From Mycoplasmatota bacterium (GTDB lineage: Bacteria > Bacillota_I > Bacilli_A > Izemoplasmatales > Izemoplasmataceae): a stretch of DNA of 48,985 bases. Of this stretch, positions 1 to 48,985 are shown piece after piece. Location: positions 1 to 48,985 of the forward strand of contig JAUVLT010000004.1 in assembly GCA_030600605.1 (NCBI GenBank), in the 5' to 3' direction. Below the pieces are notes generated by a model that was not told where the DNA came from, did not search any database, and was given only the letters and a program-made list of their open reading frames with translations. Position 1 is the stretch's first letter. Each line of letters opens with the position of its first letter. A program made the translations under genes and the position numbers.

Positions 1-712
1 GTAATACAACAATTGCCAGTACCCAGTTTAAAACAAACATCATAATTAGAGAGCCTAGTAAAACGATGATAGAAGAAAATAACTCAATTATTACATTTGA
101 TAAAGAGTTACTGATTAAATCAACATCATTCGTAATTCTTGAAACAATGTCTCCAGGCTGATTTGTATCATAATAATTTACTGGCAAATTTTGCAATTTA
201 TCAAAAGCGTCTTTTCTAATCTTTTTGACCGTTTTTTGAGAAATTATTACCATTGTATATCTAGAAATAAATCTTACTGAACTGGTTAACAAAGCAATTC
301 CTACAATATAGAGTCCAATTCGAAATGCTCCATCTAAGTCAAAAGATAAAATATAATTATCAATTGCTTTAGCAAATAACCAAGGTATCATTATTGCTAA
401 TACACTTGTTAAAGCTGTAAAGAAAAACACTGTTAGAAGACCGAATTTATATTTTCCTAAATAATTCCATATTCTTAAGACTGTTGCTTTTGAATCTTTA
501 GCTTTTCCACCTAAATACATTCCTCTACCAGGTCCTCTGGTCCCTCTTGTAGTTACTTTAGATAGCATTTTTGAGTAGTCTTTACTTGCTTCATTTCTTT
601 TCTTAACTTGAGCTTTATTCAAAACCACTTCATAATGATCAATATGAGCAAACGGATCAACTTTTTTTACTTTTTTCATTTGTTGCATTTTCATTTTATC
701 TTTGTTATTCAT
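1..712 (-). CDS. ABC exporter half-transporter, permease part (3' end outside window)
   Basis: This is the amino-terminal 237 residues of an ABC exporter; the gene runs off the left edge. The start is the ATG at 712-710, which overlaps the end of the preceding exporter gene by 8 nt, the usual translational coupling for paired half-transporters. The protein opens with a charged cytoplasmic stretch of about 75 residues containing GPGRGMYLGGKAKD, as in MdlB/YheH-type subunits. Membrane helices follow, then the cytoplasmic-loop motif NLPVNYYDTNQPGDIVSRITNDVD typical of type IV exporter permeases (split here as NLPVNYYDT and GDIVSRITNDVD). The nucleotide-binding domain lies outside the window. It should be the catalytically complete partner of the 705-2474 subunit, whose own site is degenerate. 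Substrate unknown; likely a drug or lipid given the TetR regulator. Confidence 0.88.
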   Translation of the reverse strand, partial: MNNKDKMKMQQMKKVKKVDPFAHIDHYEVVLNKAQVKKRNEASKDYSKMLSKVTTRGTRGPGRGMYLGGKAKDSKATVLRIWNYLGKYKFGLLTVFFFTALTSVLAIMIPWLFAKAIDNYILSFDLDGAFRIGLYIVGIALLTSSVRFISRYTMVIISQKTVKKIRKDAFDKLQNLPVNYYDTNQPGDIVSRITNDVDLISNSLSNVIIELFSSIIVLLGSLIMMFVLNWVLAIVVL

Positions 713-2474
713 CAAGCTCACCACTGTTTCCAACTTGAGACTGTGCTATTTCTTGATAAACTTTACTAGTTTTTAGCAAATCTAAATGGGATGCAAATCC
801 ATCAAGATGTCCTTGATTATCTAAAACAATAATTTTATTCATATCTTTAATAGTTGAGATTTTTTGACTAATAACTAACGTTGTCATTCCTTTTGACAAT
901 TTATTTATTGCCGTTATTATTTGTTCTTCACTTTTCGCATCTACTGAACTTGTAGAATCGTCTAAAATTAATATTTTAGGTTTTCTTATAAATGCTCTTG
1001 CAAGTGATAATCTTTGCTTTTGACCACCTGAAAGGTTACTACCATTTTGTTGGATTTCATGATTATATATATCATCATAGTCATTGATGAATTCGTTAGC
1101 ATCTGCATTATCTCCTGCTTCTACTATTTCTCTATAAGAAGCATCACTCTTACCTTGAACAATATTTGTTCCAATTGATCCACTAAAAATAGTTGCAGAC
1201 TGAGTAACAACACTAATTTGTGATCTTAATGTTTTAACATTAATATCTTTTACGTTAGTACCATTAACAAGAATTTCTCCTTTAGAAGCATCATATAATC
1301 GTGGAATTAAATGAATCAATGATGATTTACCGCTACCAGTAGATCCAATGATACCTATTGTTTCCCCACTCTTTATTTTAAAGTTTATATTATTTAAAAC
1401 TCTATTTCCGTCATCACCATATCCAAAACTAACATTTTTAAATTCTATTTCTCCTGTTAGATTAATGTCATCAATTGCATCTACTTTTGAAACTAAATCA
1501 ACTTTTTCATCAAATATTTCAGTAATTCTCTTTGCACTTACTGCTGCTCTTGATATAAAAATCATCATCATTGCAAACATCATTAATCCCATTAATATTT
1601 GCATACTATAGTTATTAAAAGCAATCAACACTCCAACTTGTGGTAAATTTGTTGTAGCGTTCATTAAACTTCCCTTATCAATATAGTAAGCTCCTAAGAA
1701 AATAATCCCGGCTATACTTGCATTGAAAATAAACATAATAATTGGATCTGCAAATGCCATTATTTTATTTGCAGATGTATTTGTAACTCTATATGTCTCA
1801 TTTGCATCTTCAAATTTCTTATTCTCATGATCAATAGACACAAATGATTTTATTACTCTAGGTGCATTCGCAGTTTCTAATACTACTTTGTTTATTCCAT
1901 CAACAGTTTTTTGCACTTTGGCATAACGAGGAAACGCTACAACCATGATAACGATAATTGAAATAATAAGCACCGGCATTGAAAAATAGAATATATTAGA
2001 TAATTCTACACTTGTTCTAAGTGATAAGAATAATCCCATACCTATCATCAATGGAGCTCTTACTATAATTCTCAGTAACATTTGATAAAACTGTTGAATC
2101 CTTACAATATCGTTTGTTGCAGATGTAATTAAACGACTCGTCTTAAAATGATCAATATTTAAAAAAGATAATGATTGAATTTTTTTATATAAATCAAGTC
2201 TTAAATCTGCACTTGCATACTGGGAAACATATTGTGATGTGTAATTATTAATTAGTCCAAACAAAAGTCCTAACACTGCTATCCCAAGCATAATAGATGC
2301 TGTTACTATTAGTAAGACTGTATCATTATTTGGGATTGCATCATCAATGATTGTAATTACTAAATAGGGAACAACAAATCCCGCAGCAACTTGGATCAAC
2401 ATTGAAAATACAGAAACTAAAATATATTTATAATATTTTACTGTATAGACTAACATTCTGTTTAAATTACCCAT
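705..2474 (-). CDS. ABC exporter half-transporter with degenerate ATP site
   Basis: A 589-aa fused permease and ATPase of the heterodimeric multidrug/lipid exporter type (TM287/BmrC-like). Six membrane helices span about residues 15-310 and the nucleotide-binding domain about 340-589. Walker A is GSTGSGKSS (377-385) and the signature is LSGGQ (481-485). Walker B ends LILDDS, so the catalytic Glu is replaced by Asp506. The H-loop His is replaced by Gln536 (VISQKIS). Both changes are known from the subunit that supplies the non-hydrolysing site in heterodimers, which fits pairing with the gene at 1-712. It begins 1 nt after the TetR stop codon, so tetR and both subunits form one operon. Substrate cannot be read from the sequence. 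Confidence 0.93.
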   Translation of the reverse strand: MGNLNRMLVYTVKYYKYILVSVFSMLIQVAAGFVVPYLVITIIDDAIPNNDTVLLIVTASIMLGIAVLGLLFGLINNYTSQYVSQYASADLRLDLYKKIQSLSFLNIDHFKTSRLITSATNDIVRIQQFYQMLLRIIVRAPLMIGMGLFLSLRTSVELSNIFYFSMPVLIISIIVIMVVAFPRYAKVQKTVDGINKVVLETANAPRVIKSFVSIDHENKKFEDANETYRVTNTSANKIMAFADPIIMFIFNASIAGIIFLGAYYIDKGSLMNATTNLPQVGVLIAFNNYSMQILMGLMMFAMMMIFISRAAVSAKRITEIFDEKVDLVSKVDAIDDINLTGEIEFKNVSFGYGDDGNRVLNNINFKIKSGETIGIIGSTGSGKSSLIHLIPRLYDASKGEILVNGTNVKDINVKTLRSQISVVTQSATIFSGSIGTNIVQGKSDASYREIVEAGDNADANEFINDYDDIYNHEIQQNGSNLSGGQKQRLSLARAFIRKPKILILDDSTSSVDAKSEEQIITAINKLSKGMTTLVISQKISTIKDMNKIIVLDNQGHLDGFASHLDLLKTSKVYQEIAQSQVGNSGELDE

Positions 2475-2475
2475 T

Positions 2476-3081
2476 TTATTCCTCCTTTAGTATCCCATGC
2501 TTAATTGTATTGACATACCATCCAAACTCTTTAGAAGCTTCTTCAATACTTAATTTATCTAAAACAGATTTATGAATTACAAATCTTTTTAGTTCTTGAA
2601 TCATTTTATACATTTTTATTAAATCATTTTCTTCAGTATATCTTATATTTGATAAATCCATTTTATTTAGAATCCCCATAACATAATCTCTTCTCATCTT
2701 ATTAAAGTTCACAATGTATTCAGCATTTGATGAAATACTTTGAAAAACGTTCATCATAAATTGATGTCTCATATCATTAATAAAAGCTTTATAATCATAT
2801 TCAAACGATATTTGAGCAAATTCAAAAATATCATTTGTAATATCGCAAAACTTTGTTCCTGCCTCATGAATATTGTTAAATACTTCATCAATTACATAAT
2901 AATACAAATCATCAAGATCATCAAAATACTGATAAAAGCTTCCTCTAGGTATGGAAGCTTCTTTAATAATATTAGATACTCGAGATTTTCTTAATGGATT
3001 AGCTGTAAATTCCATTTTTGCTGCTTCAATAATTTTATTTTTCTTTTTTTCATCCAAATTATAAAAAGTTTCTTTTGGCAT
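2476..3081 (-). CDS. TetR-family transcriptional regulator of the adjacent ABC exporter
   Basis: A 201-aa TetR-type repressor. The amino-terminal helix-turn-helix reads RKSRVSNIIKEASIPRGSFY followed by QYFDDLDDLYYYV, the classic TetR pattern with the recognition-helix GSFYQYF. The carboxy-terminal ligand domain is divergent. I start at the ATG at 3081-3079 because AGGAGG (3093-3088) sits 6 nt upstream. The alternative upstream start (3096) contains the ribosome binding site itself. It is the first gene of an operon with two ABC exporter subunits and is probably autoregulated through two operator-like palindromes in its promoter. The inducer is probably the exported compound (inference). Confidence 0.9.
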   Translation of the reverse strand: MPKETFYNLDEKKKNKIIEAAKMEFTANPLRKSRVSNIIKEASIPRGSFYQYFDDLDDLYYYVIDEVFNNIHEAGTKFCDITNDIFEFAQISFEYDYKAFINDMRHQFMMNVFQSISSNAEYIVNFNKMRRDYVMGILNKMDLSNIRYTEENDLIKMYKMIQELKRFVIHKSVLDKLSIEEASKEFGWYVNTIKHGILKEE

Positions 3082-3094
3082 ATTATACCTCCTC

Positions 3095-3109
3095 ATGACA
3101 CGGTGTCAT
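3095..3109. promoter_or_regulatory. TetR operator candidate, proximal (perfect palindrome)
   Basis: ATGACAC-G-GTGTCAT is a perfect 7-bp inverted repeat around one central base. It lies between the predicted transcription start and the tetR ribosome binding site. The half site ATGACAC resembles the half sites in the distal repeat 28 bp away. Confidence 0.65.
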
Positions 3110-3115
3110 AATATA

Positions 3116-3144
3116 ATACTATATGACGTTCTGTCGTAAGTCAA
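3116..3144 (-). promoter_or_regulatory. tetR-ABC operon promoter
   Basis: Reading leftward: -35 TTGACT (3144-3139), a 17-nt spacer, then -10 TAGTAT (3121-3116). An operator-like repeat fills the spacer and another lies just downstream. Both positions would block RNA polymerase if occupied by the TetR protein. Confidence 0.6.
3122..3138. promoter_or_regulatory. TetR operator candidate, distal (imperfect palindrome)
   Basis: TATGACGT-T-CTGTCGTA has matching GAC/GTC cores with mismatches outside. It occupies exactly the 17-nt spacer of the tetR promoter. Its half sites share the ATGAC core with the perfect palindrome at 3095-3109. Confidence 0.45.
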
Positions 3145-3157
3145 GCAAAACATATAA

Positions 3158-3184
3158 AAAACCTCCTTGGGGCAAGGAGGTTTT
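3158..3184. terminator. Orphan bidirectional terminator hairpin between divergent promoters
   Basis: AAAACCTCCTTG, loop GGG, CAAGGAGGTTTT: a 12-bp perfect stem. The T-run is longer in the leftward direction. No gene ends here. The hairpin stands between the leftward tetR promoter and the rightward ldh gene, where it could insulate the two units or end an unseen short transcript. Confidence 0.7.
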
Positions 3185-3232
3185 CTATAAAAATATATTT
3201 TAAGAAGATAGTAAATGAATTATAACTTATTA

Positions 3233-3287
3233 TATCAAGTTATTATGAATATTTTATGAAAAGCATATGAAAAATCTGTGAAAATTA
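3233..3287. repeat. Five phased 11-bp direct repeats upstream of ldh
   Basis: Units begin at 3233, 3244, 3255, 3266 and 3277: TATCAAGTTAT, TATGAATATTT, TATGAAAAGCA, TATGAAAAATC, TGTGAAAATTA. The TATGAA core recurs every 11 bp, one helical turn. This is the layout of tandem binding sites for winged-helix (OmpR/PhoB-type) regulators. The phased A-tracts could alternatively bend the DNA. The array ends about 80 bp before the ldh start. Confidence 0.6.
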
Positions 3288-3292
3288 TATTT

Positions 3293-3306
3293 AGTAAACG
3301 TTTTAG
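3293..3306. promoter_or_regulatory. Weak cre-like site upstream of ldh
   Basis: AGTAAACGTTTTAG matches the catabolite-responsive-element pattern TGWAANCGNTNWCA at 11 of 14 positions, with mismatches at the first base and the last two. It lies about 63 bp before the ldh start codon, directly after the 11-bp repeat array. On its own it is weak; better matches occur elsewhere in the window. Confidence 0.35.
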
Positions 3307-3368
3307 TTTTGAGTATATCTTTATGATTATGAAAGATCGTTTGTTAAAATAGAATTGAGGTGATAGAT

Positions 3369-4313
3369 TTGAAAAATAATAGAGTAGTAATAATTGGAAC
3401 AGGATTCGTTGGTATGAGCTATGCTTACGCCCTTGTTAATCAGGGTACTGTTGAAGAATTAGTTCTTATTGATATAAATAAAGAAAAAGCCGAAGGTGAA
3501 GCAATGGATTTAAATCACGGTCTCGCTTTTGGTCCTAGAAAAATGAATATCTCCGCTGGAGACTATAGTGATTGTAAAGACGCTAGTCTTGTTGTTATTA
3601 CAGCAGGTGTTAACCAAAAAGAGGGTGAATCAAGAATTCATTTACTAAATAGAAACGCAAAAATAATAAAGTCAGTCGTTAATAGTATTATGGCTTCTGG
3701 ATTTGATGGCATTCTAATGGTTGCCTCTAACCCAGTAGATTTACTTGCTTATGTTGCTTGGAAAGAATCAGGGTTAGATTCTTCAAAAGTTATTGGAAGC
3801 GGTACTGCTCTTGATACTGCTAGATTAAGATATGAAATATCAAGTTACATAAAAATTGATCCCCGTAACATCCATGCCTATATATTAGGTGAACACGGTG
3901 ATAGTGAATTTGTTTGTTGGTCCAACTCCAATGTTGGGGCAAAACCAATAAAGGACGTCTTAACAAGTATGAGTGAAATAAATTTTGAAGATTTAGATAA
4001 TATATATAAAAAAGTGCGTAACGCTGCTTATGAAATCATTAAAAGAAAGAACGCTACTTATTACGGAATTGGAATGGCACTCGTAAGAATCACAGCAGCA
4101 ATTTTTAACAACGAGAATAGAATTATGCCAATATCAGTACTAAATAACGGAATATATGATTGTGAAAATAATGTTTATATTGGCTTACCTGCTGTCTTAA
4201 ATAGAGATGGTGTTCACCATGTCGTTTGGCTTGAATTAAATGACGAGGAAAAAGAAAAACTAAAAGTTTCCGCAAATATTTTAAGAGAAAACTTGAACGA
4301 AATTAACTATTAA
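3369..4313 (+). CDS. ldh: L-lactate dehydrogenase
   Basis: A 314-aa NAD-dependent L-lactate dehydrogenase reducing pyruvate to lactate and recycling NADH in fermentation. The Rossmann motif GTGFVGMSYAYAL lies at about residues 10-22. The substrate-loop GVNQKEGESR carries Gln where malate dehydrogenases have Arg, so lactate rather than malate is the substrate. The catalytic His is in GEHGDSEF, and the substrate Arg in LDTARLR. The next Arg and the His of NIHAY match the fructose-1,6-bisphosphate site of allosteric bacterial LDHs, so activation by that metabolite is likely. I choose the TTG at 3369 because AGGTGA (3358-3363) is 5 nt upstream; a GTG at 3360 overlaps that site. Single-gene unit ending in a hairpin. 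Confidence 0.95.
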   Translation: MKNNRVVIIGTGFVGMSYAYALVNQGTVEELVLIDINKEKAEGEAMDLNHGLAFGPRKMNISAGDYSDCKDASLVVITAGVNQKEGESRIHLLNRNAKIIKSVVNSIMASGFDGILMVASNPVDLLAYVAWKESGLDSSKVIGSGTALDTARLRYEISSYIKIDPRNIHAYILGEHGDSEFVCWSNSNVGAKPIKDVLTSMSEINFEDLDNIYKKVRNAAYEIIKRKNATYYGIGMALVRITAAIFNNENRIMPISVLNNGIYDCENNVYIGLPAVLNRDGVHHVVWLELNDEEKEKLKVSANILRENLNEINY

Positions 4314-4338
4314 AAAGGCTATGAAATCATAGCCTTTT
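4313..4338. terminator. Bidirectional terminator after ldh
   Basis: AAAAGGCTATGA, loop AA, TCATAGCCTTTT, with A/T flanks in both directions. It overlaps the end of ldh and serves the convergent gene at 4354-5112 as well. Confidence 0.85.
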
Positions 4339-4353
4339 ATATTACAAAAGTAT

Positions 4354-5112
4354 TTATTTGGTAGTTTTAGATGATTTAAGAAACGGGATTGACATAATTA
4401 CCCAAGTTGGCATCAAAACTAATAAGGCTGCCGGAATAATATAAAAAAATGGAATCGCGGTTTTCACTATTTCTCCTGCCACATATTTATCATACGTTAA
4501 CCACGGAGCAACTAAAAGTGCATAACTGTATATAGTTCCTTCCTGACCCCAAATACCCATATAATTAATTAAATAATGTCTTAACCCAACTTCAACAAAA
4601 AATGATGTTAAAGCCATATTATATAATCCACCTATCATGATAAATATAAAGACCCAACCGATATTTTTCACATTTGGAATGTGTATTTTCCAAAAAGCTA
4701 GTAAAATAGGCACCATCATTAAAGTAACATGAGCTAAAAAGAATCTTATTGAATCATACTCTAATATTGGGTTCCCTTCAATTGTATTTGGATATAACAG
4801 TGAAAAGAAGGCAAATAATGCTCCCGAGTAGTACATATAATCCTTAAACATCTTCTTTTTTGATAGAAAAAAGAAAGGGTATAACATTGTAGAAAACCCA
4901 CAGAGATCTACAAAGAAAAGTTTATAAGTATTAAAATTCGGATCAAACCAATACCTTGAAAAATGCACTACCCATGCAAACAATGTAAGAGAAAAAAGAA
5001 ACCAATACTTAAACTTTTTAGATTTATTATAAAATCCTTTATATACTCCATAAATTGCTACTGGGATTAGTATTACCCATAAAAAATGATAAAAACTGAA
5101 AACATCTAACAT
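4354..5112 (-). CDS. YwaF/TP0381-like integral membrane protein (TIGR02206-type)
   Basis: A 252-aa hydrophobic protein with about seven predicted membrane helices, beginning MLDVFSFYHFLWVILIP. It has the length and layout I associate with the YwaF/TP0381 (TIGR02206) family: an early paired-aromatic segment, VDLCGFSTMLYPFFFL in the third helix and a central HVTLMMVPILLAFW helix. The family has no established function. The start has a good site, GAGGGTGAT, 4 nt upstream, and a -10 TATAAT (5139-5134) in the opposite-strand leader. Apparently transcribed alone; convergent with ldh. Family assignment is from memory of the motif layout and is moderate. Confidence 0.6.
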   Translation of the reverse strand: MLDVFSFYHFLWVILIPVAIYGVYKGFYNKSKKFKYWFLFSLTLFAWVVHFSRYWFDPNFNTYKLFFVDLCGFSTMLYPFFFLSKKKMFKDYMYYSGALFAFFSLLYPNTIEGNPILEYDSIRFFLAHVTLMMVPILLAFWKIHIPNVKNIGWVFIFIMIGGLYNMALTSFFVEVGLRHYLINYMGIWGQEGTIYSYALLVAPWLTYDKYVAGEIVKTAIPFFYIIPAALLVLMPTWVIMSIPFLKSSKTTK

Positions 5113-5162
5113 GATATCACCCTCTTGCTATTTATTATAACACACCACAGAGTCATTTTATC

Positions 5163-5189
5163 AAAAAAAAACACTTCAGAAAGTGCTTT
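5163..5189 (-). terminator. Terminator of the aldo/keto reductase gene
   Basis: Leftward: AAGCACTT, loop TCTG, AAGTGTTT with one G-U pair, followed by a run of T residues. It lies 25 nt after the stop codon of the reductase gene. Confidence 0.75.
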
Positions 5190-5213
5190 AAAAATCTATC
5201 ATCAAATTAACAA

Positions 5214-6038
5214 TTAATAATCAACATTATCAAATTCAACGAAGATTTTTCTTCCGGTATTAACTGTTCTAATATCTTTCATATCTTCATCATCTAGTGC
5301 AAAATCAAAAACATCATAATTAGAAATAATTCTATTAGGATTAATAGATTTTGGGATTACAACAATTTCTCTTTCAATAAGCCATCTTATTGCTATTTGA
5401 GGAACTGTTTTATTATGTTTTTTAGCTACTTTAATCATTACTTCATTTTCAAGTAATTCATTAATTCGATAACTCATTAATGGAGCATAAGCTTCTAATT
5501 GAATATTATTATCTTTACAGTATTCATGTAAAAAATGATTTTGAAGAGTTACATGTGTTTCTACTTGATTTACCATTGGGGGAATTTCACAATTATTTAA
5601 AATATTCATTAGATGATGAACATTATAATTGCTTACACCAATTGCTTTGGCCTTACCACTTCTATATATTTCTTCTAATGCCTTGTATGTATTCACTGCC
5701 TTCTTATATCCTTTAAACCAATGAATCAAATATAAATCAACATAGTCTAACCCAAGTTTATTAAGTGATACATTAAAAGCTTTTAAGGTGCTTTCATATC
5801 CTTGATCAGAATTCCAAAGTTTTGTCGTTACAAAAATTTCTTTTCTTAAAATACCAGAATCCTTTATTGCTTTCCCAATTGCTTCTTCATTATGATATAT
5901 CATTGCAGTATCAATATGTCTATATCCATTTTTAAGAGCAGTTAAGACTGCGTTATAAACCTCTTCTGGTTTACTTAACCATGTTCCAAGACCAACAATC
6001 GGCATTTCTTTTCCATTATTTAATTTTACTGTTTTCAT
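5214..6038 (-). CDS. Aldo/keto reductase
   Basis: A 274-aa NAD(P)H-dependent aldo/keto reductase, close to the usual length for bacterial AKR5-type enzymes such as YvgN/DkgA. The catalytic tetrad is visible: Asp in GYRHIDTAMIY, Tyr in the same motif, Lys in VTTKLWNSD and His in DLYLIHW. The cofactor-binding end contains VVIPKSINPNRI. Likely reduces methylglyoxal or other small aldehydes; the exact substrate cannot be told. Start supported by GAGGTGA close upstream; a -10 TATAAT lies at 6064-6059. Single-gene unit followed by a hairpin terminator. Confidence 0.93.
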   Translation of the reverse strand: MKTVKLNNGKEMPIVGLGTWLSKPEEVYNAVLTALKNGYRHIDTAMIYHNEEAIGKAIKDSGILRKEIFVTTKLWNSDQGYESTLKAFNVSLNKLGLDYVDLYLIHWFKGYKKAVNTYKALEEIYRSGKAKAIGVSNYNVHHLMNILNNCEIPPMVNQVETHVTLQNHFLHEYCKDNNIQLEAYAPLMSYRINELLENEVMIKVAKKHNKTVPQIAIRWLIEREIVVIPKSINPNRIISNYDVFDFALDDEDMKDIRTVNTGRKIFVEFDNVDY

Positions 6039-6139
6039 TTTTTCACCTCATAATAATAATTATATCACGCCAATAATTTGAATAAATCCTTATGCATTAT
6101 TTTTGACACTTAGATTATATATTTCAGGAAGTTCTGGCA

Positions 6140-7357
6140 TTAATCATCACTTCCCAAACTGTCGGCAGCAGAATATCCTGTTGAAAACGCTATTGTAATA
6201 TTAAATCCACCTATTGGTCCGTGCAAGTTCAATGTTTCGCCAATAAAGAATAGTCCTTTACTAATTTTCGATTCCATTGTTTTTGGATTAATTTCTTCCG
6301 TCAAAATTCCACCACCATTTATATAAGCATTACTAATACTTTCAACTCGAGCGATTTTCACAGAAAATCTTAATAATTTTTCAGTAATTTGGCTAATTTC
6401 AATTTTTGACAAATTAGCTACTACTTTTTCTTCTGCAAATTTTAACTCCTTCATTATAAATCTTGCGAGTCTCTTAATAGTTAATTTCTCAATTACTCTG
6501 ATTACTCTAACCTTTTGATTAGCCTTCAATTCAAATATAGTTTTAATTTCGTAATCTGTGTTTGTAGTTAAATTTATAAATACTTCAGTTTCATTTTTAA
6601 GCGTTTCAAAATATATTAACTCTGATATATTTTGAATAACTGGACCACTTAATCCATAATGAGTGAAAATAAGTCCACCTTTGTACACTTTCTTCATTCC
6701 CTTGATTGTTACATTACAATTTAGAAGTGATATTCCCTGTAAATATTCTTTATTTTTTTTCACATAATCACTATATACGTGTGTTTCTGCAGGATAAAAA
6801 GGCATAAAGTGATGGCCTAGTTGTTTTCCAAATATAACTCCATCTCCTGTACTACCTGTTTTAGGATAACTCTTTGAGCCAGTTGCAATAATTACATTTT
6901 TAGCGTAGTAATCCTTATTTTTTGTTTCAACAATGTAATAATCGTTTTCTTTTATTATATCAATTACTGCGGTATTCATAATTAATTTTTTTTGGTCAAT
7001 ATCTTGTAATAAAGCTGCCACTATATCACTACTTTTAGAGCTTTTAGGAAAATACTGATATTCCTTTTCAAGCATCAACTCTACACCTTTTGATTCAAAG
7101 AAATTGATTATATGTTTTGTTCCAAAATTGCTTAAAGTACTATATAAGAATCTTTTGTTTTTGATTTTCAACTGTTCAATAAATTCTTTTACATTATAAT
7201 TGTTAGTAACGTTACATCTAGTTCCACCTGTTATTAGAAGTTTTCTACCTATATTATTATTCTTATCAAATAATAGATAGTTTATTTTTTTATCTTCAAG
7301 TCTATTTGCTGCCATTAGTCCGGCAGGCCCTGAGCCAATTATTATTACATCAATCAT
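6140..7357 (-). CDS. HI0933/BaiN-family FAD-dependent oxidoreductase
   Basis: A 405-aa flavoprotein. The FAD dinucleotide motif DVIIIGSGPAGLMAA starts at residue 3, followed by the family hallmark GRKLLITGGTRCNVTN and the carboxy-terminal LNLHGPIGGFNITIAFSTGY. BaiN of clostridia acts on bile-acid intermediates, but most members have no known substrate. The ATG at 7357 overlaps the upstream stop codon by 8 nt (ATGATTGA pattern), implying coupled translation. A TTG further upstream (7396) is less likely. It ends the operon led by the MarR regulator, so it may process or detoxify something handled by the exporter. No clear terminator seen after it. Confidence 0.85.
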   Translation of the reverse strand: MIDVIIIGSGPAGLMAANRLEDKKINYLLFDKNNNIGRKLLITGGTRCNVTNNYNVKEFIEQLKIKNKRFLYSTLSNFGTKHIINFFESKGVELMLEKEYQYFPKSSKSSDIVAALLQDIDQKKLIMNTAVIDIIKENDYYIVETKNKDYYAKNVIIATGSKSYPKTGSTGDGVIFGKQLGHHFMPFYPAETHVYSDYVKKNKEYLQGISLLNCNVTIKGMKKVYKGGLIFTHYGLSGPVIQNISELIYFETLKNETEVFINLTTNTDYEIKTIFELKANQKVRVIRVIEKLTIKRLARFIMKELKFAEEKVVANLSKIEISQITEKLLRFSVKIARVESISNAYINGGGILTEEINPKTMESKISKGLFFIGETLNLHGPIGGFNITIAFSTGYSAADSLGSDD

Positions 7358-8252
7358 ACATATTCTCAAATCCGATACTTCTTCCCATCGTATCAAAGAT
7401 TATTTTTCGACCTTTATAAAACGTAAGAGTAGCTAAACTATTGATACTTTCGAAAACATCTAGATTCATAACTCCATTTTTACTTGGTCCGACTAATTTA
7501 ACAGGTTTAATTAGTTTTGCATTAATGATTAACTTGAATCTTCTCTTTTTTATTACAATCTCTATTTGTTCAGGTAATTGTTTTTTTATTTTCATCCTTG
7601 AAAAATTACAAGATGTAAACCGATATTCTTTGCCATTGTAAATCAAAATTGTGAAAAATCCCTTTACTTTCCATTTTAAAAATGGAATAATACCATGCGC
7701 AAATGTTAAAGAAACATCTTTATTAAAGTGATTTCCTTGAATCCAAATCCATTTTTCTGGAAATTTACTACCAAATGTTTTCTCAAGGTATCCTTTCCCA
7801 TTAATATTTTGGGTCTCACCATCTATTAATATTTCACCCGAAAACGTACCATCTATAACAATTACTTCTTGATAGCATTCTAATAGGAATCTAGATAGAA
7901 AAGACATTGAACTATTACTCATGTAATGTTTTTTTAATTTTTGTGATTCATTAAACAAAACACTAATTTCTATGTCATCTATTCTAACAAACATAGATTT
8001 AGGTGATAAAAAATTATCCTTGATATAAACAGCATCATTTAAATAATAAAAATCACTAGTTTCATAACGATAATATTTACTCTTATTGGTCACACCATTG
8101 AAAACTTGAATAAAAGCGTGAGGATCATGTTCATCCTTTGTAATAGCAAACATAAAAGCATAATTAATATTATTATTTTCATCTGTTATTCTTTGATACC
8201 AACCTTCAAAATAATTTTTTTTCTTTAAATCTTTGTAAGCAAAAGTGTTCAT
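7350..8252 (-). CDS. Tocopherol-cyclase-like (PF14249-type) protein
   Basis: A 300-aa soluble protein with the two hallmarks of the tocopherol-cyclase-like family: KKNYFEGWYQRI near the start and GYLEKTFGSKFPEKWIWIQG in the centre (about residues 155-175). Plant members cyclise tocopherol precursors. Bacterial members are widespread in organisms without tocopherol and have no assigned reaction, so no function is claimed. Start ATG at 8252 has AGAGGTGA 4 nt upstream; the longer frame includes that site. It is 29 nt after the exporter gene and overlaps the flavoprotein gene, so all belong to one operon. A hydrophobic ligand is plausible from the lipocalin-like fold of the family (inference). 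Confidence 0.75.
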   Translation of the reverse strand: MNTFAYKDLKKKNYFEGWYQRITDENNNINYAFMFAITKDEHDPHAFIQVFNGVTNKSKYYRYETSDFYYLNDAVYIKDNFLSPKSMFVRIDDIEISVLFNESQKLKKHYMSNSSMSFLSRFLLECYQEVIVIDGTFSGEILIDGETQNINGKGYLEKTFGSKFPEKWIWIQGNHFNKDVSLTFAHGIIPFLKWKVKGFFTILIYNGKEYRFTSCNFSRMKIKKQLPEQIEIVIKKRRFKLIINAKLIKPVKLVGPSKNGVMNLDVFESINSLATLTFYKGRKIIFDTMGRSIGFENMYD

Positions 8253-8281
8253 GTCTTCACCTCTTTTCAACCTTATAATAT

Positions 8282-10057
8282 TTATTCCTTCTTTTGATAT
8301 TGAAGTATATATAAACTATGATAGTGTTTTTTATTTTTAAGTAATTCCTGATGAGTACCTTGTTCTATTATTTCACCTTTATGTAAAACAATAATTTTAT
8401 CTACATGCTGAATAGTTGATAAACGATGAGCAACTATTAACATTGTTCCGATAGCCATCATTTTTTGAAGTGATTGTTGAATTAATTGTTCTGTTTCAGT
8501 ATCAATATTACTAGTAGCTTCATCTAATATCATAACTTTTGGATCATGTACTATTGTTCTTGCAAATGATAATAATTGTCTTTGACCTGTCGAGAAATTG
8601 TTACCTCTTTCTCTAACTATTTCTTGGTATTGATTATCCAGTTTTTCAATAAAATGATTGGCATTAACGTATTTACATGCTTGAATCATTTTCTGATCAG
8701 ATATTTCATCATTTCGTAATTTTATATTTGATTCAATTGTTCCACTAAACATGAATACATCTTGCAACATTTGACCAATATATGTTCTTAAATGGTTTTT
8801 TTTGATATTTTTAATCTCAATTCCATCAATTAATATTTGACCTTTTTGAATATCATAGTTTCTAGTTATTAAAGCTAATATAGTTGTTTTTCCAGCTCCT
8901 GTTGCACCTACGAAAGCAACAGATTCTTTTGCTTTAACTTTGAAAGAAACATCTTTTAATATCCATTCTTCATCAATATAGGCAAACCAAACATTCCTAA
9001 ATTCAATTTCACCTGACATATCAGTTAGTTCAACTGCATTTTCAGTATCACTGATAGTAGGTTGGCTATCTAAAATGCTAAATATTCTTTCACTTGATGC
9101 AAATGCAGACTGTAAAATGTTAAATTGTTCTGCAAGTTGTTGTATTGGTTCAAAAAACCTACCAATATAGTGTTGAAAGCTAATTAAAACTCCTAGTGAT
9201 ACCACACCTTCGATTACACTTATTCCACCATAATAATAAACAATTATTGTCGCAGTCATATACAGTAAGTACATTGTTGGTCTATATATTCCATAAATAA
9301 GTATTTGTTTATAATATGATTTTTTTAATTTTGTATTTCGTTCATCAAATTCAGCAAATTTCGCCTTTTCTTGATTAAATATTTGAATGATTTTCATCCC
9401 TGATAAATGTTCAGCTAAAAAAGCATTAACTTTGGATAGATTTGCTCTTACTTCCCGATAAGCTTTTCTTGAAAATCTTCTAAAGATAAATGAAAACAGA
9501 ACTATAAAAGGAATGACTGTCAATACATATAAAGTTAACTTTTTATTTAATAACAACATCGCTATGACAATCCCGATAATCATTAGTACGTTTTTAAACA
9601 CACTAACAATAACACTAGTATACATTTCATTTAAAGTATTGGTGTCGCTTGTTACTCTTGTAACTAAGGCACCTGTTGGAGTACTATGCAAATAATCAAT
9701 ATCATGATACTCCAAATGGGTAAAAACTTCTTCTCTAATGTTAAAAATAATGCTTTGACCAATTTTTTGCAACTTAATAGTTTGAGAATAATTTGCTACG
9801 CTACCGAGTACAATTGATATCCCAAAAACACTTAATACTAGGTATAAATCATTTAAATTAATATCTGTAGAATTAATAATATCCATACTTCTCCCAATCA
9901 AATATGGACCTAATAATCCTAAGACAACACTAATTATCATAATCACAAACACTAAAACGAAAGACGAAATATATGGTTTTGCATAAAGTAATAATCTTTT
10001 TGTTATTTCGCTATCTTTCATTGTGTATTGTCTTTTATCTTCACTTTCGTTTTTCAT
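8282..10057 (-). CDS. ABC exporter half-transporter, catalytic partner
   Basis: A 591-aa fused exporter subunit. Membrane helices cover about residues 25-310, with the ATPase domain from about 350. Walker A is GATGAGKTT (384-392). Walker B VMILDEATSNID has the catalytic Glu, and H-loop LIVAHRLSTI has the His. Its signature is FSTGQ instead of LSGGQ. This is the expected pattern for the subunit whose Walker motifs form the active site while its weak signature faces the degenerate site of the partner. Start and upstream stop share one base (TAATG) after GAGGTGG. Second exporter gene of the MarR-led operon; substrate unknown. Confidence 0.93.
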   Translation of the reverse strand: MKNESEDKRQYTMKDSEITKRLLLYAKPYISSFVLVFVIMIISVVLGLLGPYLIGRSMDIINSTDINLNDLYLVLSVFGISIVLGSVANYSQTIKLQKIGQSIIFNIREEVFTHLEYHDIDYLHSTPTGALVTRVTSDTNTLNEMYTSVIVSVFKNVLMIIGIVIAMLLLNKKLTLYVLTVIPFIVLFSFIFRRFSRKAYREVRANLSKVNAFLAEHLSGMKIIQIFNQEKAKFAEFDERNTKLKKSYYKQILIYGIYRPTMYLLYMTATIIVYYYGGISVIEGVVSLGVLISFQHYIGRFFEPIQQLAEQFNILQSAFASSERIFSILDSQPTISDTENAVELTDMSGEIEFRNVWFAYIDEEWILKDVSFKVKAKESVAFVGATGAGKTTILALITRNYDIQKGQILIDGIEIKNIKKNHLRTYIGQMLQDVFMFSGTIESNIKLRNDEISDQKMIQACKYVNANHFIEKLDNQYQEIVRERGNNFSTGQRQLLSFARTIVHDPKVMILDEATSNIDTETEQLIQQSLQKMMAIGTMLIVAHRLSTIQHVDKIIVLHKGEIIEQGTHQELLKNKKHYHSLYILQYQKKE

Positions 10058-11820
10058 TATGCCACCTCTATTTCTTCTTCGAGTTTTTGTCTCTCTACCA
10101 TGTCTTTATAGAAGCTACATCTAGCCATCAATTCATTATGAGTTCCAACATCAATGACTTTTCCTTCATCAACTATAATAATTTTATCTGCGTCTTTGAT
10201 TGTGCTAATACGATGAGCAATTATTAATGTTGTTTTTCCTTTTCTAACCTTTTCTAAATTACTTAAAATTGTTTCTTCCGTTTTAGTATCTACAGCTGAA
10301 ATACTATCGTCCATTACAAGAATTGAAGGATCTTTAATCAGTGCTCTTGCTATACTTAATCTTTGTCTTTGTCCACCGCTCAAAGTTACGCCTCTTTCTC
10401 CAATGATTGTTTCATATCCTTCTGAAAAATCAACAATGTTATCGTGAACATCACTAAGTCTTGCGGCTTCTTGGATTTCTTGATAAACATCAACTCTTTT
10501 TTGAAGTCCTAATGATATATTATTTGATATTGAATCTGAAAATAGGAATCCATCTTGCGGTACATAACCAATACTTGCTCTAACTTTTCTTAAAGGTAAA
10601 CGCATAATGTCAATACCATCAATAAAGATACTATTTTCTTCAACATTATAAATCCTCAGCAACAAGTCAACAATACTAGTTTTACCACTACCGGTTCTTC
10701 CTAAAACACCAACGGTTTCACCAATACCTATGTTAAAACTAATGTTATGCAGTGCATCTTCACTTCCATCTGGATATTTAAAAGATAAATTTCTAAATTC
10801 AATTTCACCTTTAATTTCTTCCACATCTACTACATTTTCATCAAAAACATCTATCACTTCATTTAATATATGTTCAATTCTTTCTAATGAAGCTTTCCCT
10901 CGACTCCTAATATTAATAATCATAGCCAATGCCATCATTGGCCAGATAAGCGCTCCAAAAAGCATTAAGAACGTCGTTAAATTACCAATAGAAAATGGAT
11001 CAGCAGAGTTAGCAGTTGATTTAACTAAATATCCTCCGTATCCTAAAATAACAACAAATATTATACTTACAATCAATCTAATTATAACTTGTAATAATGT
11101 TTGCATTCTAACATATTCTATATTTTTATCTTTTGCGATTTGATTGGTCTTTAAAAATTCTTTTATTTCTGATTTTTCTTTAACAAATGCCTTAACAACA
11201 CTTATCCCTGATAAGTTCTCATTCGTAAAATCACTCATATTTTCAAATGCTTTTTGGGCTTCTTTAAACTTTCTACGCATCTTATTTCCAATATATGCTC
11301 CAAGTATTGCAATAAATATTAAAGGTATCCCAGAATACATTGTTAAAGCAAAATCAAGAGAAAACATACGATAAAACGCAAGTCCACCAAGGAATACTGC
11401 ATCAACAAACATTATCATTCCTGGCCCCACTGCTCTTCTTACCGCCTCTAAATCATTAGTAAAATAGGCCATTAACCCTCCAACTTTATTCTCTGAATAA
11501 AATCTATTAGATAATTGTTCTGAATGGGCGAACATCTCGTTTCTCAGTCCATAATCAACTCTTCTTGAAGCTCCAAAGATGAAAAGCCTCCATAAAAATC
11601 TACCCACTATAATAATTAAAGCGTATAATCCTATAATACTTACAATATCAATTATCCCAAATCGATCAATATTACCTTCTACAAGTTGATCGATTAATTG
11701 CCCTGTTAAAGCGGGAATTTCAAGTTGTATATAATCTACTATAACCAAAGCAATAAAACCTAAAATAAAAAGATGAGTATATCTTAAGTAATATTTATTT
11801 ACTGTTTTACCAAATATCAT
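10057..11820 (-). CDS. ABC exporter half-transporter with Glu-to-Asp ATP site
   Basis: A 587-aa exporter subunit: six helices to about residue 310 and an ATPase domain from about 338. Walker A GRTGSGKTS (374-382) and signature LSGGQ (480-484) are canonical. Walker B LVMDDS has Asp505 where the catalytic Glu should be. The H-loop His536 is retained, unlike the paralogue at 705-2474. It therefore supplies the degenerate site of a heterodimer with the gene at 8282-10057. Its start overlaps the MarR stop by one base (TAATG), so regulator and transporter are co-translated. Likely a drug or lipid exporter. Confidence 0.92.
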   Translation of the reverse strand: MIFGKTVNKYYLRYTHLFILGFIALVIVDYIQLEIPALTGQLIDQLVEGNIDRFGIIDIVSIIGLYALIIIVGRFLWRLFIFGASRRVDYGLRNEMFAHSEQLSNRFYSENKVGGLMAYFTNDLEAVRRAVGPGMIMFVDAVFLGGLAFYRMFSLDFALTMYSGIPLIFIAILGAYIGNKMRRKFKEAQKAFENMSDFTNENLSGISVVKAFVKEKSEIKEFLKTNQIAKDKNIEYVRMQTLLQVIIRLIVSIIFVVILGYGGYLVKSTANSADPFSIGNLTTFLMLFGALIWPMMALAMIINIRSRGKASLERIEHILNEVIDVFDENVVDVEEIKGEIEFRNLSFKYPDGSEDALHNISFNIGIGETVGVLGRTGSGKTSIVDLLLRIYNVEENSIFIDGIDIMRLPLRKVRASIGYVPQDGFLFSDSISNNISLGLQKRVDVYQEIQEAARLSDVHDNIVDFSEGYETIIGERGVTLSGGQRQRLSIARALIKDPSILVMDDSISAVDTKTEETILSNLEKVRKGKTTLIIAHRISTIKDADKIIIVDEGKVIDVGTHNELMARCSFYKDMVERQKLEEEIEVA

Positions 11821-12242
11821 TATTCATCATCTCCAAACTTAATAAATAGTTCTACTAATGCTTCAATTTCAGTCTCATTAAGACTTTCAAGCATTTTGTC
11901 TACTGCTCTTTGACTCTCAAGTATATTCGTAGTTGCTAATGTTATACCAATATCAGTTAAAGAAATATAACTGACTCTCTTATCAGTTATACTTTTTCTT
12001 TTCTTAACAATACCTGCATCTAAAAATTTATGTATTAACTCATTCAGTGTTGGTTTTGATACATTAAAAGAAGTTGCTAACTGTGTAAGTGTTACTTCTC
12101 CTTTTGAATGAATATCCTTTAAGTAAGTAAATTGCTTGTTTGTTATTCTCCCAAAACCAATTTCTTCATATACTTCTCTACAAGAAAGAAAATACATTTT
12201 TAAGAATTGATTTAGCGCTAATCTTATTTTTTCTTTTTCCAT
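11820..12242 (-). CDS. MarR-family transcriptional regulator
   Basis: A 140-aa MarR-type winged-helix regulator. The DNA-binding region reads VTLTQLATSFNVSKPTLNEL, and the wing KKRKSITDKRVSYISLTDIG carries the family DxR signature. The ATG at 12242 has GAGGTGAT 4 nt upstream; the longer frame to 12275 runs into the operator. First gene of a five-gene operon (marR, two ABC subunits, tocopherol-cyclase-like protein, flavoprotein). A long perfect palindrome over its -10 region is the probable binding site, giving autorepression that a ligand would relieve. Confidence 0.92.
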   Translation of the reverse strand: MEKEKIRLALNQFLKMYFLSCREVYEEIGFGRITNKQFTYLKDIHSKGEVTLTQLATSFNVSKPTLNELIHKFLDAGIVKKRKSITDKRVSYISLTDIGITLATTNILESQRAVDKMLESLNETEIEALVELFIKFGDDE

Positions 12243-12257
12243 ATTAATCACCTCATA

Positions 12258-12286
12258 ATAATAGTTAGGTATCACCTAACTATTAT
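12258..12286. promoter_or_regulatory. MarR operator candidate (perfect 13-bp inverted repeat)
   Basis: ATAATAGTTAGGT, centre ATC, ACCTAACTATTAT: arms match over 13 bp without mismatch. It overlaps the -10 element of the marR promoter and ends 15 nt before the marR start. Size and position are typical of a MarR dimer site. Confidence 0.75.
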
Positions 12287-12310
12287 ATAATTTATAGAAA
12301 TTTTAGTCAA
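12282..12310 (-). promoter_or_regulatory. marR-ABC operon promoter
   Basis: Leftward: -35 TTGACT (12310-12305), 17-nt spacer, -10 TATAAT (12287-12282). Near consensus. The -10 hexamer is inside the edge of the 12258-12286 palindrome. Confidence 0.75.
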
Positions 12311-12314
12311 GAAA

Positions 12315-12338
12315 AAAGGTTGAAAATCTTCAACCTTT
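12315..12338 (-). terminator. Terminator of the flavodiiron gene
   Basis: Leftward: AAAGGTTGAA, loop GATT, TTCAACCTTT, then a T-run. It overlaps the stop codon of the FprA gene and separates it from the marR promoter. Confidence 0.8.
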
Positions 12339-13530
12339 ATTTAATCATTAATTTTACAAAATCTTGAACATAATTGGTTAGTTCTTCTAACTCTTCTTCA
12401 CTTGCTTTAAACTTCAATTTAAATGGTGGGATAGTTTTCATTTTTAATTGCTTAAGTCTTGTGTCAACATGAGTAATACCTTCTCCGCTCCATCCATAAC
12501 TTCCAAAAACACTACCCTTCTTAATCCCGTGTTCAAACGGGTTAAGTCGAATTAGTAATTTCCATATAGGTAATAAAGCGTCTCCGAGTATTGTTGGACT
12601 TCCAATTAAAATACCATCAGCTATAGCCAGTCTCTTCATCACGTCATCTGTTTTTTTAAATGTCATATTGTAGATTTCAACATCAAAATCCTCTTTTAAT
12701 AATTCTTCTTCAATTTTCTTAGCTAATAATTCAGTATATCCATAACTAGTCACGTAAGGAATTACAATTAAAGGTTTCTTATTCTTATGAGTAATTGAAG
12801 CTAACTCTTTAGTATAGTTTATAATTTTCCAAGGATCTTGATCCAATATTGGGCCATGCCCAACACAAACTATGTCAATATCTAAATGTTCAATTTTAGC
12901 TATTGCTTTCAAAAAGAAAGATTTAAATGGTGAAAATATTTTTTCAAAATAATAATGAAATGATTCCATATATTCTTCTTGATTTTTAATTTTGCTTTGA
13001 AGGGGAATATCAAGAGCGTAATGCGATCCAAAAGAATCACATGTAAATAATACCTTATCCTCTTTTAAATAACTGTATATTGTATCAGGCCAATGTAGCA
13101 TAATAGCATTAAAAAATGTAAATGTCTTATTTCCTAAACTCAAAGTACTACCTTCTTTTGCACTAATGCTTTCAAATTCCATATTTGTAATATCTTTTAC
13201 ATTATGGATTGCTCTATTTGAGCCAACAATTATTAATTTGGGATTTAATTCTAGTAATCTTGAAATACTTCCTGAATGATCTGGTTCAGCATGGTTTACA
13301 ATTAAATAATCAACATCTTTTATATCAACAAGTTCATTAAGCTTTTCAAGGTAATCTTCTATCTTTTCAAGTTTAACAGTATCGATAATTGCTGTTTTTT
13401 CACTACCAACAACTAGATATGAATTATAAGTAGTTCCAAAAGCTGCATTTAACACTACATCAAACTCTCTTAAAGAGTGATCTACAGACCCAATCCAATA
13501 AATATCTTCCTTTAATTTTATGTAATTCAT
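12337..13530 (-). CDS. FprA-family flavodiiron protein (oxygen/NO reductase)
   Basis: A 397-aa A-type flavoprotein that reduces O2 to water or NO to N2O, a protective enzyme in anaerobes. The amino-terminal metallo-beta-lactamase-like domain has all diiron ligands: H80, E82, D84 and H85 in NHAEPDHSG, H146 in AIMLHWPDT, D165 in FTCDSFGSH, and a His in VCVGHGPIL (about 229). The carboxy-terminal flavodoxin domain starts at about residue 250, with VIPYVTSYGYTELLAKKI as the FMN phosphate loop and SPTILGDALLP / GSYGWSGEG as the other loops. No rubredoxin domain is fused, so a separate electron donor is needed. The ATG at 13530 is 5 nt from AGGTGA; the ATG at 13536 overlaps it. Single-gene unit. 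Confidence 0.93.
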   Translation of the reverse strand: MNYIKLKEDIYWIGSVDHSLREFDVVLNAAFGTTYNSYLVVGSEKTAIIDTVKLEKIEDYLEKLNELVDIKDVDYLIVNHAEPDHSGSISRLLELNPKLIIVGSNRAIHNVKDITNMEFESISAKEGSTLSLGNKTFTFFNAIMLHWPDTIYSYLKEDKVLFTCDSFGSHYALDIPLQSKIKNQEEYMESFHYYFEKIFSPFKSFFLKAIAKIEHLDIDIVCVGHGPILDQDPWKIINYTKELASITHKNKKPLIVIPYVTSYGYTELLAKKIEEELLKEDFDVEIYNMTFKKTDDVMKRLAIADGILIGSPTILGDALLPIWKLLIRLNPFEHGIKKGSVFGSYGWSGEGITHVDTRLKQLKMKTIPPFKLKFKASEEELEELTNYVQDFVKLMIK

Positions 13531-13632
13531 TTTCATCACCTCATCTTAAAATTATCTTTTATTATCATATTATAATTTTAAGGTAAAATCACTTAATACG
13601 CAATATATATTAACTAGTGAATAATACAAAAA

Positions 13633-15474
13633 TCAGAATCTTTTCTTTTTTATAATAATAAATATAAAATATCCAATGATTGATGAGTAAATCGCAATAT
13701 TTCTTGGTAACAAATCTTTTTCAAAACTGATTGAATCTGAATCAGAAACTCTAACTAAAAACTCTTTCTCAAAGGTGTTTCCACTATCGTCAGTGAAAGC
13801 TAATCGATAAATATAAGAACCTGGATTACTTTCGTTTCCTGTGTATTCATCAAAAAGTGTTGCTATTGTGTAATTTCCATTCTGTAATTCTTGTGAGTTT
13901 AACAATAATTTCAATGCATCGTTCTCATTAAAAGTTGTATTTAGACTTACTGTTATTACGTAGTTATCAACATAGATTATTGGTGCAACCCCATCAAATA
14001 TATTAATATTCATTTGATGAATAGTTTCATTATTATTTGTATCCATAATTCCAAAAATAATAACAAAATTTCCTACTTCGGTAATTCTATTTGAAAATGT
14101 ATCACTAATTACATAGATATCAAAATTTTCTAAAGTATCTATATTATCATCGACACTGAGCATATCAATAAAATCAGATAGTACTAATTCATTATCATAA
14201 GAACTACTATAGTTAATAGGTCCACTAATGCTTGGGTAGATATCGTCAATTACGTTTATTGTAAGTATTTCGTTTAAAATATTACCTGAATTATCTGACA
14301 CTTCAACACTTACTTGATATGATCCAGGAATTAAGGAATTAGCGCTAAAGTTATCTGCTAAAATAGATGGTGTTATTCCATATAAATCATCATAATTATC
14401 GGTAAACTCTAAAGCATCCAAGATATCACTTAAAATTAAAGGATTTGATAAATTCGAATTATAAATATTATTACTAATCATAATTGGATCTACATCATCG
14501 ATAATATTAATAATAAATGTTTTATTACTAATGTTTTGTGAACTATCAATAACTTCAAAACTAACTAGATATTCACCTAATTGATTACTATTATTTGTGT
14601 AATTATCAATTAATATATTAGTAATTGGAGAAACATCATAATCATCATATATAATAAATATATCTTCTATGATTGAAATAATTGTTGTTTGATTCCCAAC
14701 TGATACTTCGATATTATCAGGTCCAGAAATAACTGGCACTATTTCATCTTTCACCATAATTGTTAAAGTGAACAAAGCCTCATTTCCAGCTGTATCACTT
14801 ACGCTTAGCACTACATTATATTCACCTATTATTTGTTCATTTGTAGTATACTCGTCTGAAATAACTATAATATTATCAGTAAGATCTCCATCAATATCGT
14901 CATATGCTACAATATGGTTATTGATAATTGAAGATATTGACTCATAGTTTTGATAACTTGTAATAAACGCTCCAACTCCTGAAAATTCAGGAGTTGTGGT
15001 ATCAATATAAGGAGCAATATACTCTTCATAATTTGTGTTTATTGGACCCTCTTCTAATTGAAAACCAACAAATCCATAATAATTATAAAATGATTCAAGA
15101 TCTGGTGAATTAATTTCAATATATAATAAATCTTCTGTACTATTAGTAGTAAAATGACATATTACTTGTTGCGGTTCTGTTATACAAGTGTCAATATTAG
15201 TAGTATCTCCTATTAAATATGTACTTAGGCCAGATATTTCAAGATAGATATTTTCACCTATTAAATCAAATCCTGGAAAGCTTAGTGTGTATTCTGTACT
15301 GGGTTTTACTAGTATACTGTCATCAGACATAATAGTGTTACCATCAAAAATCATATTCGCAACATCTAAATAATTTTTACCACCAGGCAAATAAGCTGAA
15401 AACTCAGTAGCATTTACCTCTCTTAACGATAATATAAATATAATCATCATCACAACAATGGTCTTCTTTTTCAT
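13633..15474 (-). CDS. Secreted surface protein with five Ig-like repeats and C-terminal membrane anchor
   Basis: A 613-aa exported protein of unknown function. Residues 1-22 form a signal peptide (KKKTIVVMMIIFILSL core, cleavage near VNA). An amino-terminal beta-rich domain of about 130 residues ends VGFQLEEGPINTNYEEY, a phrase common after carbohydrate-binding-like modules. Five repeats of about 85 residues follow, each with the frame DN-D ... G-Y-V-x-V-D-x-S-G-N ... x-I-x-V-x-D-x-x-P-x-I-S-G, as in bacterial cadherin/Ig-like (DUF5011/HYR-type) domains. The end is a single hydrophobic helix followed by KKKRF. No LPXTG motif is present. Two amino-terminal cysteines (TCITEPQQVICHF) may pair. 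Start has GAGGTGAT upstream. Probably adhesion or surface structure (inference). Confidence 0.75.
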   Translation of the reverse strand: MKKKTIVVMMIIFILSLREVNATEFSAYLPGGKNYLDVANMIFDGNTIMSDDSILVKPSTEYTLSFPGFDLIGENIYLEISGLSTYLIGDTTNIDTCITEPQQVICHFTTNSTEDLLYIEINSPDLESFYNYYGFVGFQLEEGPINTNYEEYIAPYIDTTTPEFSGVGAFITSYQNYESISSIINNHIVAYDDIDGDLTDNIIVISDEYTTNEQIIGEYNVVLSVSDTAGNEALFTLTIMVKDEIVPVISGPDNIEVSVGNQTTIISIIEDIFIIYDDYDVSPITNILIDNYTNNSNQLGEYLVSFEVIDSSQNISNKTFIINIIDDVDPIMISNNIYNSNLSNPLILSDILDALEFTDNYDDLYGITPSILADNFSANSLIPGSYQVSVEVSDNSGNILNEILTINVIDDIYPSISGPINYSSSYDNELVLSDFIDMLSVDDNIDTLENFDIYVISDTFSNRITEVGNFVIIFGIMDTNNNETIHQMNINIFDGVAPIIYVDNYVITVSLNTTFNENDALKLLLNSQELQNGNYTIATLFDEYTGNESNPGSYIYRLAFTDDSGNTFEKEFLVRVSDSDSISFEKDLLPRNIAIYSSIIGYFIFIIIKKKRF

Positions 15475-15553
15475 ATGATCACCTCAAAACAATATTACTT
15501 ATAAAACTTTTGATTTTCTTTATTAATCTTTAAATAATGAATTAAAGTATAAA

Positions 15554-15583
15554 TTGCTAAATTATTGATTTATATGTTATAAT
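15554..15583 (+). promoter_or_regulatory. Promoter candidate for the DUF3899-like gene
   Basis: TTGCTA, 18-nt spacer, TATAAT. The -10 is consensus, but it sits so close to the ribosome binding site that transcription would begin at or within it. Confidence is therefore limited. Confidence 0.4.
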
Positions 15584-15599
15584 TCAATAGGTGATATTT

Positions 15600-15971
15600 A
15601 TGAATAAAAAATCAAAATTTTTAGTTATTATGTTTATTATTAGTATCTTTATGCTTGCATTTTTCCTATTTTGGGGAAATGCCTATGATTTAATGGGGTT
15701 TGTTGATTCCACTTTTGCAACTGGAATCATTTTATTTGGATTTGCTTGGTTAATCTATGCCTCTAATTTTGGTATCTTTGATATCGCAGTTTATGGTACT
15801 AAAAAGTTATGGCTTGTTGTTTTCGGAAAACAAGATAAAATAGCTAAAACATATTTCGAATATACCTCTTCAAGAGAGAAAGTAGCAAAATATATTTATC
15901 TCTATATGGGCTTTGTTGGTATAATATATTTTAGTGTTTCAATGGTTCTCTTGTATATTTACTACCAGTGA
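15600..15971 (+). CDS. Small DUF3899-like membrane protein
   Basis: A 123-aa protein with three predicted helices: about residues 7-24, 38-60 (FATGIILFGFAWLIYASNFGIFDI) and 98-120. The central glycine-rich helix followed by GIFDIAVYGTKKL matches the layout I know from DUF3899, a family without known function. The ATG at 15600 is preceded by AGGTGAT (15589-15595); a GTG at 15591 lies inside that site and is rejected. The gene ends in TGA, one of the cases showing TGA is a stop here. Single-gene unit, convergent with oppF and sharing a terminator with it. Confidence 0.65.
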   Translation: MNKKSKFLVIMFIISIFMLAFFLFWGNAYDLMGFVDSTFATGIILFGFAWLIYASNFGIFDIAVYGTKKLWLVVFGKQDKIAKTYFEYTSSREKVAKYIYLYMGFVGIIYFSVSMVLLYIYYQ

Positions 15972-15980
15972 AAAATAATT

Positions 15981-16019
15981 AAAAAGTTGGTAAGAAATTT
16001 AATTTCTTACCAACTTTTT
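15981..16019. terminator. Bidirectional terminator between DUF3899-like gene and oppF
   Basis: AAAAAGTTGGTAAGAAAT, loop TTA, ATTTCTTACCAACTTTTT: an 18-bp perfect stem with A/T runs at both ends. It abuts the oppF stop codon and ends the opp operon. Confidence 0.92.
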
Positions 16020-17132
16020 TTATTTGAGTTGTTTTTTATATTCTACCAATTCTTCTTTTGAAGCTAAGATATAATGTCCTGGCTTAACTTCAACAAATGA
16101 TGGTTGATTATCTTCAGTATAGTTATGATACTCATGTGGAACATAAGCAAATCTCTTTCTCGTTTTTTCGTAATGTGGATCTGGAAGTGGCACAGCAGAT
16201 AATAAACTTCTTGTATAAGGATGTAAAGGATTTCTAAATAATTCCTTTGAAGTTGTAAGTTCTACCATGTTTCCATAATACATAACTCCAATACGGTCAC
16301 TGAAGTATTTTACAACAGATAAATCATGTGCAATAAATAATACTGTTAATCCAAACTCTTTTTGTAAATTATTTAATAAGTTAATTACTTGAGCTTGAAT
16401 TGAAACATCTAATGCACTAATTGGTTCATCTGCAATTAATAATTCTGGTTCTACTATTAATGCGCGAGCTATACCAATACGTTGACGTTGTCCCCCTGAA
16501 AATTCATGAGGATATCTAAATGCATGTTCTGGTAATAATCCAACTATTTTCAAGATATCTGCTACCTTTTTATCGATAAGATCGTTATCTTTTTCACCAG
16601 CAATTCTTAAGCCTTCAGCAATAATTTCTTTAACTGTCATACGTGGGTTTAATGAACTGATTGGATCTTGGAAAATCATTTGAATTTTGCGCATTGTTTC
16701 AGTTTCTTCACGATATAGACGTTTTACGTCTTTAATCTTGATTTTTTCATTTACAATTAAATCGCGATATTTCTCTTTTACTTCTTTAATAGCTTCTGTT
16801 GAAGCTTCTTTTGTTTTTAATGTAGCAATTTCTTCGCTCATATCTATCTTATATTGACGAATATTTTTTATATAAGTTTCAGCTCCTCTTGAAATTACTT
16901 CACCATTGAATAATATTTCACCATCTGTTGGTTTATACAATTTAATAATTGAACGGCCAGTTGTAGTTTTCCCACAACCAGTTTCACCAACAAGACCAAA
17001 TGTTTCACCTTTTTTAATTCCAAAACTAATACCATCTACTGCTTTTACTTTTATTTTATGACTCCCAACGCCATTTATGAAATGTTGTTTTAAATTTCTT
17101 ACTTCAACTAAATAGTTACTATTTTTTTGCAT
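16020..17132 (-). CDS. oppF: Oligopeptide ABC transporter ATP-binding protein OppF
   Basis: A 370-aa ATPase of the peptide importer. Walker A is GETGCGKTT (49-57), Q-loop QMIFQDPISSLNPR (from 151), signature FSGGQRQRIGIARAL, Walker B LLIADEPISALD and H-loop LFIAHDLS. The carboxy-terminal oligopeptide-transporter extension begins NPLHPYTRSLLSAVPLPDP. A charged insertion of about 60 residues (about 82-145), likely coiled coil, separates Walker A from the Q-loop. It makes the protein longer than the usual 310-330 aa. The ATG at 17132 overlaps oppD by 14 nt and has AGAAGG upstream; a start at 17159 is less likely. Last gene of oppABCDF. Confidence 0.94.
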   Translation of the reverse strand: MQKNSNYLVEVRNLKQHFINGVGSHKIKVKAVDGISFGIKKGETFGLVGETGCGKTTTGRSIIKLYKPTDGEILFNGEVISRGAETYIKNIRQYKIDMSEEIATLKTKEASTEAIKEVKEKYRDLIVNEKIKIKDVKRLYREETETMRKIQMIFQDPISSLNPRMTVKEIIAEGLRIAGEKDNDLIDKKVADILKIVGLLPEHAFRYPHEFSGGQRQRIGIARALIVEPELLIADEPISALDVSIQAQVINLLNNLQKEFGLTVLFIAHDLSVVKYFSDRIGVMYYGNMVELTTSKELFRNPLHPYTRSLLSAVPLPDPHYEKTRKRFAYVPHEYHNYTEDNQPSFVEVKPGHYILASKEELVEYKKQLK

Positions 17133-18168
17133 CTTTAACCTTCTTCTGCATTCTAGCAATTCTTCTACTTAGAATATCTGGCATTTTTACTTTGGGAGCA
17201 TACTCATGTAAGAGCCATGAAGATGCGTAATGAGTATCGGAAATCTTAAACATTGGTGGTTGTTCTTCAAAATCAATTGCTAACGCGTATTTATTACGTG
17301 CAGCAAATGCATCTCCAACTGGTGGGTGATGCATATCAGGTGGAGTTCCTGGGATTGAGAATAACATTTCCTTTGACTCTAAATCAGGCATTGATGATAA
17401 TAATGCCCAAGTATAAGGATGTCTTGGTTCATAGAATATTTCATCTGCAGTACCATATTCAACAATTTTACCAGCGTACATAACAGCAACTCTATCACTC
17501 ATATTAGCTACTACTCCTAAATCATGTGTAATAAAGATAACTGATAAATTACGTTCTTTTTTGATTTTATTAATTAATTCTAAAATTTGTGCCTGAATTG
17601 TAACATCAAGTGCCGTAGTAGGTTCATCACAAATTAGAATATCTGCATCATTTGCAAGTGCTATTGCAATTACTATTCTTTGTCTCATCCCACCTGAGAA
17701 TTGGAAAGGATAAGCAAAATAACGTTGTTCCGCACGGTCTATTCCTACTTCATTCATTAACTCTAAAGCTCTATCTTTAGCAGCTTGTTTAGAAAGTCCT
17801 AGTTTTAATACCAGTGCTTCTACAATTTGTTTCCCAACTTTCATAATTGGGTTTAAACTTGACATTGGATCTTGGAAGATCATTGCAATTCTTGATCCTC
17901 TTAATTTATGGAACTCATCTTCAGGAATTAACATTAAGTCATTACCTTCAAAGATAATAGACCCACCCTCGTGAATTGAGTTACCAGCTAATATTCCAAT
18001 GATTGCTCTACTTGTAACAGATTTTCCAGATCCACTCTCACCAACAATAGCTAAAGTCTCTCCTTTATATAAGTCAAATGTAACTTTTCTTACTGCTTTA
18101 ACTGTCCCATGTAACGTTTTAAAACTAACGCTTAATTCTTTTACTTCTAATATTTTTTCTCTATCCAT
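17119..18168 (-). CDS. oppD: Oligopeptide ABC transporter ATP-binding protein OppD
   Basis: A 349-aa ATPase with Walker A GESGSGKSV, Q-loop IAMIFQDPMSSLNPI, signature FSGGMRQRIVIAIAL, Walker B ILICDEPTTALD and H-loop FITHDLG. The carboxy-terminal peptide-transporter extension starts PRHPYTWALLSSMPDL. The usual iron-sulfur-type cysteine motif of many OppD/DppD carboxy termini is not seen. The start codon shares one base with the oppC stop (TAATG). It energises peptide uptake together with OppF. Confidence 0.94.
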   Translation of the reverse strand: MDREKILEVKELSVSFKTLHGTVKAVRKVTFDLYKGETLAIVGESGSGKSVTSRAIIGILAGNSIHEGGSIIFEGNDLMLIPEDEFHKLRGSRIAMIFQDPMSSLNPIMKVGKQIVEALVLKLGLSKQAAKDRALELMNEVGIDRAEQRYFAYPFQFSGGMRQRIVIAIALANDADILICDEPTTALDVTIQAQILELINKIKKERNLSVIFITHDLGVVANMSDRVAVMYAGKIVEYGTADEIFYEPRHPYTWALLSSMPDLESKEMLFSIPGTPPDMHHPPVGDAFAARNKYALAIDFEEQPPMFKISDTHYASSWLLHEYAPKVKMPDILSRRIARMQKKVKDAKK

Positions 18169-19634
18169 TATTCAACACCTCTTAATGATGGATTAAATGC
18201 ATCTCTTAGTCCATTACCAAACATATTGAATGATAACATTAATAATGAGATAAATACTGCTGGGAACAGTAAAACATGTGGACTATGTTGCATTACTTGT
18301 TGTCCGTTACTTAAAATTTTACCAATACTTATTGTTGCTCCATAATCAATAATTCCTAAGAAACTAAATGTAGCTTCTGTAAATATTACACCAGGAATAA
18401 TCAATACAACACTTGTAACGATTGTCCCAATGGCATTAGGGAAAATATGACGAGCCATCAATCTTGCATCTTTTGCACCTAAAGTGCGGGCTGCAAGAAC
18501 GTATTCACGACTCTTATATCTAAAGAATTGAGCCCGAACAGTTCGAGAAATTCCGATCCATCCGGTCAAAGTAAAGGCTATAACAACAATCCAGAACGAA
18601 GTTCCAAATCGCAGAGTTAATAAGGTAAGTACGGCTAAGAATGGTATTCCTGAAATAATTTCAAATACTCTTTGTAATATAAGGTCAGTAAGTGCACCAT
18701 AATATCCACTTATTGCACCAAGAATAACACCAATAATAATATTAATGAATGCTACACTAAATGCTACAACAAATGATATTCTTGCACCAAGCCAGATTAA
18801 TGTAAATAAATCACGGCCTTGACTGTCAGTACCAAACCAGAAATATGGATATCCTCCTTCTTCATAGCCTAAATACTGCCAATAGAGCACTCTAACTTTC
18901 CACATACTAACTTCTGTGTATCCAATATTTGCTCCAGTTTCATTATCATGACACTGTTCTTCTATAACACCAGCTACTTCCACATCGACAATTGTACCAA
19001 GACAAACATCACTTGTAAATGCAACTGGAGATCCAACAATTACATCTGGATTAACAGCATCAAATTCTTCTTGTGTTAGTGATAAAAACTTATCATCTCC
19101 ATAAGTATTTACGTAATTAACATATAAATAATAATCGACTAAAATGTCAGCATAAGTAGTCTCAGTGAAAGGTATTTCTACCCCGGCTGCATAACACTTA
19201 TCGGGTGTTTCGCCAGTTTCATCAACAACGATATTACCCTCACATTTTGATTCAGTCCAATTATTAAGAATTTCAACAACAGTACCTTCAGGAAGATTAG
19301 GATCATAAAAATCACTTAATCTTCTATTTTCTAGTACTTTTGTACCATCAAAGATTCCCCAATCCTCAAGTACTTCTATACGAGGTGGAATCTCTTTTAA
19401 ACGAATATTTTTATCATCATATGTCCATTTATTAAAATATGGTCCAATAATCGATAAAATTATTAATGAAGTTAATATAATAAATGCAACAACTGATACA
19501 CGATTTCTTTTAAAACGAATCCAGGCATCTTTAAAATATCCAATTGGTTTGTCTGTCATAGCTTGATCATAGATTATTTTATCGCTTTGTACTAAGGTAA
19601 ACTTTGATTTATCTAAATTTTTAAATTCATCCAT
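18168..19634 (-). CDS. oppC: Oligopeptide ABC transporter permease OppC with large extracellular insertion
   Basis: A 488-aa permease, far longer than the usual ~300. Residues 1-45 are cytoplasmic, helix 1 spans about 46-66, and the conserved FGTDSQGRD entry to the permease core only comes at 267. The core contains the EAA loop RTLGAKDARLMARHIFPNA. The ~195 residues between helix 1 and the core should lie outside the cell. They include two similar cysteine modules: C131-EGNIV...C147 with IPFTET, and C211-LGTIV...C228 with IGYTEV. These four cysteines may form two disulfides. The neighbouring OppA is also enlarged, which suggests that receptor and permease dock through added surface domains (inference). 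Confidence 0.93.
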   Translation of the reverse strand: MDEFKNLDKSKFTLVQSDKIIYDQAMTDKPIGYFKDAWIRFKRNRVSVVAFIILTSLIILSIIGPYFNKWTYDDKNIRLKEIPPRIEVLEDWGIFDGTKVLENRRLSDFYDPNLPEGTVVEILNNWTESKCEGNIVVDETGETPDKCYAAGVEIPFTETTYADILVDYYLYVNYVNTYGDDKFLSLTQEEFDAVNPDVIVGSPVAFTSDVCLGTIVDVEVAGVIEEQCHDNETGANIGYTEVSMWKVRVLYWQYLGYEEGGYPYFWFGTDSQGRDLFTLIWLGARISFVVAFSVAFINIIIGVILGAISGYYGALTDLILQRVFEIISGIPFLAVLTLLTLRFGTSFWIVVIAFTLTGWIGISRTVRAQFFRYKSREYVLAARTLGAKDARLMARHIFPNAIGTIVTSVVLIIPGVIFTEATFSFLGIIDYGATISIGKILSNGQQVMQHSPHVLLFPAVFISLLMLSFNMFGNGLRDAFNPSLRGVE

Positions 19635-20590
19635 TATTTTTTACCTCCACCAAGTCTGATACGTGGATCGACTATACTATATGAAATATCTACAACTAAA
19701 GTAGTAACTAAACCAATTACCATGTAAAACAATAATAACATCATAACAAGTGGATAATCTCGACCAGTAAAGGCTTCAAGATATACCCCACCAATTCCGG
19801 GTATTCTAAAGATTCTTTCAATTATTAACGAACCTGCAAGTACACTTACTAGCCCACCAATAATGATTGGTGCAAGAGGCACCATAGAATTTCTCATCGC
19901 ATGTCTAACTGTTGATTGTCTTCTAGTTAATCCTTTTGTACGGCATAACAGCATAAATTCACTCGTTAACACTTCTGTTAGTTCCGCACGTGTATACCGA
20001 GTTAATACCGCAACTGATCCTGTTGTCATAGCTAAAACTGGTAACACTATTGAAGTGTACGCAAGTTCTGGATTATCAACAACATCTATTCGAGCTGCAT
20101 AAAGTGGAGGAAATAAATCCCACACATATCCCAAATAATATTGCATCAAAGTAGCCACAACAAAACTTGGTACTGAAATAAAGAATATAACCCCGATAGA
20201 AATCAGATGATCATCAGGTTTATTTTTTCGTAATGCGGCCCATATCCCTAGTGAAAATCCTATTGGGATTGATATAAAGAATGGGTATATATTTACTTTT
20301 ACAGAAACAGGTATTCTATCTTTTAAAACAGCAATTACGTCTGAATTTTTTGTTACAGACCAACCAAATTCACCTCTAAGAGCAATATTTTTAATCCAAA
20401 TTTGAAATTGCTCTGGAATTGGTTTGTTGTAACCTTCACGATCTTGAATTATCTCCCATTGTTCAGGATCTATCCCAAGTTGTGGCTTGTTAAAATTAGG
20501 CATCATATGAATCATAACAAATACTATAATTGTTATTATAAAAGCTGTTATAATCATTAACCCTATTCTTTGTAAAATGTACCTTACCAT
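19634..20590 (-). CDS. oppB: Oligopeptide ABC transporter permease OppB
   Basis: A 318-aa permease of normal length. Helix 1 is at about 9-30; the extracellular loop has PIPEQFQIWIKNIALRGEFGWS, a typical OppB/DppB phrase. The coupling loop is RTKGLTRRQSTVRHAMRNS, and the end has GGVYLEAFTGRDYPLVM. Forms the membrane channel with OppC. Start at 20590 has GGAG 8 nt upstream. A stable stem-loop separates it from oppA, so expression of oppBCDF may be lower than that of the receptor. Its stop overlaps the oppC start by one base pair pattern TAATG. Confidence 0.95.
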   Translation of the reverse strand: MVRYILQRIGLMIITAFIITIIVFVMIHMMPNFNKPQLGIDPEQWEIIQDREGYNKPIPEQFQIWIKNIALRGEFGWSVTKNSDVIAVLKDRIPVSVKVNIYPFFISIPIGFSLGIWAALRKNKPDDHLISIGVIFFISVPSFVVATLMQYYLGYVWDLFPPLYAARIDVVDNPELAYTSIVLPVLAMTTGSVAVLTRYTRAELTEVLTSEFMLLCRTKGLTRRQSTVRHAMRNSMVPLAPIIIGGLVSVLAGSLIIERIFRIPGIGGVYLEAFTGRDYPLVMMLLLFYMVIGLVTTLVVDISYSIVDPRIRLGGGKK

Positions 20591-20617
20591 ACTTTTAACT
20601 CCATTCTAGTAATATAT

Positions 20618-20647
20618 AGCAACCCTAATGTAAACACTAGGGTTGCT
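20618..20647 (-). terminator. Intercistronic stem-loop between oppA and oppB (leaky terminator or processing structure)
   Basis: Arms AGCAACCCTA and TAGGGTTGCT form a 10-bp stem extended by a partly paired inner part. The leftward sequence after the stem is TATATATTA rather than a T-run, so full termination is unlikely. Such structures often raise receptor mRNA over permease mRNA. Confidence 0.6.
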
Positions 20648-20691
20648 TATATATACATTAATACTTTTTACTTTTTAATTTTGTTACCGAA

Positions 20692-23600
20692 TTAGTTAAT
20701 TGGATCAGGAGAATTTAGATACATGTATTTCATTCCTCCCCATCCCATCCAAGCGTGATACTCTTGAACTTCTACAACAACACGGTCACTATAAACAACT
20801 GTACCAACACGTGAGAATAATGGAATTGCTAATACTTCGTCAAGAAGTCTAGCTTCAATACCAGCACAAATGTTTAGTAAGTCTTCATCTTTACCATCGT
20901 AAGGTGAGTATAAGAATCCACCTGAATTATGTTCAGCCATCCATTCGTTGAATGTAAGCATTAATACGTCGTCAGTTCCGATAGTCATTAATTTATCGTA
21001 TAACCATTCATCGTATACCCATTCATCGTATGTATCTAGAAGAACATCGTAAGCTGCATAATCAACTAAATAAGCATCATACGCATCTGCGGCAGTTTGT
21101 CCAGCAGAATCTAATGCATCGTACCAAGCAGCACGTCCATCAGCGCCAACAGCAATATATCCAGTAGGTTCTGTAACTTCAGTAGGTTCAGTAGGTTCTG
21201 TAACGTCAGCAGGATCCACTAAAGTACCCATTTGATCTACATAATTCGGAATTGCAACATCGATTTCAAAGTTTTCAGAATCCCAACCCCATTCTTGCAT
21301 ATAAGAATAATATGAGTTATAAACATAACCAATTAAACCGATAGGATCAAATTTCATACCTTGCCAACCATAGAATACGATATCGAAATCATGATTGTCA
21401 ACAGCAACGTCTAGTGCGTCTCCACCAAGAGCGTTAATTCTAAATTGAAAGATATCTTCGTTAGCTCCACCAAGTTGAGCATCAAATGCATTTGTAACTA
21501 CGTTAGATACCCAGTTATTAGTTGTCCAGTTAGTTTCTGCATCAAACATTGTTAATTCTAACCATACAAGGTCTCCATCAGCAATGTCCCCAGCAGTAAC
21601 AGCTTGTGCATAAGCAGAATTAAATAATGCTAATGCAGCAACAGGATTATATCCTGCAGTATCTGGATAAAGGTCAGCTAATACAGCAATACCTTGTGAA
21701 GAACCACGGTAAGACATTGAACTTGTATCACTAATGATATATTCAGGAGATAGGAATGCTTGGTTAGCAAATGCAGGTGCATTTACAGTAGCAACCATTT
21801 CTTGTCTATCAATAGCATGATAAATCGCTTTTCTAAAGTCAGCATATTTCATCATTGGGTTCGTATTACCATCAGTTCTATCACCAATGTTAGTTGCCCA
21901 ACGGAAAGTAGTTGTAGCAGGTGATAGTTGAACATTAGGATTGTTTTTGAATTCTGGGTAGTAAACTCCACCAACACCAGCAACATCTAAACGTCCAGCT
22001 TTAAATTCATTAACGATAACTGATTGATCAGTTATTGTATTATATCTAACATGAGTCATTCTAAATGATTCAGCATCGAAATGATCATCATTTCTTTCAT
22101 AAATGTATACAACTCCAGGTTCCCAAGTTGTAAGGTTATAAGGTCCATAAGACATAATAGTATCAATAGTAGTACCGTAATTAGTTACAGTTCTAGTTTC
22201 ATTCATACCAGCTTCATATAAAGTTTGGTGAACAGGACCATTTGCTCCACCTTGTAAGTTTCCTCTAAGATCCCAATCAGTCATTGGAGATTTTAAAGTA
22301 AGTGTAATAACAAATTGACTAGTTGCTTCAATACCTACAGTATCCCAAGCGATTGTATAAGCATCAAGTGGGTTAGCAGGTGTACTTTGTTTAGCATAAT
22401 CTTCTGCTCCTGAGATAGGAATATCAGTATATAAGTTACTAGCACGTTCATTAACTAGACGTGGATCTAATAACATTCTAAATGAATATTCATAAGTATA
22501 AGCATCGATTAAAGTACCATCTTCCCAATAAACGTCATCTCTAATTGGAATTTCCCATACAGTCATTGGTTCTTCACCTAATGCTACAGAAATATCTACA
22601 GGCATTCCAGATGCCATATAAGGGAATCTGTCATAAGATAAGCTTGCTGAGTTAGTAAAGTCACCAACACCAGTAGCTACGCCATCAGCAATAGAAGTTT
22701 CCCAATCGAAGTCTCCATTGTATAATCCACCAGTTATCCAACCGAATAAAGTAGATGCGTTAGCTAAAGTAGTATTATGTGGGTTGATATTAGTTGTATC
22801 ACTAATTGTAGTACGATAAGTATAAGTAGCTTCAGTACCAACTACAACAGCAACAAATGATTTTGTTAATTCTTCAGTTCCTACAACGATAGTTGCAGTT
22901 AAAGTAACAGCTGTATTTCTTAAAGGTGCAGCAACAGTAGCGTGACCCATTGCGTCAACAATAATAATACCAGTATTTGATGATTCCCAAGAAATTACTG
23001 AATCATATAAACCAGCTAATGGTAAGTCGAAACTTCCATCAACAAAGTCGATTCCAAATACTTCTAACGCTGCTTGTGCTTCAGCAACTTTAGTAGCGTC
23101 ATCTTGAGGTGCTTGAACAACTACTAATTCAAATATTTTTTCTGCAGGTTCTACTACAACATCTTCATCATTCCAACTAAGTTCAGCAGTCATTCTAACA
23201 TTAACGTTAGAGTCAGCTGGACGTACAATTGTAACAAGTAATCCGTTTGCAGTAACACTTGTAGTAACTACAGTTGCATCGTATCCAGCAAAGTAAACAT
23301 TATCAATTTCATATTGATCGTATGCTTCCATTGCATCAACAGCAGTTTGATCGTAACCATCCTTGTCTCCAGGAATAGTATCACCAACGTATGAAGGATA
23401 CATATCCCAAACACCGTTAGCCATTAAGAAATCAAGTCCGCCTGCACCGTTATCATCGTATGCCCACCAACCGCATGCATCTTCTGCTACGCCGTCAGGG
23501 AATACAGTAACTCCAGTAACTGGATGTGTGAAATCATCTTCATGCATATCTCCACGAGTACCAGTTTCAGCAGCACCAGTTAAATCGTCAGTTGTAATAA

Positions 23601-24246
23601 TCATACAACCATCATATGTAGAAGTAGCTTCTGCATATGCAGCGCGTCCAGTATCACCAACTGAAATGTATCCAGTAGGTTTTGTTGGTTCTGTTGGGAA
23701 CTCATCTGACATGTCATCATAAGCCACAACAGTCCAATCTATTAAGATTTCTTCGTATAATGGAGATGTAAGAGGTAATAAGAAGCTAGTTTCTACTACA
23801 TTTCCTAAATCTAATACATCAACAAATCTTAAAGATTTTTTAGCTTCTGCTAATTTTTCAGCAACTCCACCAGGAACTGCGATTACAGTAGCAGTAAAAG
23901 TTTTTGTTTCATTTTCTATTCCTTTAGCAGCAGTAACTGTTAAAGTAACAGTAACATTGTCTTCACCTTCGCCAGGTCTTGTAACCACAGCTGAAGTACC
24001 GCTAATAGCGATCGTATTACCATCACTACTAAACCAAGTGTAAGTTGCCCCGTCTTCATGTGAAGAAGGTAAAGTGAAATCTGCTAAGACTTCGCTTAAG
24101 TCACCTAGTGTTACGTCTTCAATAGCAGATGTAACAGCATCTAAGTCCGGATTACCAGCATCTGGTTCTGGTTCAGGATCCGGTTTACAAGCTGATAAAC
24201 CTAATACAAAAACGAATATTAAAAATAATGATAAAATCTTTTTCAT
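20692..24246 (-). CDS. oppA: Oversized oligopeptide-binding lipoprotein OppA with Ig-like modules and duplicated insert
   Basis: An 1184-aa extracellular peptide receptor, about twice the usual length. Lipobox LGLSAC puts lipid on C20. Atrophied-Ig-type domains lie at about 36-122, 125-380 (split by an insert) and 382-470. The family-5 solute-binding domain runs from about 472 to the end (WEIPIRDDVYWEDGTLI, RKAIYHAIDRQEM). A related insert occurs twice: PTGYISVGDTGRAAY at 190-204, inside the second Ig domain, and PTGYIAVGADGRAAW at 1027-1041, inside the binding domain. Both are preceded by PTEPT and followed by AYDxY-rich sequence. By eye the gene is less AT-rich than its neighbours, which may reflect high expression. 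Ribosome site AAAGGAGGAG. First gene of oppABCDF; a cre-like site lies above its promoter. Confidence 0.93.
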   Translation of the reverse strand: MKKILSLFLIFVFVLGLSACKPDPEPEPDAGNPDLDAVTSAIEDVTLGDLSEVLADFTLPSSHEDGATYTWFSSDGNTIAISGTSAVVTRPGEGEDNVTVTLTVTAAKGIENETKTFTATVIAVPGGVAEKLAEAKKSLRFVDVLDLGNVVETSFLLPLTSPLYEEILIDWTVVAYDDMSDEFPTEPTKPTGYISVGDTGRAAYAEATSTYDGCMIITTDDLTGAAETGTRGDMHEDDFTHPVTGVTVFPDGVAEDACGWWAYDDNGAGGLDFLMANGVWDMYPSYVGDTIPGDKDGYDQTAVDAMEAYDQYEIDNVYFAGYDATVVTTSVTANGLLVTIVRPADSNVNVRMTAELSWNDEDVVVEPAEKIFELVVVQAPQDDATKVAEAQAALEVFGIDFVDGSFDLPLAGLYDSVISWESSNTGIIIVDAMGHATVAAPLRNTAVTLTATIVVGTEELTKSFVAVVVGTEATYTYRTTISDTTNINPHNTTLANASTLFGWITGGLYNGDFDWETSIADGVATGVGDFTNSASLSYDRFPYMASGMPVDISVALGEEPMTVWEIPIRDDVYWEDGTLIDAYTYEYSFRMLLDPRLVNERASNLYTDIPISGAEDYAKQSTPANPLDAYTIAWDTVGIEATSQFVITLTLKSPMTDWDLRGNLQGGANGPVHQTLYEAGMNETRTVTNYGTTIDTIMSYGPYNLTTWEPGVVYIYERNDDHFDAESFRMTHVRYNTITDQSVIVNEFKAGRLDVAGVGGVYYPEFKNNPNVQLSPATTTFRWATNIGDRTDGNTNPMMKYADFRKAIYHAIDRQEMVATVNAPAFANQAFLSPEYIISDTSSMSYRGSSQGIAVLADLYPDTAGYNPVAALALFNSAYAQAVTAGDIADGDLVWLELTMFDAETNWTTNNWVSNVVTNAFDAQLGGANEDIFQFRINALGGDALDVAVDNHDFDIVFYGWQGMKFDPIGLIGYVYNSYYSYMQEWGWDSENFEIDVAIPNYVDQMGTLVDPADVTEPTEPTEVTEPTGYIAVGADGRAAWYDALDSAGQTAADAYDAYLVDYAAYDVLLDTYDEWVYDEWLYDKLMTIGTDDVLMLTFNEWMAEHNSGGFLYSPYDGKDEDLLNICAGIEARLLDEVLAIPLFSRVGTVVYSDRVVVEVQEYHAWMGWGGMKYMYLNSPDPIN

Positions 24247-24269
24247 AAAACTCCTCCTTTTTTATATAT

Positions 24270-24298
24270 ATTTTATGACATTTTTGGCTTAAAGTCAA
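24270..24298 (-). promoter_or_regulatory. opp operon promoter
   Basis: Leftward: -35 TTGACT (24298-24293), 17-nt spacer, -10 TAAAAT (24275-24270). The oppA ribosome binding site begins shortly downstream. Confidence 0.75.
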
Positions 24299-24310
24299 CA
24301 TTTTATGAGC

Positions 24311-24324
24311 TGAAAGCGTTTAGA
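24311..24324. promoter_or_regulatory. cre-like site upstream of the opp promoter
   Basis: TGAAAGCGTTTAGA matches TGWAANCGNTNWCA at 13 of 14 positions. Its centre is about 55 bp upstream of the predicted oppA transcription start. In Bacillus, CcpA sites at that distance activate rather than repress. The remaining leader from 24325 to 24532 is very AT-rich, and I see no gene or clear site in it. Confidence 0.5.
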
Positions 24325-24532
24325 AGTTTGCTTTTTTTAACAAAATATCGGGTCTCTTTGATTTTCAAAGTATTTTTTTCCCTCTATTAAAGCCCTATTT
24401 TACAATTGTTGATTTATTATTATTTTTATAAAATAAATATAAAAACCCTTTCACTATTTATCAATAAAAAAATGTCTAATTCAAATACTTTATCACTTTA
24501 AAGAGATATATAATAATATTAATATAGAAAGA

Positions 24533-24554
24533 AAACAGCCTTTTAGAGCTGTTT
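24533..24554 (-). terminator. Terminator of the MATE transporter gene
   Basis: Leftward: AAACAGC, 8-nt loop, GCTGTTT followed by TCTTTC. A short stem with a modest T-run, directly after the MATE stop codon. Confidence 0.6.
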
Positions 24555-24558
24555 CAAT

Positions 24559-25926
24559 TTATATGTTAATTTTTGGCTTAAAATCGACCTTTTTAAATAA
24601 TGTATAGCCAACAAAAACGATAATTAAATTGCTCGTTAACATCGCATACCAAATTCCACTACTTTCTAAATCAGTAAATGCTTTAAAAATATAGATTAGG
24701 GGAATTCTTAAAACCCACAACCTTGTTACACCGATTATAAATGTATATTTTGTATTTCCTGTACCATTATACGTTCCAATAAATGTTTGAAAAATTGCCA
24801 TCAGTGGTAATCCAATCAATAAATAGAACATATATTCTACCGTTAAGCTTAATGCAAAATTGTTATCCTTAATAAAGAATCCTGCAAGGGTCTCTCTAAA
24901 AGGCATTACAATTGCACTTCCAACAATCATTAATATAAAAGAAAATACTAATGCCCTTTTAAAAGTATCTTTCGCTCTTTGCTCATTTAAATTTCCAATG
25001 TTTTGGCCAATATAGGCAGCTACTACTGCTCCCATTGCCATAACTGGATGAAGAATTAAACTAGCTAATCTATTTCCAACACTAAATGCTGCTACTGTAT
25101 CAACACCATAAGAAATGATTATTGTTGTCATTAGTCCAAATCCAATTGCAGTAATTGCTTGACCAGTTGATGCAGGAACTCCTAATTTGATTATATCTTT
25201 TGCAATTTTCTTTTTTAATAATAAATACTCTCTACTAATTGTAATTCCTGATTTTGATTTAGATAATGCAATTATAACAAAAGGCAAAATAGCAATATTC
25301 GCAATAAGTGTAGCATAAGCGGCACCACTAACTCCCATATCATAAACTTGAATTAAAACTGGTGATAAAATTATATTAATTACAATTGTAACAACTCCAA
25401 ACAATACTGGAGTTATCGTATCACCACTTGATTGCCTAATAGCTGTAAAAGCAAAAAACAAGAAAACTATTGGCAATTCAAATGACCTTATTTGCAAATA
25501 TCTAACACTATTTTCAAATAAATATCCAGAGGTTCCCATGGCTTTCATGATATATGGTGCACCAAAAAAAGATATGATATTTAGTAATAACCCAACAATT
25601 AAAGAAATTATTACTAAATTAGAGGCATATTTTCTAGCAACTTCATATTGCGCAGACCCAACATATTGTGAAATTAGAGCAGTCCCAGCAACACTAAGTC
25701 CCATTCCAAGTGAGATAAAAGTAAAGACAATTGGAAATGTGATACTTATTGAGCTAACTGACTCAGCACTGTATCCAGGTATTCTAGATACAAAAAACAT
25801 ATCAACAACATCATGAATCGTCTTAATTAAATTGTTTATCATAAGAGGAATAGATAAAATAATTAAGCCTTTTAAAATATTAGGATCTTTTAATATTAAA
25901 TACCGTTTTTTGTCGTCAGTTCTCAT
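24559..25926 (-). CDS. MATE-family efflux transporter
   Basis: A 455-aa multidrug and toxin extrusion protein with about twelve predicted helices in two six-helix halves. The start region ILKGLIILSIPLMINNLIKT and DMFFVSRIPG are typical of NorM/DinF-like MATE proteins, as is the repeat in the second half, ITAIGFGLMTTIIISYGVDTVAAFSVGNRL. Uses a sodium or proton gradient to export cationic compounds; the substrate is unknown. The ATG at 25926 follows AGGAGG by 7 nt; a GTG at 25932 is rejected because it lies too close. Single-gene unit with its own promoter and terminator. Confidence 0.92.
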   Translation of the reverse strand: MRTDDKKRYLILKDPNILKGLIILSIPLMINNLIKTIHDVVDMFFVSRIPGYSAESVSSISITFPIVFTFISLGMGLSVAGTALISQYVGSAQYEVARKYASNLVIISLIVGLLLNIISFFGAPYIMKAMGTSGYLFENSVRYLQIRSFELPIVFLFFAFTAIRQSSGDTITPVLFGVVTIVINIILSPVLIQVYDMGVSGAAYATLIANIAILPFVIIALSKSKSGITISREYLLLKKKIAKDIIKLGVPASTGQAITAIGFGLMTTIIISYGVDTVAAFSVGNRLASLILHPVMAMGAVVAAYIGQNIGNLNEQRAKDTFKRALVFSFILMIVGSAIVMPFRETLAGFFIKDNNFALSLTVEYMFYLLIGLPLMAIFQTFIGTYNGTGNTKYTFIIGVTRLWVLRIPLIYIFKAFTDLESSGIWYAMLTSNLIIVFVGYTLFKKVDFKPKINI

Positions 25927-25952
25927 AATCACACCTCCTCCTTTATAGAATA

Positions 25953-25980
25953 ATTATAGCATAATCGATTTTCTTGTAAA
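25953..25980 (-). promoter_or_regulatory. MATE gene promoter (extended -10)
   Basis: Leftward: TTTACA (25980-25975), 16-nt spacer ending in TGC, TATAAT (25958-25953). The TGn before the -10 makes it an extended type. Confidence 0.6.
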
Positions 25981-25986
25981 TATACA

Positions 25987-26018
25987 AAAAAACACTACCT
26001 GTCGTGGTAGTGTTTTTT
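25987..26018 (-). terminator. Terminator of the S41-like lipoprotein gene
   Basis: AAAAAACACTACC, 6-nt loop, GGTAGTGTTTTTT. A strong stem with T-runs on both strands, just after the stop codon of the 26031-28184 gene. Confidence 0.88.
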
Positions 26019-26030
26019 AAAATAATATAA

Positions 26031-28184
26031 TTAATTTCCGTTAATAATTGCAATCAACTCAGTATTACTATTAACATTTTCCATATAATAATCAACTTCA
26101 ATACCTGATTCAATACTATCATATCTTGAATCAGTTAACATTCCAGTACTACTTATTAACAATCCTGATCCATCAGGTGTTAATATAGCAGCAATTGAGC
26201 AAGCACCACCACTTGAGTTTTGACCAACAATAGTAGCAATACCCATATCTTTAGCAACACTTGTCATTAAGTTAGCAGCACTAAATGTAACTCCAGATGT
26301 TAGAATGTACCAATCAACATCAGCAGCAGTATTTTCAGTACTCATAAACCATGATTCAGTAGCTCCACTAGTTACATCTTTACTATGAATTCCAATTGGT
26401 TCATCAGTTAAGAATCCTAATATTTGGAAAGTACTTCCTAGTATTCCTCCGCCATTACAAGTTAAATCAATAACAATGCTTTCAACTGTACCAAGCGCAA
26501 GTAATGCATTCAAACTAGCTTCAAATTCATCTGGTGTTTCAGCTTCAAATCCATCAATAAAAATAATTCCGATTTTACCACCATCAATAACTCGATAGGC
26601 TGATTTAGAATCACATGCATCCTCTAAATCCCAATATGTTTCATAATATTCTTGAGAGTTAGGGCCTAAGTCACTAAGCATCAAATTTAATTCATAATTG
26701 CTTTCATAGTAACCTGAGAACATATGTGATGTATGTAAATCGTCACGGCTATAAGCAGCTCTAAATATTGCTTTATATAATGCTCTATCATCAGAATTTA
26801 CAAAATTACTATAATATATACTAAATTCATCATAATAACTTTCTACTTCTTGTTCTTCTCTTAATCCATAAAAATAATCAAATATAAAGATAACAAAATC
26901 ATAACTCGCTTCTTTCAAATCATTTGGCATATCTTCGGTATTAAGAGAACTATTCATTACAGTAGTTCCAACTGTATCATCGTCCATCAATTGATAAGTA
27001 TCTACACCCCATAATTTATCACCATTATAATAAACATCATACATTCCACCTGAATAAAATAAATTAGCAAAATGGAAAGGAATTAAATATTTATCATTAT
27101 GAACTACTAAATCAAAATCATAATCATCAAAATCAATAGTTACTACATTTGGATCAGTAGATACATAATTTACTGTTTCTAGTCCAGTCCCAAAATCAGT
27201 TTGTGTTTCTTCAGATATTCCGTCAAAGAATGAAAAATCGTTAATACTTAATGTATTTTGAGTAAAATCATAAAGCATTTCCATATAATAATCATCTTCA
27301 TCTTCTCCACCATCAATTATATAAGAAACTGTTAATTGATCGCCAACTCCAACAACACTCAACTCATCACTTACAATTGCTCCAGTTAATAAAGTAATGA
27401 AATCTTGAACATCAATATATGGTAAATTTCCATTATTCATATAATAGATATTTGCATTCCCACTAGCAACGATATATTCATCAGCTAAACTTTCAAACGG
27501 GAAAGAAACAGTTGAAGTTACTAGATTATCGTCCTCTTTAACAAGATTAAATACAAAATCTTTTGTTTCATCAAATTCACCATTTCTTAAAGATGCAGTT
27601 AGTGTAACTGTCTCATCACCTTCAATAAATCCAGGTCTATTAATATGACCTCTAGTACTTATTAATCTTTCATCACTAGATGCCCATGAAATGTAACTAC
27701 CTTTTTCTCCTCTAGTTGGTAATGTTAAGTCTTCAGTGACATTTAGATTTATACCATCTAATAAGTTTTCTTTGTCATAAGCAACATCTGCTTCATCAGT
27801 ATTTGGAATGATTACTTCATCCAAACTTATAACAGTTGCGTTAAAAGCTTTTTGAAGTGTTATTCCTCCGTAACTTAATGTAGCAACTAATTGGATATAT
27901 TTATCTCCATCTTCGAATAAAGCTCTAACAACAACACCATCATTGCTTATTGCAGCAGGATTATTTGATTCCCATGTAATAACAACATCATGTAATCCAC
28001 TTGTTGGTAAAGTAATATTTTCTATTAAACTATCTATATTTCCTAAAGTTAATGCTTCTTGTGCTTCTAATATTTTTTCAGCATCTGTTAAAACAACCGG
28101 GTCATCAATAACAGGTTCAGGATTACATGCTGAAAGTGTGAACACCATCGTTAAAAAAAGTAAAAATATAAATCCTTTTTTCAT
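26031..28184 (-). CDS. Lipoprotein with two atrophied Ig domains and an S41 peptidase-like domain
   Basis: A 717-aa surface lipoprotein; lipobox FTLSAC lipidates C20. Two atrophied-Ig-type domains lie at about 35-120 and 136-215, each with LPT-x-G ... W-x-SS and a closing V-x-L-x-A-x-L, the same module type found in OppA. A middle domain (about 222-400) is unassigned. The carboxy-terminal 185 residues resemble family S41 peptidases: IGIIFIDGFE, DLTCNGGGILG (574-584) and the nucleophile motif TSGVTFSAANLM with Ser635. The CtpA catalytic Lys position (usually GKG after the nucleophile strand) reads GQNSSGGACS, so it is either a tricorn-like variant or inactive. Ribosome site AGGAGGAG. Probably a surface protease or a peptide-binding protein (inference). 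Confidence 0.82.
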   Translation of the reverse strand: MKKGFIFLLFLTMVFTLSACNPEPVIDDPVVLTDAEKILEAQEALTLGNIDSLIENITLPTSGLHDVVITWESNNPAAISNDGVVVRALFEDGDKYIQLVATLSYGGITLQKAFNATVISLDEVIIPNTDEADVAYDKENLLDGINLNVTEDLTLPTRGEKGSYISWASSDERLISTRGHINRPGFIEGDETVTLTASLRNGEFDETKDFVFNLVKEDDNLVTSTVSFPFESLADEYIVASGNANIYYMNNGNLPYIDVQDFITLLTGAIVSDELSVVGVGDQLTVSYIIDGGEDEDDYYMEMLYDFTQNTLSINDFSFFDGISEETQTDFGTGLETVNYVSTDPNVVTIDFDDYDFDLVVHNDKYLIPFHFANLFYSGGMYDVYYNGDKLWGVDTYQLMDDDTVGTTVMNSSLNTEDMPNDLKEASYDFVIFIFDYFYGLREEQEVESYYDEFSIYYSNFVNSDDRALYKAIFRAAYSRDDLHTSHMFSGYYESNYELNLMLSDLGPNSQEYYETYWDLEDACDSKSAYRVIDGGKIGIIFIDGFEAETPDEFEASLNALLALGTVESIVIDLTCNGGGILGSTFQILGFLTDEPIGIHSKDVTSGATESWFMSTENTAADVDWYILTSGVTFSAANLMTSVAKDMGIATIVGQNSSGGACSIAAILTPDGSGLLISSTGMLTDSRYDSIESGIEVDYYMENVNSNTELIAIINGN

Positions 28185-28262
28185 TGTAAATCTCCTCCTA
28201 ATTTATAATATCAATATACATTATACTACTTTTTGTCACAAAAAAACATATAAAAATAAAAA

Positions 28263-28288
28263 AGACCAACAAATTATAATGCTGGTCT
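28263..28288 (-). terminator. Terminator of the methyltransferase-GH3-GGDEF operon
   Basis: Leftward: AGACCAGCA, 8-nt loop, TGTTGGTCT with one G-U pair, then TTTTTTA. It overlaps the stop codon of the GGDEF/HD-GYP gene. Confidence 0.82.
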
Positions 28289-30784
28289 GTTTTCCAAACT
28301 TAAAGTGTCTAATTTTCCTGTTTCAATCATTGAGATAAAGAGTTTCACTAAAACAGGATCAAATTGTTTACTTGCATTTTTCTTTAATTCATAAATTGCT
28401 TGTTCCAAAGTAAGACCACGTCGGTAAGGACGATCAGTAGTCATCGCATCGAAAGAATCAGCTATACAAATAACCCTTCCAAGCAATGGAATATTCTCTC
28501 CTTTAATTCCTCTAGGATACCCTTGACCATCATAACGTTCATGATGACTAATAATAACAGGAACAGTATCCAATAAATTAGGAATATGTTTAATTATGTT
28601 GATTGATTGAACTACATGTGATTTCATGATTTCCATTTCATCATCGGTTAAAAATCCCGGCTTAGATAAAACACTTTCAGGTATTCCCACCTTACCGATA
28701 TCATGTAGTAATCCGGCGTTTTTAACAATTTCAATATCCTTACTTTCAAAGTTTGCTTCCTTAGCTAAAGCAGCAGCTAATATGGCAACATTATTAGAAT
28801 GACCATATGTGTAATGATCTTTCGCATCAATCATCGCAGCTAATGCGTAAACACTCGACAAATGCGCTGCTTTTATTTGTTCTTGAATTTCACTGTTAGC
28901 ATTTCTCGAAGTATGATTTTCAATATATAGCATTGCTTTATTTCGACCACTTTGTTTTCCATAATACATTGCTTCATCTGATTTTCTTAAAACATCTTCA
29001 AGAGTATTTCCATCATCCGGATATGAAGCTGCCCCTATTGTTACAGTTAAGAATTCTTTAATATCACTTGATAATAAAAATTCATCTTCCACCGCTCTTC
29101 TAATTCTTTCAATTGCTTTCAAAGTTATTGGACCGGAAATATTTGGCATAAAGATAACAAATTCTTCTCCACCATATCTTACAATTAAATCATCTTTATA
29201 ACTGTTTTTACTTAAAATATCAGCTATTCTTTTTAACGCTTCATCACCTGCAAAATGCCCATACAAATCATTATAAATTTTAAACTGATCAATATCGACC
29301 ATAGCAAGGCTAAACTTTTCAAACGTTTCATTTAGTATCCAATTTGAAACAGTATCATGAAAATATCGATGATTATATAATTTTGTTAATTCATCTGTAA
29401 TTGATTGTTTTTTCATAATTTCAATTGTTTTCGCATTTTCAATAATGGCAGCTGCGTTATTAATAATTGTTTGTAAGAATTCTGTTTCATCTTCACTGTA
29501 TGGTGTATCATCACTTCTTCCTGATATGATAACCATTCCAATAAGATCATCTAAATATCTTATGGGAGCAATAATTTCTGTATCTAATAATTTGATTACT
29601 TGTTTTTCTTGATCCCATAATCCCTTAAAACTAACATGATTATTGATTTGTGAACTCAATAATAAAGAATTTCCATTCTTAAACCAACTCACAATCGGAT
29701 GATTAAATTTGAGATGAAGATTACTATGATCTGAATATTCTAAAGTTGTATCACTTAAGATATACTTATTAGAATTTTTCAACATAATACTTATTTCTTT
29801 TGAATCAATAGCATTTCTAATTGCCTTAATAAGAGAACCAGTTATAATATCAAGACTAAGTGCTGAGTTAACAAGATTACTAAATTCTCTTAAGATTATT
29901 TGACGATCTGTTGTCGCTCTAAAAAAGATATGATTTATCCATTTCTGGAGTAATCTTCTTATTGGCTCTAATAGTAAAAATACTGGTACCATAAATAATA
30001 CTGTTGTAAAAATATCGGTAATCCCCCAAAATGTTAATGTTTGATATGAAAATATTACTACACTTACATAGATTACAAATAAAACTACATTATATAAGGA
30101 AAAAGATAGTCCTTTTTTAACTACTAAGTTTATTTCTAAAAACTTATTACGATATATTGAATACGTGATTAATACCGCATTAGTAGCATTAAATAAGATA
30201 TCAATCCCATATTCTCCTAAAGTAGTATTTAAGTTTATTGCAGCTCCAATAAGCACCAAAGAAATCCCAATTATTACTAATTTAACCTTCTTAATACTTA
30301 TTTCATTTCTTTTAACTTTTAATACCATATTTATAATAGCTAAAAGACTGTATGAAATTCCTACTACAGCAACTACATATGCCCCATATCCTATTTCATA
30401 AGTAAAGATTCCCTCACTATAAGAAGCTGATTTCACCACGTGTCCCATAAGAGCTAGAGTGATTTGGACAGCAACTAAAAAATATCCAATATAAAGAACA
30501 AACTTACCCTTATAATTTTCTGATAACACGTAACTAAATCTTAATAATAAAACAGGAACACTTACAAATCCAATTAAGAGGAATTTATCCCAAAACAGTG
30601 AACTTGGAGGCATATCTGTCTTCATTAAAAACGAGCCTAAAGACCATATAATCATCGCGATTATATAAAGACTAAAGGCTTTAGATAGTTTTGTTTTATT
30701 AGAAGATAAAATAATAACTAATATAAATATATACAAAACTAATGAGATTATTGGAATAATTGTTATTTCAGTCAAAATTATCAT
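28274..30784 (-). CDS. Membrane sensor with GAF, GGDEF and HD-GYP domains (c-di-GMP turnover)
   Basis: An 836-aa signalling protein. Eight or so helices fill residues 1-275 (histidine-kinase-type 7TM sensor layout). A GAF-like domain lies at about 300-455, a diguanylate cyclase at about 462-620 and an HD-GYP phosphodiesterase at about 636-820. The cyclase active site RYGGEEF (536-542) is intact. The inhibitory RxxD site is absent, since the expected position reads YKDD. The phosphodiesterase has HDIGK (694-698) and HHERYDGQGYP (747-757), both intact. It may thus both make and degrade c-di-GMP, switched by the sensor. Start has GGAGTGAT upstream and follows the GH3-like stop by 20 nt, so the three leftward genes form one operon. 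Confidence 0.92.
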   Translation of the reverse strand: MIILTEITIIPIISLVLYIFILVIILSSNKTKLSKAFSLYIIAMIIWSLGSFLMKTDMPPSSLFWDKFLLIGFVSVPVLLLRFSYVLSENYKGKFVLYIGYFLVAVQITLALMGHVVKSASYSEGIFTYEIGYGAYVVAVVGISYSLLAIINMVLKVKRNEISIKKVKLVIIGISLVLIGAAINLNTTLGEYGIDILFNATNAVLITYSIYRNKFLEINLVVKKGLSFSLYNVVLFVIYVSVVIFSYQTLTFWGITDIFTTVLFMVPVFLLLEPIRRLLQKWINHIFFRATTDRQIILREFSNLVNSALSLDIITGSLIKAIRNAIDSKEISIMLKNSNKYILSDTTLEYSDHSNLHLKFNHPIVSWFKNGNSLLLSSQINNHVSFKGLWDQEKQVIKLLDTEIIAPIRYLDDLIGMVIISGRSDDTPYSEDETEFLQTIINNAAAIIENAKTIEIMKKQSITDELTKLYNHRYFHDTVSNWILNETFEKFSLAMVDIDQFKIYNDLYGHFAGDEALKRIADILSKNSYKDDLIVRYGGEEFVIFMPNISGPITLKAIERIRRAVEDEFLLSSDIKEFLTVTIGAASYPDDGNTLEDVLRKSDEAMYYGKQSGRNKAMLYIENHTSRNANSEIQEQIKAAHLSSVYALAAMIDAKDHYTYGHSNNVAILAAALAKEANFESKDIEIVKNAGLLHDIGKVGIPESVLSKPGFLTDDEMEIMKSHVVQSINIIKHIPNLLDTVPVIISHHERYDGQGYPRGIKGENIPLLGRVICIADSFDAMTTDRPYRRGLTLEQAIYELKKNASKQFDPVLVKLFISMIETGKLDTLSLENRPAL

Positions 30785-30804
30785 AGTATCACTCCGTTAG
30801 TATT

Positions 30805-32379
30805 TTATACCCCATCACTGCATGTGATCAATTTTGCCAACTCTTCCCCAGAAGGATTTATTTTTGAAATATTATTGTTAAATAATTGTTTATATTTTTC
30901 AAAAGATCCATCTTCTAATATTGTTAATTTTAATGGATCATGTCCAAGCAAAGCATGAACATCATTATAATCTGAATCTAATAATTTCATTTGATCATTA
31001 ATCTTTTCTCGAATACCAGAAATACTCTCTCCCAGTCCATTCTCGATATATATATTGATGTACGGTCTTGACTCTCCATACTCTTTACAAGCTGTCCAAT
31101 CCTTAATTTCTAATCCTGATAATTTGATTGAATCTCCAATAATCTGTTTAGTAATTCTTGTAAAACCTGAGAGATCAATTATATTATTAACACGATCAAG
31201 GTATTTAACTTGTGGTAAATTTATTTCATCTTCAACATTAGTTAGACCAACACATTTTAGCACATCACCAATTCGATATCTAACAAATGCTCCTCCTCTT
31301 AATTTTGTTATTACTAATTCGTAAGTTTCTCCAGGAATTATCTCATTAAATAAAAGTGTTTTTGGAATATATCCTTCAATCTCCTCTTCTTTTATCATTT
31401 CCTCTTCTGGAATAAACTCTATGAAGTTTACATCTGGAAAAAACGTTAATCCATTCCTGCTCCAAGTTTCAGTGGCTACTGCCGCTGATTCAGTTCCACC
31501 AAATATCTCTAGTGGAGTTTTTCCAAAGTAATACTCAATTTGAGATTTATAAGTATCTGAATCGGTACCCCCACATACTATACCTTTAAATTCAAATAAA
31601 TCTTTAGGAAGTAATCGTTCTCTTTTAATTTTCTTTTTATACCCTGCTTTTAACATTTTAACAGCTTGTTTGAAATTTGATGGCATTCCAATTCGACCAC
31701 TATTTGATCCGCTTTCAAAACCCTCTCCAATTTTCACTAAAACACTAGATAAGCCGAAAAATAAATCAGCTCCCCTTTTAACTGCTAAATTAAACCCAAC
31801 TTTGTTTCGATCTCTAAAGCTCAGTTTCTCAGCTTGATCAGTTGATGGTAAATATTTAAAATCAATTTCATGTTTCAAAATATATGGTGCAAATCCAGTA
31901 AGATAAGGCAATGGAGCCATACCATATAAAAAACGATCAAAATTTCGAAGTGTGAAATGACCTCTTTTTTTACTAGTCGATAATATTAAACTAGATAAAA
32001 ACATCTTAGTATGTTCCTCTACCATTGTTTTTGAATACGGAGCTAATTTAATTGGCTTTTTACCACCTTTCCAAGTTGTTTGAACCCAGTGTAATGGTTC
32101 ACTTGGTAAATCTTCACTTCTTTGGTTAAGTAAAGTATCCGCATAATCATCATAAGTTGTAAGAGGTACATATTTCCTAAAATCATTCATATTATGAATA
32201 TCAGTAGGTCCTAACAATTTTTTACCCAGTTTACATTTGCTTAATAAGTCAATTTGCTCTAAAAGTAATCTCTCTTGAATTTCCATGAATTCAGAAAGTT
32301 CTAAATCTAGAAACCCTAAATAAGCTTTCCAAATCCTGTCATAATCTTCATCAAGTAACATTTGTCTCAAGTCTTTCAT
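30805..32379 (-). CDS. GH3-family acyl-adenylating enzyme
   Basis: A 524-aa protein of the GH3 auxin-responsive-promoter family, ATP-dependent enzymes that adenylate a carboxylic acid and usually join it to an amino acid. Visible motifs: LAPYSKTMVEEHTKM (amino-terminal ATP region, GxxS/T-like), FGGTESAAVA (320s) and the family mark ITKLRGGAFVRYRIGDVL, followed by KYLDRVNNIIDLSG. Bacterial members lie in lipid or secondary-metabolite clusters and are mostly uncharacterised. The ATG at 32379 follows GGAGG by 5 nt and overlaps the methyltransferase stop by four bases (ATGA). Pairing with a membrane methyltransferase suggests modification of a lipid or small acid (inference). Confidence 0.82.
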   Translation of the reverse strand: MKDLRQMLLDEDYDRIWKAYLGFLDLELSEFMEIQERLLLEQIDLLSKCKLGKKLLGPTDIHNMNDFRKYVPLTTYDDYADTLLNQRSEDLPSEPLHWVQTTWKGGKKPIKLAPYSKTMVEEHTKMFLSSLILSTSKKRGHFTLRNFDRFLYGMAPLPYLTGFAPYILKHEIDFKYLPSTDQAEKLSFRDRNKVGFNLAVKRGADLFFGLSSVLVKIGEGFESGSNSGRIGMPSNFKQAVKMLKAGYKKKIKRERLLPKDLFEFKGIVCGGTDSDTYKSQIEYYFGKTPLEIFGGTESAAVATETWSRNGLTFFPDVNFIEFIPEEEMIKEEEIEGYIPKTLLFNEIIPGETYELVITKLRGGAFVRYRIGDVLKCVGLTNVEDEINLPQVKYLDRVNNIIDLSGFTRITKQIIGDSIKLSGLEIKDWTACKEYGESRPYINIYIENGLGESISGIREKINDQMKLLDSDYNDVHALLGHDPLKLTILEDGSFEKYKQLFNNNISKINPSGEELAKLITCSDGV

Positions 32380-32942
32380 CTTTTCCTCCAGTTTAATGTA
32401 GTAAAGCATTTTTCAATGCTTTGATAGCTCGGTAAAATCATTGGTGTTGATTGAATATAGTTTCCATAATTATCAAACAACTTACTAAAAATATAACGTT
32501 CTTGAATAGAGACATAAAGAATATTTATTACAGTCCAAGTTAACCCAGCATAAAGCACAAAGTAATTTTGGAAGTAGATAGCTCCAAAAAGATATACAAA
32601 TAAGAACCATAAAACTCCAGGATGTCTTGAAAGTGCATAAGTTCCTGTCGTAATAAGCCTACTCTTATTTTTATATTGATAAGTATTTTTACCTACTTCA
32701 ATAAAAACTGAATAAATTAATAAAAGCAATGCTAAAATTGCAATTGTCAAAGAAATAATTCTAAATGAAAATGAAAAAGTAATATCACTATTAATTCTCA
32801 CAATGAGTACAGTGCTGATAATAATAATTGAAAAACCACTAACGCCAAAAAAGTATTTAACAATGCTCTTCTCAAACAAAGAACAAATATCAAATAATAA
32901 TAACATTACGAATCCTAAAACTCCTAATCCCAAATAAATCAT
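32376..32942 (-). CDS. Membrane methyltransferase of the isoprenylcysteine/phospholipid type
   Basis: A 188-aa protein with five or so helices. The carboxy-terminal half has the ICMT/PEMT pattern: ITTGTYALSRHPGVLWF (cofactor-binding Arg-His-Pro) and QERYIFSKLFDNYGNYIQSTPMILP, which corresponds to the ERxL...FGxxYxxY...P end motif. Such enzymes use S-adenosylmethionine to methylate lipids or prenylated carboxylates within the membrane. I choose the ATG at 32942 because GAGG lies 8 nt upstream; the ATG at 32948 is too close. First gene of the operon with the GH3-like and GGDEF/HD-GYP genes. Confidence 0.72.
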   Translation of the reverse strand: MIYLGLGVLGFVMLLLFDICSLFEKSIVKYFFGVSGFSIIIISTVLIVRINSDITFSFSFRIISLTIAILALLLLIYSVFIEVGKNTYQYKNKSRLITTGTYALSRHPGVLWFLFVYLFGAIYFQNYFVLYAGLTWTVINILYVSIQERYIFSKLFDNYGNYIQSTPMILPSYQSIEKCFTTLNWRKR

Positions 32943-33033
32943 CAACATTACCTCACTTTCAAAATTTCTTATCAGTCTTTATAAAAACAATCCTTTGTAT
33001 ATATATTAAATAATAGTAATATATATGAAAAGG

Positions 33034-33061
33034 TCATATATGAGCCATAGACCATATATGA
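33034..33061. repeat. Two copies of the palindrome CATATATG, 18 bp apart
   Basis: TCATATATGA at 33034-33043 and CATATATGA at 33053-33061, within GGTC/GACC context. They lie between the leftward methyltransferase operon and the rightward buk operon, about 95 bp from the former's start. Could be a paired operator; in such AT-rich DNA chance is possible. Confidence 0.35.
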
Positions 33062-33167
33062 ACTACTTTTGTAATTTTTAAAATTAAAATATCCAAGAGT
33101 TTTTGATACTTATAAACGGCTTTATTTAGCGTGTATTATCCTGATTGGAAAAATCTTTAAAATCGTC

Positions 33168-33196
33168 TTGCTGTGTAAACGCTATCATGTTATAAT
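33168..33196 (+). promoter_or_regulatory. buk-ptb-PEPCK operon promoter
   Basis: -35 TTGCTG (33168-33173), 17-nt spacer, -10 TATAAT (33191-33196). Predicted start near 33203, giving a leader of about 40 nt to the buk start. Confidence 0.78.
33174..33187. promoter_or_regulatory. cre site inside the buk promoter spacer
   Basis: TGTAAACGCTATCA fits the cre pattern TGWAANCGNTNWCA at all 14 positions. It fills the spacer between -35 and -10, where a bound CcpA-type protein would prevent polymerase binding. Expected effect: repression when sugar is plentiful. Confidence 0.72.
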
Positions 33197-33242
33197 GTAG
33201 TCGTGATTTTTCAAAATTTTTATTACAACTTAGGAGGAACTT

Positions 33243-34313
33243 ATGAAATATAGAATATTAGCAATAAATCCCGGTTCTACTTCTACCAAAATTGCTGTCT
33301 ATGAAAATGAATTATTATTTTATAAAAAGAATATTAAACACAAGACAGAATTTATCAATTCTTTTGATAAAATTATTGATCAATACTCTTTTAGAGAAGA
33401 ATCAATTCTCGATACTTTAAAAGAAGAAAATATCGATTTAAATTCTTTCGATGCAATTGTTGGGCGTGGTGGAATGTTAAAACCAATTGAAGGCGGAACA
33501 TATTTAGTAAATGATATTATGATAAAATACGTCAGAGAGGCTCCTAGAGGTGAACATGCATCTAATTTAGGATGTGTTTTAGCAAAAGAACTTGCTGATG
33601 CAATAAATAAACCTTCTTATATTGTTGATCCAGTTGCAGTTGATGAAATGGAAGATATTGCTAGATATACCGGAATGCCAGAAATAAAAAGACAAAGTTT
33701 ATTTCATGCTTTAAATCAAAAAGCTGTTGGTTTAAAAACAGCAATTCATTTAAATAAAAACTATCATGATCTTAATTTAATTATTGCTCATCTTGGTGGC
33801 GGTATAAGTGTTGGTGTTCATAAATTAGGTCGAGTAGTTGATGTAAATAACGCCCTTGATGGTGACGGCCCAATGTCCCCTGAACGTAGTGGAACTGTTC
33901 CAATGGGACCACTATACAAAATGGCATTTAGTGGGAAATATACTTTAAAAGAAATCAAACGTAAAAATTATGGTAACGGTGGTATTGTTGCATATTTAGG
34001 TACAAATGATGGATCTGAATTTGAAAATAGAATCAACGCTGGTGATAAGGAAGCTGCGTTTATCATTGAAGTAATGTGTTACCAAATAGCTAAAGAAATC
34101 GGAGCTGGATCTACTGTTTTAAAAGGAAAAGTAGATGCAATAGTTTTAACTGGTGGATTAGCATTTAATAAAATGATTGTCGACTCAATAACAGAGAAAG
34201 TTTCTTTTATCAGCAATATCTTAGTTTTCCCTGGTGAAGACGAAATGGAAGCATTAGCACTAGGAGCTTTAAGAGTTTTAAATGGTGAAGAGAAACATAA
34301 AGAATACACTTAG
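33243..34313 (+). CDS. buk: Butyrate kinase
   Basis: A 356-aa acyl-phosphate kinase of the acetate/butyrate kinase fold, converting butyryl phosphate and ADP to butyrate and ATP. Visible motifs: amino-terminal NPGSTSTKIAVYENE, the phosphate loop IIAHLGGGISVGVH and the carboxy-terminal AIVLTGGLAFNKMIVDSI. Length fits Buk (about 355) rather than acetate kinase (about 400). Branched-chain acyl phosphates are possible substrates. The initiation region CTTAGGAGGAACTTATGA is repeated exactly before the next gene. First gene of buk-ptb-PEPCK, in the opposite order from the clostridial ptb-buk pair. Confidence 0.94.
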   Translation: MKYRILAINPGSTSTKIAVYENELLFYKKNIKHKTEFINSFDKIIDQYSFREESILDTLKEENIDLNSFDAIVGRGGMLKPIEGGTYLVNDIMIKYVREAPRGEHASNLGCVLAKELADAINKPSYIVDPVAVDEMEDIARYTGMPEIKRQSLFHALNQKAVGLKTAIHLNKNYHDLNLIIAHLGGGISVGVHKLGRVVDVNNALDGDGPMSPERSGTVPMGPLYKMAFSGKYTLKEIKRKNYGNGGIVAYLGTNDGSEFENRINAGDKEAAFIIEVMCYQIAKEIGAGSTVLKGKVDAIVLTGGLAFNKMIVDSITEKVSFISNILVFPGEDEMEALALGALRVLNGEEKHKEYT

Positions 34314-34322
34314 GAGGAACTT

Positions 34323-35225
34323 ATGATTAAATCAATTGATGAATTAATATTAAAAGCAAAAAAAATCGAAACCAAAACAATGGTTGTTGCATGTGCTGCA
34401 GATCAACATGTTCTAGAGGCAGTTGAACTCGCTCGCAAGAACAATATCATTAATGGAATTTTAGTTGGCGATGAAATACAAATTAAAAATATCCTAAGAT
34501 CTCTAAAATATAATGAAAATGACTACAAATTCATTAATGAAATTGACCAAACTAAAGCTTGTATTGCAGCTGTAAAACTTGTTAATAAAGAAAAAGGATT
34601 TTTCCTTATGAAGGGCCTTGTTGGTACTAGCATAATCTTAAAAGCTGCATTAAACAAAGACTATGGATTAAGAACTCATAACAGAATTTCCCATGTGAGT
34701 GTATTAGAAGTTGACTCATATAATAAACTTATCTTTATGAGTGATGGAGCAATGAATATTGCTCCAAATCTTGATGAAAAAAGACAAATAGTTGAAAACT
34801 CAGTTATGGTAGCTCATTCTCTTGGACTAGATAACCCAAAAGTAGGAATAATTGGCGCAGTTGAAAAAGTCAATCCTCAAATGGAAGCCACTTTAGATGC
34901 TGAACAACTGATAAAGATGAATAAAGAAGGAGTAATTAAAGAATGTATTGTAGGTGGTCCTTTCGCAATTGATAATGCAATAAACAAGGAAGCTGCTCTT
35001 CACAAGGGGATAACTGATCCTATCGCTGGAGAAATAGATATTTTAATTATGCCTAGAATTGAAGCAGGAAATATATTTTACAAAACAATGATGTTTTTAG
35101 CAAATGCTAGAGGAGCTAGCATCATTGCTGGTGCTACAAAACCAATTGTTTTAACTAGTAGAGCAGATTCATCTGATAGTAAATTCAACTCTATTGCTCT
35201 TGCGGCAATAGTTGCTGATTTATAA
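34323..35225 (+). CDS. ptb: Phosphate butyryltransferase
   Basis: A 300-aa phosphotransacylase that makes butyryl phosphate from butyryl-CoA for Buk. The family pattern is seen in VVACAADQHVLEAVELARKN, VLEVDSYNKLIFMSDGAMNI (split as VLEVDSYNKL and FMSDGAMNI) and GPFAIDNAINKEAALHKGI, with MPRIEAGNIFYKTM near the end. Starts 9 nt after buk stops, with the same ribosome binding site. Together the two genes give one ATP by substrate-level phosphorylation. The genes forming butyryl-CoA are not in the window, so the acyl group could also come from branched-chain keto acids. Confidence 0.94.
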   Translation: MIKSIDELILKAKKIETKTMVVACAADQHVLEAVELARKNNIINGILVGDEIQIKNILRSLKYNENDYKFINEIDQTKACIAAVKLVNKEKGFFLMKGLVGTSIILKAALNKDYGLRTHNRISHVSVLEVDSYNKLIFMSDGAMNIAPNLDEKRQIVENSVMVAHSLGLDNPKVGIIGAVEKVNPQMEATLDAEQLIKMNKEGVIKECIVGGPFAIDNAINKEAALHKGITDPIAGEIDILIMPRIEAGNIFYKTMMFLANARGASIIAGATKPIVLTSRADSSDSKFNSIALAAIVADL

Positions 35226-35252
35226 CCAACATAAATAAAGGGGTGGAAAGAA

Positions 35253-36887
35253 ATGTCAACAAAAAGCAATCTAAAAAGATCTGAAATTGGAAAAGCAACT
35301 CCAAATTTGTATAGTAGGATTCGTTTAACAATCGAAACAGCATATTATAGAAATAACGTTATAAAAGTAACATCCTTGACTCATGCATATGAATTAGCAA
35401 AAAATGCTAGTGGTACAATTATTAGTGATTTAGAAATTTTCAATACTCAAGAATTGGGTCTACCAAATGATGCAAAAGTATTAATTTTCAATGACGGAAT
35501 CATCACAGGAAGACAAGCACAAGTAAGAAGATTAATAAACAATTCCAATACTGACCAATATGCTGACACTTTAAGAAAAGCAGTTTTTAATTCTCGTAAA
35601 AAAACAATGTATCACGCTGTTGTTTACATTGGTTTACATGAAGACTTTATGGTTAAAGCTCATCTATTAATTCCAAAAGGATATGAGAATACACTATATT
35701 CTTGGATGTTAAATTTTCAAAATCAGAATTTTGAAATGGATGAATTATATCTTAAATCAACTGAAATAAACGAAGGAGATATCTTCTTATATTCAGATCC
35801 GGATGAATTTGTTGAAGGTTATAATGAAGGTATATCTATCTTTGATCCAAAAAATAATTGTGGTGCTTTACTAGGATTAAGATATTTTGGAGAACACAAA
35901 AAAGCAACTCTCACAATGGCTTGGACAGTTGCTTCTAGAAATAACTATACCGCCTGTCATGGTGGTCAAAAAAGATTTAATTTACCAGACGATAAAACAT
36001 TTATTGCTGGAGTATTTGGACTAAGCGGTAGTGGAAAAAGTACAATTACTCATTCGAAACATGGTGGAAAATATGATGTTACAGTTTTGCATGATGATGC
36101 ATTTATCATTTCTAATTCTGATGGGTCAAGTATTTCATTAGAACCTGCATATTTTGATAAAGTACAAGATTATCCAACTGATAGTGAAGATAATAAATAT
36201 TTGTTAACAATGCAAAATATCGGAGTAACAGTTGACGAATTTAATAAACTTGTCCCAGTGACCGAAGATATTAGAAATGGAAATGGTAGATGTTTAAAAT
36301 CGAAATATTGGACTCCACATCGTGCCTTTAAATTTGATAATAAAGTTGACGCGATATTTTGGATTATGAAAGATGATACATTACCTCCAATACTAAAAGT
36401 AAATTCAAGTATTTTAGGAAGCACCCTCGGTGCTACTCTTGCTACTAAAAGATCTAGTGCTGAATATGGTGTTACTAATGATAAGCTTATCATCGAACCT
36501 TATGCTAATCCATTTAGACTTTATCCACTAAGATACGACTATAATAATTTTAAAGACCTATTTGAGCTCAATAATATCGATTGCTATGTACTTAATACCG
36601 GATATTTTCTAGATAAAGATATTACAAAAGACATTACATTAGGATTAATTGAACAAATTGTCGCAAAAGATATAAAATTCAAAAAGTTCTTTAATCTTGA
36701 TGATCTCAGTCTAGTTGAAATAAAAGGATATATCCCTAATATTCAAAATGAAGATTATCGAAACTTGGTTATTGACAGACTAAAATCTAGAATTAACTAT
36801 ATTGATGAGTTGTCAGATAAAGACGTTTTACCCGAAGAAGCTAGAAATAGTATTCAAAATATTATCAATAAGATTATAGAATCATAA
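35253..36887 (+). CDS. pckA: Divergent ATP-type phosphoenolpyruvate carboxykinase
   Basis: A 544-aa protein of the ATP-PEPCK family, which interconverts oxaloacetate and PEP with ATP/ADP. Kinase loop GLSGSGKST lies at 256-264; His236 (ACHGGQKR) and Asp281/282 (VLHDDAF) are candidate metal ligands. NTGYFLDKDITKDI matches the NTGW segment near the end. Several standard motifs differ: GRSPKDK is replaced by GRQAQVRR, HCSAN by ACHGG, and GDDEHGW by HDDAF. The reaction is therefore likely but not certain; another small-molecule kinase is possible. Ribosome site GGGGTGG, 6 nt before the start and 27 nt after ptb, so it shares the buk promoter. It is followed by a terminator. Confidence 0.72.
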   Translation: MSTKSNLKRSEIGKATPNLYSRIRLTIETAYYRNNVIKVTSLTHAYELAKNASGTIISDLEIFNTQELGLPNDAKVLIFNDGIITGRQAQVRRLINNSNTDQYADTLRKAVFNSRKKTMYHAVVYIGLHEDFMVKAHLLIPKGYENTLYSWMLNFQNQNFEMDELYLKSTEINEGDIFLYSDPDEFVEGYNEGISIFDPKNNCGALLGLRYFGEHKKATLTMAWTVASRNNYTACHGGQKRFNLPDDKTFIAGVFGLSGSGKSTITHSKHGGKYDVTVLHDDAFIISNSDGSSISLEPAYFDKVQDYPTDSEDNKYLLTMQNIGVTVDEFNKLVPVTEDIRNGNGRCLKSKYWTPHRAFKFDNKVDAIFWIMKDDTLPPILKVNSSILGSTLGATLATKRSSAEYGVTNDKLIIEPYANPFRLYPLRYDYNNFKDLFELNNIDCYVLNTGYFLDKDITKDITLGLIEQIVAKDIKFKKFFNLDDLSLVEIKGYIPNIQNEDYRNLVIDRLKSRINYIDELSDKDVLPEEARNSIQNIINKIIES

Positions 36888-36900
36888 AAAAATAATTAAA

Positions 36901-36934
36901 AAAGGCCGAGATACTTAAAGATATCACGGCCTTT
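36901..36934. terminator. Bidirectional terminator after the PEPCK gene
   Basis: AAAGGCCG and CGGCCTTT arms, with an inner GATA/TATC stem separated by single-base mismatches. It serves the buk operon and the convergent 95-aa gene. Confidence 0.85.
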
Positions 36935-36946
36935 TAATATGCTTAT

Positions 36947-37234
36947 TTAACGCTTTATTACCAGCTTATATAATTCGTCTTCAATTTTGTAAATATCAAT
37001 AACGGCATCACTTCTACCCTTTTCATTGACGTACTCCACTAATTTGTCTTTATTTGTAAAAAGTCTAGTTTCAACAATCTTTGGTCCATATCTTCTAACA
37101 TTCTTTTTGAAGGGCTCCTCTTGAAATCTTGTAAATTTTTCTTCAAACTCGCTAAATGAATGATGACCTCTTCCTTTTCTATTTGTTGCTTTTTCAGAAA
37201 TAACTTCATCATCTATTACTATTTTTTTCACCAC
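36947..37234 (-). CDS. Orphan 95-aa basic protein
   Basis: I do not recognise this protein. It is 95 residues, soluble, strongly charged and rich in Lys, Arg and Glu. An amino-terminal tail (VKKIVIDDEVISEKATNRKGRGHH) is followed by FSEFEEKFTRFQEEPFKKNVRRYG. A compact alpha/beta-looking end, VETRLFTNKDKLVEYVN ... AVIDIYKIEDELYKLVIKR, follows. The start is the first of two adjacent GTG codons, 8 nt after GAGG. It is driven by a full-consensus promoter and ends at a shared terminator. Strong transcription and small basic size suggest an abundant nucleic-acid- or ribosome-associated protein (inference only). Confidence 0.7.
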   Translation of the reverse strand: MVKKIVIDDEVISEKATNRKGRGHHSFSEFEEKFTRFQEEPFKKNVRRYGPKIVETRLFTNKDKLVEYVNEKGRSDAVIDIYKIEDELYKLVIKR

Positions 37235-37264
37235 TATTGTTACCTCTCTCTCTTCTCTTTAATA

Positions 37265-37293
37265 ATTATAATTTATCATTTACCCTTTGTCAA
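37265..37293 (-). promoter_or_regulatory. Full-consensus promoter of the 95-aa gene
   Basis: Leftward: -35 TTGACA (37293-37288), 17-nt spacer, -10 TATAAT (37270-37265). All twelve hexamer bases match consensus, and no other promoter in this window matches as well. Confidence 0.85.
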
Positions 37294-37303
37294 AAAATAT
37301 ATA

Positions 37304-38545
37304 TTATTTGCTTTTGATATATGTTCTTCCAAATCCAATTTTCAACACATAAATTGTAAGCATTACTAATCCAACAATTGTAAACATTGAAGCTATTGAA
37401 AATACATCTGAAATATATCCCAATATAGGCGCAAATATAGCGATTAATATTGATGTAAATTGAGATTCAATTGATAATACAGAAGCACGTTTATCAGAAT
37501 TGGTTGTATCTCCGATTTTCTCAATAATTAATGGTTTTCTTATATTTAAATAGACATAAATTGCTAAGAATGTAAATATTAAAATATATAAATTACCTGT
37601 AAAAAAACTAAGAAATAATGTTGTAATACCAGATAAAAGCCACATAATACTTATAACTTTTTCTTTTGAAAAATATTCACTAAAGCGATGAGCATTTAAA
37701 CTGGCAAATGAACTAAATAAATAGATTATTGCGTAAATAACTCCGATATATATCACAGTATTGTCCTCGGTACTTAATCCACTAAAAATAATATAACTAA
37801 TAGTAGCCGAAACAATCAATGGTTGAATATAATCTTTTGTGCTTTTAAATCCAGCATTATATGATGATGATCCGATAAGTAATCTTAAAACTTTTTTATC
37901 TTTAAAGACATATTTAATTGAATTAATATTTTCTTTAATAAATCCCTTAAATGAAAAAGTTGTATCTTGTCTTTCGTTCAAATAGTTTGGATAACTTAGT
38001 ATAAGCATCAAATCTAATAAGTAAGGAATTATGGCAATAAGAAATAGCCATGAAATGCTAGGTAAAGCAAATATTAGTACTATCGCAGCTAAACTAGAAA
38101 TGGTTGATCCAATCAAAGAGTATGACCTAGTCTTACCATAAACTTGACTCTTTGATTCCTTTATATCATTCTTGTCTAGATAACTCATTATCATCGCCTT
38201 ATGTGTTCCAGAACGAAAAGCTTCCCCTAATCCAAACAACACCATCCCAATGATATAAATATAAAAATCTTGACCTAAAAAGAAAACAATAAACGAAAAT
38301 ATATAAAAAATAAAACAAGTAACTAATTCTGTTTTTTTACCATATCGATCTGCGAGAACTCCGGAAGGCACTTCAAAAATATAGATAATTATTTCTCTAA
38401 TTGAATATAGTAATCCTATTTGTAAATAGGATAATCCTGATAGTCTAAAAAAGATTATTAAATAAGGTTCATAAAATTTTAAATTCTTTAGAAACCCATA
38501 TAATCCAAACTTAAATATCTGTTTTCTATTTACAGTTGTCTCCAT
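37304..38545 (-). CDS. MFS transporter
   Basis: A 413-aa major facilitator protein with about twelve predicted helices. The motif between helices 2 and 3, VPSGVLADRYGKKTEL, is the MFS A motif, and a related loop occurs in the second half. Similar proteins are annotated as drug or sugar efflux carriers; the substrate is unknown. The ATG at 38545 follows AAGGTG by 8 nt; the longer frame to 38569 includes that site. Single-gene unit with a near-consensus promoter. Confidence 0.88.
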   Translation of the reverse strand: METTVNRKQIFKFGLYGFLKNLKFYEPYLIIFFRLSGLSYLQIGLLYSIREIIIYIFEVPSGVLADRYGKKTELVTCFIFYIFSFIVFFLGQDFYIYIIGMVLFGLGEAFRSGTHKAMIMSYLDKNDIKESKSQVYGKTRSYSLIGSTISSLAAIVLIFALPSISWLFLIAIIPYLLDLMLILSYPNYLNERQDTTFSFKGFIKENINSIKYVFKDKKVLRLLIGSSSYNAGFKSTKDYIQPLIVSATISYIIFSGLSTEDNTVIYIGVIYAIIYLFSSFASLNAHRFSEYFSKEKVISIMWLLSGITTLFLSFFTGNLYILIFTFLAIYVYLNIRKPLIIEKIGDTTNSDKRASVLSIESQFTSILIAIFAPILGYISDVFSIASMFTIVGLVMLTIYVLKIGFGRTYIKSK

Positions 38546-38572
38546 AGTGTTTGCACCTTCTTTATACATTTT

Positions 38573-38601
38573 ATTATACTTTTTTAAAAATTCTTAGTCA
38601 A
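38573..38601 (-). promoter_or_regulatory. MFS gene promoter
   Basis: Leftward: TTGACT (38601-38596), 17-nt spacer, TATAAT (38578-38573). One mismatch from consensus. Confidence 0.75.
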
Positions 38602-38634
38602 CAAATCTTTATCTTCATTTTGTTAATAGATTTA

Positions 38635-38663
38635 TTGCTTTATTTTATAAATTTAGGTATAAT
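38635..38663 (+). promoter_or_regulatory. Promoter of the 214-aa membrane protein gene
   Basis: TTGCTT (38635-38640), 17-nt spacer, TATAAT (38658-38663). The gene starts 35 nt further on after AAAGGAAT. Confidence 0.65.
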
Positions 38664-38697
38664 ATTAATGAGAAATCAGACAAAGGAATGATGCATT

Positions 38698-39342
38698 ATG
38701 GATAAAGTTTTTAAAGTTACATTATGGATTACAATAATCATTGCTACATACTTTTTATCTTTTTACGGTAGTCGTTTCGTATATAATCGTTCTCTTGATG
38801 GGGACGAACAAGTTGAGTATGTTGTAAGCACTCAATTTGATATGTATAACCCTGAGTATATTTTACTTGAAGAATACTCAGATGGTGTTGAAACAAGACT
38901 GTATGAAGGTGTTCTTGAAGGACGTGCAGGATATATACTCGTCGTAAAAGATATTGATAAAAGGTATCGCTATTCATTTATGTTAAGAAGTTTTCGTGAT
39001 ATTTATGCTAGAAACACATTATATGTTCAAGGTACTTCTTATGTTCCACTTCATAGACAATACTATCATCACACTACTTTAATTATCCTTTACACTTATC
39101 ATGGAGATAATTTACAATATTATTATACTCCTAATTATTATCGTGATGAAGAAACGATTATCCAAGAAGCAAATCTTGTTGGAAATTGGAGTACATTATT
39201 AAATCCACAATCAGTTATTTATTTTAATTATTTCTCGTTATTAGGATTGATATATATATCGAGTGTATTTATCGGTGAATTTAAACAAATATATATAAGG
39301 TACAATAAACAAAAAGTAAAAAAAGCAGATTTAGGAATATAA
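38698..39342 (+). CDS. Unrecognised bitopic membrane protein
   Basis: I do not recognise this 214-aa protein. One helix lies near each end (about 7-27 and 178-198), with about 150 residues between them that should face outside. That part is unusually rich in Tyr, Arg and Asp (LRSFRDIYARNTLYV, HRQYYHHTTLIILYTYHG, YYYTPNYYRDEE). The carboxy-terminal tail is basic (YNKQKVKKADLGI). It stands alone between its own promoter and terminator, divergent from the MFS gene. Confidence 0.65.
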   Translation: MDKVFKVTLWITIIIATYFLSFYGSRFVYNRSLDGDEQVEYVVSTQFDMYNPEYILLEEYSDGVETRLYEGVLEGRAGYILVVKDIDKRYRYSFMLRSFRDIYARNTLYVQGTSYVPLHRQYYHHTTLIILYTYHGDNLQYYYTPNYYRDEETIIQEANLVGNWSTLLNPQSVIYFNYFSLLGLIYISSVFIGEFKQIYIRYNKQKVKKADLGI

Positions 39343-39343
39343 G

Positions 39344-39370
39344 AAAAGCAGTTCACTATGAACTGCTTTT
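39344..39370. terminator. Bidirectional terminator between two membrane-protein genes
   Basis: AAAAGCAGTTCA, loop CTA, TGAACTGCTTTT: 12-bp perfect stem directly after the 38698-39342 stop and before the convergent gene's end. Confidence 0.88.
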
Positions 39371-39373
39371 CCA

Positions 39374-40381
39374 TTATTTAAATATATTCCATCCAATAAT
39401 AACTTCTTTATAATCAAAAGATACTTTTAAAATATTAGTACCAGCTGCAAAATGTAAATCAATACCGTTTTTACGATACTTCCAATTAGTAATAACACCT
39501 TTTTCAATATTATCAACAATTGATTCTACTTCATTAGGTAATAGTTCTTCTACTGCATTACGTTCTCTTGCTTTTCTAATATTTATAAACTTTATCTTGA
39601 TATCCTCAAAAATAATAATTCCATCGGTTGCCATAATTGATTCAAATCCAATATTTTCAGGGTGACCTTCTTTTACTTCGAATTTATTTAATTTAATTAT
39701 TAAATTATTATTCGAAGAATGTGCTTCTTCTACCACACTATTTAAGAACAAGACATCTTTAATAAATCCTGGAGTTAACATTTTATAATCATCTAAATAC
39801 TCACCAACAAGTTTTTCAGTTGATGATTCTTCTTGTTTAATTTCTTTAATAATTATTTTGTTGTTAATTATGCGTATTATTACGGGTCTCTTCATGTATT
39901 CTCTAGTCTTATCAAATGTTTTACCTTTAGCCTCAAGAATATCAACAATAGGTTCTAAATCTTCTTGGTAACAAACCGGAGAAATAGTTATTTGATTATT
40001 TCTATCACTAACAATTAATCCTTCTTTTTCGTTGACTTTAAATCTCTTAATATCATCATATTTCACTACAACAAAGGTTTTCTTTCCAAAACATTTAATT
40101 AAATATTCCGCAGTTACAACAAGTGATTCTGGTTTGTTTTTTTGAATAAGTGTAATCTGATACATCATTAATAAAATTCCAACAATAATCACTACCCAAA
40201 TATTGTAAATATCATCAATTAATCCAAACTGTTGGATAGCGTATCCAATTAATACAACAATAAATAAATACAATGGAAAAAGTGCTGTTTTTTTCTTTTT
40301 CCCTTCAGGTATACAAATTTTGTATTCAATTAATTTGTAATTGAATTTCTTTTGCATAAAATCTTTTAATTTATCAATCAT
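39374..40381 (-). CDS. Unrecognised two-helix membrane protein with PH-like segment
   Basis: I do not recognise this 335-aa protein. A basic amino-terminal stretch is followed by two adjacent helices (about 34-50 and 60-77: LFPLYLFIVVLIGYAI and IWVVIIVGILLMMYQI). The next part (about 85-155) alternates short strands, with VVVKYDDIKRFKVNEKEGLIV, as in bacterial PH-like domains. The rest is predicted soluble and mixed alpha/beta. The ATG at 40381 has AGAAGTGAT upstream; the longer frame to 40435 lacks a ribosome site. No neighbour suggests a role. Confidence 0.65.
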   Translation of the reverse strand: MIDKLKDFMQKKFNYKLIEYKICIPEGKKKKTALFPLYLFIVVLIGYAIQQFGLIDDIYNIWVVIIVGILLMMYQITLIQKNKPESLVVTAEYLIKCFGKKTFVVVKYDDIKRFKVNEKEGLIVSDRNNQITISPVCYQEDLEPIVDILEAKGKTFDKTREYMKRPVIIRIINNKIIIKEIKQEESSTEKLVGEYLDDYKMLTPGFIKDVLFLNSVVEEAHSSNNNLIIKLNKFEVKEGHPENIGFESIMATDGIIIFEDIKIKFINIRKARERNAVEELLPNEVESIVDNIEKGVITNWKYRKNGIDLHFAAGTNILKVSFDYKEVIIGWNIFK

Positions 40382-40529
40382 ATTATCACTTCTTTCTAGA
40401 TTTATTTTAACACATTTCATCATTTTTTCCACCATATTCTTACTTATTATTATATTATTATAACAAATTAAACTAATAAATTCTTAAAAATATGGGCACA
40501 TTAATTGAATATTAATATTACACTTTATA

Positions 40530-40558
40530 GTGCTTTTCCATTTCAAAAATGTTATAAT
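40530..40558 (+). promoter_or_regulatory. Promoter candidate of the class I aminotransferase gene
   Basis: GTGCTT (40530-40535), 17-nt spacer, TATAAT (40553-40558). The -35 is weak, the -10 perfect. Confidence 0.5.
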
Positions 40559-40603
40559 ATTGTAGTTAAATTATTATGAAAACTGGATAAACGAGGTGGA
40601 TAA

Positions 40604-41833
40604 ATGAATCCTTTCTTAAATGAACTATGTGATGGGAAAAAAATGGTCGATAAAGTCTTCAAAGCTGCAGTTGCAGCGAATGAAGCAAAAGTAAAATATG
40701 GTGATGAGGTTGTTAACGCTACCTTGGGAACACTATTTGATGAAGATGGTGTTTTTGTTGCTTTTGATAGTGTTTGGAAAACGTATGAAACAATTGATAA
40801 AATTCAAAAAGCAAAATACGCTTCTAGCATTCAAGGAAATCCTGAATTTAATGCTGCTATTTATGATTGGCTATTCGGTAAACTAGATAAAGAAATCCAA
40901 TGTGAGATTATTGCAACACCTGGTGGAGCTGGAGCTATTAGCAGTACCATGAAAAATATCTTAAGTCCAGGAGAAACAGTTATTAAGCCTTCTTTAGGAT
41001 GGGGTCCATACAAAACAATGGCTAAAGAGTGTTTCTTAAAACTAACCGATTATAATATGTTCAAAGACAACCATTTTGATATCGTTGATTTTAAAACTAC
41101 TTTAACTAAGGTTATGAATGAACAAGGAAAAGTATTAGTAATTATTAATGATCCTTGTCATAACCCAACAGGATATACTCTAAGTGGTAATGAATGGGAT
41201 CAAATAATTGAATTTGTTAATGAACTCAGTATTCAAGGACCAGTCATTATCTTAAATGATATAGCTTATGTTGATTATACAAATCAAGGCGATATTTGGA
41301 AGCAACACTTTAAAAAGTATAACGATTTAAGTAATAATGTAATGGTTGTAGTTGCTTTTTCGTGTTCTAAGACATTAACTGCTTATGGTGCAAGAGTTGG
41401 TGCCCAAATAGTAATAACGAAAGATAAAGAGCAATTAGAAGCATTTAAAAACGCTGCAATATACAGCGCTAGAAGTATTTGGTCGACAGTTAATAACAGT
41501 GCTATGAAACTCTTTAGCACAATTATTAGTAATGAAACCCTACGCGAGCCATATATTGCTGAAAAACAACAATATATTGATTTATTAAGAGAAAGAGCAA
41601 ATATCTTTGTAAGTGAAGCTAAAGAAAATAACTTAGAAATCTTTCCTCATGTTGAAGGATTCTTTGTCACAATAAAAGTTATTGATAATAAAGAAAAAGA
41701 GGCTTTAAACTTAAAACTTCAAAAAAATAATATCTTTACTGTTGAAGTAGATGGAGGCTTAAGAGTAGCAATTTGTAGTGTTTCGAAAAGAAAACTAAAA
41801 GGACTTGCTAAAAGAATTAAAGAAATAATGTAA
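40604..41833 (+). CDS. Class I aminotransferase (aspartate/aromatic-type)
   Basis: A 409-aa PLP-dependent aminotransferase. The cofactor loop is NDPCHNPTGY (Asn and Pro contacts), the following strand IILNDIAYVDY carries the Asp/Tyr contacts, and the PLP lysine is in AFSCSKTLTAYGARVG. The substrate-binding Arg should be in GGLRVAICSV. Layout is that of the aspartate/tyrosine aminotransferase group (TyrB-like, fold type I). Which amino acid it uses cannot be told. Ribosome site ACGAGGTGG before the ATG. Single-gene unit convergent with ilvE, adding a fourth aminotransferase to this nitrogen-metabolism region. Confidence 0.88.
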   Translation: MNPFLNELCDGKKMVDKVFKAAVAANEAKVKYGDEVVNATLGTLFDEDGVFVAFDSVWKTYETIDKIQKAKYASSIQGNPEFNAAIYDWLFGKLDKEIQCEIIATPGGAGAISSTMKNILSPGETVIKPSLGWGPYKTMAKECFLKLTDYNMFKDNHFDIVDFKTTLTKVMNEQGKVLVIINDPCHNPTGYTLSGNEWDQIIEFVNELSIQGPVIILNDIAYVDYTNQGDIWKQHFKKYNDLSNNVMVVVAFSCSKTLTAYGARVGAQIVITKDKEQLEAFKNAAIYSARSIWSTVNNSAMKLFSTIISNETLREPYIAEKQQYIDLLRERANIFVSEAKENNLEIFPHVEGFFVTIKVIDNKEKEALNLKLQKNNIFTVEVDGGLRVAICSVSKRKLKGLAKRIKEIM

Positions 41834-41835
41834 AG

Positions 41836-41875
41836 AAAAAGGATTTATCAATTTAATTAATGATAAATCCTTTTT
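41836..41875. terminator. Bidirectional terminator between aminotransferase gene and ilvE
   Basis: AAAAAGGATTTATCA, 10-nt loop, TGATAAATCCTTTTT. Perfect 15-bp stem with T-runs on both strands; ends the serC operon and the convergent gene. Confidence 0.9.
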
Positions 41876-41878
41876 TTG

Positions 41879-42868
41879 TTATTTAATTTCGTAAATCCAA
41901 CCTTCTGGAGGTTCAATATCTCCATAATAAATTCCGACTAAAAGATCATAAAGTTTTTTAATGGTAGGCCCTACTTCCCCATCTCCAAATTGTGTCACTT
42001 TACCTTTATGAGTAATTGACTTAAGTGGAGTTATGACTGCGGCAGTACCACAAGCACCTGCTTCTTTAAATTCACCTACATTTTCAACGAAACATTCTCT
42101 TTCTTCTACTTTCATACCTAGTATATGTTCTGCGATATATAAAATTGATCTTTTTGTTATACTTGGTAAAATTGAAGAAGATTGAGGTGTAACAAGCACA
42201 TTATCATATGTAATACCAAAGAAATTTGCAGCACCTACTTCATCTATTTTAGAATGAGTAAGTGGATCTAAGTAAATAACTCCAGCATATCCTTCTTTTT
42301 TTGCCAAACTTCTTGGATATAAGCTTGCTGCATAGTTACCAGCAACTTTTACTTGACCTGTACCATTTGCTGAAGCACGATCATAATCAGTAGTAACAAA
42401 ATCTAAAGCTTGCAATCCTCCTGCAAAATATGTACCTACAGGTGCACAAAATACACTAAACAAATACTCATCAGATGGTTTAACACCTAAATTCAAACCT
42501 TGTCCAATAACAAACGGTCTAATGTATAAAGACTGTCCTTTTCCATATTCTGGGATATCATCTTTGTTTGCTTTGACAACTTCAATAATAGCTTCAAAAA
42601 ATAATTCTTTAGGTAATTCTGGGGCAACCAATCTTCTTAAGCCTTCATTAATTCTAATATAGTTTAACTCTGGTCTAAATAATTGAATTTTACCAGTCTT
42701 TGTTTTATAGGCTTTTAATCCTTCAAACAAAGCTTGGCCGTAATGGAATACATTAGACCCTTCGTGAATTGAAATGTACTTATCAGTAGTTAATCCACCT
42801 TTTTGCCATTTACCTTTATTTGTATATGCACGATATCTAAACTCTGTTTCCTTTAACGCGTAACCCAT
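41879..42868 (-). CDS. ilvE: Branched-chain amino-acid aminotransferase
   Basis: A 329-aa fold-type IV aminotransferase that interconverts Leu/Ile/Val and their 2-keto acids with glutamate/2-oxoglutarate. The amino end has FHYGQALFEGLKAYKTKTG, RPFVIGQG follows, the PLP lysine lies in GQVKVAGNYAASL, and DEVGAANFFGI and the acidic ECFVENVGEFKEAGACGTAAVI follow. It matches the longer class II form of IlvE. Ribosome site AGAAGGAG. It follows the DUF1015::GDH fusion by 14 nt and ends the operon, so it also uses glutamate produced or consumed by that GDH. It could work in synthesis or in degradation toward branched acyl-CoA. Confidence 0.94.
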   Translation of the reverse strand: MGYALKETEFRYRAYTNKGKWQKGGLTTDKYISIHEGSNVFHYGQALFEGLKAYKTKTGKIQLFRPELNYIRINEGLRRLVAPELPKELFFEAIIEVVKANKDDIPEYGKGQSLYIRPFVIGQGLNLGVKPSDEYLFSVFCAPVGTYFAGGLQALDFVTTDYDRASANGTGQVKVAGNYAASLYPRSLAKKEGYAGVIYLDPLTHSKIDEVGAANFFGITYDNVLVTPQSSSILPSITKRSILYIAEHILGMKVEERECFVENVGEFKEAGACGTAAVITPLKSITHKGKVTQFGDGEVGPTIKKLYDLLVGIYYGDIEPPEGWIYEIK

Positions 42869-42882
42869 CTAAACACTCCTTC

Positions 42883-45507
42883 TTAATATTTTCCCTGAGC
42901 AACCATTGCATCAGCAACCTTTACAAATCCCGCAATATTAGCACCAGCAATTAAATCATACCCAAATCCATAACGACTACTAGCTCTAACACAACTACTA
43001 TAAATATTTTTCATTATTTCACGTAATTTTAAATCAACTTCTTCAGAAGTCCAACTTAATCTCATACTATTTTGAGACATTTCAAGTGCACTAGTTGAAA
43101 CTCCACCTGCATTAGCAGCTTTACCAGGACCAATTACTACTCCAGCCTCTTTTAGTAACTCTACTGCTTCGTTTGTAGTTGGCATATTAGCACCTTCAAT
43201 TAAATACTTAACACCGTTCTTAATAATTTGTTTTGCATCTTTTTCCCAAATTTCATTTTGAGTTGCACAAGGCATAACGATATCTACTTTTCTTTCCCAA
43301 GGTTTTTTGCCTAGAATAAATTCAACTCCAAATTTGTCTGCGTAATCTTTTATTACACCATTAGTATTTGCTCTCATTTCTAACATAAAATCAATTTTTT
43401 CTTGAGTAATAACACCTTCTGGATCATAAATATATCCTTCTGGTCCTGATAACGTAACAACTTTACCACCAAGATCTCTTACTTTACGACAAACACCCCA
43501 TGCAACGTTTCCGAATCCTGAAACAGCAACTGTTTTATTTTTAAAATCAGTCTTATCATGTCTCAACATTTGTAAAGCAAAGTATGTCGCTCCAAATCCT
43601 GTTGCTTCAGGTCTAATTAAAGATCCTCCATAAGATAATCCTTTACCAGTAAGAACACCATTTTCAAATGATCCTTTAATTCTACGATATTGTCCAAATA
43701 AGAATCCAATTTCTCTTCCACCTACACCAATATCTCCTGCTGGAACATCAGTATCCGGACCAATATGGCGATATAATTCAGTCATGAAACTTTCACAAAA
43801 ACGTCTAATTTCTTCATCTGATTTTTGAAGTGTATTAAAGTCACATCCACCTTTACCTCCACCAATTGGAAGTCCAGTTAAACTGTTTTTAAATATTTGT
43901 TCAAACCCTAAGAATTTAACTAACCCTAAATAAACAGATGGATGAAATCTTAATCCACCTTTATATGGCCCGATTGCACCATTAAATTGAACTCTAAATC
44001 CACGGTTAACTTGAACATTTCCTTCATCATCTACCCATGGAACTCTAAATGAAATAGATCTTTCTGGCTCAACAATTCTCTCTAAAATATTATTTTCCAT
44101 ATATTCAGGATGTTGTTCTAAGACAGGTCCTAAAGAATTAAGTACTTCAGTTGCTGCTTGAACAAATTCCTTTTGATTTCCATCTTTCTTATTAATTTTT
44201 GCAAGTACATTTTCAATATATCCTTTTGTTTCAAAACTAATTTCTCCATCAATTGGAGGAGGAGTAAGACTATCAAATTTATGAACAAATAATCCACTTC
44301 TTAGTTTTGGTTCAAACCAAGTAGTTTTAGCTGGCATAATTATTCCTAAATCTGAAATATCCATAATCTCTTTCATAGTTGCTGGGAAAACTGCAAATCC
44401 AACACCGTTATGTTGATCAGTTATTTCTTTAACTTCTTTCAATCCTCTAATTCCACCAACAAAACTGATACGTGATGATTCTCGCACATTACTAATTCCT
44501 AAAATAGTTGTTAAAATATGCTTTTCTAAAACTGATGCATCAACATTACTAAGTATATCACCGTTAGATGTTGATTTTTTACCTGTTAGTTTATACCATT
44601 TATTATCTAAGTACATTCCAAATGTACGATGTTTAATAGGTTTAAATGGTGCTTTACTATCTTCAATTTTAAATGATTCTCCCACTAACTTAAGAAATTC
44701 ATCAGGTGATAATCCGTTTAAATCATGAACGACACGATTATAATCGAAAATGCTTAATTCATCTGCTTGAAATAAGACACCCATAAAGAAATTAAATTCT
44801 TCTTCTCCAGTATATCTAGGTTGTTGTTGTCTACGTCTCAATCCAACTCTAACAGCACTTGCAGTTCTATGATGTCCATCCGCTATGTATAAGCTGTCGA
44901 CAGTAGCAAACACGTCAATAATTTCTTGCATTAAAGCATCATCATCTATTGACCATACAATATGACTTACTTCATCTTCAGTAGCAATATCTACATCTGG
45001 TTTATGAGATGATGTCCAGTTTTCTAATATTTCAGCTAATCTTTCGTTCTTACGATAAGTCATTAAAATCGGAGATGTATTAGCACAACATGCATCAAAA
45101 TGTTCAGTACGATCTTTTTCTTTACTTAGCAATGTAAGTTCATGTTTCTTAATAACATTATTTACATAATCATCAATACAACTACTAACTACATATCCTG
45201 TTTGTTCTACTCCATTCATAATTTGACGATAAATATAAATGGTTGGTTTTTCATCTTGAATTAAAATTCCGTCATCTTGAAATATATCAAAATTTCTTCT
45301 TGCTTTTTTGTATACTCGAGGATCATATTGTCCCATTGATGATGGAAAATCAATTTCTGATCTTGAAATATGTAAGAAACTATATGGGTTCCCTTTCGCC
45401 ATAGCTTTAGCTTCTTTTCGGTCCATTACATCATACGGTAATGCAATTACTTTTTCAACCAAATCTGTTCTTGGTCTTATAGCCTTGAACGGTCTAATAT
45501 TAGCCAT
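42883..45507 (-). CDS. DUF1015 (ParB-like) domain fused to hexameric-type glutamate dehydrogenase
   Basis: An 874-aa fusion. Residues 1-411 are a full DUF1015 protein: MANIRPFKAIRP start, ALPYDVM, the signature ADGHHRTASA (209-218) and the usual end TTWFEPKLRSGLFVHK. Residues about 426-874 are a complete glutamate dehydrogenase: GPYKGGLRFHP, catalytic Lys552 in LPIGGGKGG, catalytic Asp592 in PAGDIGVGGREIG, and nucleotide motif SGFGNVAWG (663-671). The segment VTLSGPEGYIYDPEGV is very like the NAD-specific enzyme of Clostridium symbiosum, so NAD rather than NADP is likely. The 14-residue linker FDSLTPPPIDGEIS has no in-frame ATG near it. DUF1015 is linked by its DGHHR motif to ParB-type free serine kinases (inference). 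It lies between serA-like and ilvE genes. Confidence 0.93.
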   Translation of the reverse strand: MANIRPFKAIRPRTDLVEKVIALPYDVMDRKEAKAMAKGNPYSFLHISRSEIDFPSSMGQYDPRVYKKARRNFDIFQDDGILIQDEKPTIYIYRQIMNGVEQTGYVVSSCIDDYVNNVIKKHELTLLSKEKDRTEHFDACCANTSPILMTYRKNERLAEILENWTSSHKPDVDIATEDEVSHIVWSIDDDALMQEIIDVFATVDSLYIADGHHRTASAVRVGLRRRQQQPRYTGEEEFNFFMGVLFQADELSIFDYNRVVHDLNGLSPDEFLKLVGESFKIEDSKAPFKPIKHRTFGMYLDNKWYKLTGKKSTSNGDILSNVDASVLEKHILTTILGISNVRESSRISFVGGIRGLKEVKEITDQHNGVGFAVFPATMKEIMDISDLGIIMPAKTTWFEPKLRSGLFVHKFDSLTPPPIDGEISFETKGYIENVLAKINKKDGNQKEFVQAATEVLNSLGPVLEQHPEYMENNILERIVEPERSISFRVPWVDDEGNVQVNRGFRVQFNGAIGPYKGGLRFHPSVYLGLVKFLGFEQIFKNSLTGLPIGGGKGGCDFNTLQKSDEEIRRFCESFMTELYRHIGPDTDVPAGDIGVGGREIGFLFGQYRRIKGSFENGVLTGKGLSYGGSLIRPEATGFGATYFALQMLRHDKTDFKNKTVAVSGFGNVAWGVCRKVRDLGGKVVTLSGPEGYIYDPEGVITQEKIDFMLEMRANTNGVIKDYADKFGVEFILGKKPWERKVDIVMPCATQNEIWEKDAKQIIKNGVKYLIEGANMPTTNEAVELLKEAGVVIGPGKAANAGGVSTSALEMSQNSMRLSWTSEEVDLKLREIMKNIYSSCVRASSRYGFGYDLIAGANIAGFVKVADAMVAQGKY

Positions 45508-45518
45508 TTTTTATCCTC

Positions 45519-46430
45519 CTATGATAAGTATTCTAATACTACTTCTATTGTTTCAAACCCAATTCTAGCTTGAGCTTCTTTTGTTGATGCGCCAATATGT
45601 GGTGTTAACGATATAAACTCACTTGTATAAATTTTCTCGTTTTTAGTAGGTTCATCTTCATAAACGTCCAATGCTGCTCTTTTAACTTTTCCACTATCTA
45701 GTGCTTTTAAAAGTTCTTCTTCATCTACAACTCCACCTCGTGAAGCTTGAATTACATACATTCCTTTTTTCATTAAGTCGAATTCTTTTTTTCCTAAATA
45801 GGGACCAATTTCCTTATTAAATGGAATGTGTAATGAAATAAAATCTGATTGTTGTAATAACTCTTCTTTTGAAACAAATTTACATTCAGATAATTCATCA
45901 CTTTTACCACTTAAATCATTATATATAACTTTCATTCCTAAAGCCATTGCTTTTCTAGCAACGCTTTTCGCAATTCTTCCGAAGCCTACTAGACCTAAAG
46001 TTTTCCCTGAAAGTTCAATACCTAAATAAACCTTCTTATTCCATTGACCATTTCTCATGGTAACGTTTGAAATATAAATATGTCTTGCAAGTGCAAACAT
46101 GTGTCCAATTGCTAATTCAGCAACTGCATCACTTGAAGATTTTGGAGTATTTCTAACTACTATACCTTGTTCTTCACTATATACATAATCAATATTATCA
46201 ATACCTACTCCAGCTCTAATAATTAGTTTTAACCTTCCACCTATTACTGCTTCATCAATTAATGGTTTTCTAATCTTTGTAGCTGAACGAACAATGATAC
46301 AATCTATTTCTTTTATCTTTTGATTTAGTTCCTCATCTACATAATGATTTGTATCTACTTCAAATCCAAGTTCTACTAATTTTAATTCAGCACCTTTATC
46401 AATGCCATCATTTGCCAATATTTTATACAT
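45519..46430 (-). CDS. serA: D-3-phosphoglycerate dehydrogenase (short form)
   Basis: A 303-aa D-2-hydroxyacid dehydrogenase, most likely oxidising 3-phosphoglycerate to 3-phosphohydroxypyruvate with NAD. Substrate/cofactor marks: RSATKIRKPLI, GVGIDNIDY, the Rossmann motif GLVGFGRIAKSVA, catalytic Arg in QASRGGVVDEEEL, Glu in YEDEPT and His in LTPHIGAST. It lacks the ACT regulatory domain of longer SerA forms, so feedback by serine is not evident. The ATG at 46430 follows AGGTGAT by 3 nt, and that site overlaps the serC stop. Position between the serC-like gene and the DUF1015::GDH gene supports the serine pathway assignment. Confidence 0.88.
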   Translation of the reverse strand: MYKILANDGIDKGAELKLVELGFEVDTNHYVDEELNQKIKEIDCIIVRSATKIRKPLIDEAVIGGRLKLIIRAGVGIDNIDYVYSEEQGIVVRNTPKSSSDAVAELAIGHMFALARHIYISNVTMRNGQWNKKVYLGIELSGKTLGLVGFGRIAKSVARKAMALGMKVIYNDLSGKSDELSECKFVSKEELLQQSDFISLHIPFNKEIGPYLGKKEFDLMKKGMYVIQASRGGVVDEEELLKALDSGKVKRAALDVYEDEPTKNEKIYTSEFISLTPHIGASTKEAQARIGFETIEVVLEYLS

Positions 46431-46438
46431 TTTATCAC

Positions 46439-47509
46439 CTATAAGTTCCAAATATTTTCTATTTCTCTTAATAAAGCGTTTAAATCCTCTTCACTACGAT
46501 CTGCCATGTGAGCAATTCTAAATGCTTTTTCTTTTAAATCACCATAGCCATTGCTAATCATATATCCTCTTTTACCAAGTTCTTTATTTAAATCAGCAAC
46601 ACTGTTACCTTTTGTATTTATAATAGTTGTCACAGTATTAGAGCGATAACCTTCTTTTGCGAATAAATCAAAATGTTTTAAAGCCCACTCTTGGACAATT
46701 TTTGCTAATTTTCCATGTCTATCAAAACGATTTTCAAGTCCTTCAATATTTAATATTTTAGCTAATTTGTAATCAAGTGCCCACATATGTGGTGTCGAAG
46801 GAGTACTCGGATATTGAAAATCTTTTTTAACTCGATTAACAATATTAAGAAGATCTAAATAAAATCCCCTATTCTCAACAGTTTTTGCTCTTTCAATTGC
46901 CTTTTCAGAAACTGAAGCAACACTTAATCCTGGAGGGAGTCCTAAACATTTTTGAGTTGATGATAAACAAATATCAATATGTGATTTATCAACTTCGATT
47001 TTTGATCCTCCTAAAGAACTTACAGCATCTACTAAATATACAACATCAGGATATTTAGCAATAACTTGTCCGATTTCATAAACAGGGTTCAATAACCCGG
47101 ATGAAGTTTCATTATGAGTAACTGCAACAACATCATATAATCCTGTCTTTAAAGCTTCTTCTACCATTTCTGGTGTAGTCGGCATACCTGGTTCAGATTT
47201 AAAATAATCAGCAGGCACATTGTTTGTTACAGCCATTTTATACCATCTATCACCAAAAGCACCCACACTAAACATTGCTGCGCGTTTTTTTGTACATGAT
47301 TTAATCGCCATTTCCATTATACCACTACCTGAAGATGTCGACAAAATAATTGTTTCATCAGTATACATTAGTTTTTGAAGACTTTTAGAGATTCTTTCTT
47401 GTAACTCAGTAGCTATTTTACTACGATGTGCAATTTGCACAGTTGCCATTTTTTCTAATACATCGGGCTCAACATTAACTGGACCCGGAATAAATAATTT
47501 TAAACTCAT
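46439..47509 (-). CDS. serC: Class V aminotransferase, probable phosphoserine aminotransferase
   Basis: A 356-aa PLP enzyme of the alanine-glyoxylate/phosphoserine aminotransferase group. Marks: LFIPGPVNVEPDVLEKMA, AHRSKIATEL, STSSGSGIMEMAI, VTHNETSSGLLNP, VDAVSSLGG and the PLP lysine in SSTQKCLGLPPGLS. In serine-pathway operons this family acts as SerC, transferring an amino group from glutamate to 3-phosphohydroxypyruvate. By sequence alone, serine-glyoxylate or aspartate-type activity is not excluded. The ATG at 47509 follows AAAGGA by 8 nt; the longer frame to 47557 overlaps the promoter. First gene of serC-serA-[DUF1015::GDH]-ilvE. Confidence 0.85.
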   Translation of the reverse strand: MSLKLFIPGPVNVEPDVLEKMATVQIAHRSKIATELQERISKSLQKLMYTDETIILSTSSGSGIMEMAIKSCTKKRAAMFSVGAFGDRWYKMAVTNNVPADYFKSEPGMPTTPEMVEEALKTGLYDVVAVTHNETSSGLLNPVYEIGQVIAKYPDVVYLVDAVSSLGGSKIEVDKSHIDICLSSTQKCLGLPPGLSVASVSEKAIERAKTVENRGFYLDLLNIVNRVKKDFQYPSTPSTPHMWALDYKLAKILNIEGLENRFDRHGKLAKIVQEWALKHFDLFAKEGYRSNTVTTIINTKGNSVADLNKELGKRGYMISNGYGDLKEKAFRIAHMADRSEEDLNALLREIENIWNL

Positions 47510-47555
47510 TTCATATATCCTTTCAAATTTCAATTTTCTCGCAATACACATAAGC

Positions 47556-47584
47556 ATTTTAACAAGAAAGCTCTATTAAAACAA
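47556..47584 (-). promoter_or_regulatory. serC operon promoter
   Basis: Leftward: -35 TTGTTT (47584-47579), 17-nt spacer, -10 TAAAAT (47561-47556). Predicted start near 47549, leader about 40 nt. Confidence 0.65.
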
Positions 47585-47593
47585 GCGTTTTCA
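47580..47593. promoter_or_regulatory. cre-like site overlapping the serC -35
   Basis: On the leftward strand TGAAAACGCTTGTT fits the cre pattern at 12 of 14 positions. It covers the -35 hexamer, so binding would compete with polymerase. Confidence 0.5.
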
Positions 47594-47685
47594 GTAAAAA
47601 AAACAATATTTTTTATAACAAAATATAAATGGCTTAAAATAGCTATTTATGCTTGAATTTTTTTTCATTTTCTTAAGTTTTTTTA

Positions 47686-47699
47686 TGAAAATGTTTTCA
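47686..47699. promoter_or_regulatory. cre-like palindrome in the divergent aminotransferase region
   Basis: TGAAAATGTTTTCA is an almost perfect palindrome that fits the cre pattern at 13 of 14 positions (T for the central C). It lies about 80 bp upstream of the rightward promoter -35. Confidence 0.5.
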
Positions 47700-47708
47700 T
47701 AGTAAATT

Positions 47709-47752
47709 AATGTAATATCAACATTACATTTTTCATAGTATTGTATTTTACA
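47709..47752. promoter_or_regulatory. TGTA/TACA inverted repeats (operator candidates)
   Basis: AATGTAAT, spacer ATCAAC, ATTACATT (47709-47730) is a perfect 8-bp inverted repeat. TGTATTTTACA (47742-47752) is a second palindrome with the same TGTA/TACA ends. The first has the TGTAAN-N6-NTTACA shape of TyrR-type boxes. Both lie just upstream of the rightward aminotransferase promoter. Together with the cre-like sites they account for most of the 324-nt gap between the two genes. Confidence 0.45.
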
Positions 47753-47775
47753 TTAAAATCATTTTTGCTATTGAT

Positions 47776-47804
47776 TTCACTATTAGCAGGTGTTACAATA
47801 TAAT
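47776..47804 (+). promoter_or_regulatory. Promoter of the rightward aspartate-type aminotransferase gene
   Basis: TTCACT (47776-47781), 17-nt spacer, TATAAT (47799-47804). Starts about 23 nt before the gene, which has AAGGAGG. Confidence 0.6.
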
Positions 47805-47833
47805 TGATTTTTTGATATTAAGGAGGCTGTATT

Positions 47834-48985
47834 ATGAAACTATCTAAACGTATACTTGCAATGCAAGAATCACCTGTTAGAAAATTAGTTCCAATTGCAA
47901 CAAAAGTAAAAAAAGCAGGTAAAAAAGTTTATCATTTAAATATAGGACAACCAGATATTAAAACACCAAAAGTATTCATGGAAGCAATTAACAATTATGA
48001 TACTTCTGTTATTAAGTATTCTTTCTCACAAGGTGAACCTGTCTTAATAAACGCTATTAGAGAGTATTTTGCAAGAGATGGTGTTATGTTTGATGAAGAT
48101 GAAATTTTAATAACAAACGGAGGATCTGAAGCATTAACTTTTACTACTATTGCAATTTGTGATCCAGGTGATGAAATACTAATTCCTGAGCCATTTTATA
48201 CTAATTATAGCGGATTTACAAGTGGTGTAAATGTCTCAATTAAGCCAATCACTACGAAAGCTGAGGATGGATTCCATCTACCATCAAAAGAAGAAATAGT
48301 AAAACTTATTACTCCTAAAACAAAAGCAATCCTCTTTTCAAATCCCGGAAATCCTACTGGAACAATATTACGTCTTGACGAGCTAGAAATGGTTGCAGAA
48401 ATAGCTAATGAACATAACCTATATATTATAAGTGATGAGGTATATCGTGGATTTGCATTTGATGGACTAAAAGGAATATCAATGGGTTCAATCAAAAGCG
48501 CTAGCGATAGAGTTATTATCATTGAAAGTGTTTCAAAAAGATATAGTGCTTGTGGTGCAAGAATCGGAAGTGTATCTTCAAAAAATAAGAATCTAATCAA
48601 AAATATACTTAAACTATGTCAAGCACGTCTTTGTGTAGCTACTTTAGAACAAATAGGTGCTGCTGAATTATATAAACTAAGCGACGAATACACTAAGTCT
48701 ATTAAAGATGAATACCAAGCAAGAAGAGATATCGTCTATAAAACACTTAAAGATATACCTGGTGTTGTCTGTGAAAAACCTACTGGTGCATTTTATGTTG
48801 TTGCAAAATTACCTGTTGAAAATGCTGAGGAATTCATTATTTGGATGCTTGAAGAGTTTGAAGATAATGGAGAAACAATTATGATGGCTCCAGCAGAAGG
48901 TTTTTACGCTACAAAAGGTCTTGGTAAAGATGAAGTTAGAATTGCTTACGTCCTCAATACAAAAGACATGGTACGTGCAATGGAT
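47834..48985 (+). CDS. Class I aminotransferase, aspartate-type (3' end outside window)
   Basis: The first 384 residues of a PLP-dependent aminotransferase; the gene runs off the right edge. The start MKLSKRILAMQESPVRKL follows AAGGAGG by 7 nt. Marks: HLNIGQPDIKTP, NGGSEALTFT, SNPGNPTGTI (Asn/Pro contacts), ISDEVYRGFAF (Asp/Tyr) and the PLP lysine in ESVSKRYSACGARIG. This is the aspartate aminotransferase (AspB/AspC-like) group within fold type I. It is divergent from the serC operon, and the two share a 324-nt regulatory region. A normal member is about 390-400 residues, so only the end is missing. Confidence 0.9.
   Translation, partial: MKLSKRILAMQESPVRKLVPIATKVKKAGKKVYHLNIGQPDIKTPKVFMEAINNYDTSVIKYSFSQGEPVLINAIREYFARDGVMFDEDEILITNGGSEALTFTTIAICDPGDEILIPEPFYTNYSGFTSGVNVSIKPITTKAEDGFHLPSKEEIVKLITPKTKAILFSNPGNPTGTILRLDELEMVAEIANEHNLYIISDEVYRGFAFDGLKGISMGSIKSASDRVIIIESVSKRYSACGARIGSVSSKNKNLIKNILKLCQARLCVATLEQIGAAELYKLSDEYTKSIKDEYQARRDIVYKTLKDIPGVVCEKPTGAFYVVAKLPVENAEEFIIWMLEEFEDNGETIMMAPAEGFYATKGLGKDEVRIAYVLNTKDMVRAMD

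Follow-up and report, generated by a model that had tools for sequence, protein, structure and literature searches.

How one short sequence came to occupy two different domains of a single OppA-type lipoprotein is the question raised by this locus. A sequence-only reading had proposed a module able to move between folds within one gene, with an interaction surface or recombination as its possible meaning. The window is the whole stretch of DNA analysed, 48,985 nucleotides from a Mycoplasmatota bacterium, and the gene is an open reading frame of 1184 aa (20692..24246) which, together with all of its parts described below, is encoded on the minus strand. Its product matches the Pfam families PF00496 (7.4e-36) and PF20578 (6.4e-25) and starts with a signal sequence and lipobox (Cys20) at the N-terminus. 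Three aBig_2 domains are present: domain 1 (aa 45-123, 23878..24114) was recognised by Pfam and by an HMM of the clade, domain 3 (aa 387-470, 22837..23088) by the clade HMM, and domain 2 is interrupted. Domains 1 and 3 score above the cut-off of PF20578. The remainder of the protein is the SBP_bac_5 solute-binding domain (aa 471-1184, 20695..22836), 37-50% identical to its relatives, in which the PF00496 match extends over aa 562-978 (124.5 bits against a cut-off of 32.4, profile positions 17-363 of 368).

Genes for the permeases OppB (19634-20590) and OppC (18168-19634) follow downstream of oppA on the same strand. The domain match, the lipobox and the same-orientation OppB and OppC downstream are all shared with the SBP_bac_5 family (PF00496), which comprises OppA, DppE and others, and the gene product is predicted from its sequence to be the peptide-binding SBP_bac_5 protein of the Opp operon. 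Unlike usual SBP_bac_5 proteins, it carries the three N-terminal aBig_2 domains, the second of them with an insert of ~140 aa, and, close to its C-terminus, a variable segment of increased size. In an adjoining lipoprotein (26031-28184, minus strand), an S41 peptidase domain is joined to two aBig_2 domains.

Both peptides singled out earlier, and their DNA coordinates, matched exactly on checking: PTGYISVGDTGRAAY corresponds to aa 190-204 (23635-23679) and PTGYIAVGADGRAAW to aa 1027-1041 (21124-21168). The repeat itself is longer and extends over 24 residues of the form PTExTxPTGYIxVGxxGRAAxxxA, 16 of which are identical between copy 1 (aa 184-207, PTEPTKPTGYISVGDTGRAAYAEA, 23626..23697) and copy 2 (aa 1021-1044, PTEVTEPTGYIAVGADGRAAWYDA, 21115..21186). 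Plain self-BLAST of OppA does not detect this pair, which was found by an off-diagonal segment scan. Its BLOSUM62 score of 83 exceeds the maximum of 65 among 150 shuffles of the whole protein and was reached in none of 2000 shuffles restricted to the two regions, confirming that one short sequence is present in two different domains of OppA. The PTEPT noticed ahead of both motif copies is encoded at both sites by 9-bp tandem repeats, one at the start of copy 1 (coding PTEPT, 23678..23697) and one that lies upstream of copy 2 and runs into its start (coding T-E-P repeats, 21162..21202). The AYDxY-rich sequence said to come after the motif is only weakly borne out: it reaches p ~0.009 against shuffles, but its register is ambiguous and in copy 1 it lies ~90 aa downstream.

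Copy 1 is located in a true interruption of an atrophied-Ig domain. Domain 2 is matched in two parts by a profile representing the clade's uninterrupted aBig_2 domains, weakly at aa 130-160 (model positions 1-27) and clearly at aa 331-380 (model positions 44-87); an insert of ~140 aa (insert 1, ~aa 177-316, boundaries approximate, 23299..23718) therefore splits the domain at the loop following its I-x-W strand. The N-terminal part of the domain (aa 130-176, 23719..23859) gives a partial and weak match to the clade HMM and is homologous to domain 2 of the protein from the related genome G045, and the C-terminal part (~aa 317-380, 23107..23298) is recognised by the clade HMM. Compared with the aBig_2 family (PF20578), domains 1 and 3 are normal, whereas domain 2 is split, unlike the other aligned aBig_2 domains, in which the insertion site is a plain loop. 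Insert 1 is acidic in composition, contains two cysteines (214 and 258) absent from relatives and has no counterpart in these; it gave no match in Pfam, PHROGs, PDB, phages, plasmids or 150 related genomes.

The situation of copy 2 is different. It does sit in the solute-binding domain, but to say that it interrupts this domain was an overstatement, as the segment is variable in all relatives and no intact fold is broken. The insert 2 region (~aa 1001-1088, 20983..21246) is the long form of this segment and includes a 15-bp tandem repeat coding YDEW-VYDEW-LYD (20991..21031). In orthologues from G045, G004, G006, G066, G075, G088 and G098 the content of the site ranges from just a few residues up to a hairpin resembling a coiled coil, and the length and sequence of what is a variable helical segment differ strongly among all aligned relatives. 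Since the orthologues vary at this position, and the conventional OppA that this genome also encodes (575 aa) is without insert 2, we regard the latter as an enlarged version of a subfamily-variable segment. No recognised domain was found in it with Pfam or PHROGs, the two databases searched.

OppA orthologues of G045, G004, G066 and G088 share the SBP domain with the window protein (43-48% identity) and have the variable segment at the insert-2 site; unlike the window OppA, they are devoid of the motif. In the G088-type OppA, four Bact_surface_Ig-like domains (PF16403) replace aBig_2, and the SBP domain has an insert of its own (~155 aa) elsewhere. The N-terminal Ig modules have been exchanged as well, with aBig_2 in the window protein and G045 and PF16403 in G088. 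The proteins L036, L037 and L038 (from G004, G066 and G088, respectively) all possess four surface Ig-like repeats of ~80 aa and no aBig_2, with PF16403 shown for G088. The ~155-aa SBP-domain insert is conserved in OppA of G004, G066 and G088 and does not occur in G045 or the window protein. Neither insert 1 nor insert 2 matches it significantly, so homology with it was rejected. Of the three copies of the window-type OppA that G045 encodes (L034, L035), two are arranged in tandem on a single contig, and an OppA-like protein of G068 (L015) has several helical repeats of the ARAAYxALSxAxQ type at its C-terminus. Outside OppA, an extra loop of ~110-170 aa with several cysteines separates the first transmembrane segment of the window's OppC (minus strand) from the permease core; the OppC proteins of related genomes (435-666 aa) have long loops likewise.

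The motif is confined to this gene. Exactly two copies exist in the genome, both in oppA; a search of 150 related genomes revealed neither insert nor motif, and one of 395 genomes of the class returned chance-level matches only. Across 84,980 GTDB genomes the pattern GYIxVGxxGRAA was matched three times; two of the matches are not in frame with the likely gene, and the third is in an unrelated protein with the motif variant GYILVGDDGSAA. All three are unrelated chance matches. Neither the motif in viral contigs (IMG/VR) nor any OppA relative in the viral scan was detected, and the motif was not found at homologous positions in other OppA proteins among the relatives, a possibility raised beforehand. 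Profile matches (E 0.009-0.04) pointed to a region of arginyl-tRNA synthetase reading NPTGYLHVGHGRGAAYGD. An origin of the motif from argS was rejected, as the ArgS of this organism reads NPTGSLHIGHARGASAGD and its gene matches neither copy well at the DNA level; the weak profile matches are a coincidence. Comparable cross-domain motif repeats were absent from ~40 related proteins, in which only whole-domain or domain-sized repeats occurred, so that two-copy intragenic transfer is not habitual here. Literature searches brought up no directly comparable case.

The DNA of the two copies is similar, as had been observed (38/47 nt in the core, 76% identity over 59 nt), but only to the extent that shared residues and codon usage predict. 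Nine of the 16 conserved residues have identical codons, against 8.4 expected from the codon usage of the gene (P=0.48). As codon identity equals this expectation, the DNA likeness adds nothing beyond protein identity. The NG86 estimates between copies (dN 0.28, dS 0.81) suggest, on 24 codons, that the copies are old when measured by synonymous change and that the peptide was preserved better than the silent sites.

The explanation we consider rather probable is a lineage-private intragenic repeat, with a short segment copied once between two extracellular loops of one OppA gene. Ectopic recombination or slippage would have duplicated a segment of ~60-75 bp coding PTExT..GYIxVGxxGRAA a single time, and the 9-bp PTEPT tandem repeats ahead of both copies may plausibly have seeded the event. 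Recombination, one of the origins suggested at the outset, thus fares best when placed within the gene: two copies in one gene, each behind PTEPT repeats, make it the most likely source. Of the two sites, only that of insert 2 is variable in relatives, so the likelier direction would be from the hypervariable hairpin of the solute-binding domain to the loop of aBig_2 domain 2, in which further sequence would then have accumulated. The event may be old enough for synonymous sites to have randomised, with the peptide under moderate constraint thereafter. We infer direction and age in this way because the relatives compared are at most 50% identical and none exhibits an intermediate state. Saturation of the synonymous sites has left no trace of copying in the DNA, and the two copies may also have converged or descend from a third copy that has been lost. 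Most likely, the inserts are decorations of the flexible-linker-plus-helix type that enlarge the lipoprotein's outer surface, with peptide binding taking place elsewhere. Surface decoration under moderate constraint is favoured because extracellular regions of the Opp proteins in this clade commonly carry large, lineage-specific loop inserts, as in the OppC loops and the ~155-aa OppA insert of G004, G066 and G088.

The foremost rival, which we hold to be unlikely, is that the two GYIxVGxxGRAA segments form a functional pair, binding the same partner or each other and bridging the Ig-domain loop and the solute-binding lobe as an intramolecular clamp or dimer contact. This would agree with the conservation of residues next to randomised synonymous sites, with the location of both copies on extracellular, highly acidic and Tyr-rich inserts and with the equal order of linker and motif in the two. 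However, a dN of 0.28, taken over only 24 codons, does not amount to strong constraint, and the orthologues, none of which has the motif, presumably transport all the same. Moreover, single-sequence structure prediction produced models of very low confidence (pLDDT 37 for the aBig2 region with insert 1 and 31 for the SBP domain). More doubtful again is the specific version in which matched contact sites, moved by intragenic recombination and kept alike by selection, would link the Ig stalk with the solute-binding lobe, perhaps as a clamp or as a dimer interface. If the segments do contact each other, the repeat would matter more.

Convergence is a slightly poorer candidate than the functional pair: two low-complexity linkers rich in Pro/Thr/Glu and Tyr would have come to look alike by chance. 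The biased composition in parts of both inserts, and a DNA likeness no greater than the amino-acid identity implies, are compatible with this. The GYIxVGxxGRAA core is, however, not of low complexity, and the identity of core plus linker beats all shuffles. We infer duplication rather than convergence.

The module moving between folds, as first envisaged, finds no backing in two copies restricted to one gene and missing from relatives, GTDB genomes and viral contigs. An in-frame, protein-coding mobile repeat inserted twice is accordingly very improbable. The Rickettsia palindromic elements, with which it would be compared, are ~150 bp long, multi-copy and spread over many unrelated genes (PMC10969869). 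Like these, the window repeat adds an extra in-frame peptide at different places, here one sequence at two positions of different folds; unlike them, it has no palindrome and only two copies in a single gene. No inverted repeats were found at copy 1 or copy 2, and DNA folding at the copies was no better than in shuffles (z -0.8 and -0.95). A palindromic element of the Rickettsia type or a MITE-type repeat was rejected on copy number and the missing inverted repeats. An assembly artefact of this metagenome-derived contig is the least credible of all, for although the genome is fragmented (115 contigs), the frame that holds both copies is long and intact and belongs to a standard opp operon, 19% of core bases differ between them and their base composition is near that of the rest of the gene.

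The repeat does not, in conclusion, reveal a mobile protein module. It is a small and clean illustration of the way in which a surface lipoprotein may add sequence from its own gene to loops that tolerate insertion. The extracellular parts of the Opp system in this clade change fast, by loop insertion and by exchange of N-terminal Ig modules.

Follow-up and report, generated by a model that had tools for sequence, protein, structure and literature searches.

Plant GH3 enzymes, to which JAR1 and PBS3 belong, are acyl acid amido synthetases; members of the family inactivate acids such as auxin by conjugation. For bacteria, the available text of PMC12493201 describes a GH3-like enzyme, OlsH, and an N-methyltransferase, OlsG, which are encoded in one operon and make methylated ornithine lipids in the planctomycete Singulisphaera acidiphila; OlsH catalyses the ATP-dependent N-acylation of an amino acid, its activity is abolished when S115 is replaced by alanine, and it sets a precedent for the synthesis of N-acyl amino acids by bacterial GH3 enzymes. 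In Burkholderia, the signal BDSF involves a signal synthase, RpfF, and a receptor, RpfR, that turns over c-di-GMP within a single protein, as set out in the accessible sections of PMC8846402, PMC6361424 and PMC13220807. In Ralstonia, as far as the accessible descriptions go, the PhcB methyltransferase makes a methyl-ester lipid signal that is sensed by a sensor of the same operon (PhcB/PhcS/PhcR). Few receptors of cell-cell signals are known in c-di-GMP networks, according to PMC8846402.

The locus described here lies in a Candidatus Izemoplasma-type genome and comprises three consecutive genes on the minus strand of the window, by which we mean the whole stretch of 48,985 nucleotides that was analysed. 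The first (32376..32942) encodes MT, an ICMT/PEMT-like integral membrane methyltransferase of 188 amino acids; its open reading frame opens at 32948, and we prefer the ATG at 32942 on the basis of ribosome-site spacing, as we read it, and of relatives that begin M-x-Y. The second (30805..32379, 524 amino acids) encodes a putative acyl-adenylase/amido synthetase of a divergent subfamily of the GH3 family. The longest reading frame for GH3 opens at 32409; the ATG at 32379 is preceded by GGAGGAAAAG, yields an ATGA overlap with the MT stop and is backed by the relatives. A sequence-only reading of this DNA had already coupled these two genes; both reading frames and their overlap are real, and the motifs it cited, GGAFVRYRIGDV in GH3 and LSRHPGVLW in MT, are exactly as it gave them. 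It missed the third gene, which starts 20 bp after GH3 (28274..30784) and encodes a predicted 7TM-GAF-GGDEF-HD-GYP sensor of 836 amino acids, whose N-terminal membrane domain (residues 1-290; 29915..30784) is the putative ligand domain. A terminator-like hairpin lies at the end of the sensor gene (28263..28288, minus strand), and the one hairpin found by the scan, against 1.3 expected, is not above chance. The next gene downstream (26031-28184), whose lipoprotein-like product contains an S41 peptidase domain and atrophied Ig domains, is not kept with the trio across families.

MT, GH3 and the sensor form a conserved unit, as shown by their fixed order, tight spacing and congruent divergence and by the near-exclusive co-occurrence of the sensor with GH3. 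The order MT-GH3-sensor occurs at 37 loci, many of them from close relatives; 35 are on one contig and two are interrupted only by contig ends. They come from five families of the window's class, from a second group at phylum level that includes Clostridium transplantifaecale, and from DNA beside a prophage. Among 101 relatives, some of them named (Candidatus Izimaplasma HR2, Ca. Izemoplasma acidinucleici), GH3 is present in 18, and in all 18 it is immediately preceded by MT and immediately followed by the sensor, with MT split by a contig end in G002 and the sensor cut by a contig end or N run in G005, G037 and G012. The pairing of GH3 with MT proposed in the earlier reading is thus kept in 18/18 GH3-bearing relatives and is not due to chance, in line with the functional coupling that it had suggested; as a two-gene unit the proposal was incomplete, since the sensor accompanies the pair in every case.

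Wider searches gave the same picture. A GH3 profile matched 21 of 395 genomes of the class, 20 with GH3 of the operon type and one with an ordinary GH3 (G329). Seven of eight further operon-type genomes of the class carry MT-GH3-sensor, and in the eighth (G124) the contig ends inside GH3. In a phylum-level sample the profile matched 13 of 392 genomes, all in the window's class. The Clostridium transplantifaecale genome carries the MT-GH3-sensor operon, and in its phylum the profile matched 26 of 299 genomes, ten at E <=1e-98 and 16 at only 1e-19 or weaker, two clearly separated groups; nine of the ten strong matches have MT-GH3-sensor on one contig and the other (G850) is split over two contigs. 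The MT of G584 was located by six-frame search. The sensor N-terminal profile gave 22 strong matches in the 395 class genomes, 20 of which are exactly the 20 operon-GH3 genomes (hypergeometric 1e-31, a value that ignores relatedness). Two sensors are orphans (L127 8225-10693 in G118 and L128 6290-8749 in G366), with no MT or GH3 nearby and no GH3 match in the genome, and a weak match in G192 (1e-6) is a 1038-aa protein with no MT or GH3 adjoining. Over 30 loci, all pairwise distance correlations among GH3, MT and the N- and C-terminal parts of the sensor fall between 0.89 and 0.97 (GH3 with the sensor N-terminus 0.949, GH3 with the sensor C-terminus 0.969, MT with GH3 0.892). As a control we used 11 loci with an ordinary GH3, ten from the C. 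transplantifaecale phylum and G329: neither MT nor the sensor N-terminus was found in the whole fetched stretch at any of the ten, nor at G329. The genes that flank the trio differ between families, and the neighbours are unrelated outside the window's family.

Several loci deserve mention in their own right. On a contig of the IMG/VR viral collection (L126 3974-10202), the operon lies just past the end of a phage region with a peptidase M15-type gene, and the operon DNA there is probably host DNA. In G003 (L074 10488-11390) an in-frame remnant fuses MT residues 3-93 to sensor residues 632-836, with GH3 absent, through either a deletion or an assembly fault. A tblastn search of plasmids with GH3 gave no match. 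In the second phylum group, ordinary GH3 genes have another recurring setting, with MFS transporter and MarR-type genes (L178 5440-8757, L177) or with MFS-like neighbours (L174, L176), identified by Pfam on L178 and by eye in the remainder; at L181 (6335-9210) and L182 an ordinary GH3 adjoins a radical-SAM/B12-binding gene, identified by Pfam on L181 only.

The sensor of the window combines, behind its N-terminal membrane region, a weak GAF match with GGDEF (6e-40) and HD-GYP (HD_5, 5e-39) domains in Pfam, and its motifs RYGGEEF, HDIGK and HHERYDGQGYP are intact. Across the 37 sensors, GGDEF is intact in 22, degenerate in 13 and not covered in two, and HD-GYP is intact in 32, with the domain missing from L169, altered in L172 and, in three, truncated at a contig end or filled with N; since GGDEF is degenerate in 13/37 and HD-GYP absent or altered in 2/37, the sign of the sensor's output is uncertain. 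The Pfam family HisKA_7TM (PF16927) matches 10 of 17 sensors (best 5.6e-14), with no match in the window's own sensor. In a predicted model of residues 1-310 (pLDDT 70), seven helices, the fourth and fifth separated by a beta hairpin, are followed by two further helices. GPCRs make up most of the best Foldseek matches to this model (best E 6e-4, TM about 0.4-0.5), and VIA-align against the GPCR-like domain of LYCHOS reached a maximum Z of 16.9 (205 residues at 3.6 A), with many other GPCRs close behind and with values of Z below about 13 being possibly generic for helical bundles. The model supports a GPCR-like 7TM arrangement of the sensor N-terminus, a fold that says nothing of ligand or function. 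In the window's genome, a scan for GGDEF found 13 places, 11 of them over the cut-off, and a search for PilZ effectors found none; Rfam identified no RNA family in the window and hence no known c-di-GMP riboswitch there.

The assignment of MT to the ICMT/PEMT-like enzymes made in the earlier reading holds. Judged from profiles and motifs, MT is a relative within the ICMT/PEMT superfamily and not an ICMT equivalog: its match to the NCBIfam model isopcys_mtase (2e-9) scores 37.5 bits, far below the curated equivalog cut-off of 160 bits, and no CAAX-type substrate is implied. PEMT matches 15 and ICMT 12 of 18 members. The archaeal Ma-ICMT (PDB 4a2n) is matched at 3.2e-7 by profile and resembles MT in its membrane character, which the hydropathy peaks of MT bear out, and in the aligned RHPG and E/Q-E..Y..Y regions; RH[PI]G and Q[ED]..Y..Y are kept in 36/36 MT homologues. 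The substrate atom could be N, O or S.

We put the probability that the three genes are one functional unit, a ligand-making pair with its own receptor, at roughly one half, and a signal-making-and-sensing system appears to us to be the leading function. GH3 would adenylate a carboxylic acid, probably one that is fatty or otherwise lipophilic, and couple it to an amino acid or an amine. Methylation of this conjugate by the membrane-bound MT, in the simplest case on the free carboxylate as with ICMT, would yield an N-acyl amino acid methyl ester or a similar compound that is neutral and membrane-permeant; the lack of an exporter in the conserved unit suits a lipophilic product. The 7TM domain of the sensor would bind this product within the membrane or from outside, and the bound sensor would alter c-di-GMP turnover, through hydrolysis by HD-GYP, a domain kept in nearly all members, and through synthesis as well in those with an intact GGDEF site. 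Each link, from enzyme to product, from product to receptor and from receptor to behaviour, is one that we infer, and a co-transcribed sensor need not bind the product of its operon. Our best guess for the product remains the methylated lipo-amino acid or signal of the sequence-only reading, with the presence of a sensor gene in the unit making a signal the likelier of the two. The orphan sensors of G118 and G366 are as receptor 'solos' would look. RpfF/RpfR, in which a lipid-signal synthase is joined to a c-di-GMP receptor, and PhcB/PhcS, in which a methyltransferase shares an operon with a sensor kinase, are functional analogues that favour this reading, as does the capacity of OlsH to make N-acyl amino acids.

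We suggest, tentatively and as a conjecture that could well prove wrong, that these operons represent a new class of autoinducer system in low-GC Gram-positive-type lineages, in which a methylated acyl-amino-acid signal made by GH3 and an ICMT-like methyltransferase is perceived by a dedicated GPCR-like 7TM receptor with direct control of c-di-GMP, and orphan receptors eavesdrop. If true, this conserved cassette, carried by uncultured Izemoplasma-type bacteria as well as by Clostridium transplantifaecale and its relatives, would add a new chemical class of signal, bacterial GH3 enzymes would play a part in signalling as the plant members of the family do, and a GPCR-like receptor would be placed in a bacterial signalling circuit. 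As one carrier is a named strain, Clostridium transplantifaecale Marseille-P8228, the idea is testable.

The alternative that survives best is a membrane-lipid operon, in which GH3 and MT produce an amino lipid with a structural role, comparable to the methylated ornithine lipids, and the sensor monitors membrane state or that lipid and adjusts c-di-GMP, with no signal passing between cells. In its favour, structural lipids are the product of OlsH-OlsG-OlsI, an operon that likewise combines a GH3 with a methyltransferase (PMC12493201), and both MT and the sensor are membrane proteins. However, in our survey of genes beside the trio neither an OlsI-type acyltransferase nor any other lipid gene was conserved, and one dedicated receptor per synthase pair, together with the two orphan receptors, fits signalling better. 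We consider the lipid operon unlikely, although it is the alternative to which we would give most weight.

It is more doubtful still that GH3 and MT inactivate a carboxylic acid from the environment or a host and that the sensor detects this acid. The family match to the plant GH3s, which inactivate acids by conjugation, would agree with such a role, as would the detoxification-like setting of ordinary GH3 genes by MarR and MFS genes in some Clostridia-type genomes. Yet the same survey found neither a transporter or exporter nor a MarR gene conserved with the trio, and the composition of the operon is fixed across different families.

The identity of GH3 as an acyl-adenylase is where the sequence-only reading stands in part: family membership and motifs 2 and 3 are upheld, whereas motif 1 is altered and adenylation is not assured. 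In Pfam, the window's GH3 matches GH3_M (4e-13) and GH3 (3.7e-8), and among aligned members GH3_M and the N-terminal GH3 domain are found in 18/18 and GH3_C in 11/18; JAR1 is a profile match (1.1e-9). An AlphaFold2 model built on an alignment of nine sequences is of low confidence (pLDDT 56); its best 24 Foldseek matches are all GH3 structures, and at this pLDDT neither motif 1 nor the substrate pocket can be located in it with confidence, so that we draw no substrate from it. GH3 shares with the plant acyl acid amido synthetases the fold, motifs 2 and 3 and the central and C-terminal domains, and differs from them in motif 1 and in the weakness of its N-terminal Pfam domain (33 bits, against 292 bits in one of the ordinary GH3s found in the second phylum group). 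The corresponding motifs of JAR1 are SSGTSQGRPK, YGSSE and GLYRYRLGD, and motif 1 of OlsH is TSGTTQGATK (available text of PMC12493201). In the window they read TTWKGG, FGGTE and GGAFVRYRIGD. Motif 1 is TTW[KRE]GG in 32 of 36 homologues (TTWEGA once) and TSG[KR] in the other four (L167, L168, L169, L172). Relative to S/T-S-G-T...K, the hydroxyl residues and K are retained, and G and T are replaced; the first threonine, the second hydroxyl residue and the downstream lysine are kept in 36/36 covering sequences, and the position of OlsH S115 is S or T in 36/36. Nearly all complete GH3 sequences have motifs 2 ([FY][GA]GTE) and 3 (GGxFxRYRxxD); neither pattern was found in L172, and motif 2 was not found in L126. 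The alignment indicates that motif 1 is remodelled, not eroded or lost.

These observations bear on the view that motif 1 has been lost and that GH3 does not adenylate but acts in binding or regulation, perhaps as a scaffold for the sensor or MT. The opening TTW in place of TSG and the acidic E at the fourth position in many homologues would be expected of such a protein, but not the near-universal motifs 2 and 3, the invariant hydroxyl residues and lysine, or the TSG[KR] retained by four members, and we give this view little credence. A mere co-location of the three genes by shared transfer, with no shared function, is very improbable: the unit does occur in scattered lineages and once beside a prophage, but its fixed order and tight spacing despite different flanks, the congruent divergence of its genes and their joint absence all speak against it.

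Upstream of the window's MT lies a palindrome, GGCTCATATATGACC in the minus-strand reading (33031..33046), with a second, imperfect copy at 33050-33063. It is conserved in the window's family, where the pattern GG[GC]TCATATATGACC occurs about 60-160 bp upstream of MT at 16 of 18 loci (10-base core, at most one mismatch) and is absent at two; it is absent at 18 of 19 loci outside the family, the remaining one having a distal AT-rich near-match. In seven genomes it is rare, with 2-6 strand matches each, and a reversed-pattern control gave none in six and three in one; in the window's genome the operon is the sole site at that threshold. Among the other sites is the gene encoding an HTH/TPR-type regulator of roughly 300 amino acids (G014, G034, G028, G023, G001), which may resemble the Rgg-type regulators, a likeness based on weak matches (HTH_3 0.0014, PDB 0.018, TPR in one homologue only). 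Strong orthologues of this regulator (E <=1e-60) are found in 9 of 101 relatives, all nine with the operon; nine of the 18 operon genomes are without a strong match, some being incomplete, with short fragments in G007 and G040. In seven of the nine orthologues the palindrome lies about 20-40 bp upstream of the regulator gene. For a dedicated regulator of the operon this is no more than suggestive; in the window's family the operon would be controlled by a palindrome-binding factor, possibly the TPR-type regulator, whose gene usually bears the same palindrome.

The palindrome also occurs near triple MreB-type gene clusters (L225, L227, L234; Pfam on one protein). The divergent neighbours, which we take from their sequences to be butyrate kinase, phosphotransbutyrylase-like and PEP-carboxykinase-like genes, were considered as members of the unit and rejected, as their divergent conservation is confined to the window's family and they are absent from G096 and from other families. 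At about 33170-33210 of the window, a conserved ATGATAGCGTTTNCA lies by a TATAAT-like box of the divergent butyrate-kinase-like gene and resembles the consensus of a cre site.

The full-text literature searched, which takes in few subscription papers and no bioRxiv preprints, yielded no paper describing the MT-GH3-sensor set, and in the accessible text of a 2026 FEMS review of quorum sensing (PMC13220807) the terms 'GH3', 'isoprenylcysteine' and 'HD-GYP' were not found. The earlier statement that no such pathway is assigned has been partly overtaken by the methylated ornithine lipids of OlsH/OlsG (available text of PMC12493201). On that description, both systems encode a bacterial GH3-like enzyme with a methyltransferase; OlsH, however, keeps a near-canonical motif 1, OlsG is an ornithine N-methyltransferase, OlsI is an alpha/beta-hydrolase acyltransferase, no sensor is described in the Ols operon and its product is a membrane lipid, not a signal. 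The trio is without an OlsI acyltransferase or an OlsG-type methyltransferase, and GH3 is partnered instead by a membrane MT and a sensor. RpfF is a crotonase-type synthase. RpfR, as far as it is described in the text available, is a PAS-GGDEF-EAL protein of Gram-negative bacteria, whereas the trio joins GH3 and MT to a 7TM-GAF-GGDEF-HD-GYP receptor, and the accessible accounts of PhcB/PhcS/PhcR give no GH3 and an output through a histidine kinase rather than c-di-GMP. Because its defining partners are different, the trio belongs to none of RpfF/RpfR, PhcB/PhcS and OlsH/OlsG, of which OlsH/OlsG is its nearest biosynthetic precedent.
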